Shown here piece by piece: positions 1-64,000 of a stretch of DNA of 64,000 bases; position 1 is the stretch's first letter, and every line of letters starts with the position of its first letter. Position numbers and translations under genes: made by a program. The notes under the pieces were generated by a model that made no database searches, was not told the origin of the DNA, and saw nothing but the letters and a program-made list of their open reading frames with translations. The stretch comes from an uncultured Clostridia bacterium (GTDB taxonomy: Bacteria > Bacillota > Clostridia > Saccharofermentanales > Saccharofermentanaceae), in NCBI GenBank assembly GCA_947303255.1, contig CAMYXL010000006.1:1-64000 (forward strand), given 5' to 3'.

Positions 1-1
1 T

Positions 2-3000
2 CCAACGGCTAACGGAATGCCGCATATCGGTCATATCAAGACCAGAGTAATTAAGGATTTGATCCCTAGATTCTATGCTATGAAGGGAGCAAATGTTACA
101 TTTAAGGCCGGTTGGGATACACACGGTCTTCCTGTCGAGCTCGAAGTCGAGAAGATGCTCGGTATCAACGGTAAGCCTCAGATCGAGGATTACGGTGTTG
201 AGCCTTTTATCAAGAAGTGTAAGGAATCCGTATGGAAGTACAAGGGCGAGTGGGAGCAGATGAGTGACCGCGTAGGCTTCTGGGCTGACATGGAGCATCC
301 TTACGTTACATATGACAATAACTACATCGAGTCCGAGTGGTGGGCTTTGAAGACGATCTGGGATAAGGACCTTCTTTATAAGGGTCATAAGATTGTTCCA
401 TACTGCCCACGTTGCGGTACGGCTCTTTCCAGCCATGAGGTTGCTCAGGGTTATAAGTGCGTAAAGGAGAATTCCGTATACGTAAGATTCAAGGTTAAAG
501 GTCAGGAAGATACTTACCTTGCAGCATGCACCACAACTCCATGGACACTTCCTTCAAACGTTGCTCTTTGCGTAAGCCCAACAGACGAGTACGTAAAGAT
601 CAAGGTTGACGAGGACCTCGACGGAACAGCTAAGCCTGTTTACTACTACATGGCTAATGAGCTTGTAGCATCCCTTTTCGAGAAGGTTGAAGTATTGGAA
701 TCCATGAAGGGTTCTGACCTTTGCGGTATGGAATACGAGCCGCTTCTTCCTTATGCTACAGACGATCTTGCAGCAACTAAGAAGAAGAGCCACTACGTTG
801 TATCTGACAGCTACGTAACAATGAGCGATGGTACAGGTATCGTTCATATCGCTCCTGCTTTCGGTGAAGACGACGCCAGAGTAGGTAGAGACAATGATCT
901 TCCTTTCATCCAGCTCGTTAATGAAGACGGTACAATGCCTGAGTGCTGCGGTGAGGTTAAGGGTCTTTTCGTTAAGGATGCTGATCCTATCATCATCAAG
1001 AAACTCAACATGGAGGCTAAGCTTCTTAAGAAGATGCCTTATGAGCATGACTATCCGTTCTGCTGGAGATGTGATACACCACTCATCTACTATGCTAGAT
1101 CTACATGGTTCATCGCTATGAGCACAAAGAAGGAAGAACTTCTTGCTTCCAACAGAATGGTCAACTGGTATCCGGAGACCATCAGAGACGGACGTATGGG
1201 TAACTTCCTCGAGAACGTAATCGACTGGGGTATCTCCCGTGAGAGATATTGGGGTACACCACTTCCTGTATGGGAGTGCGAGTGCGGCCACAGACACTGC
1301 ATCGGTTCTATCGAAGAACTCAAGAGCATGAGTGATGATTGTCCGGATGATATCGAGCTTCATAAGCCATATATCGACAATGTTCATCTTAAGTGCCCTA
1401 AGTGCGACGGCAAGATGACCAGAGTTCCAGAGGTTATCGACTGTTGGTTCGACTCCGGTGCAATGCCATTTGCACAGTACCACTATCCATTTGAGAACAA
1501 GGAGTTCTTTGAGTCCCACTATCCGTGTGACTTCATCTCCGAGGCTTTGGACCAGACAAGAGGATGGTTCTATTCTCTTATCGCTATCAGTACTGTTCTT
1601 TTCGGAAAAGCTCCGTTTAAGAACTGTATCGTTATGGGTCTTGTTCAGGATGAGAACGGTCAGAAGATGAGTAAGCACAAGGGTAACGTAGTAAGTCCTT
1701 GGGATATCCTTAATAATCAGGGTGCTGATGCTGCTAGATGGTATTTCTACAGCGCTAACTCACCATGGCTTTCCAACAGATTCTCTGATGCTGCAGTTAA
1801 TGAAGGCCAGAGAAAGTTCATGGGAACACTTTGGAACACATATGCGTTCTACGTAATGTATGCTGATATCGATAACTTCGATCCTACTAAGTACACTCTT
1901 GATACCAAGAACCTCTGCGCAATGGACAGATGGGTACTTTCCAGACTTAACACTCTCATCAAGAATGTTAACGAGGAGATGGCTGGTTACGATATCACAA
2001 CAGCTGCAAGACTCATCCAGGATTTCACAGATGAGCTTTCCAACTGGTACGTAAGAAGAGGCCGTGAGAGATATTGGGGCGGCGAGATGACAAAGGATAA
2101 GGTCGATGCATTCATGACCCTTTATACGGTTCTTGATGAGTTCACAAGACTTATCGCTCCGTTCGTTCCGTTCATCTCTGAGTCTATCTATCAGAACATC
2201 GTAAGAACAGTTAATCCTGATGCACCTTTGTCGATCCACATGTGTGATTGCCCGGAGGTTAAGGAAGAACTTATCGATAAGAACCTTGAAGAGGAGATGG
2301 ATCTCGTTCAGAACATCGTTGTTCTCGGCCGTGCTGCAAGAGCTCAGGCTAACATGAAGAACAGACAGCCATTGTCTGAGATCTTCGTAGTAGCTGATAA
2401 GAAACTTGACGAAGAGTATGGTCAGATCGTATGCGAAGAGCTTAACGTAAGAACCATCAAGTGCCTTGAGGATGCAGGCGAGCTCGTAGATTATAAGCTC
2501 AAGCCACAGCTCAGAACTTGCGGACGTAAGTTCGGTCCTAAGCTCAACGCTGCTAAGGAAGTAATCGCTAACCTTAACGGTAAGGAGATCGTATCTAAGG
2601 TTAAGGAAGGCCCTGTGACCATCACTGTTGACGGTGAGGACTTCGAGATGAACGAGGAAGATTTCCTTGTTGAGACTATCCAGCCTGAAGGTCTTTCCAC
2701 TCAGGAAGACAAGGGCATCACGGTTTCCCTCAACATCGTTCTTACTGATGACCTTATCGAAGACGGTTTCGTTAGAGAGATGATCTCCAAGATCCAGACT
2801 CAGCGTAAGGAGACAGGTCTTGAGGTTATCGACAGAATAGTATTATCATATAGCGGTAATGCTAAGCTTGCTGAGATCATCGAGAAGAAGAAGGAGTTCA
2901 TCGCTTCTGAAGTTCTCGCTGCTGAGATCAAGGAAGGCGAAGGTTCAAATATGAAGGAATGGTCCATCAACGGTGAGAAGGTATTCTTCAACGTTGAGAA

Positions 3001-3007
3001 GGCCTAA
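2..3007 (+). CDS. ileS: Isoleucyl-tRNA synthetase (5' truncated by window)
   Basis: Charges tRNA-Ile with isoleucine in the cytoplasm (class I synthetase). The frame is open from base 2 and reads PTANG before the first ATG, so the track start at 17 is internal: the true start lies upstream and only a short N-terminal piece is missing. The HIGH signature is seen as PHIGH at the very beginning and the KMSKS loop as KMSKH near base 1666. An editing domain and two Cys-rich zinc-like clusters (CPRCG near 400; CECGH and CPKCD near 1280-1400) lie between them, followed by an anticodon-binding region. Total length of roughly 1030 residues fits the long, eukaryote-like IleRS class common in clostridia. 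It heads the operon; the M50 protease starts 13 bases after its stop. Any T-box leader would lie outside the window. Confidence 0.97.
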   Translation, partial: PTANGMPHIGHIKTRVIKDLIPRFYAMKGANVTFKAGWDTHGLPVELEVEKMLGINGKPQIEDYGVEPFIKKCKESVWKYKGEWEQMSDRVGFWADMEHPYVTYDNNYIESEWWALKTIWDKDLLYKGHKIVPYCPRCGTALSSHEVAQGYKCVKENSVYVRFKVKGQEDTYLAACTTTPWTLPSNVALCVSPTDEYVKIKVDEDLDGTAKPVYYYMANELVASLFEKVEVLESMKGSDLCGMEYEPLLPYATDDLAATKKKSHYVVSDSYVTMSDGTGIVHIAPAFGEDDARVGRDNDLPFIQLVNEDGTMPECCGEVKGLFVKDADPIIIKKLNMEAKLLKKMPYEHDYPFCWRCDTPLIYYARSTWFIAMSTKKEELLASNRMVNWYPETIRDGRMGNFLENVIDWGISRERYWGTPLPVWECECGHRHCIGSIEELKSMSDDCPDDIELHKPYIDNVHLKCPKCDGKMTRVPEVIDCWFDSGAMPFAQYHYPFENKEFFESHYPCDFISEALDQTRGWFYSLIAISTVLFGKAPFKNCIVMGLVQDENGQKMSKHKGNVVSPWDILNNQGADAARWYFYSANSPWLSNRFSDAAVNEGQRKFMGTLWNTYAFYVMYADIDNFDPTKYTLDTKNLCAMDRWVLSRLNTLIKNVNEEMAGYDITTAARLIQDFTDELSNWYVRRGRERYWGGEMTKDKVDAFMTLYTVLDEFTRLIAPFVPFISESIYQNIVRTVNPDAPLSIHMCDCPEVKEELIDKNLEEEMDLVQNIVVLGRAARAQANMKNRQPLSEIFVVADKKLDEEYGQIVCEELNVRTIKCLEDAGELVDYKLKPQLRTCGRKFGPKLNAAKEVIANLNGKEIVSKVKEGPVTITVDGEDFEMNEEDFLVETIQPEGLSTQEDKGITVSLNIVLTDDLIEDGFVREMISKIQTQRKETGLEVIDRIVLSYSGNAKLAEIIEKKKEFIASEVLAAEIKEGEGSNMKEWSINGEKVFFNVEKA

Positions 3008-3020
3008 GAGGAAATAGTAA

Positions 3021-3728
3021 ATGCTGTTTTATCTTATACGTGCGACTCGTGACCCGAAAGAGATTTTGTACATCCTCGTGATGTACATTCTCGCGCTGTC
3101 CGTAGCGTTTGCGTGTCATGAGTTTGCACATGCCTTTGCGGCATTGAAACTTGGTGACGATACTGCCAAACACATGGGTCGTGTAACTTTAAATCCTTTG
3201 GCACATATCGATCTGAAGGCATTGATCCCTTTGTTGCTCATGGGATTCGGTTGGGGTAAACCTGTACCGGTCGATCCTTCAAGACTTACTAAGTTAAAAA
3301 GCAGATCGTTATCTATTATCCTTGTTTCAATAGCAGGTGTAACAGCCAATTTCATATTGGCAATTATTGCCGGAATACTTTATGTTTTGGCGTATGAGCT
3401 TATCCCTCAGGACTTCCAGTTCTTACCGATGATAAACAGTTTTTTGGAAATGTGCATAACGCTCAATCTCGGACTTTTGGCATTCAACCTTCTCCCGATC
3501 CCGCCTCTTGACGGATTCAGGGTAATCTATGAGTTGCTTCCGGTAAAGTTAAGATATACGGGATTCTTCAAATGGTATGCAACATATGCTCCTATGATCC
3601 TTTTCGGATTGATCGTTATCGGAGCTATGTCCAATATATCGTTTTTCTCAGGAATTATTACTATTATCGAGTGGCCGTTCCAGAAAGTCGTATTTTGGAT
3701 AATGGAACTTGTAGCCAAACTATTTTAA
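3021..3728 (+). CDS. Site-2 protease family (M50) membrane metalloprotease
   Basis: Predicted integral membrane zinc protease of 235 residues. The HExxH motif is HEFAH at residues 33-37 inside the first hydrophobic region, and the second metal-ligand motif is NLLPIPPLDG near residue 158, with several further membrane segments. This small PDZ-less form belongs to the YwhC/Rv-type branch of family M50 and not to RseP, which is encoded separately at 29777. It stands directly before scpA, an arrangement I recall as common in clostridia, but its substrate is unknown. The start is supported by AGAGGA a few bases upstream. Spacing to ileS (13 bases) and scpA (12 bases) indicates co-transcription. 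Confidence 0.88.
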   Translation: MLFYLIRATRDPKEILYILVMYILALSVAFACHEFAHAFAALKLGDDTAKHMGRVTLNPLAHIDLKALIPLLLMGFGWGKPVPVDPSRLTKLKSRSLSIILVSIAGVTANFILAIIAGILYVLAYELIPQDFQFLPMINSFLEMCITLNLGLLAFNLLPIPPLDGFRVIYELLPVKLRYTGFFKWYATYAPMILFGLIVIGAMSNISFFSGIITIIEWPFQKVVFWIMELVAKLF

Positions 3729-3740
3729 AGGAGAAAGCAG

Positions 3741-4508
3741 ATGGAAGAGACTATTCATCAGAAGCCTGAATTGAAGATCAGGCATTTTGAAGGTCCTCTC
3801 GACCTGCTTTTTCATTTGATCGAAAAAAACGACATAGATATCTACGATATACCTATATCCGATATCACAAAGCAGTATATGGACCATCTCGAAAAAATGC
3901 AGCAGCTCGACATGGAGGTCGCTTCAGAGTTCCTTGTCATGGCCGCCACATTGGTCCACATAAAATCCAGGATGATGCTTCCGAACAGAAAAGCGGAAGA
4001 TCAGACAGAGGAAGAAGATCCGAGAGAAGAACTCGTTATCAGTCTTTTGCGCTATAAGCGCTGTAAGTTCCTTGCAGGTGAGCTTAAGGTAAGACATGAG
4101 GACTTCCAGAATTGCTACTACAGAGTTCCAATGACAGCCAAATCCCTGGATATCGAGTTTGAGGCTCCACCTCAGGAATTCGATCCGGAACTTTTCAACG
4201 AAGCAGTTGATGTCATATGTAAGCGTAACGAGATAAGATTCGCAGATATCTCCGCCAAGATCACTCACATCCTTAAAAGAGACAAGCTCTCTGTAAGAGA
4301 GAGGATGAAGTCACTTTTCAAGTCGATCACCAAGAGAGGCAAATGCTTCTTCCACGAACTCTTTCCTAAGGGAAAAGTCGAGAAGATCGACAGGATCGTC
4401 GGTTTTCTTGCCGTACTCGAACTTTTGAGAAACAACAGTATCAAGGCAGAACAGAAGAAACCGTTTGACGTAATACTTCTTGAAGAGAAAAGAGCAGGGG
4501 AAACATAA
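3741..4508 (+). CDS. scpA: Segregation and condensation protein A
   Basis: Kleisin subunit of the SMC-ScpAB condensin-like complex that compacts and separates new chromosomes. It has 255 residues, with the typical N-terminal kleisin helices (FEGPLDLLFHLIEKN, DIYDIPISDI) that bind the SMC neck, a charged middle, and a C-terminal winged helix that binds the SMC head. The start follows AAAGGAGAAAGCAG, a strong ribosome binding site. The stop overlaps the scpB start by one base, so the two subunits are translationally coupled, as expected for partners made in fixed ratio. Confidence 0.95.
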   Translation: MEETIHQKPELKIRHFEGPLDLLFHLIEKNDIDIYDIPISDITKQYMDHLEKMQQLDMEVASEFLVMAATLVHIKSRMMLPNRKAEDQTEEEDPREELVISLLRYKRCKFLAGELKVRHEDFQNCYYRVPMTAKSLDIEFEAPPQEFDPELFNEAVDVICKRNEIRFADISAKITHILKRDKLSVRERMKSLFKSITKRGKCFFHELFPKGKVEKIDRIVGFLAVLELLRNNSIKAEQKKPFDVILLEEKRAGET

Positions 4509-5311
4509 TGGACGTAAAGAAAGACTACAATGCAGAAGATCTTCCGATCGAAGGCGAGCAGACCTTGGACGGATTTTTCGAGCAGGAAAAGATGCCGAAA
4601 AAATCCAAGTCCGATAATCTCGTGGATGATTTCGAACTTCCGATCCAGGAACTTTCCAGTGCGCTTGAAGCGATCCTGTTCGTAAGCGGTGAGTCAGTTT
4701 CTCTTGCAAGACTTGAAGAGATAACAGGAATCAATAAGGAACTTATCGTTAAAGCGATGGACAAACTGATAAGTGAGTATCAGAATAATCCTTGGGGAGG
4801 TCTTTTGATCAGAAAAGCCGAGGATTCCTATATCATGTGTACTAAGCCTTCAATGAAGAAGGTTTTGGAGAGAATGTTCATGCCTAGGATGAAGGCTCCG
4901 CTTTCTCAGGCTTCCTACGAGACACTGGCTATCGTAGCTTATAACCAGCCGGTAACAAGAGCTCAGGTTGAAGCAGTTCGAGGAGTATCGAGCGACAGCA
5001 TCATCTCAAGGCTCTTGGACAGGGGATGGATAGAAGAAGCAGGTTACCTGGATGCTCCGGGCAGACCAACGCTTTTTAAGACATCCGAACAGTTCCTCTT
5101 GGAGTTCGGCATAAAATCCATCGATGAATTGCCATCCATGGAGCTTATGAGCTATAAGACTATCAGAGATCTCGAGCAGTCCCTTGAGGATGCTGCGGGA
5201 GCAAATGATAACAGACAGATTTCCATTGACGGACTTCTTGAAGAAAAGAAGGCTGAGGATGAAAATGAAGGGAAGGAAGAATTCCCGGAAAGCGATTTTG
5301 ACGAGAAGTAA
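4508..5311 (+). CDS. scpB: Segregation and condensation protein B
   Basis: Second accessory subunit of the SMC condensin; it dimerises through winged-helix domains and binds the central part of ScpA. It has 267 residues. The conserved core runs from about residue 50 (LEAILFVSGESVSL) through the strong family signature YETLAIVAYNQPVTRAQVEAVRG and LLDRGWIEEAG to about residue 215. An acidic, probably disordered N-terminal leader of about 45 residues and a Glu/Asp/Lys-rich tail are extra to the core. It overlaps the scpA stop by one base. Confidence 0.95.
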   Translation: MDVKKDYNAEDLPIEGEQTLDGFFEQEKMPKKSKSDNLVDDFELPIQELSSALEAILFVSGESVSLARLEEITGINKELIVKAMDKLISEYQNNPWGGLLIRKAEDSYIMCTKPSMKKVLERMFMPRMKAPLSQASYETLAIVAYNQPVTRAQVEAVRGVSSDSIISRLLDRGWIEEAGYLDAPGRPTLFKTSEQFLLEFGIKSIDELPSMELMSYKTIRDLEQSLEDAAGANDNRQISIDGLLEEKKAEDENEGKEEFPESDFDEK

Positions 5312-5323
5312 GAAGGTCACGTT

Positions 5324-6205
5324 ATGAGTTTGATTTTTGACGAGATTACTAACAGAATGGATTCCATGAGTAAGGGCCACAAAGCCATTGCTTCATACAT
5401 CCTCGACAATTACGATAAAGCAGCTTACATGACTGCATCAAAGCTCGGTGAGGCTACCGGTGTAAGTGAGTCTACAGTAGTACGATTCACGATGGAACTT
5501 GGTTTTGACGGCTATCCTCATTTCCAGAACACTCTTAAGGAAGAACTTAAGAGCAAGCTTACTTCCGTACAGCGTCTTGATGCTACTGAGCGTTTCGCTG
5601 ATGATGCCACAGCCATTAGAGATATCATGCAGGCTGATATCGATAATCTTAAGGCAACTCTTAATGAAGTATCTACCGAATCTTTTGAGCAGGCAGTAAA
5701 GACCATCCTCGGAGCAAAGAAGATATATCTCATGGGTCTTCGTTCCAGTTCTCCGCTGTCATCGTTCATGCATTTTTATATGACACTTCTTTTCGATGAT
5801 GTCATCCATATCCACAGTAACAGCGCCAACGAAGTTTTCGAGCAGATCCTGCCTATAACAAAAGACGATGTAATGATCGGAATCTCTTTCCCGAGATATT
5901 CCACACGTACCGTTAACTCCATGGCTTATGCAAAGGACAAGGGCGCCAAGGTTATCGTAATTACCGATAAGGACAACACGGCACTTACAGAGAATGCAGA
6001 TATAAAACTCTTCGCTAGATCCAGCATGGCGTCATTCGTTGATTCTCTTTCTGCACCTCTTTCACTTATCAATGCACTTCTTGTTACTCTCGGAATGCAC
6101 AGAAAAGACCACATCAAGAGTTCCTTTGAAGCACTCGAGAACCTCTGGTCCAAGTACAGCGTATATGAGGGCGACCGCGTAAAGAAGGAGGATAATAATG
6201 AGTAA
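5324..6205 (+). CDS. RpiR-family transcriptional regulator (HTH + SIS domain)
   Basis: A 293-residue DNA-binding regulator. An N-terminal RpiR-type helix-turn-helix (about residues 1-75, with the signature KLGEATGVSESTVVRFTMELGF) is followed by a SIS sugar-phosphate sensing domain (about 120-260, with KKIYLMGLRSSSPL and IGISFPRYSTRT). RpiR proteins usually sense phosphorylated sugars or amino sugars. No sugar operon is adjacent, so the target genes cannot be read from context. The start follows AGAAGG at a normal distance. The stop overlaps the next gene by 8 bases, so it is coupled to the HutP-like gene. Confidence 0.9.
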   Translation: MSLIFDEITNRMDSMSKGHKAIASYILDNYDKAAYMTASKLGEATGVSESTVVRFTMELGFDGYPHFQNTLKEELKSKLTSVQRLDATERFADDATAIRDIMQADIDNLKATLNEVSTESFEQAVKTILGAKKIYLMGLRSSSPLSSFMHFYMTLLFDDVIHIHSNSANEVFEQILPITKDDVMIGISFPRYSTRTVNSMAYAKDKGAKVIVITDKDNTALTENADIKLFARSSMASFVDSLSAPLSLINALLVTLGMHRKDHIKSSFEALENLWSKYSVYEGDRVKKEDNNE

Positions 6206-6614
6206 TATCCCTGAAAGCAAGTTCACTTCATCCGCTGTCATCATGCTCGCCATCACCGAGAGCAGAGAAGAGGAAAACGAGCTCAAGGCAAAGTTCCAGG
6301 CACAGAACATCAAGTGTGCCGCAGTCGATTTCGGAGGTGAATTTATTTCATCCGTCTCGAAAATAATCGAAAAAGCTATCGTTACTTCTCAGAAAGCAGG
6401 CATCATCTCAGATTCCCATAACGAGGAAGGAGCAGTTGCAGGAGCCGCAAGAGAAGCAGTTTCACAGATCTCACAAAAGGCGATCGGTCTTAACGTCGGA
6501 GGCAAGATCGCAGTTGCAAGATACGGTAATCATTTAAGCGTATGTTGTTATTTTGGAATAGGAATGTTGAATCTTAACGAGATCGCTATAGGTCTCGGAC
6601 ACAGAGCAATCTAA
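6198..6614 (+). CDS. HutP-family RNA-binding protein
   Basis: A 138-residue protein resembling the HutP family, known from Bacillus subtilis as a histidine- and metal-dependent RNA-binding antiterminator of the hut operon. Family features seen are the DSH histidine segment near residue 73, the GLNVGGKIAVARY strand, and the C-terminal IGLGHRAI motif that matches the metal-binding histidine end of HutP. No histidine-use genes are nearby; it sits between an RpiR regulator and cmk, so the ligand and RNA target may differ from B. subtilis. It starts inside the end of the RpiR gene after AAGGAGG, a strong ribosome binding site. The family assignment rests on remembered motifs. Confidence 0.78.
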   Translation: MSNIPESKFTSSAVIMLAITESREEENELKAKFQAQNIKCAAVDFGGEFISSVSKIIEKAIVTSQKAGIISDSHNEEGAVAGAAREAVSQISQKAIGLNVGGKIAVARYGNHLSVCCYFGIGMLNLNEIAIGLGHRAI

Positions 6615-6626
6615 GGAGGAATGCAA

Positions 6627-7292
6627 ATGGATATTTATCAGATCGCTATCGACGGACCTTCAGGTTCAGGAAAGAGTACTCTTGCAAAGGGTGTATCGAA
6701 AAGACTCGGTATCATGTATCTCGACACCGGAGCAATGTATCGTACATGCGGTTTATATGCAATAAAGAAGGGCGTTGATCCTAAGGACGAGGCTAAGGTA
6801 AAAGAACTCATGGATCAGATGGATCTCAAGATCGAATTCAAAGACGGTGAGCAGCATATGATCATCGACGGCGAGGACGTAACAGGCCAGATCAGAACAC
6901 CTGAGGTATCCAGAGCAGCTTCAAATATCAGCACACTTCCTGTCGTAAGAAGCAAGATGGTCGACATGCAAAGAAAGATCGCCAAAGAGCAGAGTTTCGT
7001 TCTCGACGGAAGAGACATCGGTTCCAACGTTCTTCCTGATGCTAAATACAAGTTCTTCCTTACTGCATCTGCTGAGATCAGAGCAGAAAGAAGAGTCAAG
7101 GAGTTAAACGAGCGCGGTGATTTTTCTCAGAACTACGAGGAAGTCCTCAAGGATATCAAGTGGCGAGACGAACAGGATTCCACAAGATCCAATGCTCCGC
7201 TCGTTAAGGTTGCAGATGCTATCGAGATCGATACTTCAAAGATAACAATAGAGGAGACACTCGAGGCTCTTCTGGCACAGGTTAAGGAGTAA
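6627..7292 (+). CDS. cmk: Cytidylate kinase
   Basis: Phosphorylates CMP and dCMP with ATP in pyrimidine nucleotide supply. The Walker A loop GPSGSGKST is near the N-terminus, followed by the CMP-binding LDTGAMYR motif and the DGRDIGS motif near residue 130, with an RVKELNERG lid region. The track starts at 6621, but that ATG touches the AAGGAGGA ribosome binding site. The ATG six bases later (6627) is correctly spaced and yields MDIYQIAIDGPSG, so 221 residues is preferred. The cmk gene next to an ispH-rpsA fusion is a familiar clostridial order. Confidence 0.95.
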   Translation: MDIYQIAIDGPSGSGKSTLAKGVSKRLGIMYLDTGAMYRTCGLYAIKKGVDPKDEAKVKELMDQMDLKIEFKDGEQHMIIDGEDVTGQIRTPEVSRAASNISTLPVVRSKMVDMQRKIAKEQSFVLDGRDIGSNVLPDAKYKFFLTASAEIRAERRVKELNERGDFSQNYEEVLKDIKWRDEQDSTRSNAPLVKVADAIEIDTSKITIEETLEALLAQVKE

Positions 7293-7294
7293 GC

Positions 7295-9391
7295 ATGGAA
7301 ATAAAGGTCGCTAAGCAGGCAGGTTTTTGTTTTGGAGTCAAGAATGCGGTTGATACTGCATACAGATCAGTTGAGACGATCAAGGACAGAAAGCTTTACA
7401 TGCTTGGTGAGCTTACTCATAATGATTTTGTTGTAAATGAATTGATTTCAAAAGGCTTCATTCTGATCGATTCCCCTGAGGAGGCGACAGAAGGGAGCCT
7501 TGTTCTTTTAAGGGCACACGGAGTTACCTGCGAGGTAAAAGAAAAACTCAAAAAACTCAATTGCGAAGTGCTTGATTGCACTTGTCCGTTTGTAGACAAG
7601 ATACACAAGATCGTAAAAGAACAAGCCGATAACGGAAAAAACATAGTTGTAACGGGAGCAAAAGGTCATCCGGAAGTAGTCGGTATTTGTAGTGAAGCTC
7701 CGGCTGACAAAGTGTTCGTAATAAGCTCTGCAGAGGAGATTTCGGACATTCCGTTTCCTCTCGACAGTGCCGTTATTGTGTCACAAACTACATTCTCAAC
7801 AGTAGAATTCGAGAAAATTTGTGCAAATGTCAAAAATCAAATTGCAAAATCTTGCATTTTTGATACAATATGTATTACGACGGAAAGCAGGCAAAAAGAA
7901 GCTTTACAGTTATCCATGGATTCTGATGTCATGTTAGTCATAGGCTCAGGGCACAGTTCCAATACCCGTAAACTCTTTGATATTTGCAGAAGTCATTGCG
8001 TAAGAACGTACCTAGTTTCTGACGCCTCTGAAGTAAGGAAACTTATAAAGGAAGGATCAATTTCTTCCTCTGACAGAGTCGGAGTAACAGCTGGTGCTTC
8101 TACGCCTCAATGTATTATTTTGGAGGTTGTCGGCGAGATGAGCGAGAACGAAGTTATGACGAATCAGGAACAGACTGATATCAATTTTGGGGACTATATC
8201 GATAGTATTCCACAACTAAGGAGAGGAGCTACCGTTAAGGGTTCTGTAACTTCGGCAGACGCAGATTACGTTTATGTAGATGTTCGTGACAAATCCGAAG
8301 GAAAGATTCCAAGAAGAGAAGTAGATAATGATCCAGACTTCGATCTTGAGAAAGCAATTGCAGAGCGTCAGGAAGTTACGACTATCGTAAAGAGCATTCG
8401 TAATTCCGATATGGGCAAGGAGATCATCCTTTCTAAGTCCCAGGTAGATATGGACAAGCATAAGAAAGCAATCGAGGATGCTTTCGAGAATAAGACACCA
8501 GTTACACTTAAGATCACAAACGTTGTTAAAGACGGTGTAATCGGTAACTACGCAGGTAACATTGACGTATATATTCACAAGACACAGCTTAAGATGGCTG
8601 GCGGTGAGGATATCGATCTCGAGTCCTACAAGGGACAGAACATCGACGTTATCATCACAAAGATGGATACAGATGCTAGACATCGTTTGAGAATCTCCGG
8701 TTCGCACCGTGCTATCATCTCCAACGAGCGTAAGGAAAAGGCTGACGCTCTCTGGTCCGGTATCGAAGTAGGCAAGCACTACAAGGGTATCGTTAGAAGC
8801 CTTCCTGATTTCGGTGCATTCATCGATATCGGCGGTGTAGACGGACTCCTTCACAACTCCGAGATTTCCTGGAAGAGAATCAAGAGATCCTCTGATGTTC
8901 TTTCCGTAGGTCAGGAAGTTGATGTATATGTTAAGGATTTCGACAAGGAAACAAAGAAGATCTCCTTGGGCTATAAGAAGGAAGAGGATGATCCTTACTA
9001 CAATATTGAAGAGAGAATCCCGGTTGGTTCTATCGTTAAGGGTACAGTTGTTAGACTTACTGACTTCGGTGCTTTCGTACAGCTTGAGCCAAACCTCGAT
9101 GCACTCTGCCACGTATCTGAGATCTCTACAGTAAGACTTCAGAAGCCATCTGATGTTCTTTCAGTAGGTATGGAGATCGAGGCTAAGGTTATCGATGTTA
9201 AGAAGGATCAGAGAAGAATCTCCATCAGCATCAAGGAAGTAGCTCCTATCGATCCTGTAACAGAGGATGAGGATATCTACGCTATCGCTGAGGAAGATGC
9301 TGCTCCTGCTGCTGAAGAAGCACCTGCAGTTGAGGAGGCTCCTGTTGAGGAAGCACCTGCTGCTGAGGCTGAGGCTCCTGCAGCTGAGTAA
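7295..9391 (+). CDS. ispH-rpsA: IspH - ribosomal protein S1 fusion
   Basis: A 698-residue bifunctional protein. Residues 1-283 are 4-hydroxy-3-methylbut-2-enyl diphosphate reductase, the last step of the MEP isoprenoid pathway, with the three iron-sulfur cysteines in QAGFCFGV, DCTCPF and TICITTESRQ. From about residue 310 four S1 RNA-binding repeats follow; the last two are the clearest (HYKGIVRSLPDFGAFIDIGG, GSIVKGTVVRLTDFGAFVQL). The tail is a repetitive Ala/Glu/Pro acidic stretch. Such fusions are known in Clostridia. Codon choice changes visibly near 8150: the IspH part uses AAA freely, while the S1 part uses AAG and other favoured codons. An in-frame ATG at 8138 is preceded by GGAGG (see findings). 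A terminator follows at 9415. Confidence 0.94.
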   Translation: MEIKVAKQAGFCFGVKNAVDTAYRSVETIKDRKLYMLGELTHNDFVVNELISKGFILIDSPEEATEGSLVLLRAHGVTCEVKEKLKKLNCEVLDCTCPFVDKIHKIVKEQADNGKNIVVTGAKGHPEVVGICSEAPADKVFVISSAEEISDIPFPLDSAVIVSQTTFSTVEFEKICANVKNQIAKSCIFDTICITTESRQKEALQLSMDSDVMLVIGSGHSSNTRKLFDICRSHCVRTYLVSDASEVRKLIKEGSISSSDRVGVTAGASTPQCIILEVVGEMSENEVMTNQEQTDINFGDYIDSIPQLRRGATVKGSVTSADADYVYVDVRDKSEGKIPRREVDNDPDFDLEKAIAERQEVTTIVKSIRNSDMGKEIILSKSQVDMDKHKKAIEDAFENKTPVTLKITNVVKDGVIGNYAGNIDVYIHKTQLKMAGGEDIDLESYKGQNIDVIITKMDTDARHRLRISGSHRAIISNERKEKADALWSGIEVGKHYKGIVRSLPDFGAFIDIGGVDGLLHNSEISWKRIKRSSDVLSVGQEVDVYVKDFDKETKKISLGYKKEEDDPYYNIEERIPVGSIVKGTVVRLTDFGAFVQLEPNLDALCHVSEISTVRLQKPSDVLSVGMEIEAKVIDVKKDQRRISISIKEVAPIDPVTEDEDIYAIAEEDAAPAAEEAPAVEEAPVEEAPAAEAEAPAAE

Positions 9392-9414
9392 TCTCAGTAA
9401 TTAATCAGTTAACG

Positions 9415-9449
9415 AAAAAGATCACTTCGTAATGAAGTGATCTTTTTTT
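9415..9449 (+). terminator. Terminator after ispH-rpsA
   Basis: AGATCACTTC-gtaat-GAAGTGATCT is a perfect stem followed by seven T residues. It lies 24 bases after the ispH-rpsA stop and closes the operon. The A-run on the left arm lets it also serve the convergent minus-strand gene that ends at 9473. Confidence 0.92.
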
Positions 9450-9472
9450 GTGTTAATTATTTCTTGTTATGA

Positions 9473-11311
9473 TCAGATTGGCTCATCAAACATAGACTCA
9501 TTCGCTTTGTACCATTTTGCAAAATCCTTAAAGACATTATCACCGTATGCTTTCTTAACGGCAGCTGCTGAGTCCTCGCGTGATAAGCAGTCTGAATATC
9601 CCTCCTTTGGCTGGAAATCATTAGCAGCAGTAAGGATCTTTTTATAGCACTCGCTGCCGTATTTGGTCTTGAGATATATCATAAATCTATATCCGTATGT
9701 ATATTCATCCCAACCGTCTTCAAATCCCTGGATAAATAGAGATTCAGCATTGCTTTCATTAATCTCATATTTGATATAACAGTAGTTGTAATGATATTGC
9801 TTTTCATCAGTGTCCATATTATCAACGGCTTTTATGCAGTCGTAAGTAAATGCAGTAGTAAAGCCTTCATTAAGAATGGAACAGAAGTAGTATCCGTTGT
9901 TGCAATTGAGCACATGTAAAAGCTCATGAGGGAGAGCCCAATTACCTCCGTTGTAACCCAATTCATCGTTAAAGTCTATATCACATGGGTTAACAATGAC
10001 GGCTCTGCCGTAAGCGCTTGGTTCACAATTGTCTGCAACAAAGATGGAAAACTTGGAAGTTGGCTTTGGAACATCCTTAAAAGCACCATTAAGATAACAA
10101 TCATCTACCAATCCCCAATCGTCGAGCATATCTAAACTGGCTCCGAATGATTTGGTAAGGAAATCACCTGAATATGAAAGCCCCGTGTTTTTCTCATTTG
10201 CTTTGAATATGTCATCGATTACTTTTGCCGAATCTCCTCTTACAGGGATACCCTTGTCGACAAATACATACGAATACTCAGTTATAAAGTAGCATGGCTC
10301 AGTAGTAGTAACCCATGTATTTTTGTTACCATCGAGTTCAAGCATCTTTACTGAACAAGTCGGCTCGGGCGTTGTTGTTGCAACTGTTGGAACCGGAGTA
10401 GTCGTATTGGTTGATGTAGGGTTTGCAGTTGTTGGAGTAGTAGTATCAACTGGCTTCTTAGGATCTTTTCGTCCGATCGGTGTGAAAGATCCCTTAGGGA
10501 TACCATACGTATCACAGATTTTTTGAAATTCAGGAGCTGAAGCAAATCCTGCAAAAACCTGTTCTCTTGTAACACCTTTCTTTAGTTCACTGAGCCAGAA
10601 AGCTTTGCCGCCTTCTTCGGAAGCTCTGCCCATGAAAAGCTTATATAAGGACTCAACATAATCCTCATTTGATAAATACAATGAGATATATTCATCACTG
10701 AAGATAAAGAAAGAAGCACAGTCAACGCCTGTTATCTTACCGTCGAGAAGATTCTGGACCCAGTACTGCTGGCCGCCTTTGTCGCCCTTTCTGTTGAAAC
10801 AGCATTCATAGAACCTGTCTACGAATATGTTTACTTTCTGAAGTTTGTCAAAGTTGTAGGAAGAAGAGTAGTAACCAGGAGTGATTCCGTTTTGGATGCA
10901 CAGTTCATAAAACTCTTCGGAATTTGCAAAGCCGTCAAAGACTCCGTTTCGGCCAAGCGTGCTTATATTCTTTTTCCAGAATTCGTATCCTTCCGTATCC
11001 GCCTTACGCCCCATGAAAAGAGTGTAGAGGTCATTGATATAAACTTCATCGGAAGTGTTCTTGGATTGGTATTCCTCGCTGGTGATAAAAAGAAGGGCAG
11101 TACCTGTTCCGGTAAGCTTGCCGTCATTTAATTGTCCGAGCCAGAAATTGAAACCGTCTTCGTCAGCATCACGTCCAAGTGCGATCTGATAACATCTGTT
11201 AACGAAGTTCTTTGCACCATCATCTTTTTCGTCTGCTCTGACAATTCCCGCAAGCGGCATGAATACCATAAACAGTGCCAGGAGCAGAGCTGTAAATTTG
11301 GATTTCATCAT
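9473..11311 (-). CDS. Secreted DUF4214-repeat protein with HELLH metalloprotease-like domain
   Basis: Predicted exported protein of about 612 residues. The track start (11350) adds 13 residues. The ATG at 11311 follows AAAGG eight bases upstream and opens directly with a signal peptide (MMKSKFTALLLALF, cleavage near VRA-DE). Four DUF4214-type units follow (GRDADEDGFNFWL, GRKADTEGYEFW, NRKGDKGGQQYW, GRASEEGGKAFW), then a Thr/Pro linker near residues 295-325. The C-terminal domain carries HELLH at about residue 462, with NEGF about 15 residues later as a likely third zinc ligand, so a gluzincin-type peptidase is inferred. A promoter candidate, TTGCCT-18-TAAAAT, reads toward it (11371-11400, minus strand). 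Substrate unknown; wall or matrix proteins are possible. Confidence 0.82.
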   Translation of the reverse strand: MMKSKFTALLLALFMVFMPLAGIVRADEKDDGAKNFVNRCYQIALGRDADEDGFNFWLGQLNDGKLTGTGTALLFITSEEYQSKNTSDEVYINDLYTLFMGRKADTEGYEFWKKNISTLGRNGVFDGFANSEEFYELCIQNGITPGYYSSSYNFDKLQKVNIFVDRFYECCFNRKGDKGGQQYWVQNLLDGKITGVDCASFFIFSDEYISLYLSNEDYVESLYKLFMGRASEEGGKAFWLSELKKGVTREQVFAGFASAPEFQKICDTYGIPKGSFTPIGRKDPKKPVDTTTPTTANPTSTNTTTPVPTVATTTPEPTCSVKMLELDGNKNTWVTTTEPCYFITEYSYVFVDKGIPVRGDSAKVIDDIFKANEKNTGLSYSGDFLTKSFGASLDMLDDWGLVDDCYLNGAFKDVPKPTSKFSIFVADNCEPSAYGRAVIVNPCDIDFNDELGYNGGNWALPHELLHVLNCNNGYYFCSILNEGFTTAFTYDCIKAVDNMDTDEKQYHYNYCYIKYEINESNAESLFIQGFEDGWDEYTYGYRFMIYLKTKYGSECYKKILTAANDFQPKEGYSDCLSREDSAAAVKKAYGDNVFKDFAKWYKANESMFDEPI

Positions 11312-11370
11312 GGATATACCTTTTTCTTTCAGAATGACTTTTATAGTCAAAGGCCTGTGTGTTCTCTAAG

Positions 11371-11400
11371 ATTTTATCATCGGGTTCAGATGCAAGGCAA
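11371..11400 (-). promoter_or_regulatory. Promoter candidate for the DUF4214 protease
   Basis: Read on the minus strand, TTGCCT is followed after 18 bases by TAAAAT, about 55 bases ahead of the protein start. The rest of the 337-base divergent gap (11351-11687) is AT-rich, with one TTTTTTCGAAAAA palindrome near 11490 and a TTGACT near 11608. No convincing gene is seen in it. Confidence 0.5.
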
Positions 11401-11675
11401 CAAGACTCTTTGCATTAATCAACAAAATATGAGCGTTTATAGTGTTAATCTGGACAATTTTTAAGAAATTTTACCTGAGAGCAGATGTCAATTTTTTTCG
11501 AAAAAGGAAAGAAAAATGAGCAGATGAAAGGTGGGTGTTTTCGAGGGAAGGACACATGAAATATAGACGGAGATAAATCTCAAAACGATTTGTTAAGGGT
11601 AAAAACTTTGACTTTCAAAGATTACAAATATGCTACAAACACCTGTTTTCACGCATTTTCGGGATTTTTCAATGA

Positions 11676-11681
11676 TATAAT
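11676..11681 (+). promoter_or_regulatory. -10 box directly before the NlpC/P60 start
   Basis: TATAAT ends only six bases before the ATG at 11688, which would place transcription start at or next to the A of the ATG. No Shine-Dalgarno sequence is present between them. No good -35 is seen at 17 bases. Confidence 0.5.
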
Positions 11682-11687
11682 CTAGTC

Positions 11688-12980
11688 ATGTTCAAAAAAA
11701 CAGACAAACAAATCGTATTTCACGTTTCGGACAGAACGCTCAACAATACTGTCCGCGTGAGCAGTATCTTGGTCGCAGGAATTATTACTGTGAGCTTCTT
11801 TGGCGTTTCCCTTTGCGGTGCATCCGATGACATTACTATCCAATTGGATAAGAATCCTCTAACTACTAATAGTGAAGTCATTAATACAGGTGCCAAGGGA
11901 ATATCAGGTGTTGCATATTCAAAACCTAATAAACTTGCTGCACACCTTGAAGCGAACACATTTACAGTTCAGCAGTCTACTGACGACAATGGTATTCCTG
12001 TGGAAATTTTGGCTTCTCAGGAATTTACTCCGGACGGATCCAATAACTGGATTTCCTGTAATCAGGCAAATGTCCGATTGGAACCATCGGTTGAATCCGA
12101 TAAGCTCGCAGATGTAGTTTATGCCGATAAGGTCATCCGACTTTCTTATGGCTCATCATGGTCTAAGATTAGGTTGGAGGACGGAACAGAAGGTTATATA
12201 TTAAGCAATCTTCTTTCCAGTTCGGAAATACTTGCTCCTACCGCAACTCCGACACCTTCTCCTACGCCGACTGCAGCACCTACCGCTACGCCGACGCCTA
12301 TTCCTGAGCCTAAGGCAGAAGAAACAACTACAAATACTGCTCCAGAGCCTGCAAAAGAAGAAACTGTATCGGAAACTGAATTAAACGTTACTGTCTATGC
12401 TTCCTGCACAGCAAATCTGCGTTTGGGCCCAAGTACCGGAGCTGAACTTGTAAGAGTACTTAATGCCGGAGACGAGATCACAGTTGTTGCTGAGACATCG
12501 AACGGTTGGTATAAGACGGTTAACGGAAATTATATCAAGGCATCTCTGACTACAACAGAAAAGCCTGCTGAACCGGAGCTGGCTCCGGAATCATCATCTG
12601 AAGAGAGTTCATCCGGTGAAGTAAGTGATTTCGCATCATATTGTTTGCAGTATGTAGGATGTCCTTACGTTTATGCAGGTGCAAGTCCGTCAGGTTTTGA
12701 CTGTTCAGGTTTTGTATCGTACGTATATGCCAACTGGTACGGAATATCACTCCCGCACAGTGCGGATTCTATCTACCAGATGGGTTATGCAGTAACAAGC
12801 GATGAGATGCAGGTCGGTGACGTTGTATGTAACGACCATAACGGAGACGGATACATCGATCATGTAAGTGTGTATATAGGAGGCGGAACAGTAGTTCACG
12901 CATCGACTTCAACAACCGGAGTCATCACAAGTAATTTCTCTGATCTTAAAGATGTGGTATCGATCAGAAGATTAACGTAA
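11688..12980 (+). CDS. NlpC/P60 cell-wall hydrolase with two SH3 domains
   Basis: Exported peptidoglycan endopeptidase of 430 residues. There is an N-terminal membrane/signal segment (about 24-46) after a basic stretch. A first bacterial SH3 domain (about 120-185, NVRLEPSVESDKL) follows, then a Thr/Pro linker (PTPSPTPTAAPTATPTP), a second SH3 domain (about 235-290, NLRLGPSTGAELV) and a C-terminal NlpC/P60 domain. The catalytic cysteine is in GFDCSGFV (near 339), with the histidines in IDHVSVYIG and VVHAST. The enzyme family cuts between D-Glu and the diamino acid in wall stem peptides. No ribosome binding site precedes the ATG, and a -10 box lies only six bases upstream, so translation may be leaderless. 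A strong terminator follows. Confidence 0.92.
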   Translation: MFKKTDKQIVFHVSDRTLNNTVRVSSILVAGIITVSFFGVSLCGASDDITIQLDKNPLTTNSEVINTGAKGISGVAYSKPNKLAAHLEANTFTVQQSTDDNGIPVEILASQEFTPDGSNNWISCNQANVRLEPSVESDKLADVVYADKVIRLSYGSSWSKIRLEDGTEGYILSNLLSSSEILAPTATPTPSPTPTAAPTATPTPIPEPKAEETTTNTAPEPAKEETVSETELNVTVYASCTANLRLGPSTGAELVRVLNAGDEITVVAETSNGWYKTVNGNYIKASLTTTEKPAEPELAPESSSEESSSGEVSDFASYCLQYVGCPYVYAGASPSGFDCSGFVSYVYANWYGISLPHSADSIYQMGYAVTSDEMQVGDVVCNDHNGDGYIDHVSVYIGGGTVVHASTSTTGVITSNFSDLKDVVSIRRLT

Positions 12981-12985
12981 AAAGT

Positions 12986-13017
12986 AAAGTGTCGCTCAAT
13001 CGGGCGACACTTTTTTT
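12986..13017 (+). terminator. Terminator after the NlpC/P60 gene
   Basis: AAAGTGTCGC-tcaatcgg-GCGACACTTT followed by a T-run, starting six bases after the stop codon. A textbook Rho-independent terminator. Confidence 0.93.
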
Positions 13018-13345
13018 GTGAAACGAAAACCACGCGATAGTCGCGTGGTTCCATAAAGCTTAAGCGGTGAACAAAAATCTCCTGATGTTAAGTATGTGCG
13101 TGACCTGCCAGTTACGCAAAACATCAGGAGAAATGTGTCAGGAAAAAATACCGACACAAAATTTTATCATAAATAATTATACCCGTGGCTTATCTGAAAA
13201 GGTGCTATATCAAAGTATCATGTAGCTGATATCGACAAATTTGAGAGTGGCAAAGATACAACCCATTAATGGGTAGCAGGTAACCCGTCGCGTGGCTGAC
13301 AGGCCCTCAAAAAACACACTTGTGTGTGGCTAGTAGTATTAGGGC
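13018..13345. other. Intergenic stretch rich in inverted repeats
   Basis: About 330 bases with no convincing protein gene but several stems. There is AACCACGCGA-tag-TCGCGTGGTT (13028-13050). A long nested stem follows, TCTCCTGATGTT ... AACATCAGGAGA (13078-13131), enclosing GCGTGAC/GTTACGC. Further on are TGTGTC ... GACACA (13135-13158), CCCATTAATGGG and CACACTTGTGTG. On the minus strand a TATAAT (13176-13181) precedes the stems, and the long stem is followed by TTTTTG, so a small minus-strand RNA with its own terminator is possible. A remnant mobile hairpin element is an alternative. The last 80 bases overlap the run-on reading frame of the MutS-like gene. Confidence 0.4.
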
Positions 13346-14942
13346 TGTGCCCGAAAAAGAAAAACCACCGGCTATGCCGGTGGATATTTATTGTGCTCAT
13401 CTGTTCGTATGTTATTCCGTATTTCTCGGCTATTGCTTTGGCATGGGAACTGGTATCCGGTGCATCGCGTTTTACCTTGAAAGTATTTTGTCCGTTTACT
13501 CTTTCCATGACGATACTTATTATGTTGCTTTCGCCGTCCCATTTATCCATCTCGGAGGTCTCTCTTCCAAGATCATGGATATGAGTATTGAAGATAACGT
13601 ATGAACCTTTTTCCTTGAGGATCCTTATGAGATCTCTCGACAGATAAAGTCCGTCAGCCATAGATGTTGTGGAGTATGTCTCGTTAAACAGGATCAGTGT
13701 CTTTTCATCTGATTCGTTAACGATACTCTTTACTCTTATTGCTTCCTCTCCGAGACGACCGTAGTTAATGGTCAGATTCTCGTCGATAGGGAAGTGGGTG
13801 AGGATATTAGTAAAATTCATTCCCGTACAAGATGATGCAGTGATAAATGATCCTAATGAAGCCATAAGCACGCATATTCCAAGTCCCTGTTCGAGGATAG
13901 TCTTTCCTCCGCGGTTTGGTCCTGTGAGGATAAAGATCCTCTCATTAGAACTGAATTCGAAATCGTTCTTTACTATGTCTTTTTCACCTGCGACAGCAAG
14001 TCTCAGATTATAGAAATCCTTTATCGAGAAATCCTTGTTGTCCGATGAAGTAGGGAAACAGATATCACAGTTATCCGAACGGAGCTTTCTTCCAAACCTG
14101 GCCATTGCGAGGTAGTAGGTAAGGCCCTCGTAGCTTTCGGTTATGGATTTGGAATCGAAATCAGCATATTTGTGGAATATCTTTTTTATATCAGAATAGT
14201 TATGCTTGAGATGCTTCTCGAGCTTCGGAGCCATCTGGGCAAGAAGAGGATCTGCAACGAGATTATGTGATCTTCTGAAGCCTGTGGATTCAGGTGTAAA
14301 CAAAGTAGTCGTTGTAAGCTTTTCAGCAAGACTGTATTTCGGTCTGAAATGATAAGGAACGAATTCCATTGCTGCAACTTCTTTTATGTTCAGATCAGGA
14401 GTAAAGTTAACTCCGACAATGCATCCTCTTACAACAGAAAGGTCTTTGATGATAAGTTCGAGATCATCTTTAAGCACTTTGAAATCAGGAGATGATACGA
14501 TCTTTATCTGTTCGTCTCTGAATGCTTTAAGACCTTCGGACTTAAGTTCATGCGCGCCTAAACAATCGGCTAGTTTTTCTGTTGTCTTTGCGTACACTTC
14601 CAATTCTCTCAGATCTTCAAGAAGAGAGAATAAAGTAGCATCCTGTTTACGAAGATTCTTATAAGTGCCGCTGTAGTTTTTGAGGACGAAGATATCACCG
14701 ATGCATTCGGAAAGTTCTTCGCAGAGCTTGGCGTTTTCGAGAAGGTCGGAAAGGATGCTTCGTCTGTATTCGATGTCGCTGATGTTATGCGGTATCTTGG
14801 AAAGGACTTTCATGACGATGTCGCGTTCTTCCTTGATCGAGCAGATGCGCTCGGAAAGCTCTGAGATGGCAAGATCCTTTATTGTCTTATCGGAAAGTTC
14901 CGTAACTTTTTTATCTGAATCAGGTGTAAATAAAATATCCAT
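13266..14942 (-). CDS. MutS-family ATPase (MutS core + ATPase, no mismatch domain)
   Basis: A protein of about 559 residues. The start is taken at 14942 (MDILFTPDSDKKV), after AAGGAGAC; the track start at 15116 has no support. A helical core/lever region precedes a MutS-type ABC ATPase with Walker A TGPNRGGKT near residue 345, a Walker B-like LILFNE (unusual; most MutS proteins have LLDE) and the switch region FNTHIHDLG. The N-terminal mismatch-recognition domain of MutS is absent, so this is a MutS-like protein of unknown task and not classical mismatch repair. The real C-terminus is probably near ITYEQM: from there the frame runs without a stop through a hairpin and T-run (13353-13383), adding about 38 unlikely residues. 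This suggests a lost stop or a frameshift. Confidence 0.8.
   Translation of the reverse strand: MDILFTPDSDKKVTELSDKTIKDLAISELSERICSIKEERDIVMKVLSKIPHNISDIEYRRSILSDLLENAKLCEELSECIGDIFVLKNYSGTYKNLRKQDATLFSLLEDLRELEVYAKTTEKLADCLGAHELKSEGLKAFRDEQIKIVSSPDFKVLKDDLELIIKDLSVVRGCIVGVNFTPDLNIKEVAAMEFVPYHFRPKYSLAEKLTTTTLFTPESTGFRRSHNLVADPLLAQMAPKLEKHLKHNYSDIKKIFHKYADFDSKSITESYEGLTYYLAMARFGRKLRSDNCDICFPTSSDNKDFSIKDFYNLRLAVAGEKDIVKNDFEFSSNERIFILTGPNRGGKTILEQGLGICVLMASLGSFITASSCTGMNFTNILTHFPIDENLTINYGRLGEEAIRVKSIVNESDEKTLILFNETYSTTSMADGLYLSRDLIRILKEKGSYVIFNTHIHDLGRETSEMDKWDGESNIISIVMERVNGQNTFKVKRDAPDTSSHAKAIAEKYGITYEQMSTINIHRHSRWFFFFGHSPNTTSHTQVCFLRACQPRDGLPATH
13353..13383 (-). terminator. Terminator inside the 3' end of the MutS-like frame
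   Basis: Read on the minus strand, CCACCGGC-ata-GCCGGTGG is followed by TTTTTCTTTTTC. It lies within the open frame of the MutS-like gene, before any in-frame stop. Confidence 0.85.
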
Positions 14943-14993
14943 GGCTGTCTCCTTATTTCTCGTTTGATTATACAAATTAAGTCGGAACAGGAA

Positions 14994-14999
14994 TATAAT
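14994..14999 (+). promoter_or_regulatory. -10 candidate for the AraC regulator
   Basis: TATAAT 45 bases before the AraC-family start, in the divergent gap shared with the MutS-like gene. A minus-strand TATAAT (14967-14972) faces the other gene. The -35 elements are weak in both directions. Confidence 0.4.
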
Positions 15000-15044
15000 A
15001 ATCTTACGATTTGTATCATGATATTGTTTTCGAAAAGGAGCATT

Positions 15045-15806
15045 ATGAGAAAAGATACTGAGATCCTGATCAATGCTGATGAGATCAGAAAGCTGATGTA
15101 TAAGAATGCAGAGCATTCATTTGCGCATACGGCGTACAGGGAGGAACTCAAGAGGTTCTATCTTCTCGAGCAGGGTGATTATGCTGCAGTCGATGAATCT
15201 ATGAAGATGATGAATGCGGATATTCAGGGAACACTCTCGTCAGATCCTGTGAAAAACTACAGATATCTTTTTATCGTTAATACGGGACTTGCGACACGAT
15301 CGGCGATAGAAGCAGGTGCGCCTCAGGAATTGGTCTATTCCATGAGTGATCTGTATATACAAAGGTCTGATTCGGAAAACACGATTGAAGGGATCAAGAA
15401 TCTTAACAGGGAATTCTGGATAAAGATGGTAGATACGATCCGTGCTTCTCGAAAAGAAAAGAAGTATTCAAGACCTGTTAAAAAATGCATAGATCATATA
15501 ACTTCAAACTTCAATAAAAAGATCACGCTTAATGAACTGTCGGAAGTATCAGGACTTACGCCGTGTTATCTGGCGTCATTGTTCAAGAAAGAAACCGGAG
15601 TACCCTTCGGAGAATATCTGACGCGATTCAGGATGGACTCGGCAAGAGCACTTCTTTCGAGGACGGATTACAGTTATTCTAATATCGCACTGTCGCTCGG
15701 GTTTTGTTCCCAAAGTCACTTTACGAAAACATTCAAGGCACAGGTGAAAATGACGCCAAAAGAATACCGCACCGCTTATAGCGATACGGCATTTAGTCTG
15801 TCTTGA
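15045..15806 (+). CDS. AraC-family transcriptional regulator
   Basis: A 253-residue regulator. The start at 15045 follows AAAAGGAG and gives MRKDTEILINADEIR; the longer track start has no ribosome binding site. The first 150 residues form a mixed alpha-helical sensor region without a recognisable cupin. Residues about 155-250 are the double helix-turn-helix DNA-binding domain, with typical LNELSEVSGLTPCYLASLFKK and SNIALSLGFCSQSHFTKTFK segments. It is divergent from the MutS-like gene (102-base gap) and convergent to the M20 peptidase. Its ligand and targets are not evident. Confidence 0.9.
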   Translation: MRKDTEILINADEIRKLMYKNAEHSFAHTAYREELKRFYLLEQGDYAAVDESMKMMNADIQGTLSSDPVKNYRYLFIVNTGLATRSAIEAGAPQELVYSMSDLYIQRSDSENTIEGIKNLNREFWIKMVDTIRASRKEKKYSRPVKKCIDHITSNFNKKITLNELSEVSGLTPCYLASLFKKETGVPFGEYLTRFRMDSARALLSRTDYSYSNIALSLGFCSQSHFTKTFKAQVKMTPKEYRTAYSDTAFSLS

Positions 15807-15814
15807 TCTTGGTG

Positions 15815-17092
15815 TTACTTTGAAAGCTTGATTATCGATTCGTAGATAACATCGATCATTACTTCAAAGTCGTTTACGCTTATATGCTCGTTAGCCTGAT
15901 GACACTGATCTTCGCTCCATGGAGTCTGCGGTCCGAAAGCAACGATGTTCGGCACATGCCTTGCATAAGTTCCGCCGCCTATGGCGATCGCTTCGTTATA
16001 CTTATCGTACTCTTCTTTATAACCAGTGAAGCGGGATCTGTTCTTGTTCCAACTCTCCATTACTGCTGTTATAAGAGGTGAATCTTTCTCGAAAACAATA
16101 GGCTTCATGTGATGCTTATCGTATTCTCCGACAAGACCGAATTTGGAAGCTGCTGCTTTCAATGAGTCGATGAGCTTATCGCTCGGGAAAGTTGCCGGAT
16201 ATCTGAAGTCTATCGTTACTGACTGACATTTCTCATCAACTTTCAATATGCCGACGTTTGAAGTAAGCTCGCCTGAAAGATCAGTAATATCGCAGCCGGT
16301 TAGTTCCTTTATGTTATCATTCAGAAAATAGTACTTGATGAAATCGAATACTTCGCAATTAAAGTAATGTTCATCTACAAACTTAGTGATCGCGTTGATT
16401 CCGAGATCAGGCTTTGAAGCATGAGCAGGCTTACCGATGCTCTCGAATTCATTAGCGTCGATCGTTCCTTTGCAAATGGCAGGAACCATGTTAGCGGCAC
16501 TTCCTCCGTTAACGTTTACATTGCTTACACCGGAAGTCTGGAACGTTGCCTGAAGGATTCCTTTCTCGGCAAAGATAGCAGGGAATTCAGCATCAGGTGT
16601 AAAGCCGCAATCAGGAATTATAGTATCAGGATTAGTAACGTATTCGTGCATGCAGTCGCATGTTCTTTCTTCATCTGTTCCAAGGATAAGTCTTATCCTG
16701 CAACCGAGATCTCTTGCTTCTTCCTTGAGCTTACAAAGTGCAAAGAAAGAGGCGAGAGCAGGACCCTTATCATCAACGATTCCTCTGGCGTAAAAAGCAT
16801 CATCCTTAACTGTCAATGTAAACGGATCAGTTTCCCATCCGTCTCCTTCAGGAACAACGTCAAGGTGACAAACGATCGCTACAGTCTTTTCGCCTTCGCC
16901 GAAGTCTATGTATCCGACTTTGTCGTTAAATACGTTTGTCTCAAATCCGAGAGACTTTGCTTTGTTAAGAAATACTTCAAGTACCTCACGGTTCTTCAAT
17001 CCGAATGGAGCTCCCGGAACCGGATCGGATCCTACGCTTCTTATGGATATGATCTCAGACATGAAGTCGATATTTGATTTGGTAAGTTTCAT
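15815..17092 (-). CDS. M20 family metallopeptidase (PepV/Sapep-like dipeptidase)
   Basis: A cytoplasmic two-zinc peptidase of 425 residues. Metal-ligand motifs of family M20 are present: CHLDVVPEGDGW near residue 75, the bridging aspartate in VDDKGPA, and the DEE pair in LGTDEERTCD near 150. A large dimerisation/lid domain follows in the middle, and a final histidine region NEH near the C-terminus. This pattern fits the PepV/Sapep dipeptidases, which release amino acids from short peptides. The start follows AGAGGTTTACAT. It stands alone between the AraC gene (convergent) and the MATE exporter (divergent). Confidence 0.9.
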   Translation of the reverse strand: MKLTKSNIDFMSEIISIRSVGSDPVPGAPFGLKNREVLEVFLNKAKSLGFETNVFNDKVGYIDFGEGEKTVAIVCHLDVVPEGDGWETDPFTLTVKDDAFYARGIVDDKGPALASFFALCKLKEEARDLGCRIRLILGTDEERTCDCMHEYVTNPDTIIPDCGFTPDAEFPAIFAEKGILQATFQTSGVSNVNVNGGSAANMVPAICKGTIDANEFESIGKPAHASKPDLGINAITKFVDEHYFNCEVFDFIKYYFLNDNIKELTGCDITDLSGELTSNVGILKVDEKCQSVTIDFRYPATFPSDKLIDSLKAAASKFGLVGEYDKHHMKPIVFEKDSPLITAVMESWNKNRSRFTGYKEEYDKYNEAIAIGGGTYARHVPNIVAFGPQTPWSEDQCHQANEHISVNDFEVMIDVIYESIIKLSK

Positions 17093-17174
17093 ATGTAAAC
17101 CTCTATCTAGTTTAGTAAAAACAATTATACGATAAATGTTTGATTCTTAGGATACATCTGTTACGAACTTATGT

Positions 17175-17180
17175 TATAAC
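17175..17180 (+). promoter_or_regulatory. -10 box close to the MATE start
   Basis: TATAAC ends eight bases before the ATG at 17189, with no Shine-Dalgarno between. No -35 element at the right distance was found. Confidence 0.4.
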
Positions 17181-17188
17181 TTAACTCT

Positions 17189-18541
17189 ATGGATCAGAAA
17201 AAAGGATTTGCAGGCAAGCTTATAAAGATAATCTTGCCGATAACAATACAGAATTTCATGTTTTCTCTCGTCCCGATATCGGACGCGATGATGCTCGTAT
17301 ACCTTGATCAGGATCAGATGTCTGCTGTCTCTCTTGCAGCGCAGGCTATGTTCGTGCTCAACATTTTCCTTTATGCAATAGTAAGCGGAATGAGTCTTTT
17401 CGCAGCTCAATACTGGGGTAAAGGTGATATCAGATCATTCGAGAAGATGGTAGGTTATTCTTTGAAACTTTCATTTCCGATCCTGTTGGTCTTCTTCGGC
17501 TTGGGAATGTTTAATCCGATGGGAGTCATGCGTATCTATACCAATGATCCCGTTATCATCGCTCACGGAATGAAGTATCTCAGATTCGTCTCATTTGCAT
17601 ATATCTTTACCGGACTTGCTCAGATATTCGGAAATGTTTTAAAGAATTCCGGACTTGTTATTTGGAGTACTGTGATAAGTGTTGCAATGGTCATATCGAA
17701 TGTGCTTCTTAATGCCGTTTTCATCTACGGTCTTCTGGGAGCTCCTAAGCTCGAATCCAGAGGTGCGGCGCTTGCTACTACCATTTCATCGGCGATCGGA
17801 TGTATCAGTGCGCTTATCCTGATACTCGTAAAGAAAACGATCAAGATCCGCATTAAGGATATTCTTAAGACTGATCTTGATATGCGTAAGGACTTCAGTA
17901 AATACTCCGGTCCGCTCCTGTTTAATAACATCTCATGGGGAATCGGTTTTACCATGATCTCCGTTATCATCGGTCATCTTAATTCCGATGTTGTTGCGGC
18001 AAATGCTATCGCAGCAGTCGTAAAAGATCTCGTATCCTGTTTCTGTTTCGCGCTTGCAGCGGGTGGCTCTATCGTAGTTGGTAATGAACTTGGAGCAGGT
18101 GATCTTAAGCACGGAAAAGAATACGGTGATAAGATATTCAAGATCTCGATAATAAGCGGAATAATTCTCGGATTATTGACAGCTGCGTCAACACCGGTTG
18201 TCCTTCGTATAGTAGGTCTTACTCCTAAGGCTGAGTATTACCTTATGTGGATGCTCATCATGTGTTCCTACTATATCCTCGGAAGATCTATTAATTCGGT
18301 CGTTATATCAGGCATTCTTGCAGCAGGCGGAGATACCAAGTTCGGAATGATATGCGATACGGTCACTATGTGGGCTTTTATCGTTCCTATCGGAGCACTT
18401 CTTGCTTTCGTCGTTAAGATACCTGTAGTTTGGGTCTGCTTCTTCCTTTATCTCGATGAGATGGTCAAGATCCCTGTGGTCTATTGGTACTACAAAAGGT
18501 ATCGATGGGTCAAAAATATCGTCAACAAAGAAGACGCCTAA
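17189..18541 (+). CDS. MATE family efflux transporter
   Basis: Integral membrane exporter of 450 residues with about 12 hydrophobic segments in two homologous halves, as in the MATE (NorM/DinF) family that expels drugs or metabolites in exchange for Na+ or H+. Family-like segments include VSLAAQAMFVLN in the first half, QYWGKGD after helix 2, and the matching VVGNELGAGD of the second half. No regulator is adjacent in the same operon. The upstream region shows a -10 box eight bases before the ATG and no ribosome binding site, so a leaderless start is possible. Substrate unknown. Confidence 0.93.
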   Translation: MDQKKGFAGKLIKIILPITIQNFMFSLVPISDAMMLVYLDQDQMSAVSLAAQAMFVLNIFLYAIVSGMSLFAAQYWGKGDIRSFEKMVGYSLKLSFPILLVFFGLGMFNPMGVMRIYTNDPVIIAHGMKYLRFVSFAYIFTGLAQIFGNVLKNSGLVIWSTVISVAMVISNVLLNAVFIYGLLGAPKLESRGAALATTISSAIGCISALILILVKKTIKIRIKDILKTDLDMRKDFSKYSGPLLFNNISWGIGFTMISVIIGHLNSDVVAANAIAAVVKDLVSCFCFALAAGGSIVVGNELGAGDLKHGKEYGDKIFKISIISGIILGLLTAASTPVVLRIVGLTPKAEYYLMWMLIMCSYYILGRSINSVVISGILAAGGDTKFGMICDTVTMWAFIVPIGALLAFVVKIPVVWVCFFLYLDEMVKIPVVYWYYKRYRWVKNIVNKEDA

Positions 18542-18570
18542 AAATATTTTCAAAATTTTTTTCGAAAAAA

Positions 18571-18596
18571 TGAACCTGAGCAAACTTCCTTACGTC
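18571..18596 (+). promoter_or_regulatory. ECF-type promoter candidate (TGAACC-N16-CGTC)
   Basis: TGAACC is followed after 16 bases by CGTC, matching the general shape of promoters used by ECF sigma factors (an AAC-containing -35 and a CGT-type -10). It lies about 36 bases ahead of the small ORF that overlaps the ECF sigma gene, so self-regulation is inferred. An overlapping TATAAG (18604) could act with the main sigma factor instead. Confidence 0.5.
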
Positions 18597-18631
18597 TATT
18601 GGTTATAAGACGCTGATAAGGAGGTCAAGAT

Positions 18632-18781
18632 GTGTTGGAAAGAATCAAGTTCCTGACGAGGTTTTTCAAAGCGGTAGCAGAGGACATGGAATTGCCTGAC
18701 GAGAATAAAACAGGTTGTAACAAAATCGAAGAAAGTGAGAAAATAGAAAATGATGAAGCAGGAGACAATAACAATGAGTGA
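18632..18781 (+). CDS. Small 49-residue protein overlapping the ECF sigma gene
   Basis: Not in the ORF track because it starts with GTG. The sequence AAGGAGG lies seven bases before GTG at 18632, and the frame runs 49 codons to a TGA that overlaps the sigma factor start by 8 bases (ATGAGTGA). The product begins with a basic amphipathic helix (VLERIKFLTRFFKAVAEDM) and ends in a very acidic, Asn-rich tail. The ATG two bases earlier (18630) gives only eight codons. Tight overlap with the sigma gene suggests translational coupling and a role with it; a small anti-sigma or adaptor is only a guess. The match to no known family could be checked by search. Confidence 0.6.
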   Translation: MLERIKFLTRFFKAVAEDMELPDENKTGCNKIEESEKIENDEAGDNNNE

Positions 18782-21071
18782 CGATAAGATCTTTGCAGAG
18801 TATGCACAGCTGGTAAGAAGGATCAAGAGCGGGGACGAGGGCGCCTGCGATGAGATCTACAATAAATCCAAGCGACTTGTATATGCAACGTGCTATGGAA
18901 TCTTAAATAACAACGAAGATGCACAGGACGCCATGCAGGAAACCTACATGACAGTCTTTACAAAGATAGATGAGCTTAGTGACGAGAGTAAGTTTCTCGG
19001 ATGGCTTAAAAGAGTTGCCGCTTCCAAATCTCTTGATATGTACCGCAAAAAGCGCGGTGATATCTCCTATGATGAAATTCCGGTAACAGAAGGAGACGAT
19101 GATCTTGAATCGCTTCCTGATGCCTATATCATGGAAAAGACTAAGAGGGATATATTGAATCAGATCATAAGAAGGGAACTTTCCGATGTACAATATCAGA
19201 CCATCCTTCTTTATTACTACGATGAGTTGCCGATCGAGACTATCGCCAAACTCATGAATTGTCCTGAAGGAACAGTCAAGACCAGACTTAAGTCTTCCAG
19301 GATCAAGATCAAGGCAGCAATTGAAGAGTACGAGGATAAGAATAAGGATTACTTCGCAGCATTTACCGGGGTACCGTTCCTTGCTAAGTTCTTCATGGAG
19401 ATCGAGAGAAATCTTAATGTTCCGCAGGTTAAGCTCACAGCTCGCAGACCTTCCTCAGGTAAAAGACCATATGAAAATACCAAGGTCGCTCGTAAGGCAG
19501 TTACAAGAGGAGCAAGGAAAACGGCAGGCAAGACTTTCATTTCGACCATCGGAGGCAAGATCGCAGTCGGTGCTGCTGCTATCGTCGTACTTGCTACAGG
19601 TACCATTGTTGTTAAGACAATTATCGATAAGATGGATGAACCCGGATCAAATCGTCATTCTGAGAAGGAAGCCGATGATGAAGAAGTATATGAGAATGAA
19701 GAGACAGAAGAGATTACTGAGACTTCTGAGCCTTCGGAAGAAACAGAGCCGACAGTCGTTATCTATGACGAGCCTGTTGAACTTAATACAGATGAAGTTC
19801 CTGAGTATGATCAGCTTACACGTTTGATCGGTCGGTTTGATATACCAAACTACGACTGCAATTCTGTTCCGGATGATTTTATCAATGAATTCATGTTCAC
19901 GGATGGCGGGATCATGATCGATCTTTCCACATACTTCGATGATTACAGTTCCGATAAAGGTGTTTCAGATCCGTTGGGACTTTTCGATCCGATTTACTGT
20001 TCAAAGGTAAATTATGACTACCTGGTATGGACAGAGGAGAATATCTTAAATATCTCTTCGGAGGATATCGAGCGAATCAACGTTTTCGAAGAAGTGCCTT
20101 CTGAATACGGAGCTGGATGGGGACACTACCTTAATTCCGACGGTTATATCTATATGGCCAAAGGCGAGGCCGGAGACAGTGTTTCCGAAGAAATCATTAA
20201 GATCACCTTCGATGGAGAGTACTACTATGTGATCAGCAATGTTTATGACATGATGTTTACGGCTAGCGATCCTAACTATGATCCAATGGAAGACGGTACT
20301 AAATATCTTAACGTGATGCTTCTTAAGGAGATCGACGGCAAGTATTACTGGTCTTTCATCAGCCGAAGCGTTACAACATTGGATGCTTCTGATAATACTT
20401 CTGAGACAGAGCAGGTATCTGCTGAGACTGTTGATCTTACAGGTGATGTAGACTTTAGAACACTTGAGGATAACGGCTGGAAAGCTGCTTATCTTGAAAG
20501 GATCGATTCACTTACCAAGGATGACTTTGGTAACGGTCAGATGGGGATCTCAGATGATTACACCATGGGTTATGATCTCGTATTCATCAATGACGATCAG
20601 ATCCCTGAACTGGTCTGCTGTCTTAACGAAGACATGGGAACATCATGGATCAATATCTACACATATGCCAATGATGAGACTATCAAGCTCGGAAACAGCA
20701 TGTACAGATATAAGATAGATATCACTTACGTTCCTGCAGGAAACATGATCGGTGCAGGTGGTGGTATCTCCGATGCAGGTGCTGCAGTCTCTTCCATGTA
20801 CTGGATGATGAGTGATGACTGCACCATCCTTGAAACCATAGAATACTGCTCATACGCATATGACCGCACTAAGTACAGCAATGTACAGGAAGCGATCGAA
20901 GCAGGTGAATACGAAGAAGGAGTCTGGTACAATTATATCTATGATCCTGAAACCGATTCTCTTATTGAGATCTCGGAGGAAGAGAATAGCAGGATCGATG
21001 AGGAACTTCGAAATCAGAAGAGTCTTTATACGACCAAAACGCTGGATCAGTTCAAGGAAATGATAGGCTGA
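18774..21071 (+). CDS. ECF sigma factor fused to a membrane segment and large outside domain
   Basis: A 765-residue protein. Residues about 15-80 are sigma region 2 (EDAQDAMQETYMTVF) and about 125-180 region 4 (LPIETIAKLMNCPEGTVKTRL), typical of ECF sigma factors. After a basic linker, one membrane segment follows at about 260-282 (AVGAAAIVVLATGTIVV). Then comes an acidic Glu/Thr linker and a roughly 430-residue outside domain, with a VCBS-like segment (YDLVFINDDQIPELVC) seen in other clostridial surface proteins. The architecture joins sigma factor and sensor in one chain, so release by proteolysis or direct signalling is inferred. The start at 18774 has GGAG nine bases upstream and overlaps the preceding small ORF; the track start at 18750 has a weaker site. 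Confidence 0.87.
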   Translation: MSDDKIFAEYAQLVRRIKSGDEGACDEIYNKSKRLVYATCYGILNNNEDAQDAMQETYMTVFTKIDELSDESKFLGWLKRVAASKSLDMYRKKRGDISYDEIPVTEGDDDLESLPDAYIMEKTKRDILNQIIRRELSDVQYQTILLYYYDELPIETIAKLMNCPEGTVKTRLKSSRIKIKAAIEEYEDKNKDYFAAFTGVPFLAKFFMEIERNLNVPQVKLTARRPSSGKRPYENTKVARKAVTRGARKTAGKTFISTIGGKIAVGAAAIVVLATGTIVVKTIIDKMDEPGSNRHSEKEADDEEVYENEETEEITETSEPSEETEPTVVIYDEPVELNTDEVPEYDQLTRLIGRFDIPNYDCNSVPDDFINEFMFTDGGIMIDLSTYFDDYSSDKGVSDPLGLFDPIYCSKVNYDYLVWTEENILNISSEDIERINVFEEVPSEYGAGWGHYLNSDGYIYMAKGEAGDSVSEEIIKITFDGEYYYVISNVYDMMFTASDPNYDPMEDGTKYLNVMLLKEIDGKYYWSFISRSVTTLDASDNTSETEQVSAETVDLTGDVDFRTLEDNGWKAAYLERIDSLTKDDFGNGQMGISDDYTMGYDLVFINDDQIPELVCCLNEDMGTSWINIYTYANDETIKLGNSMYRYKIDITYVPAGNMIGAGGGISDAGAAVSSMYWMMSDDCTILETIEYCSYAYDRTKYSNVQEAIEAGEYEEGVWYNYIYDPETDSLIEISEEENSRIDEELRNQKSLYTTKTLDQFKEMIG

Positions 21072-21115
21072 TTCTATTAAATATAATATTTATACGGGAT
21101 TTTCGAAAAAAATCC

Positions 21116-21144
21116 TTGCCTGATCAATATCTTTCTGCTAGTAT
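21116..21144 (+). promoter_or_regulatory. rpsB promoter
   Basis: TTGCCT-N17-TAGTAT with an extended -10 TG (TGCTAGTAT). The predicted start is near 21151, giving an 83-base leader. In that leader GTGCCGT pairs with ACGGCTC and CCC with GGG, a possible S2-type autoregulatory fold just ahead of the AAGGAGG site. Confidence 0.65.
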
Positions 21145-21233
21145 TATTGAGCATAAAAAACACGTGCCGTATCTTTTTGTGCCCAAAATCAAGGGTTAAC
21201 GGCTCGGAAGAATTAACAAGGAGGAATATTTTT

Positions 21234-22022
21234 ATGCCAGTAATTTTAATGAAGCAGCTCTTGGAAGCAGGTGTACACTTCGGTCACCAGACACGTCGTT
21301 GGAACCCAAAAATGAAGGAGTACATCTTCACAGAGCGTAACGGAATCCACATCATCGATCTTCAGAAGACAGTTAAGAAGGTAGACGACGCTTACATGGC
21401 AATGAGAGACATTGCTGCTGAGGGCGGAGACATTCTTTTCGTTGGTACAAAGAAGCAGGCTCAGGATTCCATCGCAGAAGAAGCACAGCGTTGCGGTATG
21501 TTCTATGTTAACAACCGTTGGCTCGGTGGTACTCTCACAAACTTCAAGACAATCCAGACAAGAGTTAATCGTCTTCTTGAGCTCCGTCAGATGGAGCAGG
21601 ACGGAACATTTGATGTTCTCCCTAAGAAGGAAGTTGCTAAGCTCAAGCTCGACATGGAGAAGCTCGACAAGAACCTTGGCGGTATCGTAGGAATGAATGG
21701 TCTTCCTGCTGCATTGTTCGTAGTTGACACAAAGAAGGAGCACCTCGCTGTTGCAGAAGCTAGAAGACTTAACATCCCGATCATCGCTATCGTTGATACA
21801 AACTGCGATCCAGAGGAAGTTGACCACGTTATCCCAGGTAACGACGATGCTATCCGTGCAGTTAAGCTCATCGCTGGTAAGATGGCTGACGCTATCATCG
21901 AGGCTCGTCAGGGCGAGCAGCTCACTGACGTAACTGCTGAGGTTTCCGAAGAGGGAGCTGAGGTTTCAGAGGACGCTTCAATCGAAGAGATCGCAGAGTC
22001 TGAAGAGACAGCAGAGGCATAA
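21234..22022 (+). CDS. rpsB: 30S ribosomal protein S2
   Basis: Small-subunit ribosomal protein of 262 residues. Starts at 21234 after AAGGAGGAATATTTTT, giving [27 protein letters not shown], the S2 signature. The track start adds a leader sequence in error. Other family motifs seen are [33 protein letters not shown] and the IVDTNCDP segment near residue 185. The C-terminal 35 residues are acidic and repetitive (Glu/Ala/Ser). It is followed by tsf after 44 bases, the classic rpsB-tsf order. Confidence 0.98.
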
Positions 22023-22066
22023 TTCATAAACTAATTATTTCGATTTATTTCTAGGAGGAAACAATT

Positions 22067-22999
22067 ATGGCAATTACAGCTCAGCAGGTTAAGGAACTTC
22101 GTGAGTTAACAGATTGCGGTATCATGGACTGTAAGAAGGCTCTTACAGAGTGCGACGGTGATATCGAGAAGGCTAAGGACTGGCTTCGTGAGAAGGGTAT
22201 GGCTAAGGCCGAGAAGAAGTCCGGCAGAGCAGCAGCTGAGGGTGTTGTAGCATCCAATATCGATGCTGACGGTAAGAAGGGTTGTATCGTTGAGGTTAAC
22301 ATCGAGACAGACTTCGCAGCTAAGACAGAGAAGTTCGTTAAGTTCGTAAATACTATTTCCGCTCAGGTTATGTCCCAGGATGCAGCTGATGCAGAGGCTC
22401 TCCTTAAGACAACAATCGACGGCAAGGATGTTGATACATTCCGTAAGGAAGCTATCGCAGATATCGGAGAGAACATCTCCATCCGTCGTTTCGCTAAGTA
22501 CGAAGTAAACGGTTGCGGTGCAGTTACATCTTACATCCACGCTGGTGGACGTGTTGGTGTTCTCGTTGAGATCGTTACAGACAACGATGACGTTCTTGCT
22601 AAGGACGAGTTCAAGCAGTTCGCTAAGGATATCGGAATGCAGATCGCAGCTTCCAACCCAACATGGGTTGCTAAGGAAGACGTTCCTGCAGACGCTATCG
22701 AGCGTGAGACAGAGATCATCAAGAACAAAGCTCTTGCAGAAGGCAAGCCTGAGAAGATCGTTGAGGAGCGTATCGTTCCTGGTCAGATCAAGAACTTCTA
22801 TTCCATCAACTGCCTCTTGCAGCAGGAGTTCGTAAAGTCTGAGAACGGTGCTTCCGTTGAGTCCTACATCGCTGATACAGCTAAGGCTCTCGGTTGTGAC
22901 ATCTCCATCGCTCGTTTCACAAGATTCGGAATGGGTGAAGGCCTTGAGAAGAAGGAAGACGACTTTGCAGCTGAGGTTATGAAGCAGGCTGGTCTCTAA
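22067..22999 (+). CDS. tsf: Elongation factor Ts
   Basis: Guanine nucleotide exchange factor that reloads EF-Tu with GTP. It has 310 residues. The N-terminal UBA-like domain carries the signature VKELRELTDCGIMDCKKAL; IETDFAAKTEKF and the dimerisation domains follow. It begins after AGGAGGAAACAATT. A strong terminator closes the operon at 23022. Confidence 0.98.
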   Translation: MAITAQQVKELRELTDCGIMDCKKALTECDGDIEKAKDWLREKGMAKAEKKSGRAAAEGVVASNIDADGKKGCIVEVNIETDFAAKTEKFVKFVNTISAQVMSQDAADAEALLKTTIDGKDVDTFRKEAIADIGENISIRRFAKYEVNGCGAVTSYIHAGGRVGVLVEIVTDNDDVLAKDEFKQFAKDIGMQIAASNPTWVAKEDVPADAIERETEIIKNKALAEGKPEKIVEERIVPGQIKNFYSINCLLQQEFVKSENGASVESYIADTAKALGCDISIARFTRFGMGEGLEKKEDDFAAEVMKQAGL

Positions 23000-23021
23000 T
23001 TCTTTAGACAGATCAATTAAT

Positions 23022-23054
23022 AAGGACGGTTCCGTTTGGAATCGTCCTTTTTTT
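23022..23054 (+). terminator. Terminator after tsf
   Basis: AAGGACGGTTCC-gttt-GGAATCGTCCTT followed by a T-run, 22 bases after the tsf stop. Confidence 0.92.
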
Positions 23055-23122
23055 ATCTTCGAAAAAACTATTTAATTATGTATTAAGCTCCCTGAAAAAA
23101 TATCAGTATTTTTACATACTCC

Positions 23123-23150
23123 TTTCCAATGCTTTTAAATCCGTTATAAT
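23123..23150 (+). promoter_or_regulatory. Promoter candidate for the GH9 endoglucanase
   Basis: TTTCCA-N16-TATAAT with the -10 about 43 bases before the ATG, in the gap after the tsf terminator. Confidence 0.5.
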
Positions 23151-23192
23151 GAGATTATTCAAACAGAAAACACATCAATACGGAGGGGTATT

Positions 23193-25427
23193 ATGAAAAA
23201 GATAGTGGCTTTGTTGCTTTCTGTCACTTTCCTTTTTAGTCTTGCAGCATGCAAAAAGACTACTGAGGAAACGACAGAATCTACCACTGAAGTTGTTGAT
23301 CCGCAGGCACCAGGTTTCCGTGAGACAACGGAACTTTTTGACGGTGCATATGCATTGGATTACACATTTGAAGATCCTGAGAATTTCCCGTGGACAACAT
23401 ATACTGAAGGCGGTGCTCTGACCTTGGTATGTGAAGACGGAAAGATGATCGCCAAGATAGAGAATCCTGGTGTAAAGAAGCACTCTTGTCAAGTCTATCA
23501 TGACGGTTTCCAGATCTATCAGAATGCAGAATATCAGGTTGATTTTGACATTTGGGGAGATGTGGAAAGAGACTTTGAATGGCGTATCCAGATAAACGGC
23601 AGTGACTATCATGCATACTATGTTGAGGAAGCAGCCCACATGGGAACAGAACCAACACATATTACTGCTGTTTTTACAATGTATGAGCCAAGTGATCCTG
23701 CACCTCGTTTTGCTTTCAACCTCGGAGCAGCAGGCGACGGAGCTCATAACGTATACATCGATAATCTTACAATGCAGGTACTTAACTGTTCAAATGCAGT
23801 TGCTATCGAAGGTCCTGAGCCACCGAATCCGGTTGCGCTTAATCAGGTAGGTTATCGTCCTAATGATCCTAAGACAGTTTTCATTGCATCTCCGTCTGAT
23901 ACTTCATTTGATATCGTAAAAGCTGATTCGGGTGAGGTTGTATATACAGGTACTTTGTCTGATCCTTATATGTGCCGTTTTGCTAGCTACAAAGTTGCAG
24001 AAGGTAACTTTAGCGACTTTAAGGAGCCTGGTACATACATCGTAAAGACTGCTAACAGCGGTGAATCATATTCGTTTACCATCGCAGATAATGTTTACGA
24101 TGATGCATTGCGTGCTTCTATCCTGATGATCTATACACAGCGTTGCGGTTGTGAAGTAACGGCTGATATCGGAGAAGAATATAAGGATTTCGCTCATCCT
24201 GCATGTCATACAGATATAGCAACTGTTTATGGAACTGATAAGAAGATCGATGTAACAGGCGGTTGGCATGATGCAGGAGACTATGGTCGTTATGTAGTTC
24301 CTGGAGCTAAGACTATTGCAGATCTTCTTATGACATATACAGATACAGGTTTTGATGCTGATGATCTCGGAATTCCTGAAAGCGGTAATGAGATCCCTGA
24401 TCTTCTTGATGAGGCACGCTATGAACTCGAGTGGATGTTCAAGATGCAGGATGAAAACGGCGGAGTATATCACAAGGTAACCTGTGCTAATTTCCCTGAT
24501 ACAGTAATGCCTCAGGATGAGACAGCAGAGCTTCTTGTTATGCCTGTATCAACAACTGCTACAGGTGACTTTGCAGCTGTTATGGCCCGTGCATCAGTTG
24601 TTTACGCTCCGTTTGATGAGGAGTTCTCGCTTAAGTGTCTTGAAGCTTCCAAGAAAGCATATGACTATATGCTGAGCAATGCAGCTTCAGATACGACCGG
24701 ATATCTTAATCCAACTGATGTTGCAACAGGTGAGTATTCTGATGCAGTTAACCAGGATGAATTCTTCTGGGCTGCTATCGAGTTGTTCGTTGCTACAGGT
24801 GAGCAGTCTTATCTTGATAAAGCCAAGGAGCTTTATAACAACAACATGGAACTCGGATTAGGTTGGATCGAGATGGGTCTTTACGGAATCCACACATATC
24901 TTCTTTCCGATGCTTCAGCTCAGGATACCGCTTTTACCAAGGAACTTAAGGACCGCATCATTGAAGAGATGGATAAATCTGTAATGCTTGCCAACCGTGA
25001 GGGCTACTTTAACAAGATGTCCAGTTTCCCATGGGGAAGTAATCTTACTATCAGTAATAACGGAATACTTTATAACCTCGGTTATTTGTTGACCGGTAAC
25101 GAAGAATACAAAGAACTTATGTATTACCAGGTTGACTATATCATGGGTATGAATGCCTGCGGCTACAGCTTCCTTACCGGATTTGGCGAGCACGCGGCTC
25201 AGTTCCCGCACCACAGACCATCACAGTTTAACGGTCATGCGGTACCTGGTATGGTCGTAGGCGGTCCGAACGGAGATCCTGCTGATCCGTATGCAATGAG
25301 TGTTCTTTACGATACACCGGCTGCCCTTTGTTACGTGGACAATGACACTGCTTATTCGATAAACGAGGTAGCAATCTATTGGAACTCTCCGTTTATCTAT
25401 ATCCTGGCCGCCAAAGTCCAGTCTTGA
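23193..25427 (+). CDS. Lipoprotein GH9 endoglucanase with CBM and Ig-like domain
   Basis: Secreted cellulase of 744 residues. The signal peptide ends in the lipobox SLAAC (Cys20), so it is anchored to the membrane as a lipoprotein. After a Thr/Glu linker a carbohydrate-binding module of CBM4/9 type spans about 40-205 (EYQVDFDIWGDVERDF). The CelD_N Ig-like domain (NPVALNQVGYRPNDPK) covers about 208-300, and the GH9 catalytic domain about 305-740. Catalytic aspartates are in GGWHDAGDYGRY near 356 and the catalytic glutamate in NEVAIYWNSP near 724; the HHRPS substrate-binding histidine is present. It cuts beta-1,4-glucans. A single-gene unit with its own promoter, GGAGGGG site and terminator, it points to a plant-fibre niche. 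Confidence 0.95.
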   Translation: MKKIVALLLSVTFLFSLAACKKTTEETTESTTEVVDPQAPGFRETTELFDGAYALDYTFEDPENFPWTTYTEGGALTLVCEDGKMIAKIENPGVKKHSCQVYHDGFQIYQNAEYQVDFDIWGDVERDFEWRIQINGSDYHAYYVEEAAHMGTEPTHITAVFTMYEPSDPAPRFAFNLGAAGDGAHNVYIDNLTMQVLNCSNAVAIEGPEPPNPVALNQVGYRPNDPKTVFIASPSDTSFDIVKADSGEVVYTGTLSDPYMCRFASYKVAEGNFSDFKEPGTYIVKTANSGESYSFTIADNVYDDALRASILMIYTQRCGCEVTADIGEEYKDFAHPACHTDIATVYGTDKKIDVTGGWHDAGDYGRYVVPGAKTIADLLMTYTDTGFDADDLGIPESGNEIPDLLDEARYELEWMFKMQDENGGVYHKVTCANFPDTVMPQDETAELLVMPVSTTATGDFAAVMARASVVYAPFDEEFSLKCLEASKKAYDYMLSNAASDTTGYLNPTDVATGEYSDAVNQDEFFWAAIELFVATGEQSYLDKAKELYNNNMELGLGWIEMGLYGIHTYLLSDASAQDTAFTKELKDRIIEEMDKSVMLANREGYFNKMSSFPWGSNLTISNNGILYNLGYLLTGNEEYKELMYYQVDYIMGMNACGYSFLTGFGEHAAQFPHHRPSQFNGHAVPGMVVGGPNGDPADPYAMSVLYDTPAALCYVDNDTAYSINEVAIYWNSPFIYILAAKVQS

Positions 25428-25434
25428 TAACCTG

Positions 25435-25478
25435 AAATGCCGATGCCTTACCGCTCTTGAGCGGTAGGGCATTTCTTT
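25435..25478 (+). terminator. Terminator after the GH9 gene
   Basis: AAATGCC-gatgcc-TTACCGCTC-ttga-GCGGTA-GGGCATTT forms a long two-part stem followed by CTTT. The flanking CCTGAAA ... TTTCAGG may extend it. Confidence 0.75.
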
Positions 25479-25588
25479 GCCCTGATACCAGGACGTTTCA
25501 GGCCTTGCTCGAAAAATATCACACCTTTGCCCTTTTCTTATTAACAAAAGAAATATAAAATAGAACGAGTATAGACGGAGGTAACTTT

Positions 25589-26296
25589 ATGGGTGACTTA
25601 AAGTATAAAAGAGTGCTTCTCAAGATATCAGGAGAAGCTCTGGCCGGCGATAAAAAGCAGGGCATCAATGATGAGGTATTGAAGAATATAACCGAGAAGA
25701 TCAAGGCTGTTTCGGATCTCGGAGTTGAGGTTGCAGTAGTAGTCGGCGGAGGTAATTTCTGGAGAGGCAGATCCTCTGAAGCTATGGACCGAGTAACGGC
25801 TGACCACATGGGAATGCTCGCTACGACAATGAATGCTCTTGCTATCTCTGATGCTCTTGAACAGCACGGTGCAGTTACAAGAGTTATGTCTGCCATCGAG
25901 ATCAGACAGATGTGTGAGCCTTATATCAGAAAGAGGGCCGTAAGACACTTGGAGAAGGGCAGGATCGTTATCTTTGCATGCGGTACCGGTAACCCTTATT
26001 TCTCTACAGATACTGGTGCAGCCCTTAGAGCAACTGAGATCGGTGCCGATATCTTCCTTAAGGCTACAATGGTCGATGGTGTTTATGATAAAGATCCTAA
26101 GGTTTATCCGGACGCTAAGAAGTATGAGACAGTCAGCCATGATGAAGTTCTCAGACTCAATCTTAAGGTTATGGATTCAACAGCAGCAGCTCTTTGCCGA
26201 GACAATAAGACAAAGATCCTCGTATTCTCCATGGAAGACCCTGAGAATATCGTAAGAATCGCAAAGGGCGAGAATCTTGGTACTTTGGTAGAATAA
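25589..26296 (+). CDS. pyrH: UMP kinase
   Basis: Phosphorylates UMP to UDP for RNA and envelope precursors (amino-acid kinase fold, unlike cmk). It has 235 residues with [12 protein letters not shown] at the start, the glycine-rich [25 protein letters not shown], and the ATP-binding TDTGAALRA segment. It begins after GGAGGTAACTTT and is followed by frr 25 bases later, the usual pyrH-frr pair. Confidence 0.97.
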
Positions 26297-26321
26297 AGAA
26301 AAAGATACGGAGGTATTTACT

Positions 26322-26888
26322 ATGATCGAGATCACAAAAGCAGATTATGATTCAATTGAGACAAAGATGGATAAGACAATGTCTAATCTTGCAGAGAACT
26401 TCAATGCTATTCGTGCAGGAAGAGCTAATCCACACGTACTCGACAAGATCACTGTAGATTATTACGGAGCACCGTCTCCTTTGAACGCAGTAGCAAATAT
26501 CCAGGTTCCTGAAGCAAGAATGATCACTCTTGCGCCTTGGGATCCTTCAATGCTTAAAGAGATCGAGAGAGCTATTCAGTCATCTGATCTCGGTATCAAT
26601 CCTACAAATGACGGTAAGATCATAAGACTTATCTTCCCAATCCTTACAGAGGAGAGACGTAAGGAACTTGTTAAGGTAGTTAAGACTTACGGTGAGGAAG
26701 CAAAGGTTGCTATCCGTAACGTAAGAAGAGATGCTATCGACAAGATGCGTGCAGTCAACAAGAAGAAAGAACTTACAGATGATGATCTTAAGGATTACGA
26801 AGAGAAAGTTCAGAAAATCACAGATAAGTATGTCAAAGATGTTGAGAAGGCATGCGAAGTCAAAGAGAAAGAGCTCATGGAGATCTGA
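26322..26888 (+). CDS. frr: Ribosome recycling factor
   Basis: Splits post-termination ribosomes together with EF-G. It has 188 residues with the family motifs TMSNLAENFNAIRAGRANPHVLDKI, VDYYGAPSPLNAVANI, WDPSMLKEIERAI and the C-terminal three-helix bundle rich in Lys/Glu. The start follows GGAGGTATTTACT. A terminator-like stem lies between it and uppS. Confidence 0.98.
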   Translation: MIEITKADYDSIETKMDKTMSNLAENFNAIRAGRANPHVLDKITVDYYGAPSPLNAVANIQVPEARMITLAPWDPSMLKEIERAIQSSDLGINPTNDGKIIRLIFPILTEERRKELVKVVKTYGEEAKVAIRNVRRDAIDKMRAVNKKKELTDDDLKDYEEKVQKITDKYVKDVEKACEVKEKELMEI

Positions 26889-26905
26889 TCTTATCACGAT
26901 TATTC

Positions 26906-26935
26906 AGGGCGGAACGACCTTCCGCCCTTTATTTT
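26906..26935 (+). terminator. Hairpin between frr and uppS
   Basis: AGGGCGG-aacgacctt-CCGCCCT followed by TTATTTT. It is probably a partial terminator that lowers, without stopping, transcription into uppS. Confidence 0.75.
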
Positions 26936-26955
26936 GATGAAGGGGAAAAAGTTTA

Positions 26956-27723
26956 ATGGCAATTTTGGGCTTCGGTAAGAAGAATACAATTAACGAAGAC
27001 GAACAACTCAAGATACCTGTATCTCTCGGCGTCATCATGGACGGTAACGGCAGATGGGCCAAGAAGAGAATGCTTCCTAGAAGTGCAGGTCACAGAGCAG
27101 GTGCAGAGAATCTTAAAGAGCTTTGCAGGAACTGTGGTAACTATGGAGTTAAGTATCTTACAGTCTATGCTTTTTCCACTGAGAATTGGTCGAGACCGAC
27201 CGATGAAGTTAATACTCTTATGGATCTTTTTGTTGAGTTCTGGGAAAAGTACGATCCGGAACTTGAGCAGGAGGGTATAAGAGTCAGATTTACAGGTGAT
27301 ATCGATGCTCTTCCTGACAGGATCAAAGAAGTCTGCAAAAAAGGCGAGGAAAGATCCAAGCACAGACAGAAGATGCAGCTTATCGTTGCATTCAATTACG
27401 GCGGCAGAAGAGAGATAGTCCACAGTTGTCAGAACATTGCCAGACTTGTTAAGGAAGGCAAGCTTAACGTTGAAGATATTTCAGAAGAGACCATTTCCGA
27501 TAATCTTTATCTTCCTGATGTTCCGGATCCTGATCTTATCATCAGACCGAGCGGTGAGCAGAGATTGTCGAATTTCCTTTTGTGGGAATCTGCATATTCC
27601 GAGCTTTGGGTATCAGATTGTCTGTGGCCTGATTTCGGATTTGATGAGCTGACTGAGGCATTCAGAGCTTATACAAACCGTGACAGGAGATTTGGCGGTC
27701 TTTCTAAGGAGGACAATAAATGA
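26956..27723 (+). CDS. uppS: Undecaprenyl diphosphate synthase (isoprenyl transferase)
   Basis: Builds the C55 lipid carrier for peptidoglycan and other wall polymers by cis-condensation of isopentenyl diphosphate. It has 255 residues with the catalytic GVIMDGNGRWAKKR, GHRAGAENLKE, YAFSTENWSRP and the C-terminal IRPSGEQRLSNFLLWESAYSE. A short leader of about 25 residues precedes the core. It uses precursors from the MEP genes dxr, ispG and ispH in this same window. The stop overlaps the cdsA start (ATGA). Confidence 0.97.
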   Translation: MAILGFGKKNTINEDEQLKIPVSLGVIMDGNGRWAKKRMLPRSAGHRAGAENLKELCRNCGNYGVKYLTVYAFSTENWSRPTDEVNTLMDLFVEFWEKYDPELEQEGIRVRFTGDIDALPDRIKEVCKKGEERSKHRQKMQLIVAFNYGGRREIVHSCQNIARLVKEGKLNVEDISEETISDNLYLPDVPDPDLIIRPSGEQRLSNFLLWESAYSELWVSDCLWPDFGFDELTEAFRAYTNRDRRFGGLSKEDNK

Positions 27724-28577
27724 AGCAACGAGTAATCACGGGTTTGATCTTTTTGATCGTAATGCTCGCTTTTGTAGTGGGCTTCTATTTTGTTCCGTTT
27801 GTAGCTGTCATTCTTGCATTGATAGTCGGTACCGTATCGACGATCGAGATCATAAAGGCACTTAAGAGCGGTGGCTACAAACCATCTAATGTCCTTATGA
27901 TAATCGGAGAAGTCATGGGTCTTGCCGTTCTTCTTTGCGGCTGGTTCTTTAATTTGGGTATCTTTGTTACTTCTACGCTGTTTTTCTTGATAATGCTCAT
28001 GTATTGTCTTGGAATGGCTATATTCCCTCAGATCGCAAAACCTGAAGCTTTACTTAAGGATTCGGTCACATCCATTGCTGCGATGCTTTATATCGCTTTC
28101 CCGATGTACTGTCTTTGTGCAATGGCTTTGTTCTTTGAGCATGGATGGCTTTACCTTATAGTAGGTCTTTTTGCTTCATGGGTATCTGATACATGTGCCT
28201 ACTTTACAGGTGTTCTTTTTGGAAAACACAAGATCGTTCCGCATATCAGTCCTAAGAAGACTTGGGAAGGATGTATTGGAGGAGCTTTCTTCTGTGGTGT
28301 TTTCCTGGCTCTTTATTTTGGTTTCATAGTTTATATGATCGACGATATTAAACTGGACAGAATACCATTCATGATCATTATGTTCCTTTTTGGACTCGTT
28401 ATTTCTGCTATGTCTCAGATAGGAGACTGGCTTGCTTCTGCTATTAAGCGTTCAGTCGGTATCAAGGACTACGGTAAATTCATGCCTGGTCACGGCGGTA
28501 TGCTCGACAGATTTGACAGTGTGTTCTTCACACTTCCTATCGCACTTGGTATCGCGATCTTAAGTCTATATATTTGA
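27720..28577 (+). CDS. cdsA: Phosphatidate cytidylyltransferase
   Basis: Membrane enzyme making CDP-diacylglycerol, the branch point of phospholipid synthesis. It has 285 residues and about eight hydrophobic segments; the family signature is at the C-terminus (IGDWLASAIKRSVGIKDYG, FMPGHGGMLDRFDS), preceded by SPKKTWEGCIGG. It overlaps uppS by four bases and is followed by dxr after 10 bases. Confidence 0.96.
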   Translation: MKQRVITGLIFLIVMLAFVVGFYFVPFVAVILALIVGTVSTIEIIKALKSGGYKPSNVLMIIGEVMGLAVLLCGWFFNLGIFVTSTLFFLIMLMYCLGMAIFPQIAKPEALLKDSVTSIAAMLYIAFPMYCLCAMALFFEHGWLYLIVGLFASWVSDTCAYFTGVLFGKHKIVPHISPKKTWEGCIGGAFFCGVFLALYFGFIVYMIDDIKLDRIPFMIIMFLFGLVISAMSQIGDWLASAIKRSVGIKDYGKFMPGHGGMLDRFDSVFFTLPIALGIAILSLYI

Positions 28578-28587
28578 TGGTGATTTG

Positions 28588-29775
28588 ATGAAAAAGATAT
28601 CTATTTTGGGTTCTACAGGTTCTATCGGAACACAGACTTTGGAAGTCGTCAGAAACAGCGACGGCGAATTTGAAGTCGCAGGTTTGTGTTGCGGTAAAAA
28701 CATCGAACTCCTTTTCGAGCAGGTCAAGGAATTCAGACCAAGAGTAATCGGAATATCCGACGAAGAAAAGGCCAATGAATTTATTGACAGACTTAAGACT
28801 GAACTTCCGGACCTCGATGCGGAAGTTTATGTCGGAGAATCCGCTCCGACCGCAGTAGCTACCATCGATGACGTCCGGATCGTTGTCGGTGCAATGGTTG
28901 GTGTAAGCGGATTAAGACCTGTTATCGATGCCATTAACTGTGGTAAGGATATAGCGCTCGCGAACAAAGAGACTTTGGTCGCAGGCGGCGATATCGTAAT
29001 GCCTTTGGCTAAGGAGAAGGGCATCAAATTGTTGCCCGTAGACAGCGAACATTCGGCTATCTGGCAGTGCCTTTGGGGACAACCGGAGGGTAGTCTTGAC
29101 AGGATCCTCATTACTGCATCCGGCGGACCTTTCAGAGGTTACACAAAGGATATGCTCAAGGATGTTACGCTCGAGAAAGCCCTCGCTCATCCAACATGGA
29201 AGATGGGAGGCAAAGTAACTATCGATTCTTCGACTATGATGAACAAAGGTCTTGAGATCATTGAGGCAAGTCATTTGTTCTCTATCGGAGTAGATAACAT
29301 CGATGTTGTTGTTCATCCGCAAAGCATCATTCATTCAATGATCAGGCTCAAAGACGGTTCGGTATTGGCTCAGATGGGCAAACCGAATATGATGATGCCT
29401 ATTGAGGTTGCACTTTATTATCCGAGGAGAGGTCCCGGATTTATGGAGAAGTTCGATCCGTTTGCGCAAGGAGCGAATACACTCAATTTTGAAAAGTGCG
29501 ACACCAAAGTCTTCGGACTTTTGGGACTCGCTTATTATGCGGGAAGAAAGAAGGGACTTTTGCCTTCTGTCATGAATGGTGCAAATGAAGTTGCCGTTAA
29601 TGCATTTTTGAACGGCAAGATCGGATACCTTGATATCGAGAGGATCGTATCAGGTGTCATGAATGAATATGAGAAAACTAATTCCGCATCTAAGGCAGGA
29701 TCATTGGAAGATATCCTGAATGCGGATAAAGAAGCAAGAATACTTGCTTCCAGATTAATGGAAACAGAGGATTAA
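28588..29775 (+). CDS. dxr: 1-deoxy-D-xylulose-5-phosphate reductoisomerase
   Basis: Second step of the MEP isoprenoid pathway: DXP to MEP with NADPH. It has 395 residues with the NADPH loop GSTGSIGTQTLE, LANKETLVAGG, the metal-binding PVDSEHSAIWQ, and ASGGPFRG followed by HPTWKMGGKVTIDSSTMMNKG. The track starts at a TTG (28585); the ATG at 28588 is preferred. It is followed by rseP one base after its stop. Confidence 0.97.
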   Translation: MKKISILGSTGSIGTQTLEVVRNSDGEFEVAGLCCGKNIELLFEQVKEFRPRVIGISDEEKANEFIDRLKTELPDLDAEVYVGESAPTAVATIDDVRIVVGAMVGVSGLRPVIDAINCGKDIALANKETLVAGGDIVMPLAKEKGIKLLPVDSEHSAIWQCLWGQPEGSLDRILITASGGPFRGYTKDMLKDVTLEKALAHPTWKMGGKVTIDSSTMMNKGLEIIEASHLFSIGVDNIDVVVHPQSIIHSMIRLKDGSVLAQMGKPNMMMPIEVALYYPRRGPGFMEKFDPFAQGANTLNFEKCDTKVFGLLGLAYYAGRKKGLLPSVMNGANEVAVNAFLNGKIGYLDIERIVSGVMNEYEKTNSASKAGSLEDILNADKEARILASRLMETED

Positions 29776-29776
29776 A

Positions 29777-31108
29777 ATGTCAGTCGTTATCAGCATAATT
29801 ACTGTATTACTTGTGCTTGGAATCTTGTCTGCAGCTCATGAGTTGGGACATTTTTTTGTTGCCAGATTAATGAAGGTTAAGGCCTATGAAGTGTCTATCT
29901 TTGTAGGACCTGCGCTCTTTAAATGGAGAAAAAAAGATGTGGACTATTCCATAAGATGCATTCCTATCGGAGCATATGTAAGGTTTAGCGAAGTAGATAA
30001 CGAGGGCAAGCCTATCGAGAGTGATGATCCGACATTGCTTTTGAATCAGCCACGTTGGAAAAGACTTATCATTGCTCTTGCAGGACCTTTTGTAAACCTT
30101 ATTTTGGGTATCCTCATCTTTATCGTGTTCTTCTGTGCTACCGGATACACATCTTTGGATCTTGATTCTACAGAACCGGGAACACAGCTTTATGAGCAGC
30201 ACTACGAAGTAGGCGATACTATCGTTGCTCTTAACGGAAAAAGAGTATATACCTATGATGAGCTTTACATTGCTTTCAACTTCATCAATGATGTTGATCC
30301 TGTAGAACTTACTATTAAGTCCAAAGAAACAGGTGAGAAGTACAACATTACTTTGACTCCTGAGATCAAGAGACAGACTATGCTCGGTATTAACAGATTG
30401 AAAGATCTGGATGCTGAAACCGGAGGATGGGTTATAGCTGCCAATTGGAACGAAGAATCTGATCTTCTTAAGGAAGGCGATATTCTCGTTACTATCGACG
30501 GCAAACCGATGGATGAGAATATATCCGAGTACGTATCTTCCAAATCTGAAGATGACACTGTTGTTATCGAGTATATAAGAAACGGCCAGAAGCAGACAGG
30601 TGAAGTTCCTTTATTTGCGTACGATCATACCAATTACAGAGGTATTATCTTGCAGGAACATAGTGTCAGAAGTGTTGGTGAGTTCTTCGGTGCAGTTGGA
30701 AATGCAGTTAAGATGCCTGTTTCCATCTTAAGATTGACAGGACTTGTTATCTCTAACGCCATTGGCGGTAAAGTTGAGATATACAATGTTATATCAGGAC
30801 CTGTAGGTGTTGTTAATGTAGTAGACACCGTGGTCGCAAATGAGAACGTTAATACCGGTATAAAGGTAAGCACTCTCGTAATGCTTGCAGGAATGATCTC
30901 CGTTGCACTTACGATCTCCAACATGCTTCCTTTGCCTGGTCTTGACGGTGCTCAGGTCATTATACTTGTTGTAGAAATGGTCATTGGCAGAAAACTGCCG
31001 AAGAAAGCCGAGAATGCAATCACGGTTATCGGTTTCTTTGTCCTTCTGGGACTGGTTTTGTTGGCGTTTGCATCAGATATAGCAAAGATCGTATTTGAGG
31101 GTTGGTAA
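29777..31108 (+). CDS. rseP: RIP metalloprotease RseP
   Basis: Membrane site-2 protease of 443 residues that cuts anti-sigma factors and signal-peptide remnants within the membrane. The zinc motif HELGH is at residues 21-25; one PDZ-type region lies about 190-285 (EEGDILVTIDGKPM); the second catalytic motif NMLPLPGLDG is near 382, and the last helices follow. It sits in the conserved order uppS-cdsA-dxr-rseP-ispG-polC. It could act on the membrane-tethered sigma factor at 18774, but this is only inference. Confidence 0.95.
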   Translation: MSVVISIITVLLVLGILSAAHELGHFFVARLMKVKAYEVSIFVGPALFKWRKKDVDYSIRCIPIGAYVRFSEVDNEGKPIESDDPTLLLNQPRWKRLIIALAGPFVNLILGILIFIVFFCATGYTSLDLDSTEPGTQLYEQHYEVGDTIVALNGKRVYTYDELYIAFNFINDVDPVELTIKSKETGEKYNITLTPEIKRQTMLGINRLKDLDAETGGWVIAANWNEESDLLKEGDILVTIDGKPMDENISEYVSSKSEDDTVVIEYIRNGQKQTGEVPLFAYDHTNYRGIILQEHSVRSVGEFFGAVGNAVKMPVSILRLTGLVISNAIGGKVEIYNVISGPVGVVNVVDTVVANENVNTGIKVSTLVMLAGMISVALTISNMLPLPGLDGAQVIILVVEMVIGRKLPKKAENAITVIGFFVLLGLVLLAFASDIAKIVFEGW

Positions 31109-31109
31109 C

Positions 31110-32192
31110 ATGGATAACTTTTACGGTAGAAAAGGTACAAGAGTAATCAATGTCGGAGGTCTTAAGATCGGCGGTGATAATCCGATCGCGGTTCAGTCCA
31201 TGAACAACACCAAGACTTCGGATGTGGAAGCAACCCTTAAGCAGATCAATGATCTTTACGAGGCAGGCTGTGATCTTACCAGAGTTGCAATACCTGATAT
31301 GGCTGCAGCAGAAGCTCTTAAGGAGATAACAAAAAGATCTCCGATACCTGTTGTCGCAGATATTCATTTCGACTACAGGCTGGCTCTTGAAGCAGTTAAG
31401 AACGGAGCAGCTAAGATAAGGATCAATCCGGGTAACATCGGAGGCAGTGAGAATGTATTCAAAGTTGCATCAGCTTGTAAGGAGAGAAATATTCCGATAA
31501 GAGTCGGTGTTAACTCAGGTTCAATAGAAAAACGTCTGTTGGAAAAGTACGGAAAGGTATGCCCTAAAGCCATGACAGAGAGTGCTTTGGGTGCAGTTAA
31601 GCTTCTTGAGGATGTTGATTTTGATGACATCATCATCAGCATTAAATCCTCCAGTCCGAGACTTACTATTGAGACATATAAGATGCTTTCGGGCATGACT
31701 GATTATCCTTTGCACGTTGGTGTAACGGAAGCAGGAACAGTTCGTGAGGGCATCATCAAATCAGCTGTCGGAATCGGTTCTTTGTTGTCATCCGGAATAG
31801 GTGATACCATCAGAGTTTCACTTACAGGTGATCCTGTAGATGAGGTTCTTGCTGGTATCGGTATCCTTAAGGCTCTTGATCTTCGAAAAGGAGGAATTAC
31901 TTTTGTTTCCTGTCCTACATGCGGAAGAACCAGAGTTCCTTTGATAGAACTTGCTTCAGAGATCGAGAAGCGTATCTGTAAGCTTCCTTATGACCTTAAG
32001 GTAGCTGTTATGGGTTGCGTCGTTAACGGCCCTGGAGAGGCAAAAGATGCTGACATTGGATTGGCCGGAGGGATAGATGAATTCATTCTTTTCGAAAAGG
32101 GTGAGACCATTAGGCGCATTAAGGCTGAAAATGCGGTGGATGAGTTTGTTGAAGAAGTGATTAAATTGGGAGAAAAGAATAATGTCAGGTAA
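31110..32192 (+). CDS. ispG: 4-hydroxy-3-methylbut-2-enyl diphosphate synthase (flavodoxin)
   Basis: Penultimate step of the MEP pathway, making HMBPP for IspH. It has 360 residues; the start is at 31110 after GAGGGTTGGTAAC (the track adds five residues). Motifs include the N-terminal TIM-barrel IAVQSMNNTKTSDVEATL, RINPGNIGG, and the C-terminal 4Fe-4S site SCPTCGRTR ... VMGCVVNGPGEAKDADIG. The stop overlaps polC by 11 bases. Confidence 0.97.
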   Translation: MDNFYGRKGTRVINVGGLKIGGDNPIAVQSMNNTKTSDVEATLKQINDLYEAGCDLTRVAIPDMAAAEALKEITKRSPIPVVADIHFDYRLALEAVKNGAAKIRINPGNIGGSENVFKVASACKERNIPIRVGVNSGSIEKRLLEKYGKVCPKAMTESALGAVKLLEDVDFDDIIISIKSSSPRLTIETYKMLSGMTDYPLHVGVTEAGTVREGIIKSAVGIGSLLSSGIGDTIRVSLTGDPVDEVLAGIGILKALDLRKGGITFVSCPTCGRTRVPLIELASEIEKRICKLPYDLKVAVMGCVVNGPGEAKDADIGLAGGIDEFILFEKGETIRRIKAENAVDEFVEEVIKLGEKNNVR

Positions 32193-35100
32193 ATTGACGG
32201 ATCTGTTCGACTTCCTTGAGCCTGAGGAAAAAGAACAGTTATGTTTTTTGAATATTGAAAAAATAAACCTTAACAAAAAAACTTCACGACTTGATATCTA
32301 TTTGTCCGGTGGTGAATTTTTATCTGAGGAAAATTTGCTCGCTTTGGCCGAATACAAGGCTAAGGCTGAGTTTGACTGTGACGTAAAGTTCATTTTCCAG
32401 GGCTTTACGGACATGGGTTATGCGATGAAGTGTCTTTCGGATCTTATCGTAAGCGAGCTGTCTCTCGAAAACTATGAGTATTGTCAGATCTCCAGATCAT
32501 CGAGATTTTCCATAACGGATAACAAGCTCTTGATCGAATCTGATTCGATGAACAGAGAACTTTCAGATATGCTTCTTAATTCATACGGAAGAACATTTAT
32601 GGATATCTTCGAGTCTCATACTGGAATGAGACCTGAGGCGTTTTCCTATGAGTTTGTAGATGAGATCGAGACGGCATATTTTACATCAGACATCCCGTCA
32701 GATGACTTTGAGACTTACGATACTCCTCAGGAAGTTCCTGAAGAATATTGGGAGCCTGAAGAGAAGAAGAAAAAGACTGAAGATAAAGAGGAAAAAGTAT
32801 CTTCAACTGATAAGAATTCATGGGAATATAAGGCTAAAGTGCAGAAGAAGCTCATGAAGGAGAACGAAGGCGATAAGAAGAACTTCCGTAAGGCAAATGC
32901 TGAGTCTTTGTTCGGTCGTGTAAAGAAGGATGTTCCGTTCTATGCCATCAAGGATATTGATGTAAGTGAACGTGAAGTCAACTTCGAAGGAAGGATCAAG
33001 CTTGATGAGGACGGATTAAGACTTGCCAAGAGCGGTAAGTGTGTAATCGCGAACTTCAAGGTTTTCGATGAGACGGGCGGAGTAAGCTGCGTTATGTTCG
33101 TTAAGCCTGAAGAAGCTGATGCTTTTGAAAAGAAGTTTGAAAAGGGCGGATACGCAGGATTCCAGGGAGAACCTACCGATAACAGAGGTGAGTTCGGTAT
33201 CAAGGTGTCGGGTATTTTCGAGAGAGAAAAGCCGAAGCCTCGTATGGAGAACTGCGAATACAAGCGAGTTGAGCTTCATGCCCATACAAAGATGAGTGCA
33301 CAGGATGCAACTATCGTTCCTGCTGATCTTATGAAGACGGCTGCAAGGTTCGGTCATAAGGCTTGTGCTGTAACAGACCACGGTGTTGTTCAGGCATTCC
33401 CTGAAGTGTTTAATACTGCAAAGAAATTGACGGTAGGAGATTCCGACGAGAAGTTCAAGCCTATCCTTGGTGATGAGGGTTACGTAGTAGATGACGGACC
33501 TACGATCTGCTACAACCTTCCTTTTGAAAAGCCGGAAAGATCAGCTATCGGTTATATCGTTTCCGTTGCCGTAAAGACAACCGGAGATGATTGTTGTACC
33601 GATACGATGCAGGAAATATGTCTTCGTAAGTATCATCTTAAGGGATATGTTTCTCCAAGGCCTTATAGAGAGGGAGAAGATCCTGAGGCTGCTCGTGAAT
33701 TCTCTGAAAGAGATATCGACAGATCTCTTTGGACAGAAGGAGAATACGAGGACTTTTCCATTGAACCTGCTAAGGCAAGAGGTTATGTAAAAGAGGACTA
33801 TGACGAGAAGTTCTGGTCTAGTATCAAAAACAGCGATGAAATTGATTCAATGACACTCGGAAATACGGGAACAGATGATCCTGTTATTCCTGAGGGCATT
33901 GAGTATGAATTCGTTTCTGAGTACAGAACTCTCTTTACGGGTGATGTATGGCAGGTACCGGGAAATGAGCCTGTTGATTCATACTTTAAAGCAGGTGAGA
34001 TCGTTGAGTTTATTGGAGACGGTTACCTTTGCGGTAATGACGTCTTCAAGGCTATGGGATTTTTGCGTAAGGCAGGATATGCGATCAATATCGAGGATCA
34101 CCTGTACTACAGACATAAATTCCTTCAGCCAGTTGTAAGTGTTTATGATATAAGACTGCTTAGCGGCAAGGAATTATATAAGCAATATCCTGATCTTGAA
34201 ACTGAGTGTGCAGAAGTAGCTCAGGAGATCATCGACTATCTTAAGGAGACAGGAACAGTTGATCCTTATGAGATCAATGATAAGGTAGGCCATTATCCGT
34301 TAAGTCAGATAAAGAGCAAAGAGAACAGAGCGTTCCATATTATCTATCTCACCAGAAATAATATGGGTCTTTATAATCTGTATAGACTTGTATCTGAATC
34401 CAATGTTCACTATTTTTATCGTCGTCCGAGAACACCGAGAAGTCTTGTTAAGTATTTCTCATCGGGTCTTATCATTGGAGGCGCATGCGAGCAAGGTGAG
34501 ATATATAGAGCTATCCTTAACAAGTACAGAGAACTTAATAAGGATTACCAGGGTACTCTGGAATTCCTTAAGAATGATCCTAAGTTTGGTGAAATGATCA
34601 AGCTTTATGATTATTTCGAAATACAGCCTTTGACTAACAATATGTTCTTAACAAGAGAAGAAGTTGAGCCAAGGTTAAATAAGGATGATGTCCTTAATAT
34701 CAACAAGCTTATCGTAGCGCTTGCAGATGCATACGGATACCCTTGTTGTGCGACTTGTGATGCCCACTTCCTCAATAAAGAAGACGGAAAATACCGTATG
34801 TATCTTCTTATGTCCATGGGATTTGCAGATGCAACACAGCAGGCAGATCTCTACTTCAGGACAACGGAAGAGATGCTCGAGGAATTCTCATATCTCGGAG
34901 AAGAAAAAGCAATTGAAGTTGTTTGCACAAACACATGTAAATTTGCTGATATGTGCGAGGACGGAATCAAGCCGTTCCCGGATGGTTCTTATCCGCCTAT
35001 CATTGCAACTGCTGCATCTGATGTTCAGGATCTTACTTGGACAAAAGCTAACAGGATGTACCGACATAACGGTGTACTTAATGAGTTCGTTAAAGAAAGA

Positions 35101-36903
35101 CTTGAGAAAGAACTTAAGTCTATTATCGGTAACGGTTATGCGATCATGTACTATATCGCTTACCGTCTTGTTAAGCAGTCCAATAACGATGGTTATATCG
35201 TAGGTTCGAGAGGTTCTGTCGGATCTTCACTTGTTGCGACGATGTGTGGTATATCGGAGGTTAATCCATTGCCGCCTCATCATAGATGTCCGAAGTGTAA
35301 TTTTGTTGAGTTCAATAACACAGGTGAATACGGTTCAGGTTTTGATCTTCCAAAGAAGAATTGTCCTCACTGTGGAGTTGAGATGATCTGTGACGGTCAA
35401 GATATCCCATTCGAGACGTTCCTTGGATTCTATGGAGATAAAGCACCTGATATCGATCTTAACTTCAGTAGTGAATATCAGCCTAGAGCACATAAGTACG
35501 TTGAGTATCTGTTCGGTAAGACTCATACATTTAGAGCAGGAACGATAAGTGGTTACGCTGATAAAAACGCTGAAGGTGTTGCCAGAAAAGCAGCAGAAGA
35601 TCTTGGAATCACATATACAAGAGCTCAGCTTGAATATATGTCACAAGGCATTATCGATGTTAAGAGAACCACAGGTCAGCATCCTGGCGGTATCGTCGTT
35701 ATTCCTCAGGAACAGGATATCTATGAGTTTACTCCTATCCAGTATCCTGCAGATAAGGAAGAAAGCTCGATAACAACGCACTTTGACTTTAACTCTTTGC
35801 ATGATACGATCTTGAAACTCGATATTCTTGGCCATGCTGACCCTACGGTACTACGTATGCTTCAGGTTTTGCCGGATATCGATGTAACTACTATTCCGAT
35901 ACCTGATCCGAAGGTAATGAGCCTTCTCGAATCAACGGATGCATTGGGATTTGATGTATCTGAAACGGATGCCGGATCAGCTACGCTTGGTCTTTCTGAG
36001 CTTGGAACGAACATGGCCCGTGGAATGATCAAGGAAGCTGCACCAAGAAGATTCTATGATCTCGTTCAGCTCATGGGTCTTTCACACGGTACTGACGTAT
36101 GGAGTGGTAACGCACAGGATCTCATCAGAGACGGTATCTGTGACCTTAACTCTGTTATCGGATGTCGTGACTCTATCATGACTACACTGATTTATTGGGG
36201 ACTTCCAAATAAGGATGCATTCGACATCATGGAGAATGTCCGTAAGGGTAAAGTTGCTAAGGGTGCTGTTGCAGAAAAGTGGGAAAAGTGGAAGCAGATG
36301 ATGAAGGATAACAATGTGCCTGATTGGTACATCGGTTCTTGTGAAAAGATCAAGTACATGTTCCCGAAAGCTCACGCTGCTGCATACTGTATCTCTACTT
36401 TGCGTGTTGCATGGTTCAAGGTCTATTATCCTGAAGAATATTACTGCGCATTCTTCTCGATTCGTGGTGAAGAATTTGATGCTGAGACTATGTGTCTTGA
36501 TAAGAATGTACTTATTGAGAGACGTAAGTTCCTGGCTGAAGAAATGCACAGAGATCCGAACCCGAAGATCAAGAGTGAGTTCTATCTTTGTGAGATAGTA
36601 GAGGAAATGTATGCCCGTGGTATTACTTTTGCTCCTATCGATCTTGAGAAGTCAGATGCTACTAAGTTTGTTAAGGTCGAGAAGGGCGTCATAAGACCTC
36701 CTCTTGATGTTATTGATACTATTTCTGAGAGTATGGCTACGCGTATTGTTAATGCCAGAGAAGAAGAGCCGTTTAAGAACAGAGAAGATCTTAAGTCCAG
36801 AAGCGGTATTGGTGATTCTGCTATCAATAAACTTGCTGATTATGGTCTGTTGGAAGGTATGCCGGAGTCTGCTCAGGTAAGTCTTTTTGACCTGATGATG
36901 TGA
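32182..36903 (+). CDS. polC: DNA polymerase III PolC, proofreading domain degenerate
   Basis: Replicative DNA polymerase of 1573 residues. In order: N-terminal domain (1-190), charged linker with OB fold (230-345), PHP domain part 1 (from about 358, ELHAHTKMSAQDA, VTDHG), the region where PolC normally carries its DnaQ-type exonuclease (about 450-690), PHP part 2 (CDAHFLNKEDG), and the polymerase with zinc cysteines (CPKC, CPHC), PDIDLNFS, KRTTGQHPGG and KLDILGHADPT. The C-terminal AQVSLF matches the beta-clamp motif. The exonuclease is altered: the expected FDVETTG reads VAVKTTG and HNASFDMGFL reads NDVFKAMGFL, so acidic catalytic residues are missing, and about 70 extra residues separate the two motifs. 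Polymerase motifs appear intact. It overlaps ispG by 11 bases. Confidence 0.95.
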   Translation: MSGKLTDLFDFLEPEEKEQLCFLNIEKINLNKKTSRLDIYLSGGEFLSEENLLALAEYKAKAEFDCDVKFIFQGFTDMGYAMKCLSDLIVSELSLENYEYCQISRSSRFSITDNKLLIESDSMNRELSDMLLNSYGRTFMDIFESHTGMRPEAFSYEFVDEIETAYFTSDIPSDDFETYDTPQEVPEEYWEPEEKKKKTEDKEEKVSSTDKNSWEYKAKVQKKLMKENEGDKKNFRKANAESLFGRVKKDVPFYAIKDIDVSEREVNFEGRIKLDEDGLRLAKSGKCVIANFKVFDETGGVSCVMFVKPEEADAFEKKFEKGGYAGFQGEPTDNRGEFGIKVSGIFEREKPKPRMENCEYKRVELHAHTKMSAQDATIVPADLMKTAARFGHKACAVTDHGVVQAFPEVFNTAKKLTVGDSDEKFKPILGDEGYVVDDGPTICYNLPFEKPERSAIGYIVSVAVKTTGDDCCTDTMQEICLRKYHLKGYVSPRPYREGEDPEAAREFSERDIDRSLWTEGEYEDFSIEPAKARGYVKEDYDEKFWSSIKNSDEIDSMTLGNTGTDDPVIPEGIEYEFVSEYRTLFTGDVWQVPGNEPVDSYFKAGEIVEFIGDGYLCGNDVFKAMGFLRKAGYAINIEDHLYYRHKFLQPVVSVYDIRLLSGKELYKQYPDLETECAEVAQEIIDYLKETGTVDPYEINDKVGHYPLSQIKSKENRAFHIIYLTRNNMGLYNLYRLVSESNVHYFYRRPRTPRSLVKYFSSGLIIGGACEQGEIYRAILNKYRELNKDYQGTLEFLKNDPKFGEMIKLYDYFEIQPLTNNMFLTREEVEPRLNKDDVLNINKLIVALADAYGYPCCATCDAHFLNKEDGKYRMYLLMSMGFADATQQADLYFRTTEEMLEEFSYLGEEKAIEVVCTNTCKFADMCEDGIKPFPDGSYPPIIATAASDVQDLTWTKANRMYRHNGVLNEFVKERLEKELKSIIGNGYAIMYYIAYRLVKQSNNDGYIVGSRGSVGSSLVATMCGISEVNPLPPHHRCPKCNFVEFNNTGEYGSGFDLPKKNCPHCGVEMICDGQDIPFETFLGFYGDKAPDIDLNFSSEYQPRAHKYVEYLFGKTHTFRAGTISGYADKNAEGVARKAAEDLGITYTRAQLEYMSQGIIDVKRTTGQHPGGIVVIPQEQDIYEFTPIQYPADKEESSITTHFDFNSLHDTILKLDILGHADPTVLRMLQVLPDIDVTTIPIPDPKVMSLLESTDALGFDVSETDAGSATLGLSELGTNMARGMIKEAAPRRFYDLVQLMGLSHGTDVWSGNAQDLIRDGICDLNSVIGCRDSIMTTLIYWGLPNKDAFDIMENVRKGKVAKGAVAEKWEKWKQMMKDNNVPDWYIGSCEKIKYMFPKAHAAAYCISTLRVAWFKVYYPEEYYCAFFSIRGEEFDAETMCLDKNVLIERRKFLAEEMHRDPNPKIKSEFYLCEIVEEMYARGITFAPIDLEKSDATKFVKVEKGVIRPPLDVIDTISESMATRIVNAREEEPFKNREDLKSRSGIGDSAINKLADYGLLEGMPESAQVSLFDLMM

Positions 36904-36917
36904 TATTGGAGGTAAGA

Positions 36918-39155
36918 ATGCTTCTTGCTGAGGTAATTTTGCGTAACAGCGTGGATAATACGGATCTTATCTATACGTATAAGATCCCTGATGATCTCGC
37001 GGGCAAGATCTCTGCCGGAATGCTCGTCGATGTTCCGTTTGGAATGCATAACGGAACACGTGACGCTCTTGTATTGTCAGTAAAAGACGGAGAGTATGAA
37101 GGTAAGTTCAGACTTAAATCCATTAAGAGCATAAAAGATCCGCTTCCTGTAATGAAGCCTGATCAGATTGCTCTCATTGAATATATTCAGAAACGTTATG
37201 TCTGCCGCAAAGGCGATGCCCTCTCTTTGATGGTACCGTCTGTTGTGGCAGAACATAAAAATCCACAGGTAAGATGTGTTGAACTTACTGATGAAAAGAA
37301 GGCAAGAGAACTTCTGGCTTCAAATAGGATAAAGAGCATAAACCAGATAAGGATACTTGAATCCCTTTTCGAGAAAAGCCCTGTACAGGCTCAGGAACTT
37401 CTTGTTGTTACGTCATCTTCAAATGCGAATCTTTATGCACTTGTTGATAAGGGACTTATCCGTATCTTCAAGGAAGAAGATATGACAGAGACTGTTGACG
37501 AGAAGGCTGAATATGTAAGAGGACCTGTGCATGATCTTAATGTTGAACAGCAGTATGCCGTAAACAGGATCTGCGAAGAAAGGAAGAATCATAAGGTATT
37601 CCTTCTTCACGGAATCACGGGTTCAGGTAAGACGGAAGTATTTCTTAAGTGTGCGGAAAGTTATCTCGAGAAAGGACACAGTGTTCTTTATCTTGTTCCT
37701 GAGATATCTCTTACTCCGCAGACCATAAGATGGATCACCGGAAGATTTAACAGGGAAGTAGCTGTGCTACACAGCAGACTCACGTCCAAAGAAAGATATG
37801 AGCAGTGGGATAAGATCAGAAAGGGAGAAGCTAAGATAATCGTAGCTGCAAGAAGCGGCGTGTTTGCTCCTATAGATGGCCTTAAGCTGATCATAATTGA
37901 TGAGGAACATGATTCATCATATAAATCGGATAAGCATCCTAAGTACAGTGCAAGGGATATAGCGATTGCCCGTGCAAAGCTTACAGGTGCAACTGTAGTT
38001 TTGGGTTCTGCTACTCCGTCTATCGAGACGTACTATGCGGCTAAGAATGATTACTATGAACTTTTGAAGCTGACGCAGAGGGCTAATCCTAATGCGCATC
38101 TTCCAAAGGTTACCATTGTAGATATGAAAGAGCAGATCAAGCAGGGTGCGGGAAGCTTTTTCTCAATACCGCTCAAGAACAAGATGCTCAAGGCTCTTGA
38201 TGAGGATAAACAGATAATACTGTTCCTCAACAGAAGAGGTTATTCGAGAACACTTATCTGTAAGGATTGCGGTGAGCCTTTGAACTGTCCTTCATGTTCT
38301 GTGGGTATGACTCTTCATACGAACAGGCACAGCAAGGAAAAGCTTCTGATCTGTCATTACTGCGGTTATGCGATCCCTGTGTCGGAGGCAAAGTGCAATG
38401 CCTGCGGAAGTAAGGAACTTGATTCCATAGGATTTGGTACGCAACAGTTGGAGGAGCAGGTTAAGACTACTTTCCCGGGTGTATCTGTTCTTCGTATGGA
38501 TCAGGATTCGACTGCGGGAATAGGTGCTCATGAGAAGATATTAAGTGCTTTTCGAGAGAAAAAAGCATCGATACTTATTGGAACGCAGATGATCGCGAAG
38601 GGACATGATTTTCCTGAGGTTACCGTAGTAGGAATACTCGATACGGATATCATCGCGGCAAGCCCTGACTACAGAGGATCTGAGAGGGCTTTCCAGCTTA
38701 TAACCCAGGCATCGGGAAGAGCCGGAAGAGACAACGATCCGGGTGAGGTCTTCATACAGACATATAAGCCTGATAATCCGCTTATCATGTACGCGGCATG
38801 CCAGGACTATGACAGCTTCTTTGATGCACAGCTCGAGTACAGACAGGCGATGAATCTGCCGCCGTTTAAGGCATCCGGAGAGATCATGATCCAGTCATCT
38901 GATGAAGATGAACTTATGAGAATATCCGATGACCTCGCGAAGTACTTGAGAGATTACTTAAGTTATCAGAGCAAGGACTTCGGTTTTGAACTATACGGAC
39001 CGATACCTTCTGCGATATATGAGCTTCGCGGAAACTACAGAAATGTTTTCAATATAAAGGCAAAGAACAAGTCTTCGCTCAACGCGGTGTTTAAACAGGT
39101 TTTCGAAGATTTTGATTATACGAGATATCCGATCTCTGTTGATTCCGACAAGTAA
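36918..39155 (+). CDS. priA: Primosomal protein N' (replication restart helicase)
   Basis: Helicase that reloads the replisome at stalled forks. It has 745 residues; the start is at 36918 after GGAGGTAAGA (the track start is a GTG 18 bases earlier). An N-terminal 3'-DNA-binding domain is followed by Walker A GITGSGKTEV, the DEEH box (IIDEEHDSSYKSD), GSATPS, a zinc-binding cysteine region (CKDCG, CPSC, CHYCG, CNACGS), and helicase motifs IGTQMIAKGHDFP and QASGRAGRD. It lies 14 bases after polC, fitting a shared replication role. A terminator follows. Confidence 0.97.
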   Translation: MLLAEVILRNSVDNTDLIYTYKIPDDLAGKISAGMLVDVPFGMHNGTRDALVLSVKDGEYEGKFRLKSIKSIKDPLPVMKPDQIALIEYIQKRYVCRKGDALSLMVPSVVAEHKNPQVRCVELTDEKKARELLASNRIKSINQIRILESLFEKSPVQAQELLVVTSSSNANLYALVDKGLIRIFKEEDMTETVDEKAEYVRGPVHDLNVEQQYAVNRICEERKNHKVFLLHGITGSGKTEVFLKCAESYLEKGHSVLYLVPEISLTPQTIRWITGRFNREVAVLHSRLTSKERYEQWDKIRKGEAKIIVAARSGVFAPIDGLKLIIIDEEHDSSYKSDKHPKYSARDIAIARAKLTGATVVLGSATPSIETYYAAKNDYYELLKLTQRANPNAHLPKVTIVDMKEQIKQGAGSFFSIPLKNKMLKALDEDKQIILFLNRRGYSRTLICKDCGEPLNCPSCSVGMTLHTNRHSKEKLLICHYCGYAIPVSEAKCNACGSKELDSIGFGTQQLEEQVKTTFPGVSVLRMDQDSTAGIGAHEKILSAFREKKASILIGTQMIAKGHDFPEVTVVGILDTDIIAASPDYRGSERAFQLITQASGRAGRDNDPGEVFIQTYKPDNPLIMYAACQDYDSFFDAQLEYRQAMNLPPFKASGEIMIQSSDEDELMRISDDLAKYLRDYLSYQSKDFGFELYGPIPSAIYELRGNYRNVFNIKAKNKSSLNAVFKQVFEDFDYTRYPISVDSDK

Positions 39156-39160
39156 TAAAT

Positions 39161-39195
39161 GACTCCTTATGATCATCCGGGTCGTAAGGAGTCTT
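39161..39195 (+). terminator. Terminator after priA
   Basis: GACTCCTTA-tgatcatccgggtcg-TAAGGAGTC followed by TTT. The T-run is short, so efficiency is uncertain. Confidence 0.7.
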
Positions 39196-39253
39196 TACAT
39201 GTTAAATGATGTTTGCAGCATGTATCATATATTATAATATGTCAGTTTTCGAT

Positions 39254-39263
39254 GTGGTATAAT
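39254..39263 (+). promoter_or_regulatory. def operon promoter (extended -10)
   Basis: GTGGTATAAT, an extended -10 (TGnTATAAT), 33 bases ahead of the def start. A second TATAAT lies at 39233-39238. The first is identical over ten bases to promoters at 53261 and 62977. Confidence 0.6.
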
Positions 39264-39296
39264 ACATTGTTAGATTAATGAATGAGGTTTTATAAC

Positions 39297-39776
39297 ATGG
39301 CATTAAGAAATATAGTTTTAGAGAATGAAGAACTTATACGTAAAAAGAGCAGACCTGTAGATGAGATCACACCAAGGATCCTTACATTGCTCGATGATAT
39401 GGCTGATACGATGTACTACGAGAACAGAGGTATCGGTATAGCTGCTCCTCAGGTAGGTGTTTTAAGACGTGTATTTATCGTTGATGTAGGTGATGATCAC
39501 GGTCTTATCGAGTTTATCAATCCTGAGATCACAAGAAGAGAAGGAACTCAGGTTTATACCGAAGGTTGCCTTTCTTGCCCTGGTAAGAACGCAGAGGTCG
39601 AAAGACCTGCTGAGATAACAGTTAAGGCTCTCGACAGAAACGGCAAAGAGTTTACTCTTGATGCTGACGGTCTTTTGGCTGTTTGTATCTGTCACGAATA
39701 TGATCATCTCGACGGAATCCTTTTTATTGATAAGGCAATAAACGGCGAGATCTATGAAGTGGAGTCCGATTCATGA
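39297..39776 (+). CDS. def: Peptide deformylase
   Basis: Removes the formyl group from the N-terminus of new proteins. It has 159 residues from the ATG at 39297, which follows GAGG (the track adds five residues). The three metal-site motifs are GIGIAAPQVG, EGCLSCPG and CHEYDHLDG. It heads the def-fmt-rsmB-rlmN-stp-prkC-rsgA-rpe-thiN operon; the stop overlaps fmt by four bases. Confidence 0.97.
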   Translation: MALRNIVLENEELIRKKSRPVDEITPRILTLLDDMADTMYYENRGIGIAAPQVGVLRRVFIVDVGDDHGLIEFINPEITRREGTQVYTEGCLSCPGKNAEVERPAEITVKALDRNGKEFTLDADGLLAVCICHEYDHLDGILFIDKAINGEIYEVESDS

Positions 39777-40717
39777 GTGATCTGAAAATCTGTTTTATGG
39801 GTACACCTGACTTTGCCAGGACTGTTTTGGAATCACTGGTAAACGAAGGATATAAGGTAGTTCTTTGTTGCTGCCAGCCTGATAAGCCTGTTGGCCGTAA
39901 GAAGATAATCACAGCCCCTCCGGTTAAAGTTTTCGCGCAGGAAAAAGGAATTGATGTATTCCAACCTGATTCAATGAGAACGGATGAGGCTTATGAGACT
40001 ATCTCAAAGTATGAACCGGATCTTATCATCACGGCTGCTTACGGCAAGATCCTTCCATCGAAGATACTTAACATCCCTACGATGGGATGCGTTAATGTTC
40101 ATGCTTCGCTCCTTCCTAAGTACAGGGGTGCAGCTCCTGTTCAGTATGCCATCATGAACGGTGATAAGGTTACGGGTGTAACTATCATGGAGATGGACGA
40201 GGGCATGGATACCGGCGCCATGATCGATAAGGTTGAAGTAGCCATAAGAGATGACGTTGATACTGAAACTTTGATGAGTGAACTTGCGGTAGCAGGAAGT
40301 AAGCTTCTTATCGATACTCTTCCAAAGTACCTTAACGGCGAGATCCTCGCACATGCACAGAATAACGATGAAGCTACTGTATGCGGTCAGATAAAGCCGG
40401 ATCAGGGCGTTATCGATTGGAACTGGAGTGCTCAGAAGATCCACGATATGGTAAGAGCTCTTACTAACTGGCCTGGTGCATCTACTATCCTGGACGGAAA
40501 TAAGCTCAAGATATATAAGACCCACGTTGCGGAATTTGAAGATACTGACCTTAAGCCTGGTCAGATAGCCAAAGCTCACAAAAAGGATCTCTTCGTCAAG
40601 TGCGGCGAAGGTTACCTTGCAATTGACGAGCTCCAGACAGCAGGCGGCAAGCGCCTTCAGGCTATCGATTGTGCCCATAACTTCAAGGTCGGAACTATGC
40701 TCGGTGAAGGTGTATGA
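39773..40717 (+). CDS. fmt: Methionyl-tRNA formyltransferase
   Basis: Formylates initiator Met-tRNA using 10-formyltetrahydrofolate, the partner reaction of def. It has 314 residues with KICFMGTPDFA at the start, the catalytic VNVHASLLPKYRGAAPVQYAI near 110, TGVTIMEMDEGMDTG, and a C-terminal tRNA-binding OB domain. The stop overlaps rsmB (ATGA). Confidence 0.97.
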   Translation: MSDLKICFMGTPDFARTVLESLVNEGYKVVLCCCQPDKPVGRKKIITAPPVKVFAQEKGIDVFQPDSMRTDEAYETISKYEPDLIITAAYGKILPSKILNIPTMGCVNVHASLLPKYRGAAPVQYAIMNGDKVTGVTIMEMDEGMDTGAMIDKVEVAIRDDVDTETLMSELAVAGSKLLIDTLPKYLNGEILAHAQNNDEATVCGQIKPDQGVIDWNWSAQKIHDMVRALTNWPGASTILDGNKLKIYKTHVAEFEDTDLKPGQIAKAHKKDLFVKCGEGYLAIDELQTAGGKRLQAIDCAHNFKVGTMLGEGV

Positions 40718-42024
40718 TCTCAGATCGCGAGATTGCATATGAAATGCTCTATGATGTCTTCGAGAAAGAAGGCTTCAGTAATCTCGTCCTCAAGGATTAC
40801 GAGACTACGGGATTTGTATCTGCCATGTTTTATGGCACGATCCTTAGGTCCGTGACCATTGATTTTATCCTCAAGCACGTAACTAAGACTGACGTGAACG
40901 ATATGGATCCTTCAACGAGGACTATCGTTCGCATGGGCGCCTGGCAGATACTCTTTTCTGACAAAGTCCCGACATTTGCCGCATGCAATACATCAGTCGA
41001 GCTTTGCAAGAAGTATAGGCCCCAGAGCAGTTCTTTTGTTAATGCTATTCTTCGAAAACTCGCGTCAGCTGATATCGATATAGATTCTTTTAAACCTGAG
41101 ATCCGTACTTCTCTAAAAAGCGAGATCTTCGGCATCCTCAAAAAAAGCTACGGCAAAGAAAAAGCCCTTAGCATCGGCGAAGCTCTTTTAAACAGACCGA
41201 ACATCGCTATCAGACCTAACAGGCTTAAGACTGATAAGGAAAAACTCAGGAAGCTTTTGCTCGAAGAGGTAGCAAGTATCTCGGATTCCACGCTGATCCC
41301 TGATGCTCTCCTCATAGACGGAACCAATATCGAGAATCTCCAAAGCTTTAAAGACGGATTGTTCTTTGTTCAGAATGAAGCCGCACAGCTGGCATCCATC
41401 GTGGCAGATCCTTCCGAGGATACGGATATCCTTGATTGCTGCGCAGCTCCGGGAGGAAAGAGCACGCATCTTGCGGAACTAAGTAATGACAGCTCCAGGA
41501 TCCTGTCTCTTGATATCAACGAGAGCAGACTAAAGCTCATCGATGATAACGCCAAGCGTCTCGGACTTAGCTCAGTTAAGACGATGTGCGCTGACAGCAC
41601 TGATCTTAAAGCTTCACTGGGTGACAGGAGTTTTGATCTTGTTCTTTGTGATGTTCCTTGCAGCGGACTTGGTCTGATGGCACGTAAACCTGATATCAGA
41701 CTTACTATTTCGTATGACAGGATAGAGGAACTCTTGCCGCGTCAGAAGATTATCCTTAAGAATGCTTCGGAGTACGTTAGACCGGGAGGTTTCCTCATAT
41801 ACAGTACATGCACGATGAATAAGGCTGAAAATGAAGAAACGATACAAGATTTCCTCGCGAACAGCCCCGATTTTGTGCCATGTGATATAACTGATATATT
41901 GCCTTCGTCTCTTATAATGGATGAAGGAAGAAAAGAATCTTGCAGGAATGGTATGCTTACACTGTTCCCGGATACCGACGGATGCGACGGTTTCTTTATC
42001 TGTAAGATGGAAAGGAGAGCCTGA
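40714..42024 (+). CDS. rsmB: 16S rRNA m5C967 methyltransferase RsmB
   Basis: Methylates cytosine in 16S rRNA with S-adenosylmethionine. It has 436 residues. An N-terminal NusB-like helical RNA-binding domain (1-135) precedes a methyltransferase domain with the SAM loop LDCCAAPGGKSTHLAE near 245, the catalytic-site CDVPCSGLGLMARKPDI near 310 and the second active cysteine in YSTCTMNKAENE near 365. Overlaps at both ends show translational coupling. Confidence 0.95.
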   Translation: MISDREIAYEMLYDVFEKEGFSNLVLKDYETTGFVSAMFYGTILRSVTIDFILKHVTKTDVNDMDPSTRTIVRMGAWQILFSDKVPTFAACNTSVELCKKYRPQSSSFVNAILRKLASADIDIDSFKPEIRTSLKSEIFGILKKSYGKEKALSIGEALLNRPNIAIRPNRLKTDKEKLRKLLLEEVASISDSTLIPDALLIDGTNIENLQSFKDGLFFVQNEAAQLASIVADPSEDTDILDCCAAPGGKSTHLAELSNDSSRILSLDINESRLKLIDDNAKRLGLSSVKTMCADSTDLKASLGDRSFDLVLCDVPCSGLGLMARKPDIRLTISYDRIEELLPRQKIILKNASEYVRPGGFLIYSTCTMNKAENEETIQDFLANSPDFVPCDITDILPSSLIMDEGRKESCRNGMLTLFPDTDGCDGFFICKMERRA

Positions 42025-43055
42025 TGGATAAGAGATTTTGTCTTGATCTGAATCTTAATGATATCAAGGATTGGTGCGCGGAAAAGTCATTTCCGTCCTA
42101 TCGTGCCGACCAACTTTTTAAGTGGCTCTCCACAGGCGTTATCTGTCTTGATGACATGACCAATATCCCTAAGGATATGCGTGCTTCCTTAAGTGAAGAT
42201 TTCATTTTCGATGAGGGAATGAAGATAGAGCATGAATTTGTTTCTCAGATAGACGGTACGGTTAAGCTTGTGTTCAGGATGTATGACGGTCACATCATCG
42301 AGACCGTAATCATGAGATATAAGCAGGGATTATCCATCTGCATCTCTTCACAGGCAGGCTGCAAGATGGGATGTACATTCTGTGCTTCTGCTCATGCAGG
42401 ATTCGGAAGAAACCTCACAGGCGGTGAGATGCTCGGTCAGGTCCTTCTTTCACAGAAGAGAATGAACGAGAGAATAAGAAGTGTCGTTGTCATGGGCATA
42501 GGTGAGCCTTTTGATAATTACGATAATCTGATGCGATTTATTGAACTCGTTACCTGCGAAGAGGGAAACAACCTTGGTTCCAGACACATAACAGTCTCGA
42601 CATGCGGTCTTGTTCCTAAGATGAAGGAATTTACCGCTTTGAAGTCACAGGTCAATCTGTCTGTTTCTTTGCATGCACCTAACGACGAGCTTCGTAAGCA
42701 GCTCATGCCGATCGCGAATAAGTACAGTCTTGATGAACTTATCAAGGCTTGTGATGAATATATTAAAGCTACTAACAGAAGGATTACTTTCGAGTATTCG
42801 CTTTTTGACGGCGTTAATGACGGACCTGAATCAGCCCGTGAACTCTATAGACTTTTAAGAGGACTTCATTGCCATGTTAACCTTATCGCGGCTAACGAAT
42901 TCCCGGGAAGTCCGTACAAGAGAAGCCGTAAGGAACATATTGAGGCATTCAGATCGTCTCTAGAACGATACAAGATAAATGCAACATTAAGAAGAGAAAT
43001 GGGAACTGACATCATGGCTGCCTGCGGACAGCTTCGAAGAGGACTGGAGCAATGA
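42024..43055 (+). CDS. rlmN: Dual-specificity rRNA/tRNA A-C2 methyltransferase RlmN
   Basis: Radical SAM enzyme that methylates 23S rRNA A2503 and certain tRNAs at adenine C2. It has 343 residues. The 4Fe-4S motif CKMGCTFCAS is near residue 115, followed by NLTGGEMLGQVL, VVMGIGEPFDN and SVSLHAPND. The C-terminal cysteine that takes part in methyl transfer is in MAACGQLR. The start overlaps the rsmB stop; the stop overlaps stp by four bases. Confidence 0.97.
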   Translation: MDKRFCLDLNLNDIKDWCAEKSFPSYRADQLFKWLSTGVICLDDMTNIPKDMRASLSEDFIFDEGMKIEHEFVSQIDGTVKLVFRMYDGHIIETVIMRYKQGLSICISSQAGCKMGCTFCASAHAGFGRNLTGGEMLGQVLLSQKRMNERIRSVVVMGIGEPFDNYDNLMRFIELVTCEEGNNLGSRHITVSTCGLVPKMKEFTALKSQVNLSVSLHAPNDELRKQLMPIANKYSLDELIKACDEYIKATNRRITFEYSLFDGVNDGPESARELYRLLRGLHCHVNLIAANEFPGSPYKRSRKEHIEAFRSSLERYKINATLRREMGTDIMAACGQLRRGLEQ

Positions 43056-43819
43056 AGTATTTTGCTATCTCAGACAAAGGTCTCGTAAGAGACAATAACG
43101 AAGACAGCATCGCCTGCGAGAAGTTCGGCGATACTCTTTGCATGGTCGTAGCAGACGGTCTAGGCGGACAGGAAAAGGGCGAAATCGCCAGTATGATCGC
43201 CGTCACAGGTATGATGGATATCCTTCGCGAAAACTCTGATAAGCTCATCAACTTTGATGAATCTTCTATCGTTGAGATACTTGAAGGAAGTTACCAGAAG
43301 ATCAACAGTAAGATACTTCTTCGTGCCTGCTACAACAAAGAATGTATTGGCATGTCCACGACTCTTACATGTGCGATCCTTAACGATAAGCGTCTTATCA
43401 TTTCCCATTTGGGTGACTGCCGTGCCTATCTTTTGCACGGATCCAAACTTGAGGTTCTTACGCTTGACCATACCTATGCTGCAGAGCTCATAAAGAGCAA
43501 CGCACCGGGCATAAGTGAGGAAGAGTATAAGGCTGCCAGAAACATGCTCACAAAGTACCTCGGAGAAAACATTTTTATCACTCCGGATATTTACAGGTAT
43601 AATGTAATGTATGGAGATTTGATCCTTCTTTGTTCAGACGGGCTTTATGCCTATATCGACGAGGATAAGATGAGATCTCTCTTGAGGATACATTCTGATC
43701 TTCAGAAGTGTGCCAAAAGCTTAATAGATGAAGTTTTTGAAAACGGGGCCAATGATAATGTGTCACTTATACTGGCACATAACAGACCCGATGATAAAAA
43801 GGAGTTTATATCATTATGA
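43052..43819 (+). CDS. stp: PP2C-type Ser/Thr protein phosphatase
   Basis: Dephosphorylates targets of the neighbouring PASTA kinase. It has 255 residues with the PP2C metal motifs: SDKGLVRDNNEDS at the start, VVADGLGGQEKGEIAS near 30, SHLGDCRAYL near 125, LCSDGLYAYID near 190 and GANDNVSLIL near 235. It sits directly before and overlaps prkC by four bases, the standard pairing in Gram-positive bacteria. Confidence 0.96.
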   Translation: MKYFAISDKGLVRDNNEDSIACEKFGDTLCMVVADGLGGQEKGEIASMIAVTGMMDILRENSDKLINFDESSIVEILEGSYQKINSKILLRACYNKECIGMSTTLTCAILNDKRLIISHLGDCRAYLLHGSKLEVLTLDHTYAAELIKSNAPGISEEEYKAARNMLTKYLGENIFITPDIYRYNVMYGDLILLCSDGLYAYIDEDKMRSLLRIHSDLQKCAKSLIDEVFENGANDNVSLILAHNRPDDKKEFISL

Positions 43820-45981
43820 ACGAACAGGGACCAGAAGGCTTGTTGTTTGCAGGTAAGTATAAGATTACCAAGATGATCGGCAAGGGCGGAATGGCCAATG
43901 TCTATCTTGCTGTAGATATGTCTACGGGAACCAATGTCGCAGTAAAGATCTTAAAACCTGAATATTCAAACAACGACGAATTCATTAAACGATTCGATAC
44001 CGAGGCTCGTGCTGTTTCATCATTGAATCATGCTAATATCGTTAAGGTCTACGGAGTAGGTCATGAGCATAACTACAGATATATCATCCAGGAGTATGTT
44101 CAGGGAATTACCGTAAAAGAACTCATTAATCAGAACGGTCATCTTGACTGGCGTGTGGCTGTACCGATCGCTATCCAGGTCGGAATGGCAGTAGAGCACG
44201 CTCACAGGAACGGAATCGTTCACAGAGATATAAAGCCGCAGAATATTCTCATCAACAGAGAGAGAATAGCAAAGATCACCGACTTCGGTATCGCTCGTGC
44301 GGCTACTTCTAATACGATCACAATGAATTCCGGCGGAGCTTTGGGATCAGTCCATTATTTCTCACCTGAGCAGGCAAGAGGCGGTAATGTAGGTCCTAGT
44401 TCCGATATCTATTCGATGGGTGTAATGCTTTTCGAGATGGTTACGGGAAGACTTCCTTTTGACGGTGATACTGATGTTGAGGTTGCTCTTAAGCATCTTC
44501 AGGATAAGCCACCGGTCCCGTCAAGCCTTCAGTCAGGAATTCCTGCAGGTCTTGATTCCATCATCCTTAAGTGTATGCAGAAGAACCCTGAGAGACGTTA
44601 CTCTTCAATGCGTCAGATGGTCGAGGAACTCGACGGTTTGATGGTTGACCCTAACGGTGTTTTCGGTGTTATCAATACTGACCCGGGTAAGCCGGCAGAA
44701 GAAGAGATCAATTCTTCTTTCAGACAGAACCCTAGCTACAACAAGATCGATGAGTTTGAAAAGACCATCGAGAGCAGACGTAAGGCAAGGATCGTATCGA
44801 TCATTTTAACTTCACTTATTGTTTTGGTTATTGTCGGAGTTCTTGTGGGTGGATCTGCGCTTTTGATGAAATTGTTGTCAGGTTTTACGAAGAACGAGAA
44901 AAAGGTCGAATATGTTGTTGAAGATTATAAAGGAATGACCAGAGACGAGGTCGATGCAATCCTTACGAAGAATAATATTCAGCACGACTTTAAGTTCGTA
45001 ATCGATGAATCTCTGGCTGAAGGTATCGTTATCGATCAGAGTATCGAACCTGGAACAAAGATCGCATCAGGTTCCAATCTTAAGACAATAGTCCTCAGTA
45101 TATCCCAGAAATCGGATTCCATAATCCTTGCTGACTATACGGGACTTAACTATAACGATGTATGTACAACGCTTGAAGCTCTGGGACTTGTTCCGATGAA
45201 GATAAGCGAGATATCGACTGAAGTCGATTCGGATATCGTCCTTCGTACTGATCCGGCTGACGGAACAGCAGTTGCTCCGGGAAGTACGGTAATCGTTTAT
45301 TATGCTGTAGAACCTACCAGCAGTACAGTTCCAAGTATCGTTGGTATGAACGTGTCTGATGCTAAGTCTGCCATCGAAGCGGCAGGTCTTACGGCATCAT
45401 TTGATGCAGCTCCTGAAGTATTTGATCTCCCTGAATCAGAGCAGATCGTAATCCAGATCAATCCAGAAGAGGGTACCACTGTACCTCATAACTCAACCAT
45501 CAAGGTATGGCTCGGTACACAGGAAGATTATCAGCGCGGCGGTACTCCGACTCCGACACCTCCTAAGATCAAGGTCGAGCCTATGATCGTAGGTTCAGGT
45601 AAAGTCGAGGGATCAGGTGAATATGATCCTGAGACAACGGTTAACCTTAAGGCTGTTCCGGATGAAGGATTCAAGTTTGATTATTGGCAGGATAGTCTCG
45701 GTAATGTTGTATCCGTAAAGGAAGAATACACATTTATCGTTACGGAGAATAACCATATTTTCGTAGCAGTGTTTACGGCTAATCCGACATCAACGCCGAC
45801 ACCTACGCCGACGCCGTCACCGGCACCGACAGCTACGTCGACTCCGACACCGACGCCAAGTCCGACAGCTACTCCGACACCAACACAGGTGCCTGATAAT
45901 AATACGCCTCCGCCACCACCGCCACAGGATCCTAACCAGAATCCAGGAAACCAGGGTGACAATAATAACGGAGGATTCTGA
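43816..45981 (+). CDS. prkC: PASTA Ser/Thr kinase with extra B-repeat-like and Thr/Pro tail
   Basis: Membrane kinase of 721 residues sensing wall fragments or lipid II. The kinase domain spans about 14-275 (GKGGMANVYLA, HRDIKPQNIL near 136, DFGIARA), with one membrane helix about 330-352. Three outside PASTA units follow (about 367-573; for example VEDYKGMTRDEVDAIL, PSIVGMNVSDAKSAI). Unlike ordinary PrkC, they are followed by a domain of about 75 residues resembling an InlB B-repeat (VNLKAVPDEGFKFDYW) and a long Thr/Pro/Ala repeat tail ending in polyproline and Asn/Gly. The tail may span or bind the wall. It starts after AAAAAGGAG and overlaps stp. Confidence 0.95.
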   Translation: MNEQGPEGLLFAGKYKITKMIGKGGMANVYLAVDMSTGTNVAVKILKPEYSNNDEFIKRFDTEARAVSSLNHANIVKVYGVGHEHNYRYIIQEYVQGITVKELINQNGHLDWRVAVPIAIQVGMAVEHAHRNGIVHRDIKPQNILINRERIAKITDFGIARAATSNTITMNSGGALGSVHYFSPEQARGGNVGPSSDIYSMGVMLFEMVTGRLPFDGDTDVEVALKHLQDKPPVPSSLQSGIPAGLDSIILKCMQKNPERRYSSMRQMVEELDGLMVDPNGVFGVINTDPGKPAEEEINSSFRQNPSYNKIDEFEKTIESRRKARIVSIILTSLIVLVIVGVLVGGSALLMKLLSGFTKNEKKVEYVVEDYKGMTRDEVDAILTKNNIQHDFKFVIDESLAEGIVIDQSIEPGTKIASGSNLKTIVLSISQKSDSIILADYTGLNYNDVCTTLEALGLVPMKISEISTEVDSDIVLRTDPADGTAVAPGSTVIVYYAVEPTSSTVPSIVGMNVSDAKSAIEAAGLTASFDAAPEVFDLPESEQIVIQINPEEGTTVPHNSTIKVWLGTQEDYQRGGTPTPTPPKIKVEPMIVGSGKVEGSGEYDPETTVNLKAVPDEGFKFDYWQDSLGNVVSVKEEYTFIVTENNHIFVAVFTANPTSTPTPTPTPSPAPTATSTPTPTPSPTATPTPTQVPDNNTPPPPPPQDPNQNPGNQGDNNNGGF

Positions 45982-46893
45982 GTGGAAGGTAAGATAACCA
46001 AAGGTCTGGGCGGAATCTATAGTGTCCGCACATCATCAGGTGATACTGTCAGTGCTTCTGCCAGAGGTATTTTTCGAAAAGCAAAGATAACGCCTACAGT
46101 GGGAGATAATGTAGTCATTTCTCCCTCAGGCGATCCTGATGTCGAATACGTTATCGACAAGATCGAGAAGAGAAAAAACTGGCTCGTAAGACCGCCTGTA
46201 GCAAACATTGATGTGCTTATCCTTTGTTTTGCCGTAAAGGATCCGGAGCCTGACCTTAAGCTTCTTGATAAGATGCTCATTATCTGCGGCCTTTTGGATA
46301 TCAAGCCGTGCATTATCTTTACCAAATGCGATCTTAATGACGAATACGGACAAAGCCTTCTTGAGACATATTCCAAGGCAGGATTTGATTGTTTTCGATC
46401 AGGAATAGATGAAGATGTAGACCCTGAGGAGATCATCAAGGTAGGCGGCAAGAATGCCATCTTCGGATTTGCAGGGCCATCTGGCGTCGGCAAGAGTACG
46501 CTTTGTAACGGACTTCTTGAAGGCGACATCATGAAAGTCGGTGATATTAGCGACAGGCTCAAACGAGGAAAACACACAACAAGACACGTCGAATTGTTTG
46601 ATTTTTTCGGCGGTTTTATAATGGATACTCCGGGTTTTACATCTTTGAGTTTGTTAGAATTGGGTGTAGAGTATAAGAGTGTGATCTTAGGTTATCCGGA
46701 GATCGCCAAAGAAGGTCTTAATTGCCGATTTGATGACTGCAGACATGCATCCGAACGTGATTGTGCCGTTATCGAAAATGTCGGCGTAACAATAGATGAG
46801 GGAAGATATTCTCGTTATCGCGAGTTCGAAGAGGAACTCTACCAAAAGAGAAACGAATATACCGGAAGGAAGAAGTTTTATTATGAGCAGTGA
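45982..46893 (+). CDS. rsgA: Ribosome small subunit GTPase RsgA
   Basis: Circularly permuted GTPase that checks late 30S maturation. It has 303 residues. The GTG start at 45982 lies right after the prkC stop with GGAGG seven bases upstream. Domains: N-terminal OB fold, GTPase with TKCD (G4) ahead of GPSGVGKSTLCNGLL (G1) and DTPGFTSL (G3), then a zinc region with CRFDDCRHASERDC. The neighbour of prkC-stp in most Firmicutes, where it is a known kinase substrate. Confidence 0.96.
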   Translation: MEGKITKGLGGIYSVRTSSGDTVSASARGIFRKAKITPTVGDNVVISPSGDPDVEYVIDKIEKRKNWLVRPPVANIDVLILCFAVKDPEPDLKLLDKMLIICGLLDIKPCIIFTKCDLNDEYGQSLLETYSKAGFDCFRSGIDEDVDPEEIIKVGGKNAIFGFAGPSGVGKSTLCNGLLEGDIMKVGDISDRLKRGKHTTRHVELFDFFGGFIMDTPGFTSLSLLELGVEYKSVILGYPEIAKEGLNCRFDDCRHASERDCAVIENVGVTIDEGRYSRYREFEEELYQKRNEYTGRKKFYYEQ

Positions 46894-47551
46894 TGTGAAA
46901 TTCGAGATTGCACCGTCAATCCTGTCAGCGGATTTCTGTTGTCTCCTAGACGAGATCAAACAAGTTGAGGGACATGCCAAATACCTGCACATCGATGTTA
47001 TGGACGGACACTATGTTCCTAATATTTCCTTTGGTATTCCGGTTATCAATAAGATTCGCCCTCATACGGATATGATCTTTGATGTTCATCTCATGATCAC
47101 CAATCCTGAAGAATTCGTCGAGAAATTTGCAAAGGTCGGAGCTGATGCGATCACATTCCATATTGAATGCACTGATGATCCTAAAGCTCTTATCGATAAG
47201 ATCCATTCATTGGGAAAGAAAGCAGGAATCGCCATTCATCCTGATACACCTGTTGAGAAGGTTTTCCCTTATCTTAAGGATCTGGAGATCGTGCTTCTTA
47301 TGTCTGTTATTCCGGGCCTCGGCGGTCAAAAATTCATGGAAGATGCACCTTCACGTTTAAAGGCTATCCGTGAAGAACTCGACAGAGTTGGTTCCAAGGC
47401 TCTTCTTTCCGTTGACGGCGGAATACATACACAGACGATCGAGACTGCAGTTAAGTCAGGAGCTCGTCTTCTTGTTGCCGGCAGTGCAGTCTTTGATACT
47501 CCTGATCACGGTAAAGCCGTAGAGGATCTTATATGTGCGGTAAAGCTCTGA
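46883..47551 (+). CDS. rpe: Ribulose-phosphate 3-epimerase
   Basis: Interconverts ribulose-5-P and xylulose-5-P in the pentose phosphate route. It has 222 residues from ATG 46883, which overlaps the rsgA stop by 11 bases (the track start lies inside rsgA). Motifs: EIAPSILSADFCCL, HIDVMDGHYVPN, FDVHLMI, HIECTDD, PGLGGQKF and VDGGI, with VAGSAVF at the phosphate site. Confidence 0.96.
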   Translation: MSSDVKFEIAPSILSADFCCLLDEIKQVEGHAKYLHIDVMDGHYVPNISFGIPVINKIRPHTDMIFDVHLMITNPEEFVEKFAKVGADAITFHIECTDDPKALIDKIHSLGKKAGIAIHPDTPVEKVFPYLKDLEIVLLMSVIPGLGGQKFMEDAPSRLKAIREELDRVGSKALLSVDGGIHTQTIETAVKSGARLLVAGSAVFDTPDHGKAVEDLICAVKL

Positions 47552-48198
47552 CAAGAACAGTAGTAATAACAGGCGGTCCCATCTTTGACGAGGCCGCTTC
47601 TTTGATATTGCCGGGAGATAGAGTTGTCTGTGCTGACAGCGGAGTTGATTATGCCATCGCCAACAGCATCAGGCCTGATGAAGTCTACGGCGATCTTGAT
47701 TCCATTTCAGCTGAGGGAAAGAACTTTATTGAGGTAAGCGGCATTCCTTTGAAGACATTCCCCGTCGAGAAAGATATGACTGATACCGAACTTGCAATAA
47801 GAAGCTGTGATCCGTCTTCCGAGATATTGCTGATCTGCTCTTTGCAGGGACGTCCTGATCATGTTCTTACCAATATATTATTAGTCTCCCGATTAAGACG
47901 TGAGGGAAGAAGCATAATCTGTTCTGACGGACATACGGATATTATCCCGTTATACGGTAAAGATGAGATCAACATTGATGAAGTGTTGGATCCTTCTTAT
48001 AAAGCGATATCTCTTATTCCTGTTTCAGATGAAGTCACAGGTGTTACAGCAAATGGACTTTATTATCCTCTTAATGATGCAACTATAGTCCGCGGCAGTT
48101 CTTTTACAAACAGCAATGAACTTTCGAGAGGATCATCCTCATTTTCAGTATCTGTTGACTCGGGAGAATTACTCGTTGTCATAACTGACAAAGTATAA
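47533..48198 (+). CDS. thiN: Thiamine pyrophosphokinase
   Basis: Converts thiamine to thiamine diphosphate. It has 221 residues with the family motifs VVCADSGVDYAI, PDEVYGDLDSIS, EKDMTDTELAI and LQGRPDHVLTNI in order, and a C-terminal beta domain (TGVTANGLYYPL, LSRGSSSFS). The start overlaps the rpe stop by 19 bases; GAGGA precedes it. Last gene of the def operon; no thiamine riboswitch is seen. Confidence 0.94.
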   Translation: MCGKALTRTVVITGGPIFDEAASLILPGDRVVCADSGVDYAIANSIRPDEVYGDLDSISAEGKNFIEVSGIPLKTFPVEKDMTDTELAIRSCDPSSEILLICSLQGRPDHVLTNILLVSRLRREGRSIICSDGHTDIIPLYGKDEINIDEVLDPSYKAISLIPVSDEVTGVTANGLYYPLNDATIVRGSSFTNSNELSRGSSSFSVSVDSGELLVVITDKV

Positions 48199-48230
48199 GC
48201 TGCCAAATAGAAAAATAAGACAAAAGATAA

Positions 48231-48257
48231 GGGCTGTTCATCGAAGTGAACTGCCCT
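48231..48257. terminator. Shared terminator between thiN and the aminotransferase
   Basis: GGGC-TGTTCA-tcgaag-TGAAC-t-GCCC lies between the two convergent genes. T-runs are short on both sides, so efficiency is uncertain. Confidence 0.65.
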
Positions 48258-48283
48258 TTGATCTGTTTAGACAAATAATCGGA

Positions 48284-49459
48284 TTACTTAAGTCCCAACT
48301 CAGCTGCAACAGCTTCAAAAGCTTTTCTTGAGTTGATGATAGTCTGCTCTGATACGCAGAATGCAAGTCTGCAGTAGCCAGGACGGCTGAAGCTTGCACC
48401 AGGTACCAAAAGGAGATTGTGTTTAGCACAGATTTCACCGAACTCTGAATCGGAAAGACCGTTAGGAGTTTTCATGAAGATGTAAAGAGCTCCGTTTGGC
48501 TTAACAGCCTCAAAACCTGATTCTACGATGTTAGCATAAAGGAGATTACGGCGGTGCTCGTAGTTAGGTACATCTACCTTTGCATAAAGAGCACGTTCAA
48601 CAACCTTCTGCCAAATAGCAGGAGCATTAACGCTTCCGAGTGTTCTGTTGGAAAGAACGATGGCAGCTGTGAGATCTTCGTAATCAGCGTGCTTAGGGCT
48701 TACGAGAGTGTAGCCGATACGCTCACCAGGAAGAGACAAAGCCTTACTCCATGAATAGCAGATGATGAGGTTATCGAAACAGTCGAGAGCAGAAGGAACT
48801 TTAATTCCATCGTAAGCAAGCTCGATATATGGCTCATCAGAGATTACGTGGATAACGTGATCACACTTAAGAAGAGCTGCATTAAGAGACTTAAGGAGCT
48901 CCTCAGAATAGACAACACCTGACGGGTTGTTAGGTGAGTTGATAACGATAGCCTTTGTCTTAGGTGTAACAGCAGCGATGATGGCGTCAACGTCAGGCAT
49001 GAACTTGTCGTCCGTCTGAACGATGACAGGTACACCGCCGTGATTATCGATATAGTTGTTATATTCCATGAAGAAAGGAGCAAGAAGGATAACTTCATCG
49101 CCTTGATCAAGGATCGAATGGAATACGTCGTTCATAGCTGCAGCAGCACCGACTGTCATACATACGGCACCTGCATCAACTGTTACTGAAGATTCCTCGG
49201 AACGCTTCTTGGCGATAGCGGCGCGTGTTGCTTCGTAACCGCTGTTGCTCATGTAACCGTGTCCGCCAGGAACATCCTCTTCAACGATAGCCTTAAGAGC
49301 GTCTTTTACTTCCTTTGGAGGCTCAAGGTCAGGGTTTCCTATGGAGAAGTCGAAAACATTCTCTGCACCGTAGATAGCCTTTCTCTTGTTGCCTTCTTCA
49401 AACATCTTTCTGATGAGAGAGCCCGACTGGAGCTTCTCTTTGATATGTGATGAGATCAT
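48284..49459 (-). CDS. Class I/II PLP-dependent aminotransferase
   Basis: A 391-residue fold-type I aminotransferase, probably aspartate-like. Motifs seen: FSIGNPDLEPP near the N-terminus, INSPNNPSGVVYSEE near 172, DEPYIELAYD near 205 and the PLP-binding lysine in CYSWSKALSLPGERIGY near 235; the arginine near the C-terminus (PGYCRLAFC) fits carboxylate binding. The start follows AAGGAGTACAGAAT. It is divergent from bcp across 72 bases with overlapping -10 boxes. The exact amino acid used cannot be read. Confidence 0.9.
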   Translation of the reverse strand: MISSHIKEKLQSGSLIRKMFEEGNKRKAIYGAENVFDFSIGNPDLEPPKEVKDALKAIVEEDVPGGHGYMSNSGYEATRAAIAKKRSEESSVTVDAGAVCMTVGAAAAMNDVFHSILDQGDEVILLAPFFMEYNNYIDNHGGVPVIVQTDDKFMPDVDAIIAAVTPKTKAIVINSPNNPSGVVYSEELLKSLNAALLKCDHVIHVISDEPYIELAYDGIKVPSALDCFDNLIICYSWSKALSLPGERIGYTLVSPKHADYEDLTAAIVLSNRTLGSVNAPAIWQKVVERALYAKVDVPNYEHRRNLLYANIVESGFEAVKPNGALYIFMKTPNGLSDSEFGEICAKHNLLLVPGASFSRPGYCRLAFCVSEQTIINSRKAFEAVAAELGLK

Positions 49460-49490
49460 ATTCTGTACTCCTTGAAAGTCATAATAAAGT

Positions 49491-49498
49491 ATTATACT
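49491..49498. promoter_or_regulatory. Overlapping divergent -10 boxes
   Basis: The sequence ATTATACT contains TATACT on the plus strand (toward bcp) and TATAAT on the minus strand (toward the aminotransferase). On the plus strand TTGAAA lies 15 bases upstream. The two start sites would compete for polymerase. Confidence 0.5.
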
Positions 49499-49531
49499 CT
49501 GATATCAGAATTTAAAAAGAGGTATAGATAT

Positions 49532-49984
49532 ATGCTAAGTGTTGGTACGAAAGCTCCCGATTTTACATTGCCTGATCAGAACGGTGATATGCATTCTCTT
49601 TCCGACTATAAGGGTAAGAGAGTTATCCTTTATTTCTATCCGAAGGACAATACTCCAGGCTGCTCCAAGCAGGCATGTGGTTTCTCTGAAAGATATCCTC
49701 AGATCATCTCAAAGGGAGCTGTTGTTCTCGGAATAAGCAAGGATTCTGTAGCATCCCACAAGAAGTTTGAGACCAATTATAACCTCGGTTTTACGCTTCT
49801 TTCTGATCCTGATCGAAAAGTAATCGAGGCATACGATGTCTGGAAGGAAAAGAAGAACTACGGCAAAGTTTCGATGGGTGTTGTAAGAACAACGTATCTT
49901 ATTGATGAAAACGGCATCATAGTTATGGCTAACGACAAAGTAAAAGCAGCTGAAGATCCGGAGAATATGCTCGGAAAACTATAA
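49532..49984 (+). CDS. bcp: Peroxiredoxin, Bcp/PrxQ type
   Basis: Thiol peroxidase that reduces hydrogen peroxide and organic peroxides. It has 150 residues from ATG 49532 after AAGAGGTATAGATAT (the track start is too early). The peroxidatic and resolving cysteines are in NTPGCSKQACGF, five residues apart as in the BCP group; FTLPDQNG and FYPKDNTPGC precede them. It is followed 11 bases later by a membrane protein gene. Confidence 0.94.
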   Translation: MLSVGTKAPDFTLPDQNGDMHSLSDYKGKRVILYFYPKDNTPGCSKQACGFSERYPQIISKGAVVLGISKDSVASHKKFETNYNLGFTLLSDPDRKVIEAYDVWKEKKNYGKVSMGVVRTTYLIDENGIIVMANDKVKAAEDPENMLGKL

Positions 49985-49995
49985 GGAAGAGACCT

Positions 49996-50733
49996 ATGAT
50001 CAAGAAAGCAGTCGGATTCTTCATATCATTCATGATCGTTATCGGCGTCCTTTTTACATTCGGCGTTAGGTTATTCATGAATATGCAGAGTAAGACAATG
50101 ATGTATGCTTTGGGTGATCAGCAGATCAACGGCCTTCTTGAAGAGGATCAGGAAAGCCCTAAAGTAGAGCAGAAAGATGATTCTCTTTTTAACGAGATAC
50201 TTACTATAGTTCTCATAATAAGTTCCGGTATGACCATAGTATTCGGCATCTTGCTTTTCAGTGAACTCAGGAACAATAAAGCTCAAAAAGAAAAACTGAA
50301 TATGGCTATAGAGATGCTGATACAAAAAGAAAGGACCAAGAAGGAACATGAGGATTCTGGTGAAACTGTTCCTGATACTTCGCCGTTGGTACCGCATACT
50401 ACCAGATTTGAACTTGGAGGTTTTGTCGAGTCCGAGATGAACCGTCTCTTGATCGAGAACTATGAAGGACCGGATAAAAAACTGACCGTCATGTCCGACA
50501 TGAATCTTCTTTCCAACGTGATAGAGAAGATAACCGATAAGATCGGTTCAGGTGTTAACGTAAAAGTAAGATCCGAACTTGCTGCATCAATAGTATTCAC
50601 CGGCGATAACATGGTTTTCGAGGATGATGAAATAGAGAAGATATCAGGTATTGTTACGGAGGCAATGGGTTCTTTTGTTTTCGAAAACAATGAAGCGATA
50701 ATTAAACTTCCGATAATTCCTGATTTCGGTTAA
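49996..50733 (+). CDS. Two-pass membrane protein of unknown function
   Basis: A 245-residue protein I do not recognise. Two hydrophobic helices (about 8-28 and 68-88) enclose a short acidic loop. After a Lys/Glu-rich stretch comes a cytoplasmic domain from about 130. The segment MNLLSNVIEKITDKIG and the following alternating strands faintly recall the N-box region of a histidine-kinase ATPase domain, but the G boxes are not seen, so any kinase activity is doubtful. It starts after AAGGAAGAGACCT and is probably co-transcribed with bcp. Confidence 0.7.
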   Translation: MIKKAVGFFISFMIVIGVLFTFGVRLFMNMQSKTMMYALGDQQINGLLEEDQESPKVEQKDDSLFNEILTIVLIISSGMTIVFGILLFSELRNNKAQKEKLNMAIEMLIQKERTKKEHEDSGETVPDTSPLVPHTTRFELGGFVESEMNRLLIENYEGPDKKLTVMSDMNLLSNVIEKITDKIGSGVNVKVRSELAASIVFTGDNMVFEDDEIEKISGIVTEAMGSFVFENNEAIIKLPIIPDFG

Positions 50734-50844
50734 ATGAATAGAAAGACAGATTTTTCATTCACTATATTTACGATCAAGCTTATCAGAAGTAATCTGACTA
50801 CAGGCAAGGCGGAAACCCTGGAAAAAGCGAATAATTTTGTATAA
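50734..50844 (+). CDS. Possible 36-residue ORF
   Basis: ATG follows directly on the stop of the membrane protein gene (TAAATG) and the frame runs 36 codons, giving a basic peptide beginning MNRKTDFSFTIFTIKLIRSN. No ribosome binding site is seen, although stop-start coupling is possible. It ends just before the terminator at 50848. Weak candidate. Confidence 0.25.
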   Translation: MNRKTDFSFTIFTIKLIRSNLTTGKAETLEKANNFV

Positions 50845-50847
50845 CAA

Positions 50848-50875
50848 AAATGCCGGTGAGATCTCACCGGCATTT
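50848..50875. terminator. Bidirectional terminator
   Basis: AAATGCCGGTGAG-at-CTCACCGGCATTT, a near-perfect palindrome with A/T flanks, between the plus-strand membrane-protein unit and the minus-strand SDR gene. Confidence 0.9.
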
Positions 50876-50895
50876 CTTATATATTCATATTTCGA

Positions 50896-51666
50896 TCAAA
50901 TTGCTGTATAACCGCCGTCAACTGCGATGTTCTGTCCGTTTACATAGGAAGAAGCAGGGGATGCGAGGAACAAAGCTGCTGTATCGAGCTCACCCTCGTT
51001 ACCGTAACGTCCGATCGGGATAGCACCCTTAGCGTATGCTGCGAACCAATCTGTCTCAAGAGTATCCTTTGTAAGTGGAGTCCAGAAGTAACCCGGGCAG
51101 ATAGCATTAACAGTGATGCCTTCCTTACCCCATTCAGCAGCAAGAGCACGTGTGAGGTTAACTACACCACCCTTAGCAGCGTGGTAAGGAGCACATGTAG
51201 CAGCCATGTTACCAACAAGACCGTACATGGAAGAGATGTTGATGATACGGCCGTACTTAGCCTTGAGCATCTCTTTAGCAAACTCACGAGCACATGTGAA
51301 TGTACCGAAGAGGTCAACGTTGATCTCGTTCATGAATGTCTCGTCAGAGATCTCGATTGTTGGAGCAACTGCGCCTGTACCTGCGTTATTAACAAGGATG
51401 TCTACGCGGCCGAATGTATCCATTGTAGCCTTAACAGCACTCTTAACCTTTTCTGTATCTGTAATGTCACATGCATAAGCAAGACACTTTACACCGTACT
51501 CTTTCTCGATTTCTGCCTTGTTCTCGTCAAGAAGGTTCTGACGGCGAGCGAGGAGAACGAGGTTAGCGCCCTGGCTGGCAAAAGCCTTAGCCATCTGAAG
51601 GCCCAAACCTGTGGAAGCACCTGTAACAACTGCAACTTGTCCTGTAAGATCGAAATAGTTTTTCAT
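50896..51666 (-). CDS. Short-chain dehydrogenase/reductase
   Basis: NAD(P)-dependent oxidoreductase of 256 residues, classical SDR. The cofactor loop is TGASTGLGLQ near residue 15; NNAG, the serine in NISSMYG and the catalytic pair in YHAAKGG follow, with the typical VNAICPGYFWTPL and VNGQNIAVDGGYTAI at the end. The pattern is close to gluconate 5-dehydrogenase or 3-oxoacyl reductase types, but the substrate cannot be decided. The start follows AGGAGGCTTTCAT. It stands alone, divergent from the infC leader. Confidence 0.92.
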   Translation of the reverse strand: MKNYFDLTGQVAVVTGASTGLGLQMAKAFASQGANLVLLARRQNLLDENKAEIEKEYGVKCLAYACDITDTEKVKSAVKATMDTFGRVDILVNNAGTGAVAPTIEISDETFMNEINVDLFGTFTCAREFAKEMLKAKYGRIINISSMYGLVGNMAATCAPYHAAKGGVVNLTRALAAEWGKEGITVNAICPGYFWTPLTKDTLETDWFAAYAKGAIPIGRYGNEGELDTAALFLASPASSYVNGQNIAVDGGYTAI

Positions 51667-51818
51667 ATGAAAGCCTCCTGAAAATCATTTTTTTATTTCT
51701 TCCGCAGATATTCTATCATATGAAAATGTCAAACGGGTGTATAATAACAACGAAAAAAGTCGCAAAAAAACAAGTTTTGTCGTCTAAATGTCAAAAATCG
51801 CTCAAAAGAAAATCACTA

Positions 51819-51847
51819 TTGACTTTTGAAATGCGAATGTATATTAT
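51819..51847 (+). promoter_or_regulatory. infC operon promoter
   Basis: TTGACT-N17-TATTAT, close to the consensus for the main sigma factor. Transcription would start near 51854, giving a leader of about 140 bases before infC. Confidence 0.8.
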
Positions 51848-51853
51848 TATCTA

Positions 51854-51976
51854 GTCACAAAAAGCAGAACATGTTTCTCACCTCAAGCGAACAGTTAAGA
51901 GGTACATACTTAAAACATCTTACTATATAGATGTATTTTGTAGAGGAACGGGTTTTGCATGACCGTTCTTTTTTTG
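51854..51976 (+). promoter_or_regulatory. infC leader with attenuator (L20-type)
   Basis: The leader holds a stem ACATCT-tactat-AGATGT (51916-51934) and a terminator, GAACGG-gttttgcatga-CCGTTC followed by seven T residues (51946-51976), just ahead of the infC ribosome binding site. In Bacillus subtilis the same operon is controlled by transcription termination in response to L20; the same control is inferred here. Confidence 0.75.
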
Positions 51977-51995
51977 TTTAAGGAGGTGTATTCGT

Positions 51996-52517
51996 ATCGC
52001 TAAACCAACATCAAATCAAATGATCAACGAAGAGATCAAATTCAGCAATGTTCGTCTTATCACTAGTGAAGGAGAGATGGTCGGAGTCGTGCCGATTGAG
52101 AAGGCATTGGCAGCAGCTGATGAAGCAGGCCTTGATCTGGTTTGCATATCACCTAATCCTGACAACCCGGTTTGCCGAGTAATGGATTACGGCAAGTATC
52201 TTTTCGAGCAGGGGAAGCGAGAGAAAGAAGCCAAGAAAAAGCAGAAAGAGACTGAGCTCAAAGAGATCGGAATCAAGCTTACAACAGATGTTCATGATAT
52301 CGAGGTTAAGCAGAAGGCCGTTATCAAGTTCTTGAAGAACGGCGATCGTGTTAAGATCAACATCCGATTCAGAGGTCGTGAGATGGCATACCAGCAGCAG
52401 GGCTTTGCAGTTATGGAGAAGTTCGCTGAAGGAATCGCCGAGTTCGGTCAGGTTGATAAACAGCCTAAGATCGAGGGACGTAATATGGTCATGTACCTTG
52501 TCCCTAAGAAGAATTAA
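51996..52517 (+). CDS. infC: Translation initiation factor IF-3 (non-ATG start)
   Basis: Binds the 30S subunit and checks start-codon pairing. The track ATG at 52020 lies too far (about 34 bases) from the AAGGAGG site. The codons ahead of it read IAKPTSNQ, the normal IF-3 beginning, so translation likely starts at ATC 51996 (nine bases after AGGAGG) or at ATT 51990, giving about 173 residues. infC is known for such rare start codons, which let IF-3 limit its own synthesis. Motifs: MINEEIKFSNVRLI, AADEAGLDLVCISPN, PVCRVMDYGKYLFE, KNGDRVKINIRFRGREM. Confidence 0.95.
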   Translation: MAKPTSNQMINEEIKFSNVRLITSEGEMVGVVPIEKALAAADEAGLDLVCISPNPDNPVCRVMDYGKYLFEQGKREKEAKKKQKETELKEIGIKLTTDVHDIEVKQKAVIKFLKNGDRVKINIRFRGREMAYQQQGFAVMEKFAEGIAEFGQVDKQPKIEGRNMVMYLVPKKN

Positions 52518-52546
52518 GCAAATCAAGTTCAAGGAGGAACAGTAAA

Positions 52547-52744
52547 ATGCCTAAGCAGAAAACACACAGCTCATCTAAGAAGAGATTTAAGGTAACAGGT
52601 ACAGGTAAAGTTTTGTACTCTCAGGCTTTCCGTCGTCACATCCTTAGCAAGAGACCTACTAAGAGAATGAGACATCTTCGTCACACAGCAGTTTGCTCTG
52701 AAGCTAATGCAAAAGTAATCAGAAAAATGATCCCTTATATGTAA
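52547..52744 (+). CDS. rpmI: 50S ribosomal protein L35
   Basis: A 65-residue basic ribosomal protein, with PKQKTHSSSKKRFKVTGTGK and a Lys/Arg-rich core (LSKRPTKRMRHLR) as in L35. It starts after AAGGAGGAACAGTAAA. Middle gene of infC-rpmI-rplT. Confidence 0.97.
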   Translation: MPKQKTHSSSKKRFKVTGTGKVLYSQAFRRHILSKRPTKRMRHLRHTAVCSEANAKVIRKMIPYM

Positions 52745-52790
52745 TTTCAGGATCTGAATTAGAATTGAAACCGACTAGGAGGAAAATAAA

Positions 52791-53144
52791 ATGTCAAGAG
52801 TAAAAAGAGGCGTTCGCACAAGAGCTCGTCATCGTAAGGTATTGAAGGCAGCTAAGGGATATTTTGGTCACAAGAGCAAGCTCTTCAAGGTAGCTAATCA
52901 GGCTGTCATGAAGTCAGGTGCTTATGCATATAGAGATCGTCGTACAAAGAAAAGAGAGTTCAGAAAGCTCTGGATCGCAAGAATCAACGCAGCAGCAAGA
53001 ATCAATGGTCTTTCTTACAGCAAGTTCATGAACGGACTTAAGAAGGCTGATATCGCTCTCGATCGTAAGGTTCTTTCCGATATCGCAATCTCCGATCCAA
53101 ACGGATTTGCAAAGCTTTGTGAGCAGGCTAAGGCAGCTCTCTAA
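52791..53144 (+). CDS. rplT: 50S ribosomal protein L20
   Basis: A 117-residue ribosomal protein with the family opening [41 protein letters not shown] and [16 protein letters not shown]. In Bacillus it represses its own operon through the leader. It starts after AGGAGGAAAATAAA; a terminator follows. Confidence 0.98.
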
Positions 53145-53171
53145 TTTGGAAAAACATAGATTTGAATTTTC

Positions 53172-53202
53172 AGGTGTCCCTGTTTGTTGGGGCACCTTTT
53201 TT
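53172..53202 (+). terminator. Terminator after rplT
   Basis: AGGTGtCCC-tgtttgtt-GGGgCACCT followed by a T-run. Confidence 0.92.
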
Positions 53203-53260
53203 GTTCCCTGAAAACTGTAACTGATCAGATAATACACTATTTCTCAAATATATTAGATTG

Positions 53261-53270
53261 GTGGTATAAT
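53261..53270 (+). promoter_or_regulatory. Extended -10 before the large secreted protein
   Basis: GTGGTATAAT, an extended -10 with no clear -35, 48 bases ahead of the ATG at 53319. Confidence 0.55.
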
Positions 53271-53318
53271 AATTGTTGTATTTAGTGTCATGTGCTTCTT
53301 TAATCGGGGGAAAAACAT

Positions 53319-55670
53319 ATGAGAAGAAAGTCACTTATTGAACTTACAGCAGTTTTCCTTACAGTTGCTATTATCTTTTGCCTGTTCCCAAGTCAGAGAC
53401 TCAAGGCTTATGGTGAACAAGAAACTAAAGAAATTGACGGTTATGAATTCGTTTATGATTCCGATATGGGGTTTTATGTTGCTGATCTGAATAATGGTTG
53501 GGGTAGCGCACCATACTACCTTATCGATCAGGGGCTGGTCGATAAATTCGGCGGAACTCTTCCTTATTATGTTATGGAAGGACAGGATATGTCCCGAACG
53601 ACTAGGTTTTATCTCGGCGAGGATATAACGGTTTCCAAAGGTTTGACAGTTCCTTATCATACGACGATCTCTATTATGATGCAGGGAAGGAAGATTACTT
53701 TTAATCCTTCTGATAATAATGAAATAATGTGGGACGGAATAACTAATGCTCCGGTCTCTCTTGATCTTTATAATTCATATGACTACAGTTATGTCCCTTA
53801 TACGAACGGTCAAGTCTATTCTCCTAATGGAGCAACCTTGTTCACTGCCGGAAGCGAGAGATATTATACCAGTTCGGTTACTATAAGGGATGTTGATCTT
53901 ATCGGCGGATATAAGTCCGTTTATTCCGATGTCAGGAACAGTGCCGTTAAACTTGTAGGAAACGGACAATTCAGTGCATACTTTGACAGAAACGGCTGTG
54001 TGATCAGAAATTTCTCGGCTCCATACGGAGGCGCGTTCTATGTTGAAGGATCAAAGTTTGAATTGGACGGCGGCGGTTATACTTACGGAGCCGGTCTTAC
54101 TCTTGAAAAGGCTACTGTAACCGATTGCTATGCTTATGCAGGCGGCGCGGTTTACCTACAGGGACAAATGAGGATCTCAGGTAACTATGATTATGATAGT
54201 CAGACTTCTGATTTTAAATACGGTATAAAGGATTGTGAAGCCAGAGACCGAGGCGGAGCGATCTGCGCAGAAGGAAAGTATAGTTCCATCGAAGCAGACC
54301 ACGGCACAGTGATACTTGGTAATTGTGTCGAAAAAGGTTTGGGAGGAGGAATCTATATTGAATCCGATACCGATCAGATGACATACAAACTGCAGATCAC
54401 CGGATGCACACTTATTGGCGGCAATTTTAACAAATACGGCGGCGGGGATAATGACGTTTATCTTAACTACAAAGGCGGGGTTTATGATTGTATTTATGTG
54501 GATATGTCCAGGGTTCACGCAAGCCGGATCGGTGTTACCGGAACCGGGTTTGACAGCGGAGACACAATAATCAGGGGAGACTATTATCACCAGTCTTACG
54601 AAGAAGACCTGAATAATGCTATCTTCTTTGAAAATTCGGAATATAAGTTGCTTCCGGTCAGGAAGGACTCAGAAGGTACAGCAGGCTACATGATCGTCGT
54701 AGAGGGAGACGGATCGGATCCTGTTGCGCTCAAAGGTTATTCACTTTTGACAGGCGGTGCCGGTGTCGGTATCAAGTTCCATGTATATATTCCTGAGAAC
54801 GAAGATATCGGTTCCCAAGGTAATGATATCTGGACGGCTAATGTAAGCGCTGTTTCCGATCCGCTTTATGTTCGCGGAACTAACGAGCAGACTCTTAAGC
54901 TTGATAAGTATGAGAGAGACGGTAATTTCGTAACATTCACTTATTACGTGGATCCGACTGATATGACGGTTCCTCTTAAGTTTGAGCTATATAAAGGCGA
55001 TATACTGGTTGATTCCATGGAAGGTTTTACTGTCAGGGATTATATTGATGCGATCTGTAAGGATTATCGCAAATATGATCTTCGTTCCTGCAATCCTGCC
55101 GTAAGTCTTGCTCTTTATGGTGCCGCTTCACAGGAATACTTCGGATTCAGGACCGATGATCTTGCGGATAAGAACCTGACAGAAGAAATGAAGAATAATA
55201 CGGCGTTCAGAGATTGGGAAATCTCCAATCTCATACACGATTACACTCCTAATGAAGGAAATATGCCGTACTACGTTCCTTCGGGAGATCATGTTTCATT
55301 CTACGGCTGGACGATGGTATTTTCGGGTGAACCTTCCGTGAAATACTATTTCTACGTTCCGAATAAGGCTGATATGGATAAGATAAATATTAATGTTTCA
55401 ATATATTATGATGAAGATCAGATCCAGATATATAAGACGAGCGGATCTTATTACTGCGTTAAGTTCAGCGGATTGTCTATGTATCAGTTTGGCGGAACGA
55501 TCCACTTTACCGTAACATATGACGGTTCTGAAGAAGCAGAGATAGAATTTAACAGCAAACCGATCAATTATTTGCTCTGGATCAGAAATGATATCGGTTC
55601 GACATATTCTTCAAAGGCACATAAACTTGCAGATGCATTCATCCTGTACTGGAAGAGATACAGTTATTGA
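53319..55670 (+). CDS. Large secreted protein with beta-helix-like region
   Basis: A 783-residue exported protein of unknown function. A signal peptide covers about 1-31 (LTAVFLTVAIIFCLF). Residues about 170-420 show repeated glycine-rich turns (GGAFYVEG, GGAVYLQG, GGAICAEG, GGGIYIES), typical of a right-handed parallel beta-helix such as pectate lyase-like or polymorphic surface proteins; no catalytic residues could be picked out. From about 480 the rest looks like beta-rich Ig-type domains with a short helical segment (AVSLALYGAASQEYFGFRTDDLAD) that I recall from other clostridial surface proteins. There is no LPXTG anchor or wall-binding domain. It starts after GGGGGAAAAACAT. A 40-residue peptide gene follows 13 bases after its stop. 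Confidence 0.8.
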   Translation: MRRKSLIELTAVFLTVAIIFCLFPSQRLKAYGEQETKEIDGYEFVYDSDMGFYVADLNNGWGSAPYYLIDQGLVDKFGGTLPYYVMEGQDMSRTTRFYLGEDITVSKGLTVPYHTTISIMMQGRKITFNPSDNNEIMWDGITNAPVSLDLYNSYDYSYVPYTNGQVYSPNGATLFTAGSERYYTSSVTIRDVDLIGGYKSVYSDVRNSAVKLVGNGQFSAYFDRNGCVIRNFSAPYGGAFYVEGSKFELDGGGYTYGAGLTLEKATVTDCYAYAGGAVYLQGQMRISGNYDYDSQTSDFKYGIKDCEARDRGGAICAEGKYSSIEADHGTVILGNCVEKGLGGGIYIESDTDQMTYKLQITGCTLIGGNFNKYGGGDNDVYLNYKGGVYDCIYVDMSRVHASRIGVTGTGFDSGDTIIRGDYYHQSYEEDLNNAIFFENSEYKLLPVRKDSEGTAGYMIVVEGDGSDPVALKGYSLLTGGAGVGIKFHVYIPENEDIGSQGNDIWTANVSAVSDPLYVRGTNEQTLKLDKYERDGNFVTFTYYVDPTDMTVPLKFELYKGDILVDSMEGFTVRDYIDAICKDYRKYDLRSCNPAVSLALYGAASQEYFGFRTDDLADKNLTEEMKNNTAFRDWEISNLIHDYTPNEGNMPYYVPSGDHVSFYGWTMVFSGEPSVKYYFYVPNKADMDKININVSIYYDEDQIQIYKTSGSYYCVKFSGLSMYQFGGTIHFTVTYDGSEEAEIEFNSKPINYLLWIRNDIGSTYSSKAHKLADAFILYWKRYSY

Positions 55671-55683
55671 TGGAGGGTGAAAT

Positions 55684-55806
55684 ATGGATAATAAAGAAAA
55701 ATACTTAGTACCTGAACTGGACATAGTTGTTTTGAGTGCCGATCCTCTCGTTGATTCGGAACAGCTTCAAGGAGAATTAATCCCGAATAATCCTAATAAC
55801 GGATGA
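55684..55806 (+). CDS. Small 40-residue peptide downstream of the secreted protein
   Basis: Too short for the track. GGAGG lies eight bases before the ATG, and the frame ends in TGA 23 bases before the operon terminator. The peptide (MDNKEKYLVPELDIVVLSAD ... ending in Asn/Pro/Gly) has a charged start, a hydrophobic middle and a Pro/Asn-rich end. It resembles the many short, Pro-Glu-Leu-containing peptides of unknown task in gut Firmicutes and Bacteroidota. It has no cysteine and no signal peptide. A peptide precursor or a partner of the large protein is a guess. Confidence 0.6.
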   Translation: MDNKEKYLVPELDIVVLSADPLVDSEQLQGELIPNNPNNG

Positions 55807-55827
55807 TAGATCGATAAAAACGATATT

Positions 55828-55857
55828 AAGAAGCGTCTGTGGTCAGACGCTTCTTTT
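55828..55857 (+). terminator. Terminator after the 40-residue peptide gene
   Basis: AGAAGCGTCTG-tggt-CAGACGCTTCT followed by TTT. The track's GTG start of the next gene (55839) lies inside this stem, which argues against that start. Confidence 0.88.
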
Positions 55858-55865
55858 ATGGTATT

Positions 55866-56651
55866 ATGGATATCATCAGAAGTAAGGACAATTCAAAGGT
55901 CAAGAGACTGACACTTCTCCACGACAGAAAGAAAGCCGCGAAAGAGGGTCTTGTATTCATTGAAGGAACAAGGCTTTGTGAGGATGCGCTCTTGTCGGGT
56001 GTTAAGCCTGTCACGTTTGTCTTTTGCGAAAACAAAAAGGACCTGGCTGATGAATTGATCCGTAAGTATGATATCTCATGTGAGATCACGGTTCTTTCTC
56101 AGGAGTGCTTCGAAAAGGTAGCTTCAACCGTTAATCCGCAGGGAATAGCCATGGTCGTAAGAGAACCCGATATGGGATCTGATATTCCGTTCAGGGGAAA
56201 AGATGATATTTACCTTTGCCTGGAGGAACTTCAGGATCCGGGAAATCTCGGAACTGTCATAAGACTTGCAGATGCCTTTGACTTTACGGCGGTGATCCTT
56301 GTTAAGGGAACGGCTGATCCGTTTAACGAGAAGGTATTACGAGCTTCCATGGGTTCCGTATGGCATTTACCGATACTGAAGGTCGATTCGGTGGACAGTG
56401 TTTTCGAGTTTTGTAAAAAGCATGATATAAGGACACTTGCGGCTCATCTTAAGGGAGCACCGATCGAGAAGGCTGAGATAACGCTTCCGAGCTGTTATTT
56501 CATAGGAAATGAGGGCAACGGACTTACTGATTCATGTTCGTCACGTTGTGATACAATGGTTAAGATAACGATGCAGGGTAAAGCTGAGTCGCTTAATGCG
56601 GCGTCGGCGGCATCCATCATCGGATATATTTTGTCAACTAAGAGGACGTAA
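55866..56651 (+). CDS. TrmH/SpoU-family RNA 2'-O-methyltransferase
   Basis: A 261-residue SPOUT methyltransferase for ribose methylation of rRNA or tRNA. The start is at 55866 (MDIIRSKDNSKVKRL), the common opening of this group. An N-terminal L30e-like RNA-binding domain (FIEGTRLCEDAL) is followed by the SpoU core, with LEELQDPGNLGTVIRLADAF near 128, LRASMGSVWHLP near 168, and the SAM-binding knot YFIGNEGNGL and MQGKAESLNAASAASI. No ribosome binding site is seen ahead of the ATG. The exact RNA target is not predictable. Followed by trkA genes one base later. Confidence 0.92.
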   Translation: MDIIRSKDNSKVKRLTLLHDRKKAAKEGLVFIEGTRLCEDALLSGVKPVTFVFCENKKDLADELIRKYDISCEITVLSQECFEKVASTVNPQGIAMVVREPDMGSDIPFRGKDDIYLCLEELQDPGNLGTVIRLADAFDFTAVILVKGTADPFNEKVLRASMGSVWHLPILKVDSVDSVFEFCKKHDIRTLAAHLKGAPIEKAEITLPSCYFIGNEGNGLTDSCSSRCDTMVKITMQGKAESLNAASAASIIGYILSTKRT

Positions 56652-56652
56652 T

Positions 56653-57282
56653 ATGCAGATAGTTGTTTTGGGTACTTCTACTAATGCGATAATCTTGGCC
56701 GGACGTCTTTGCAAGACTCACGATGTTATTCTCGTTGATGTCGATGCGAGCGAGAAGGCTGCTTATCATAAATTGGATGTTCAGTCGGTAGACGGCGTTA
56801 TCATTGATACAGTTATTTTGGAAGAGGCAGGCGTCAGGGACGCTGATGTAGTCTGTGCGTTAAGTGACAAAGAGAACACAAACCTTGTTGCAGCGCAGAT
56901 CGCCAGGAACATTTTCGGAGTACGGAAGGTCATTGCCTGTACCTATGATACGGAAGAGTTCCAGATGTTCGAGAATGTGGGAGTTTATCCGATATCAGCT
57001 ACGGATCTTACGGTTGATGCTTTTATCAATGCAATCCACGAGAGCAATGAGCAGCCTGAAAACAGGATAGGCGTTTCGCTTGTTAATCTTTTCGGTGATA
57101 ACTTTAAGTTTAAGATGTTCAAGGTCGAAGACGAACTTGACGGAGTTAAGCTCAAGAATGTCGCTGATACTGAAGGCGGTATTGTCGTAGGTGTTATGCG
57201 TGACGGATCACTCCATAATTTCGATCCGAATTTTAAATTGGCCTTAAGAGATAAGGTCATCGTTGCTGAAGTTTACGAATAA
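56653..57282 (+). CDS. TrkA-family potassium uptake subunit, nucleotide loop degenerate
   Basis: First of two tandem TrkA/KtrA-like cytoplasmic regulators, 209 residues from ATG 56653 (the track start lies inside the methyltransferase gene). A RCK_N fold (1-135) is followed by a RCK_C domain (about 145-209). The dinucleotide-binding loop, normally GxGxxG, reads VVLGTSTNAI, so NAD(H)/ATP binding may be lost or altered. The second copy keeps the loop. The pair probably forms mixed rings gating TrkH, an inference from gene order. Confidence 0.85.
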   Translation: MQIVVLGTSTNAIILAGRLCKTHDVILVDVDASEKAAYHKLDVQSVDGVIIDTVILEEAGVRDADVVCALSDKENTNLVAAQIARNIFGVRKVIACTYDTEEFQMFENVGVYPISATDLTVDAFINAIHESNEQPENRIGVSLVNLFGDNFKFKMFKVEDELDGVKLKNVADTEGGIVVGVMRDGSLHNFDPNFKLALRDKVIVAEVYE

Positions 57283-57297
57283 GCGGGAGATATTTGT

Positions 57298-57957
57298 ATG
57301 AAGATAGTAATCGTTGGTGCCGGTAAAGTTGGTTTCTTTTTGGCAAGTGAGCTTGTTTCAAAGGGCCAGAAAGTTACCGTGGTTGATGTAAGACAAAAGG
57401 CTTGTGAGCATATCGCTAATTCTCTCGGTGTAGAGACTGTATGCGCTGATGCATCAACCGTACAGGGCTTATCAAGTGTGTGCACGGATGTAGATATTCT
57501 TGTCGCTCTTACGGGCAATGATGAGAACAATCTCATTACTTGTCAGATAGCCAAGAAGTACTATAAAGTCCCTACGACCATCTCCAGGATCAACAATCCT
57601 AAGAATAATGACATAGCAGCTATGTTTGGCGTTGATAAGCATTTCTGCGGAACTGACATCATCGTTGATCTGGTTGACAATGAGATCGAATTTAAGGGCA
57701 TGAGGATAGTTACCAAGATCGAAGGTACCGATCACGTTATCGTTGAGTTTAAGTTGTCTCCGTCTTCAGCTGCATGTGAGAAGAAACTTATGGACTACAA
57801 ATTCGTCAAGGATGCCAAGGTAGTTGTTATAACTTCTTCCGACGGCAAGGCTATCACTCCACAAGGTGATACCGTCATGCACGCAGGCGATGACATGCTC
57901 ATGGTATGTACGAAGCGCCGTATTGAAGATCTGTGGGAAGCGATGGTGAAAAATTAA
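57298..57957 (+). CDS. trkA: TrkA-family potassium uptake subunit
   Basis: Second TrkA/KtrA-like subunit of 219 residues with the intact nucleotide loop IVGAGKVGFFLA, the acidic VVDV end of strand 2, and a C-terminal RCK_C domain (about 135-219, GTDHVIVEFKLSP). It binds nucleotides and controls the TrkH channel at the membrane. It begins after GGGAGATATTTGT and ends three bases before trkH. Confidence 0.92.
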   Translation: MKIVIVGAGKVGFFLASELVSKGQKVTVVDVRQKACEHIANSLGVETVCADASTVQGLSSVCTDVDILVALTGNDENNLITCQIAKKYYKVPTTISRINNPKNNDIAAMFGVDKHFCGTDIIVDLVDNEIEFKGMRIVTKIEGTDHVIVEFKLSPSSAACEKKLMDYKFVKDAKVVVITSSDGKAITPQGDTVMHAGDDMLMVCTKRRIEDLWEAMVKN

Positions 57958-57960
57958 CCG

Positions 57961-59370
57961 ATGCTTGTTAAGAGAAACTTTGTACATAGAGTCCTTGACT
58001 GGGTATTCAAGAATCCGAGCCGACTGATCATATCTTCATTCCTGTTCGTTATTCTTATCGGAAGTATATTATTATTCCTTCCGTTCTCGACATATTCAGG
58101 TCATCATCTTAATTATTTTGAGGCTTTGTTTACGGCTGTATCTGCCGTATGCGTTACCGGTCTCATCGTAGCCGATACAGCAACGACATTTACGATATTC
58201 GGCAAGATAATAATCATTATTCTGATCCAGATCGGCGGTCTTGGTCTTATTACCATCACATCGTTTATCTTTTCTTTTACTCGAAAAAAACAGGATTTCC
58301 GCACACGTCTCGTAGCTCTTGAAACCTCGGGCAGCTTCAGTTTCAAAGAAGCTCCGCTTCTGTTAAAGTTTATCTTCGGCATTACTTTCGGCTGCGAATT
58401 TGTTGGCGGGGTATTATTAAGTCTCGTATATGTTCCTATTTACGGATGGTTCCACGGAATCTCCAAGGCCTTCTTCCAGAGTATCTCTGCTTTCTGTAAT
58501 GCTGGTTTTGACCTGATGGGTAATACCGAATTCGGTCCGTATTCATCTCTTACAGGTTATATGGGTTCTCCGCTCGTTGTTCTTACGACCTGCGGTCTTA
58601 TCCTTATCGGCGGTCTTGGCTTTACCGTGTGGGTAGACCTTTTCGGAAAGATAAAGAATCATAAGAAAAACAGGCTCAAGGTTCATTCAAAGATCGTTCT
58701 TGAATGGTCCCTTGGACTTGTACTTGTTGGTTTTATCGCAATGTTTATTCTGGAGTATTCCAATAAGGCAACGATGGGTGATATGAACTTCGTTGAAAGG
58801 ATACTTGCTTCATTCTTCCAGTCAGTTACATTCAGAACGGCAGGTTTTAATACCATTGACCTTGGTGCACTTACAAATCCATCCAAGACAGTCGGCATCT
58901 TATTGATGTTCATAGGTGCAGGATCAGGTTCTACCGGTGGTGGTATCAAGATCACGACATTTGCCATTATCGTTTATTCGGTTGTAAGTGAGATAAAAGG
59001 TAATAAGGATACGATCACGCACAGACACACCTTGTCGGCTGCGATCGTAAGAAGGGCAGTGGCTATCTTCTTTATTGGTATAACAGTAGTTATCAGTTTG
59101 TCGCTGCTTTTATCCATTACTGAGCATAATGCCATTATGGCAGGTAATTTCAATTTTATAGATGTAGTCTTTGAGGTAACATCAGCATTTGCTACTGTTG
59201 GTGTATCATCTCTCGGAACACCAAATCTTTTGACTGTCAGCAAAGCCCTGTTGATTCCGGCTATGTTCCTTGGCAGAGTAGGTCCTATATCCCTTGCTCT
59301 TAGCCTTGCAATGCGCGATACCCGTAAGATCGGAGAGGTATATCCGGAAGGAAAGATCCATATCGGCTAA
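57961..59370 (+). CDS. trkH: TrkH/KtrB-type potassium transporter
   Basis: Integral membrane K+ uptake protein of 469 residues with four channel-like repeats. Selectivity-loop segments include TAVSAVCVTGL, SISAFCNAGFDL, SVTFRTAGFNT and SAFATVGVSS; the intramembrane loop GAGSGSTGGGIK lies in the third repeat. It starts three bases after trkA, so the three genes form one uptake system. Confidence 0.94.
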   Translation: MLVKRNFVHRVLDWVFKNPSRLIISSFLFVILIGSILLFLPFSTYSGHHLNYFEALFTAVSAVCVTGLIVADTATTFTIFGKIIIIILIQIGGLGLITITSFIFSFTRKKQDFRTRLVALETSGSFSFKEAPLLLKFIFGITFGCEFVGGVLLSLVYVPIYGWFHGISKAFFQSISAFCNAGFDLMGNTEFGPYSSLTGYMGSPLVVLTTCGLILIGGLGFTVWVDLFGKIKNHKKNRLKVHSKIVLEWSLGLVLVGFIAMFILEYSNKATMGDMNFVERILASFFQSVTFRTAGFNTIDLGALTNPSKTVGILLMFIGAGSGSTGGGIKITTFAIIVYSVVSEIKGNKDTITHRHTLSAAIVRRAVAIFFIGITVVISLSLLLSITEHNAIMAGNFNFIDVVFEVTSAFATVGVSSLGTPNLLTVSKALLIPAMFLGRVGPISLALSLAMRDTRKIGEVYPEGKIHIG

Positions 59371-59399
59371 AAAATTATTAATACTTTGTAAACAAATTG

Positions 59400-59428
59400 T
59401 TGCAAAATTGTGAACAGTTTGGTAGTAT
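59400..59428 (+). promoter_or_regulatory. Promoter in the trkH-glnS gap
   Basis: TTGCAA-N17-TAGTAT with an extended -10 (TGGTAGTAT). It has the same form as the rpsB promoter. It reads into a region without a protein gene on this strand. Confidence 0.6.
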
Positions 59429-59434
59429 TTTCTC

Positions 59435-59730
59435 ATGAAGGTATATGACATGAGAAGGAGCATTAAGTCTGGCAAGATTATCTAGGTTTATCTGATGTCC
59501 ATGATGTTAAATTGAGTTTGTGTTTTTTGTAAACATCGGGACATGCTCAACCGCTAGGTAAGAGCTTTTTATTTCGGCAATGGTGTCGGTTCTCTTTTTG
59601 TTCAGAATAGTCTGACTAGTTTTCACTATGACATATGCTTAAATACTACAATTTATTAAGACACTTTCGTATTGATGAAATACTGTTTTCTGTTTGCAGA
59701 AGCCGTCCGCTCCCTCGGGCGGCTTCACCC
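59435..59730 (+). ncRNA. Candidate structured non-coding RNA with short leader ORF
   Basis: The 419-base gap between trkH and glnS holds a promoter (59400-59428) but no normal gene. Downstream lie CTCATG/CATGAG (59432-59454) and a 11-codon ORF with GAAGG eight bases before its ATG (59450-59485, beginning MRRSIKSGKII). A large stem ATGTCC-ATGATGTT ... AAACATC-GGGACAT follows (about 59495-59543), then GCTC ... GAGC with TTTTTA, and a strong GC stem GAAGCCG ... CGGCTTC (59699-59726). It does not match tmRNA, RNase P, SRP or the riboswitches I know. Identity unknown. Confidence 0.45.
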
Positions 59731-59738
59731 ATGTAAGG

Positions 59739-59768
59739 AAAAAAAAGACCGCTCACATGAGCGGTCTT
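59739..59768 (-). terminator. Terminator after glnS
   Basis: Read on the minus strand, AAGACCGCTC-atgt-GAGCGGTCTT is followed by eight T residues, 22 bases after the glnS stop. Confidence 0.92.
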
Positions 59769-59789
59769 ATCTTATGCTTAATAACTTGA

Positions 59790-61454
59790 TCAGTTTCCCG
59801 GTTTGTAGCTGTCCTTAAGGGAAACGGCTCTGTTAAATACGAGATTATCAGATGTGAAATCCTTGTTGTCTGCGCAAAAGTATCCGAGTCTTAAGAACTG
59901 GAATCTGTCTTCCGGCTTAGCGTTCTTCAAGGAAGCTTCAACCTTAGCACCCTTAACGATCTCGAGTGAATCCGGATTGATGAAGTCGAGATAGTTACAA
60001 TCAGCAAGGTCAGGAGCTTCTACAGTGAAGAGTCTGTCATAAAGACGGATCTCAGCATCAAGAGCTGTAGCAGCATCTACCCAGTGGATAGTTGACTTGA
60101 TCTTTCTTCCGTCAGCTGTGTTTCCGCCTCTTGATTCTTCATCGAAAGTAGCATGTACAGCGATAACGTTACCGTCAGCATCTTTGTCACAGCCTACACA
60201 CTTAACAACGTAAGCACTCTTAAGACGGACTTCATTACCAGGGAACAAACGGAAATATTTCTTCTCAGGTACTTCCATGAAATCTTCAGCTTCGATCCAA
60301 AGTTCTCTGGAGAATGTGATCTCACGCTTTCCTGTCTCTGGCTTTTCAGGATTGTTCTCAACTTCGAAAGTCTCACTCTTTCCCTCAGGGTAGTTATCAA
60401 GAATGAGCTTAACAGGATGAACAACACCCATTACACGCTGAGCGTTTGTATTAAGATCTTCACGCAGGCAGTACTCGAGGAATGCGAAATCAACAACAGC
60501 ATTAACCTTGGATACGCCGTTACGTGCGTGGAAGGCACGGATAGACTCAGGTGTATAACCTCTACGGCGAAGTCCGCACAAAGTAGGCATACGAGGATCG
60601 TCCCAGCCTGCAACAAGACCTGACTCAACGAGGTTTCTGAGCTTACGCTTACTTAATACAGTATGTGTGATACCAAGTCTTGCGAACTCGATCTGACGTG
60701 GCTTGCAAGGAACGGATACATTATTGATTACCCAATCATAAAGAGGTCTGTGTGCCTCGAACTCGAGGGAACAGAGGGAGTGGGTGATACCCTCAAGAGC
60801 ATCCTCGATAGGATGAGCGAAGTCATACATCGGATAGATACACCACTTATTACCCTGACGGTGGTGTGGAATCCTGTTGATACGATAGATAACAGGGTCT
60901 CTCATGTTGAAGTTACCTGAAGCCAGGTCGATCTTAGCACGAAGTGTAAGCTTACCGTCCTCGAACTCTCCGTTCTTCATTCTCTCGAAAAGGTCCAGAC
61001 TCTCTTCGATAGGACGATCACGGAACGGGCTCTGTGCAGGTGTTGTCGTATCACCACGCATATCTTTCATCTGCTCAGGTGTGAGCTCACAAACATAAGC
61101 CAAGCCCTTCTTGATGAGTTCAACTGCGTACTCGTACATCTTGTCGAAGTAATCAGATGCATAGAAGAATCTGTCGTCCCAGTCGTGACCGAGCCAGTGG
61201 ATGTCTTCCTTAATAGCATCTACGTATTCTTCGTCTTCCTTTGTAGGGTTTGTATCATCCATACGAAGGTTACAAAGTCCGCCGTATTTCTCGGCTGTAC
61301 CAAAGTCGATCTCGAGAGCCTTTGCATGACCGATATGGAGATATCCGTTCGGCTCAGGAGGGAAACGGGTGTGTACTTTCTGTCCGTAACAACGTCCGCC
61401 TTCCTTAAGCTCTTCGTCTATGATTTCATGAATAAAATGCTTATATTCTTCCAT
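59790..61454 (-). CDS. glnS: Glutaminyl-tRNA synthetase
   Basis: Charges tRNA-Gln directly. It has 554 residues. FPPEPNGYLHIGHAKA is the HIGH-containing signature of GlnRS (Glu-Pro-Asn-Gly in place of the Ser-Pro-Thr-Gly of GluRS); DDTNP follows, and the KMSKS equivalent is LSKRKL near 270. The C-terminal half is the beta-barrel anticodon-binding region. It lies three bases downstream of gltX on the same strand, so both are co-transcribed. Having GlnRS means the amidotransferase route is not needed for Gln-tRNA. Confidence 0.96.
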   Translation of the reverse strand: MEEYKHFIHEIIDEELKEGGRCYGQKVHTRFPPEPNGYLHIGHAKALEIDFGTAEKYGGLCNLRMDDTNPTKEDEEYVDAIKEDIHWLGHDWDDRFFYASDYFDKMYEYAVELIKKGLAYVCELTPEQMKDMRGDTTTPAQSPFRDRPIEESLDLFERMKNGEFEDGKLTLRAKIDLASGNFNMRDPVIYRINRIPHHRQGNKWCIYPMYDFAHPIEDALEGITHSLCSLEFEAHRPLYDWVINNVSVPCKPRQIEFARLGITHTVLSKRKLRNLVESGLVAGWDDPRMPTLCGLRRRGYTPESIRAFHARNGVSKVNAVVDFAFLEYCLREDLNTNAQRVMGVVHPVKLILDNYPEGKSETFEVENNPEKPETGKREITFSRELWIEAEDFMEVPEKKYFRLFPGNEVRLKSAYVVKCVGCDKDADGNVIAVHATFDEESRGGNTADGRKIKSTIHWVDAATALDAEIRLYDRLFTVEAPDLADCNYLDFINPDSLEIVKGAKVEASLKNAKPEDRFQFLRLGYFCADNKDFTSDNLVFNRAVSLKDSYKPGN

Positions 61455-61457
61455 AAC

Positions 61458-62912
61458 TTAACTCCTCATAAGTCTTTCAAGTCCGATGTTGATCCTTCTA
61501 AGTGATTCGTCTTTACCGAGAAGGATAAGTACCTCAGCGCATCCTCCAGGTGTAACTGCAACTCCTGCAGCAGCGATTCTTACAGGCCACATTACAAGTG
61601 CGTTCTTCATCTCGTGCTCAGTAGCATATCCGGTAAGAAGTTCGCTTATTGCTTCTCTTGTCCAGTCGCATTGCTGGAGCTTAGGAACGATGTCCGTAAG
61701 GATAGCCTTGGATGAATCAAGAGTTGATTTACTTTTCTTATGCTCGAAAAGGCTTAAGTCAAAGTCCTCAAACTTTGTAAGGAACTCGAGCTTTTCAGGA
61801 AGCTGAGTAAATCTTGTAATACGAGGCTTCAAGATCTCCTCGAGCATAGCGTAGTTTGCTTCACCGATACCAAGCTGATCAAAGAACGGCTTAGCATGAG
61901 AGATAAATTCATCAAAACTCATATTTTTGATGTGCTCGGCATTGACCCACTCAAGCTTATCGTAATCGAAAACACTAGGGGACTTGGAGATGCCCTTAGG
62001 ATCGAAGTTCTTGATAAGCTCTTCCATCGTAAAGATCTCCTGGTTGTCAGATGGAGCCCATCCCAAAAGTGCGATGTAGTTGATGATCGCCTCAGGAAGG
62101 AAACCGTCATTTACGAGATCCATAAAGCCTGTGCTTCCGTGTCTCTTGGAAAGCTTGGAGATTACTTCGTTGCCTTCCTCGTCTACGGATTTACCCATGA
62201 TGAGCGGAAGATGCATGTATGTCGGGATCTCCCATCCGAAAGCCTCGTACAGAGCATTGTACTTAGGTGTTGAAGAAAGATACTCAGATCCTCTAACAAC
62301 GTGTGTGATACCCATGAGATGATCATCGATAACGTTAGCGAAGTTGTAAGTAGGGAAGCCGTCAGCCTTCAAGAGAACCTGGTCATCCATATCCTCGTTA
62401 GGAATGGAGATCTCACCGTAAACCAGGTCAGTATATGTGGAAACGCCTGTAAGAGGCATCTTCTGTCTGATAACGTAAGGTGTGCCCGCATCGAGATTCT
62501 TCTGGATCTCTTCAGCTGAGAGGTCACGGCAGTGACGGTCATAACCTGACTCGCTCTGCTCACGAAGTGCCTCGAGACGCTCCTTTGAGCAGAAGCATCT
62601 GTATGCTTTGCCCTCGTTAACGAGCTGCTCGGCATATGGCTTATATAATCCGAGTCTCTCACTTTGTACGTAAGGACCGAAATCACCGCCGATGTCCGGA
62701 CCTTCGTCATGTGTAAGGCCTGCGAGCTTCAAAGTATCATATATAACTTGTGTTGCACCTTCGACATAACGTTCTTGGTCTGTATCCTCGATCCTGAGGA
62801 CGAAAGTACCGTCTTCATGTTTTGCCGTCAAGAACTCATAAAGAGCTGTTCTCAGATTGCCTACATGCATGAATCCTGTAGGACTTGGTGCAAATCTTGT
62901 TCTGATCTTCAT
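61458..62912 (-). CDS. gltX: Glutamyl-tRNA synthetase
   Basis: Charges tRNA-Glu. It has 484 residues from ATG 62912 (AGGTG six bases upstream); the track uses an upstream GTG. Motifs: RFAPSPTGFMHVGNLRTALYE (HIGH region), RIEDTDQER, and KLSKRHGS (KMSKS region) near residue 255, followed by the helical anticodon-binding domain. It heads the gltX-glnS pair. Confidence 0.96.
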   Translation of the reverse strand: MKIRTRFAPSPTGFMHVGNLRTALYEFLTAKHEDGTFVLRIEDTDQERYVEGATQVIYDTLKLAGLTHDEGPDIGGDFGPYVQSERLGLYKPYAEQLVNEGKAYRCFCSKERLEALREQSESGYDRHCRDLSAEEIQKNLDAGTPYVIRQKMPLTGVSTYTDLVYGEISIPNEDMDDQVLLKADGFPTYNFANVIDDHLMGITHVVRGSEYLSSTPKYNALYEAFGWEIPTYMHLPLIMGKSVDEEGNEVISKLSKRHGSTGFMDLVNDGFLPEAIINYIALLGWAPSDNQEIFTMEELIKNFDPKGISKSPSVFDYDKLEWVNAEHIKNMSFDEFISHAKPFFDQLGIGEANYAMLEEILKPRITRFTQLPEKLEFLTKFEDFDLSLFEHKKSKSTLDSSKAILTDIVPKLQQCDWTREAISELLTGYATEHEMKNALVMWPVRIAAAGVAVTPGGCAEVLILLGKDESLRRINIGLERLMRS

Positions 62913-62976
62913 ATGAATCACCTATATTATTAATAATAAAATACGAACTGTATTCTACCATAAAAAAATATTTTTA

Positions 62977-62986
62977 GTGGTATAAT
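62977..62986 (+). promoter_or_regulatory. Extended -10 at the start of the AroB-like gene
   Basis: GTGGTATAAT ends eight bases before the ATG at 62995, with no ribosome binding site between. Confidence 0.5.
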
Positions 62987-62994
62987 TCAAAAGT

Positions 62995-64000
62995 ATGGAT
63001 AAATTGGAAATCAACAGACCTGCAGATTACTACTGCGGCAACGGTATTGCTTTTGAAGTCGTTGCTCCTTTTATTGTGCGTAAATCAGGTGAGAATACCC
63101 CTAAGATCATTATATGTTCCGATAGGGAAGTAAGCGGATATTACTATAACCGCTTTGAGGAGCAGTTCTTAAAGCTCGGCATTAAGCCGGTTCTCGTTTC
63201 TGTAGATGCAAGAACCAAGAACAAGGGACTTGTTTCTGCCGATCAGCTTTTCAAGGCACTTGTTGATTTTGATTTCAGATCAGAAGATTGGCTTATCGCA
63301 TTAGGCGGTGGCGGTGTTATTGACATCTGCGGATTTGTAGCGGCTGTATTTAACGGCGGTATCAATCTTCTTGCCGTACCTACAACTCTTAACTCCATGA
63401 TAGAAAGCGTTCTTTCTTCCAAAGCCTACCTTAATTCTTCAGGCCACAAAAACGAGATCTCTGTTGAGATCACGCCTTCCGTTTCCATCTTGGATCCTTT
63501 GTTTCTTAATACTGTTCCGCCTAAGGTCAGATCCAACGGTTATGCTTCCGTTATAAGACTTGCGCTTCTTTATGATCTTGATCTTCTGACAGGTATCGAA
63601 GGCAAAAAGGATTTCAGAGTTTTCGTAAACGATCTTTATAAGGCCAGGGTAGCGATTGAGGATAAAGATCCGCTTTTATTGACCCTTGGAGATGAGCTTG
63701 CTCTAAGTATCGAAAACTATTTCAGATTTATGAATTATTCCGAAGGTGAAGCACTTGCACTCAGTCTGCTCGCATCTGTAAAAGAGTCCAAGCGTGAGCC
63801 TTTGAAAAAGATATATGCGGCTTTGGGACTTCCTGTTAAACTTGAAGGCTGTACCGAGAAGATGATCGTAAAGACTCTTAATGATCAGTTTGAGCATAAG
63901 GGTTCAGTAAAGATCAAGATGGTAGACCTTGACGGCGGGAAATGGAATGTTTTCGAGTATGATATCGAAGATGCGATGAAGGTCCTTCAGAGCCGACTTA
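62995..64000 (+). CDS. 3-dehydroquinate synthase-like protein, metal ligands missing (3' truncated)
   Basis: Open frame of 335 codons running off the window, absent from the track. The layout follows the dehydroquinate synthase/iron-alcohol dehydrogenase-like fold: an NAD region with ALGGGGVIDICGF near residue 103 and LAVPTTLNSMIES near 128 (AroB: VPTTLLAQVDSS). AroB zinc ligands are not kept: the GLAEVIK glutamate reads GYASVIR, the GHTxGH histidine region reads GDELALS, and HGEAVA reads SEGEALA. The GGKT lysine region reads SSKAY. It is probably not a working AroB; another activity or a regulatory role is possible. An extended -10 lies eight bases before the ATG and no ribosome binding site is seen. 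Confidence 0.75.
   Translation, partial: MDKLEINRPADYYCGNGIAFEVVAPFIVRKSGENTPKIIICSDREVSGYYYNRFEEQFLKLGIKPVLVSVDARTKNKGLVSADQLFKALVDFDFRSEDWLIALGGGGVIDICGFVAAVFNGGINLLAVPTTLNSMIESVLSSKAYLNSSGHKNEISVEITPSVSILDPLFLNTVPPKVRSNGYASVIRLALLYDLDLLTGIEGKKDFRVFVNDLYKARVAIEDKDPLLLTLGDELALSIENYFRFMNYSEGEALALSLLASVKESKREPLKKIYAALGLPVKLEGCTEKMIVKTLNDQFEHKGSVKIKMVDLDGGKWNVFEYDIEDAMKVLQSRL

Follow-up and report, generated by a model that had tools for sequence, protein, structure and literature searches.

In the 64,000-nucleotide stretch of DNA analyzed here (hereafter the window; contig CAMYXL010000006.1 of an uncultured Clostridia bacterium of the Saccharofermentanaceae, assembly GCA_947303255.1), we identified an ECF sigma factor gene at 18774-21071 (+), a single uninterrupted frame of 765 codons that joins the sigma domains to a membrane helix and a large outer part. 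The gene is overlapped at its start by a small open reading frame (ORF), itself preceded by a putative promoter box (Table 1). As read from the sequences, a MATE-type transporter gene lies upstream of this unit and rpsB downstream; between tsf and pyrH, at 23193-25427, the window also encodes a GH9 cellulase with CelD_N and CBM_4_9 domains and a lipoprotein-like signal. An earlier note on this DNA had placed sigma regions 2 and 4, a single membrane helix and an outer part of about 430 residues in one chain, and this layout and its coordinates were correct. That note omitted the small ORF from its list and overlooked a conserved helix motif between region 4 and the membrane helix.

Table 1. Features of the small ORF-sigma factor unit (positions in the window; residues in the sigma chain)
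Feature	Position	Strand	Evidence
ECF-type promoter box, TGAACCT-N15-CGTCTA	18571..18598	+	Same box in clade; upstream of small ORF
Shine-Dalgarno AAGGAGG of small ORF	18618..18624	+	6/6 match to AGGAGG
Small ORF, 48 aa from TTG, LERIKFLTRFFKAVAEDMELPDENK plus charged tail, bearing the juxtamembrane motif of the sigma factor	18635..18781	+	Motif profile, pN/pS
Membrane-tethered ECF sigma factor, 765 aa	18774..21071	+	ORF call; ATG overlaps small-ORF stop (ATGAGTGA)
Sigma region 2 (residues 29-94)	18858..19055	+	PF04542 Sigma70_r2, 1.4e-12
Sigma region 4 (residues 135-176)	19176..19301	+	PF08281 Sigma70_r4_2, 4.3e-08
Juxtamembrane motif VPFLAKFFMEIERNLNVPQV, proposed built-in anti-sigma helix	19371..19430	+	Family conservation; AF2 helix, pLDDT 91
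Single transmembrane helix IAVGAAAIVVLATGTIVVK	19560..19616	+	KD 2.17, charge asymmetry, AF2 helix
Acidic Thr/Ser/Glu-rich outer linker	19635..19769	+	Sequence
Outer module 1 (about residues 341-545 of 773), no known family	19770..20384	+	Shared alone with L064, L055, L062; AF2 mostly 57-95 per block
Outer module 2 (about residues 566-773 of 773), 'INDDxIPEL...IYTY' type, no known family	20445..21068	+	Shared alone with L059, L057, L067; AF2

Both sigma domains exceeded the Pfam cut-offs, and the protein passed the NCBIfam sigma70-ECF model TIGR02937 (89.2 bits, cut-off 42.9); with regions 2 and 4 alone and this profile passed, it belongs to the ECF (group 4) sigma factors. Among the named NCBIfam equivalogs listed, none was passed, and the closest solved chain by sequence is Bacillus SigW. 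An alternative in-frame ATG at 18750 would give a protein of 773 residues; we prefer the start at 18774 because its ribosome-binding site is the better one (5/6 bases, against 3/6 at 18750).

The sole hydrophobic segment in the chain spans 19 residues (KD 2.17). The net charge is +6 on the flank next to the sigma domains and -8 on the opposite one, indicating that the sigma domains are inside and the remainder of the protein outside, and AlphaFold2 (AF2) places a helix at residues 272-295 (773-residue numbering), with low confidence. The topology check thus upheld the membrane helix of the earlier note. Across the family, these membrane helices are rich in small residues (39% Ala + Gly and 7% Leu, compared with 17% and 17% in the other membrane helices of the window). 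The acidic linker that follows on the outer side may be a site-1 cleavage region. The outer part consists of two modules, each found separately in relatives, and was modeled by AF2 with a mean pLDDT of 80. The search for its matches that the earlier note had proposed found none: there was no Pfam match above the cut-off and no match among PDB sequences, and the fold search returned no solved fold, the best hit (E 1.1e-03, TM 0.16) not being meaningful.

The same architecture, for which the earlier note had proposed a search, defines a conserved multi-copy family of about 45 proteins. In a search of 59 genus genomes, 54 matched the protein, many of them in the sigma part only, and the order of parts is shared by roughly 45 homologs of one genus and, in addition, by relatives labeled Lachnospiraceae. 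Six such fused sigma factors are encoded in the source genome. A hydrophobic segment of KD at least 1.78 follows the sigma domains in every fused relative whose cytoplasmic part is covered, and the inner side is positive and the outer side less positive in 38 of the 45 members checked. The relatives are rumen and gut bacteria labeled Saccharofermentans, Mageeibacillus UBA, Clostridiales, and some Lachnospiraceae and Acetatifactor. Phylum-wide, a strict profile of the sigma tail plus motif matched 1 of 399 genomes, the source genome itself; a broader profile applied class-wide matched 12 of 391, including members of three families outside the order (f7, f11, and f185), and the two f7 genomes that we read have the identical order of parts. 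On plasmids and phages, the matches were confined to the sigma domains. One of the plasmid proteins (L224, 2486-3850, Paraclostridium), a 454-residue sigma-70 family protein with a long C-terminal extension, is encoded beside a class B sortase gene; on reading, the motif was not clearly seen in it.

The outer part is freely swapped across the family. Among 41 members, Pfam identified DUF6273 (4), RHS repeat (2), PliI (2, weak), lectin C, lipocalin, DUF5640, and other domains, and in a set of three tandem paralogs (G030), which are 73-74% identical up to residue ~305, one has an unrelated outer part beyond that point. The outer domains of the family also occur on lipoproteins and zinc-ribbon proteins. 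In the source genome, a fused sigma factor with an RHS-like outer part (L035, 3157-5816) has, immediately after it, a lipoprotein gene whose product bears a related outer domain (33% identity over 233 aa, 2e-29). Elsewhere, a gene (L073, 4983-6536; also L043) is laid out like a fused sigma factor, with its start, linker, membrane helix, and outer domain, but has no sigma domains; L073, which is preceded by the same promoter box as its intact neighbor, is either a decapitated copy or a sigma-less receptor. Another fused sigma frame (L004, 655-2646, minus strand) opens with a zinc ribbon (MYCGYCGTDNEDGMRFCINCGK) before the sigma domains, and zinc-ribbon proteins are encoded beside other family members (L167, L171, L056).

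No other feature of the stretch separating sigma region 4 from the membrane is as strongly conserved as a motif, (V/I)PFLT(K/R)(F/L)F and then ...A..L.(V/I)P, which lies ~20 residues past region 4 in nearly all members; in a minority it has diverged, to sequences such as AIPSIAMVLK or GTLSLGRFF. From the motif to the membrane, the chain is mostly Ala/Gly-rich and variable. In other fused ECF sigma factors, it is the segment between region 4 and the membrane that holds a zinc finger or a FecR domain. No known anti-sigma domain was recognized in this region or elsewhere in the chain: Pfam returned no FecR domain (at E up to 1) and no zinc finger, there is no Cys or His between region 4 and the membrane helix, and there was no Pfam match to the SnoaL_2 or TPR C-terminal extensions that mark ECF41, ECF42, and ECF56. 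In the AF2 model of residues 1-300, the motif forms a helix at 210-220 with a block confidence of 91, preceded by a block at 56 and followed by blocks at 47 or below, the inner linker at 232-277 being below 50. For a solitary helix flanked by disorder, such high confidence is unusual and suggests that the helix docks on the sigma domains, a contact read from these confidence values alone and to be weighed against the tendency of AF2 to model free sigma factors as compact. Furthermore, in Foldseek comparisons, the predicted arrangement of the sigma domains resembles anti-sigma-bound structures (TMt 0.73 for SigW/RsiW and 0.64 for CnrH/CnrY) more than RNAP-bound sigma factors (0.40-0.42). The conserved short helix is thus likely to be the inhibitory element of the fused sigma factor.

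The small ORF (or a 49-residue version from an alternative GTG start at 18632) encodes the same motif. A profile built from the sigma segments, with no small ORF included, ranked it second among the 1632 ORFs of the window, after the sigma factor itself, at 15.9 bits, compared with 8.2 bits for the best of 20x shuffled ORF sets. Conversely, a profile built from six small ORFs and run against the 59 genus genomes gave no significant matches other than small ORFs and the corresponding segment of fused sigma factors. Four of the non-seed small ORFs found in this way lie near sigma genes, three upstream of fused sigma factors (G059, G072, G062) and one directly ahead of a sigma fragment where a contig ends (G028:C129). 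The fifth, in G019, is an orphan (L166, 9274-9627, minus strand; G019:C13:71360; motif VPFLTRFFRKRAEDLSLPA) with no sigma gene nearby, and the two related fused sigma factors of the same genome have no adjacent small ORF, which suggests action in trans. No Pfam family covers the small ORF. The earlier note held that there is no separate anti-sigma gene. This stands for canonical ones, none of which was found adjoining 18774-21071, and has to be amended for the overlapping ORF, which carries a copy of the likely inhibitory helix. A tree built from 64 sigma domains puts every one of the 11 sigma factors preceded by a small ORF into a single 23-member clade (support 97/90), a distribution consistent with an old gain followed by several losses. 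Because it is missing from half of this clade and from all other clades, the small ORF is not essential to the architecture.

The promoter box lies about 35 bases 5' of the small ORF, so that a putative ECF-type promoter is present upstream of the sigma factor's own gene here, as in relatives; the small ORF and the sigma gene are probably co-transcribed. Of 22 clade members, 12 have the box, identically spaced, in the 300 bp upstream; 0.011 were expected per stretch, the consensus having been derived partly from the counted sites. In three further members, the best match is more distant, lying upstream where a longer operon begins or close to that point, and relatives labeled Lachnospiraceae share the box (L068, L070, L072). 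The source genome (2.94 Mb) has no exact match other than the box at 18571, and strict and relaxed pattern searches of that genome gave no sign of a wide regulon, returning the unit's own promoter and matches in coding regions; one relaxed match inside an open frame also lies shortly before a lipoprotein gene and is a weak further candidate promoter. In G030, boxes are found also before genes for two DUF4214 secreted proteins and a lipoprotein, and in G011 and G022, before a membrane protein gene 3' of the sigma gene. At one locus (L037, 6064-18989), three fused sigma factors alternate with secreted proteins of the DUF4214/CAP kind and a lipoprotein; most are preceded by TGAACC-N16-CGTC, and the whole is possibly a self-contained array of sigma factors and targets. 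From their position, we infer that the boxes are used by these sigma factors; with a box upstream of the unit, self-activation is probable, and the unit is probably locally targeted. The window also encodes, at 9473-11350 (minus strand), a secreted protein with DUF4214-like repeats, of the same kind as the putative targets in G030; no strict box was reported near this gene.

Starting from what can be read in the sequence, namely, the tether, its topology, the motif, the small ORF with the same motif, the gene overlap, and the box, we infer a one-protein transmembrane device, a model that we give about an even chance of being right as a whole. The single membrane helix tethers the sigma domains to the membrane. 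The short amphipathic PFLxxFF helix after region 4 would fold back on these domains and hold them inactive, in the manner of an anti-sigma domain, whereas the 48-residue protein, in effect a free copy of the helix, would bind the same sigma surface in trans and buffer or shut off released sigma factor. A signal received by the swappable outer domain would set off two successive cuts, the first in the acidic linker and the second in the Ala/Gly-rich membrane helix, the latter probably made by an M50 protease of the RasP/RseP type. The freed sigma factor could then use the TGAACCT-N15-CGTC box to transcribe its own operon and, in relatives, neighboring cell-surface genes as well. In a more far-reaching form, which we hold more tentatively and would put somewhat below even, the ~20-residue helix represents a new anti-sigma logic that replaces all known anti-sigma folds, acting in cis as the inhibitor of a tethered sigma factor and in trans within a co-translated mini anti-sigma of 48 residues, with a genus free to diversify its sensors by exchanging the outer domains that sit on an unchanging sigma-helix-membrane chassis.

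The occurrence of the motif both in cis and in trans would fit any common docking partner. Thus, the helix and the small protein might bind not the sigma factor but a shared third partner, such as a protease adaptor, a chaperone, an upstream membrane protein or RNA polymerase, with the small protein serving as a decoy or competitor. A membrane or zinc-ribbon protein is indeed encoded beside the small ORF and the sigma factor at four loci (L167, L168, L171, L061), and the orphan in G019 is located away from any sigma gene. However, no such partner gene adjoins the pair in this window, and the helix is confidently predicted in a model of the sigma chain alone, so that we consider this explanation unlikely, if the strongest of the competitors.

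Less probable again is that the sigma factor acts while still tethered, in the way of the single-pass membrane activators of the CadC/ToxR type, with the outer domain working by conformation or clustering and without proteolysis. The long flexible inner linker would give the sigma domains reach. The richness of the membrane helix in small residues, which is expected of the substrates of intramembrane proteases, points the other way. So does the characterized fused ECF sigma factor IutY of Pseudomonas putida (ECF243), which is freed by Prc and RseP (PMC8999054). This precedent and the unusually Ala/Gly-rich membrane segment make proteolytic release plausible here too. The two release candidates put forward in the earlier note are both present in the window as protease genes, an RseP-type protein with M50 and PDZ domains at 29777-31105 (6e-52) and a short M50 protein at 3021-3725 (9.6e-11), and the former is plausible as the releasing enzyme. 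Its nearness to the sigma gene carries no weight and was discarded as evidence, because it sits in what we take to be the usual frr-uppS-cdsA-dxr-rseP-ispG-polC order, expected in any Firmicute.

It is quite improbable that the small ORF is a mere leader that sets translation of the sigma factor by coupling and encodes a functionless peptide. In 8 of 10 loci, the stop of the small ORF and the start of the sigma gene overlap, in several of them as ATGAGTGA (the arrangement found here) or ATGAGTAA, and the two genes are probably translationally coupled. However, across 11 small-ORF loci, the motif codons are saturated at synonymous sites (pS 0.80) with a pN/pS of 0.31, which indicates purifying selection on the small ORF as a protein; the encoded peptide matches a segment of the sigma factor; and the motif persists where the small ORF lies 63-75 bases or a whole gene away from the sigma gene (L061, L135, L171), or is the orphan L166. 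Finally, a frame or assembly error fusing a sigma gene to an unrelated surface-protein gene, which the earlier note had named as a possible refutation of its one-gene reading, has a negligible probability and was dropped, since, even though the source genome is a draft in 116 contigs, the order of parts is intact in the ~45 homologs across many independent assemblies, among them a sister 89% identical over the part present on its contig (L052) and a full-length relative about 50% identical (L051).

The preferred reading thus remains that of a tethered sigma factor held inactive by its own helix and freed by proteolysis. Previously, fused tethered ECF sigma factors were described from a handful of groups with recognizable anti-sigma domains, only one of them being named in a review as experimentally worked out (PMC8999054). 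New here is a multi-copy clostridial family from gut and rumen without a known anti-sigma domain, which has a conserved short helix instead, together with a small protein bearing the same helix; the small ORF that shares the helix of the tether is the most novel part. The literature on membrane-anchored sigma factors and on Saccharofermentans sigma factors, as far as it lies outside most subscription journals and the 2021 ECF reclassification, yielded no description of the family, for which an ECF group number may already exist. The helix of ~20 residues offers a minimal, directly testable element for sigma inhibition, and the family, with many outer domains plugged onto one output, a natural modular sensor chassis. 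Together, the sigma factor and the small protein look like a compact modular route by which outside signals reach the genes.

Several known systems share features with this one. The SigI/RsgI pairs of cellulolytic clostridia, which are degraders of plant fiber, likewise have many paralogs with swappable outer sensing modules; however, SigI falls outside the ECF sigma factors and its anti-sigma RsgI is a protein of its own, whereas the 18774 protein is one chain and passes the ECF model. SigW/RsiW of Bacillus, in which RasP is the general site-2 protease, provides the nearest sigma domain both by sequence and by predicted arrangement, but RsiW is a separate zinc-binding anti-sigma, in contrast to the joining of regulator and sigma factor in one chain here. 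In CnrH/CnrY (PDB 4cxf), the predicted sigma arrangement is again similar, and CnrY is a very short helical anti-sigma peptide that binds the ECF sigma factor CnrH, comparable in kind with the proposed PFLxxFF anti-sigma helix; CnrY, however, is a separate membrane protein.

In layout and presumed mode of action, the family is like the fused tethered groups, but it fails to match the anti-sigma domains that define them. In IutY, an ECF sigma factor and a membrane-bound regulator, in this case a FecR-type anti-sigma, are likewise combined in one chain, and the outer part receives the signal; however, IutY belongs to a siderophore cell-surface signaling system, whereas the 18774 protein comes from a Gram-positive lineage and its family has no recognizable anti-sigma domain, has variable outer domains, and has a small ORF as partner. 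The actinobacterial groups ECF48, ECF52, and ECF53 follow the same order of sigma domains, membrane helix or helices, and outer part, which in SCO4117 is a carbohydrate-binding domain (PMC8999054). They carry a zinc-finger anti-sigma domain before the membrane, the place that in the 18774 protein is taken by the ~20-residue PFLxxFF helix.
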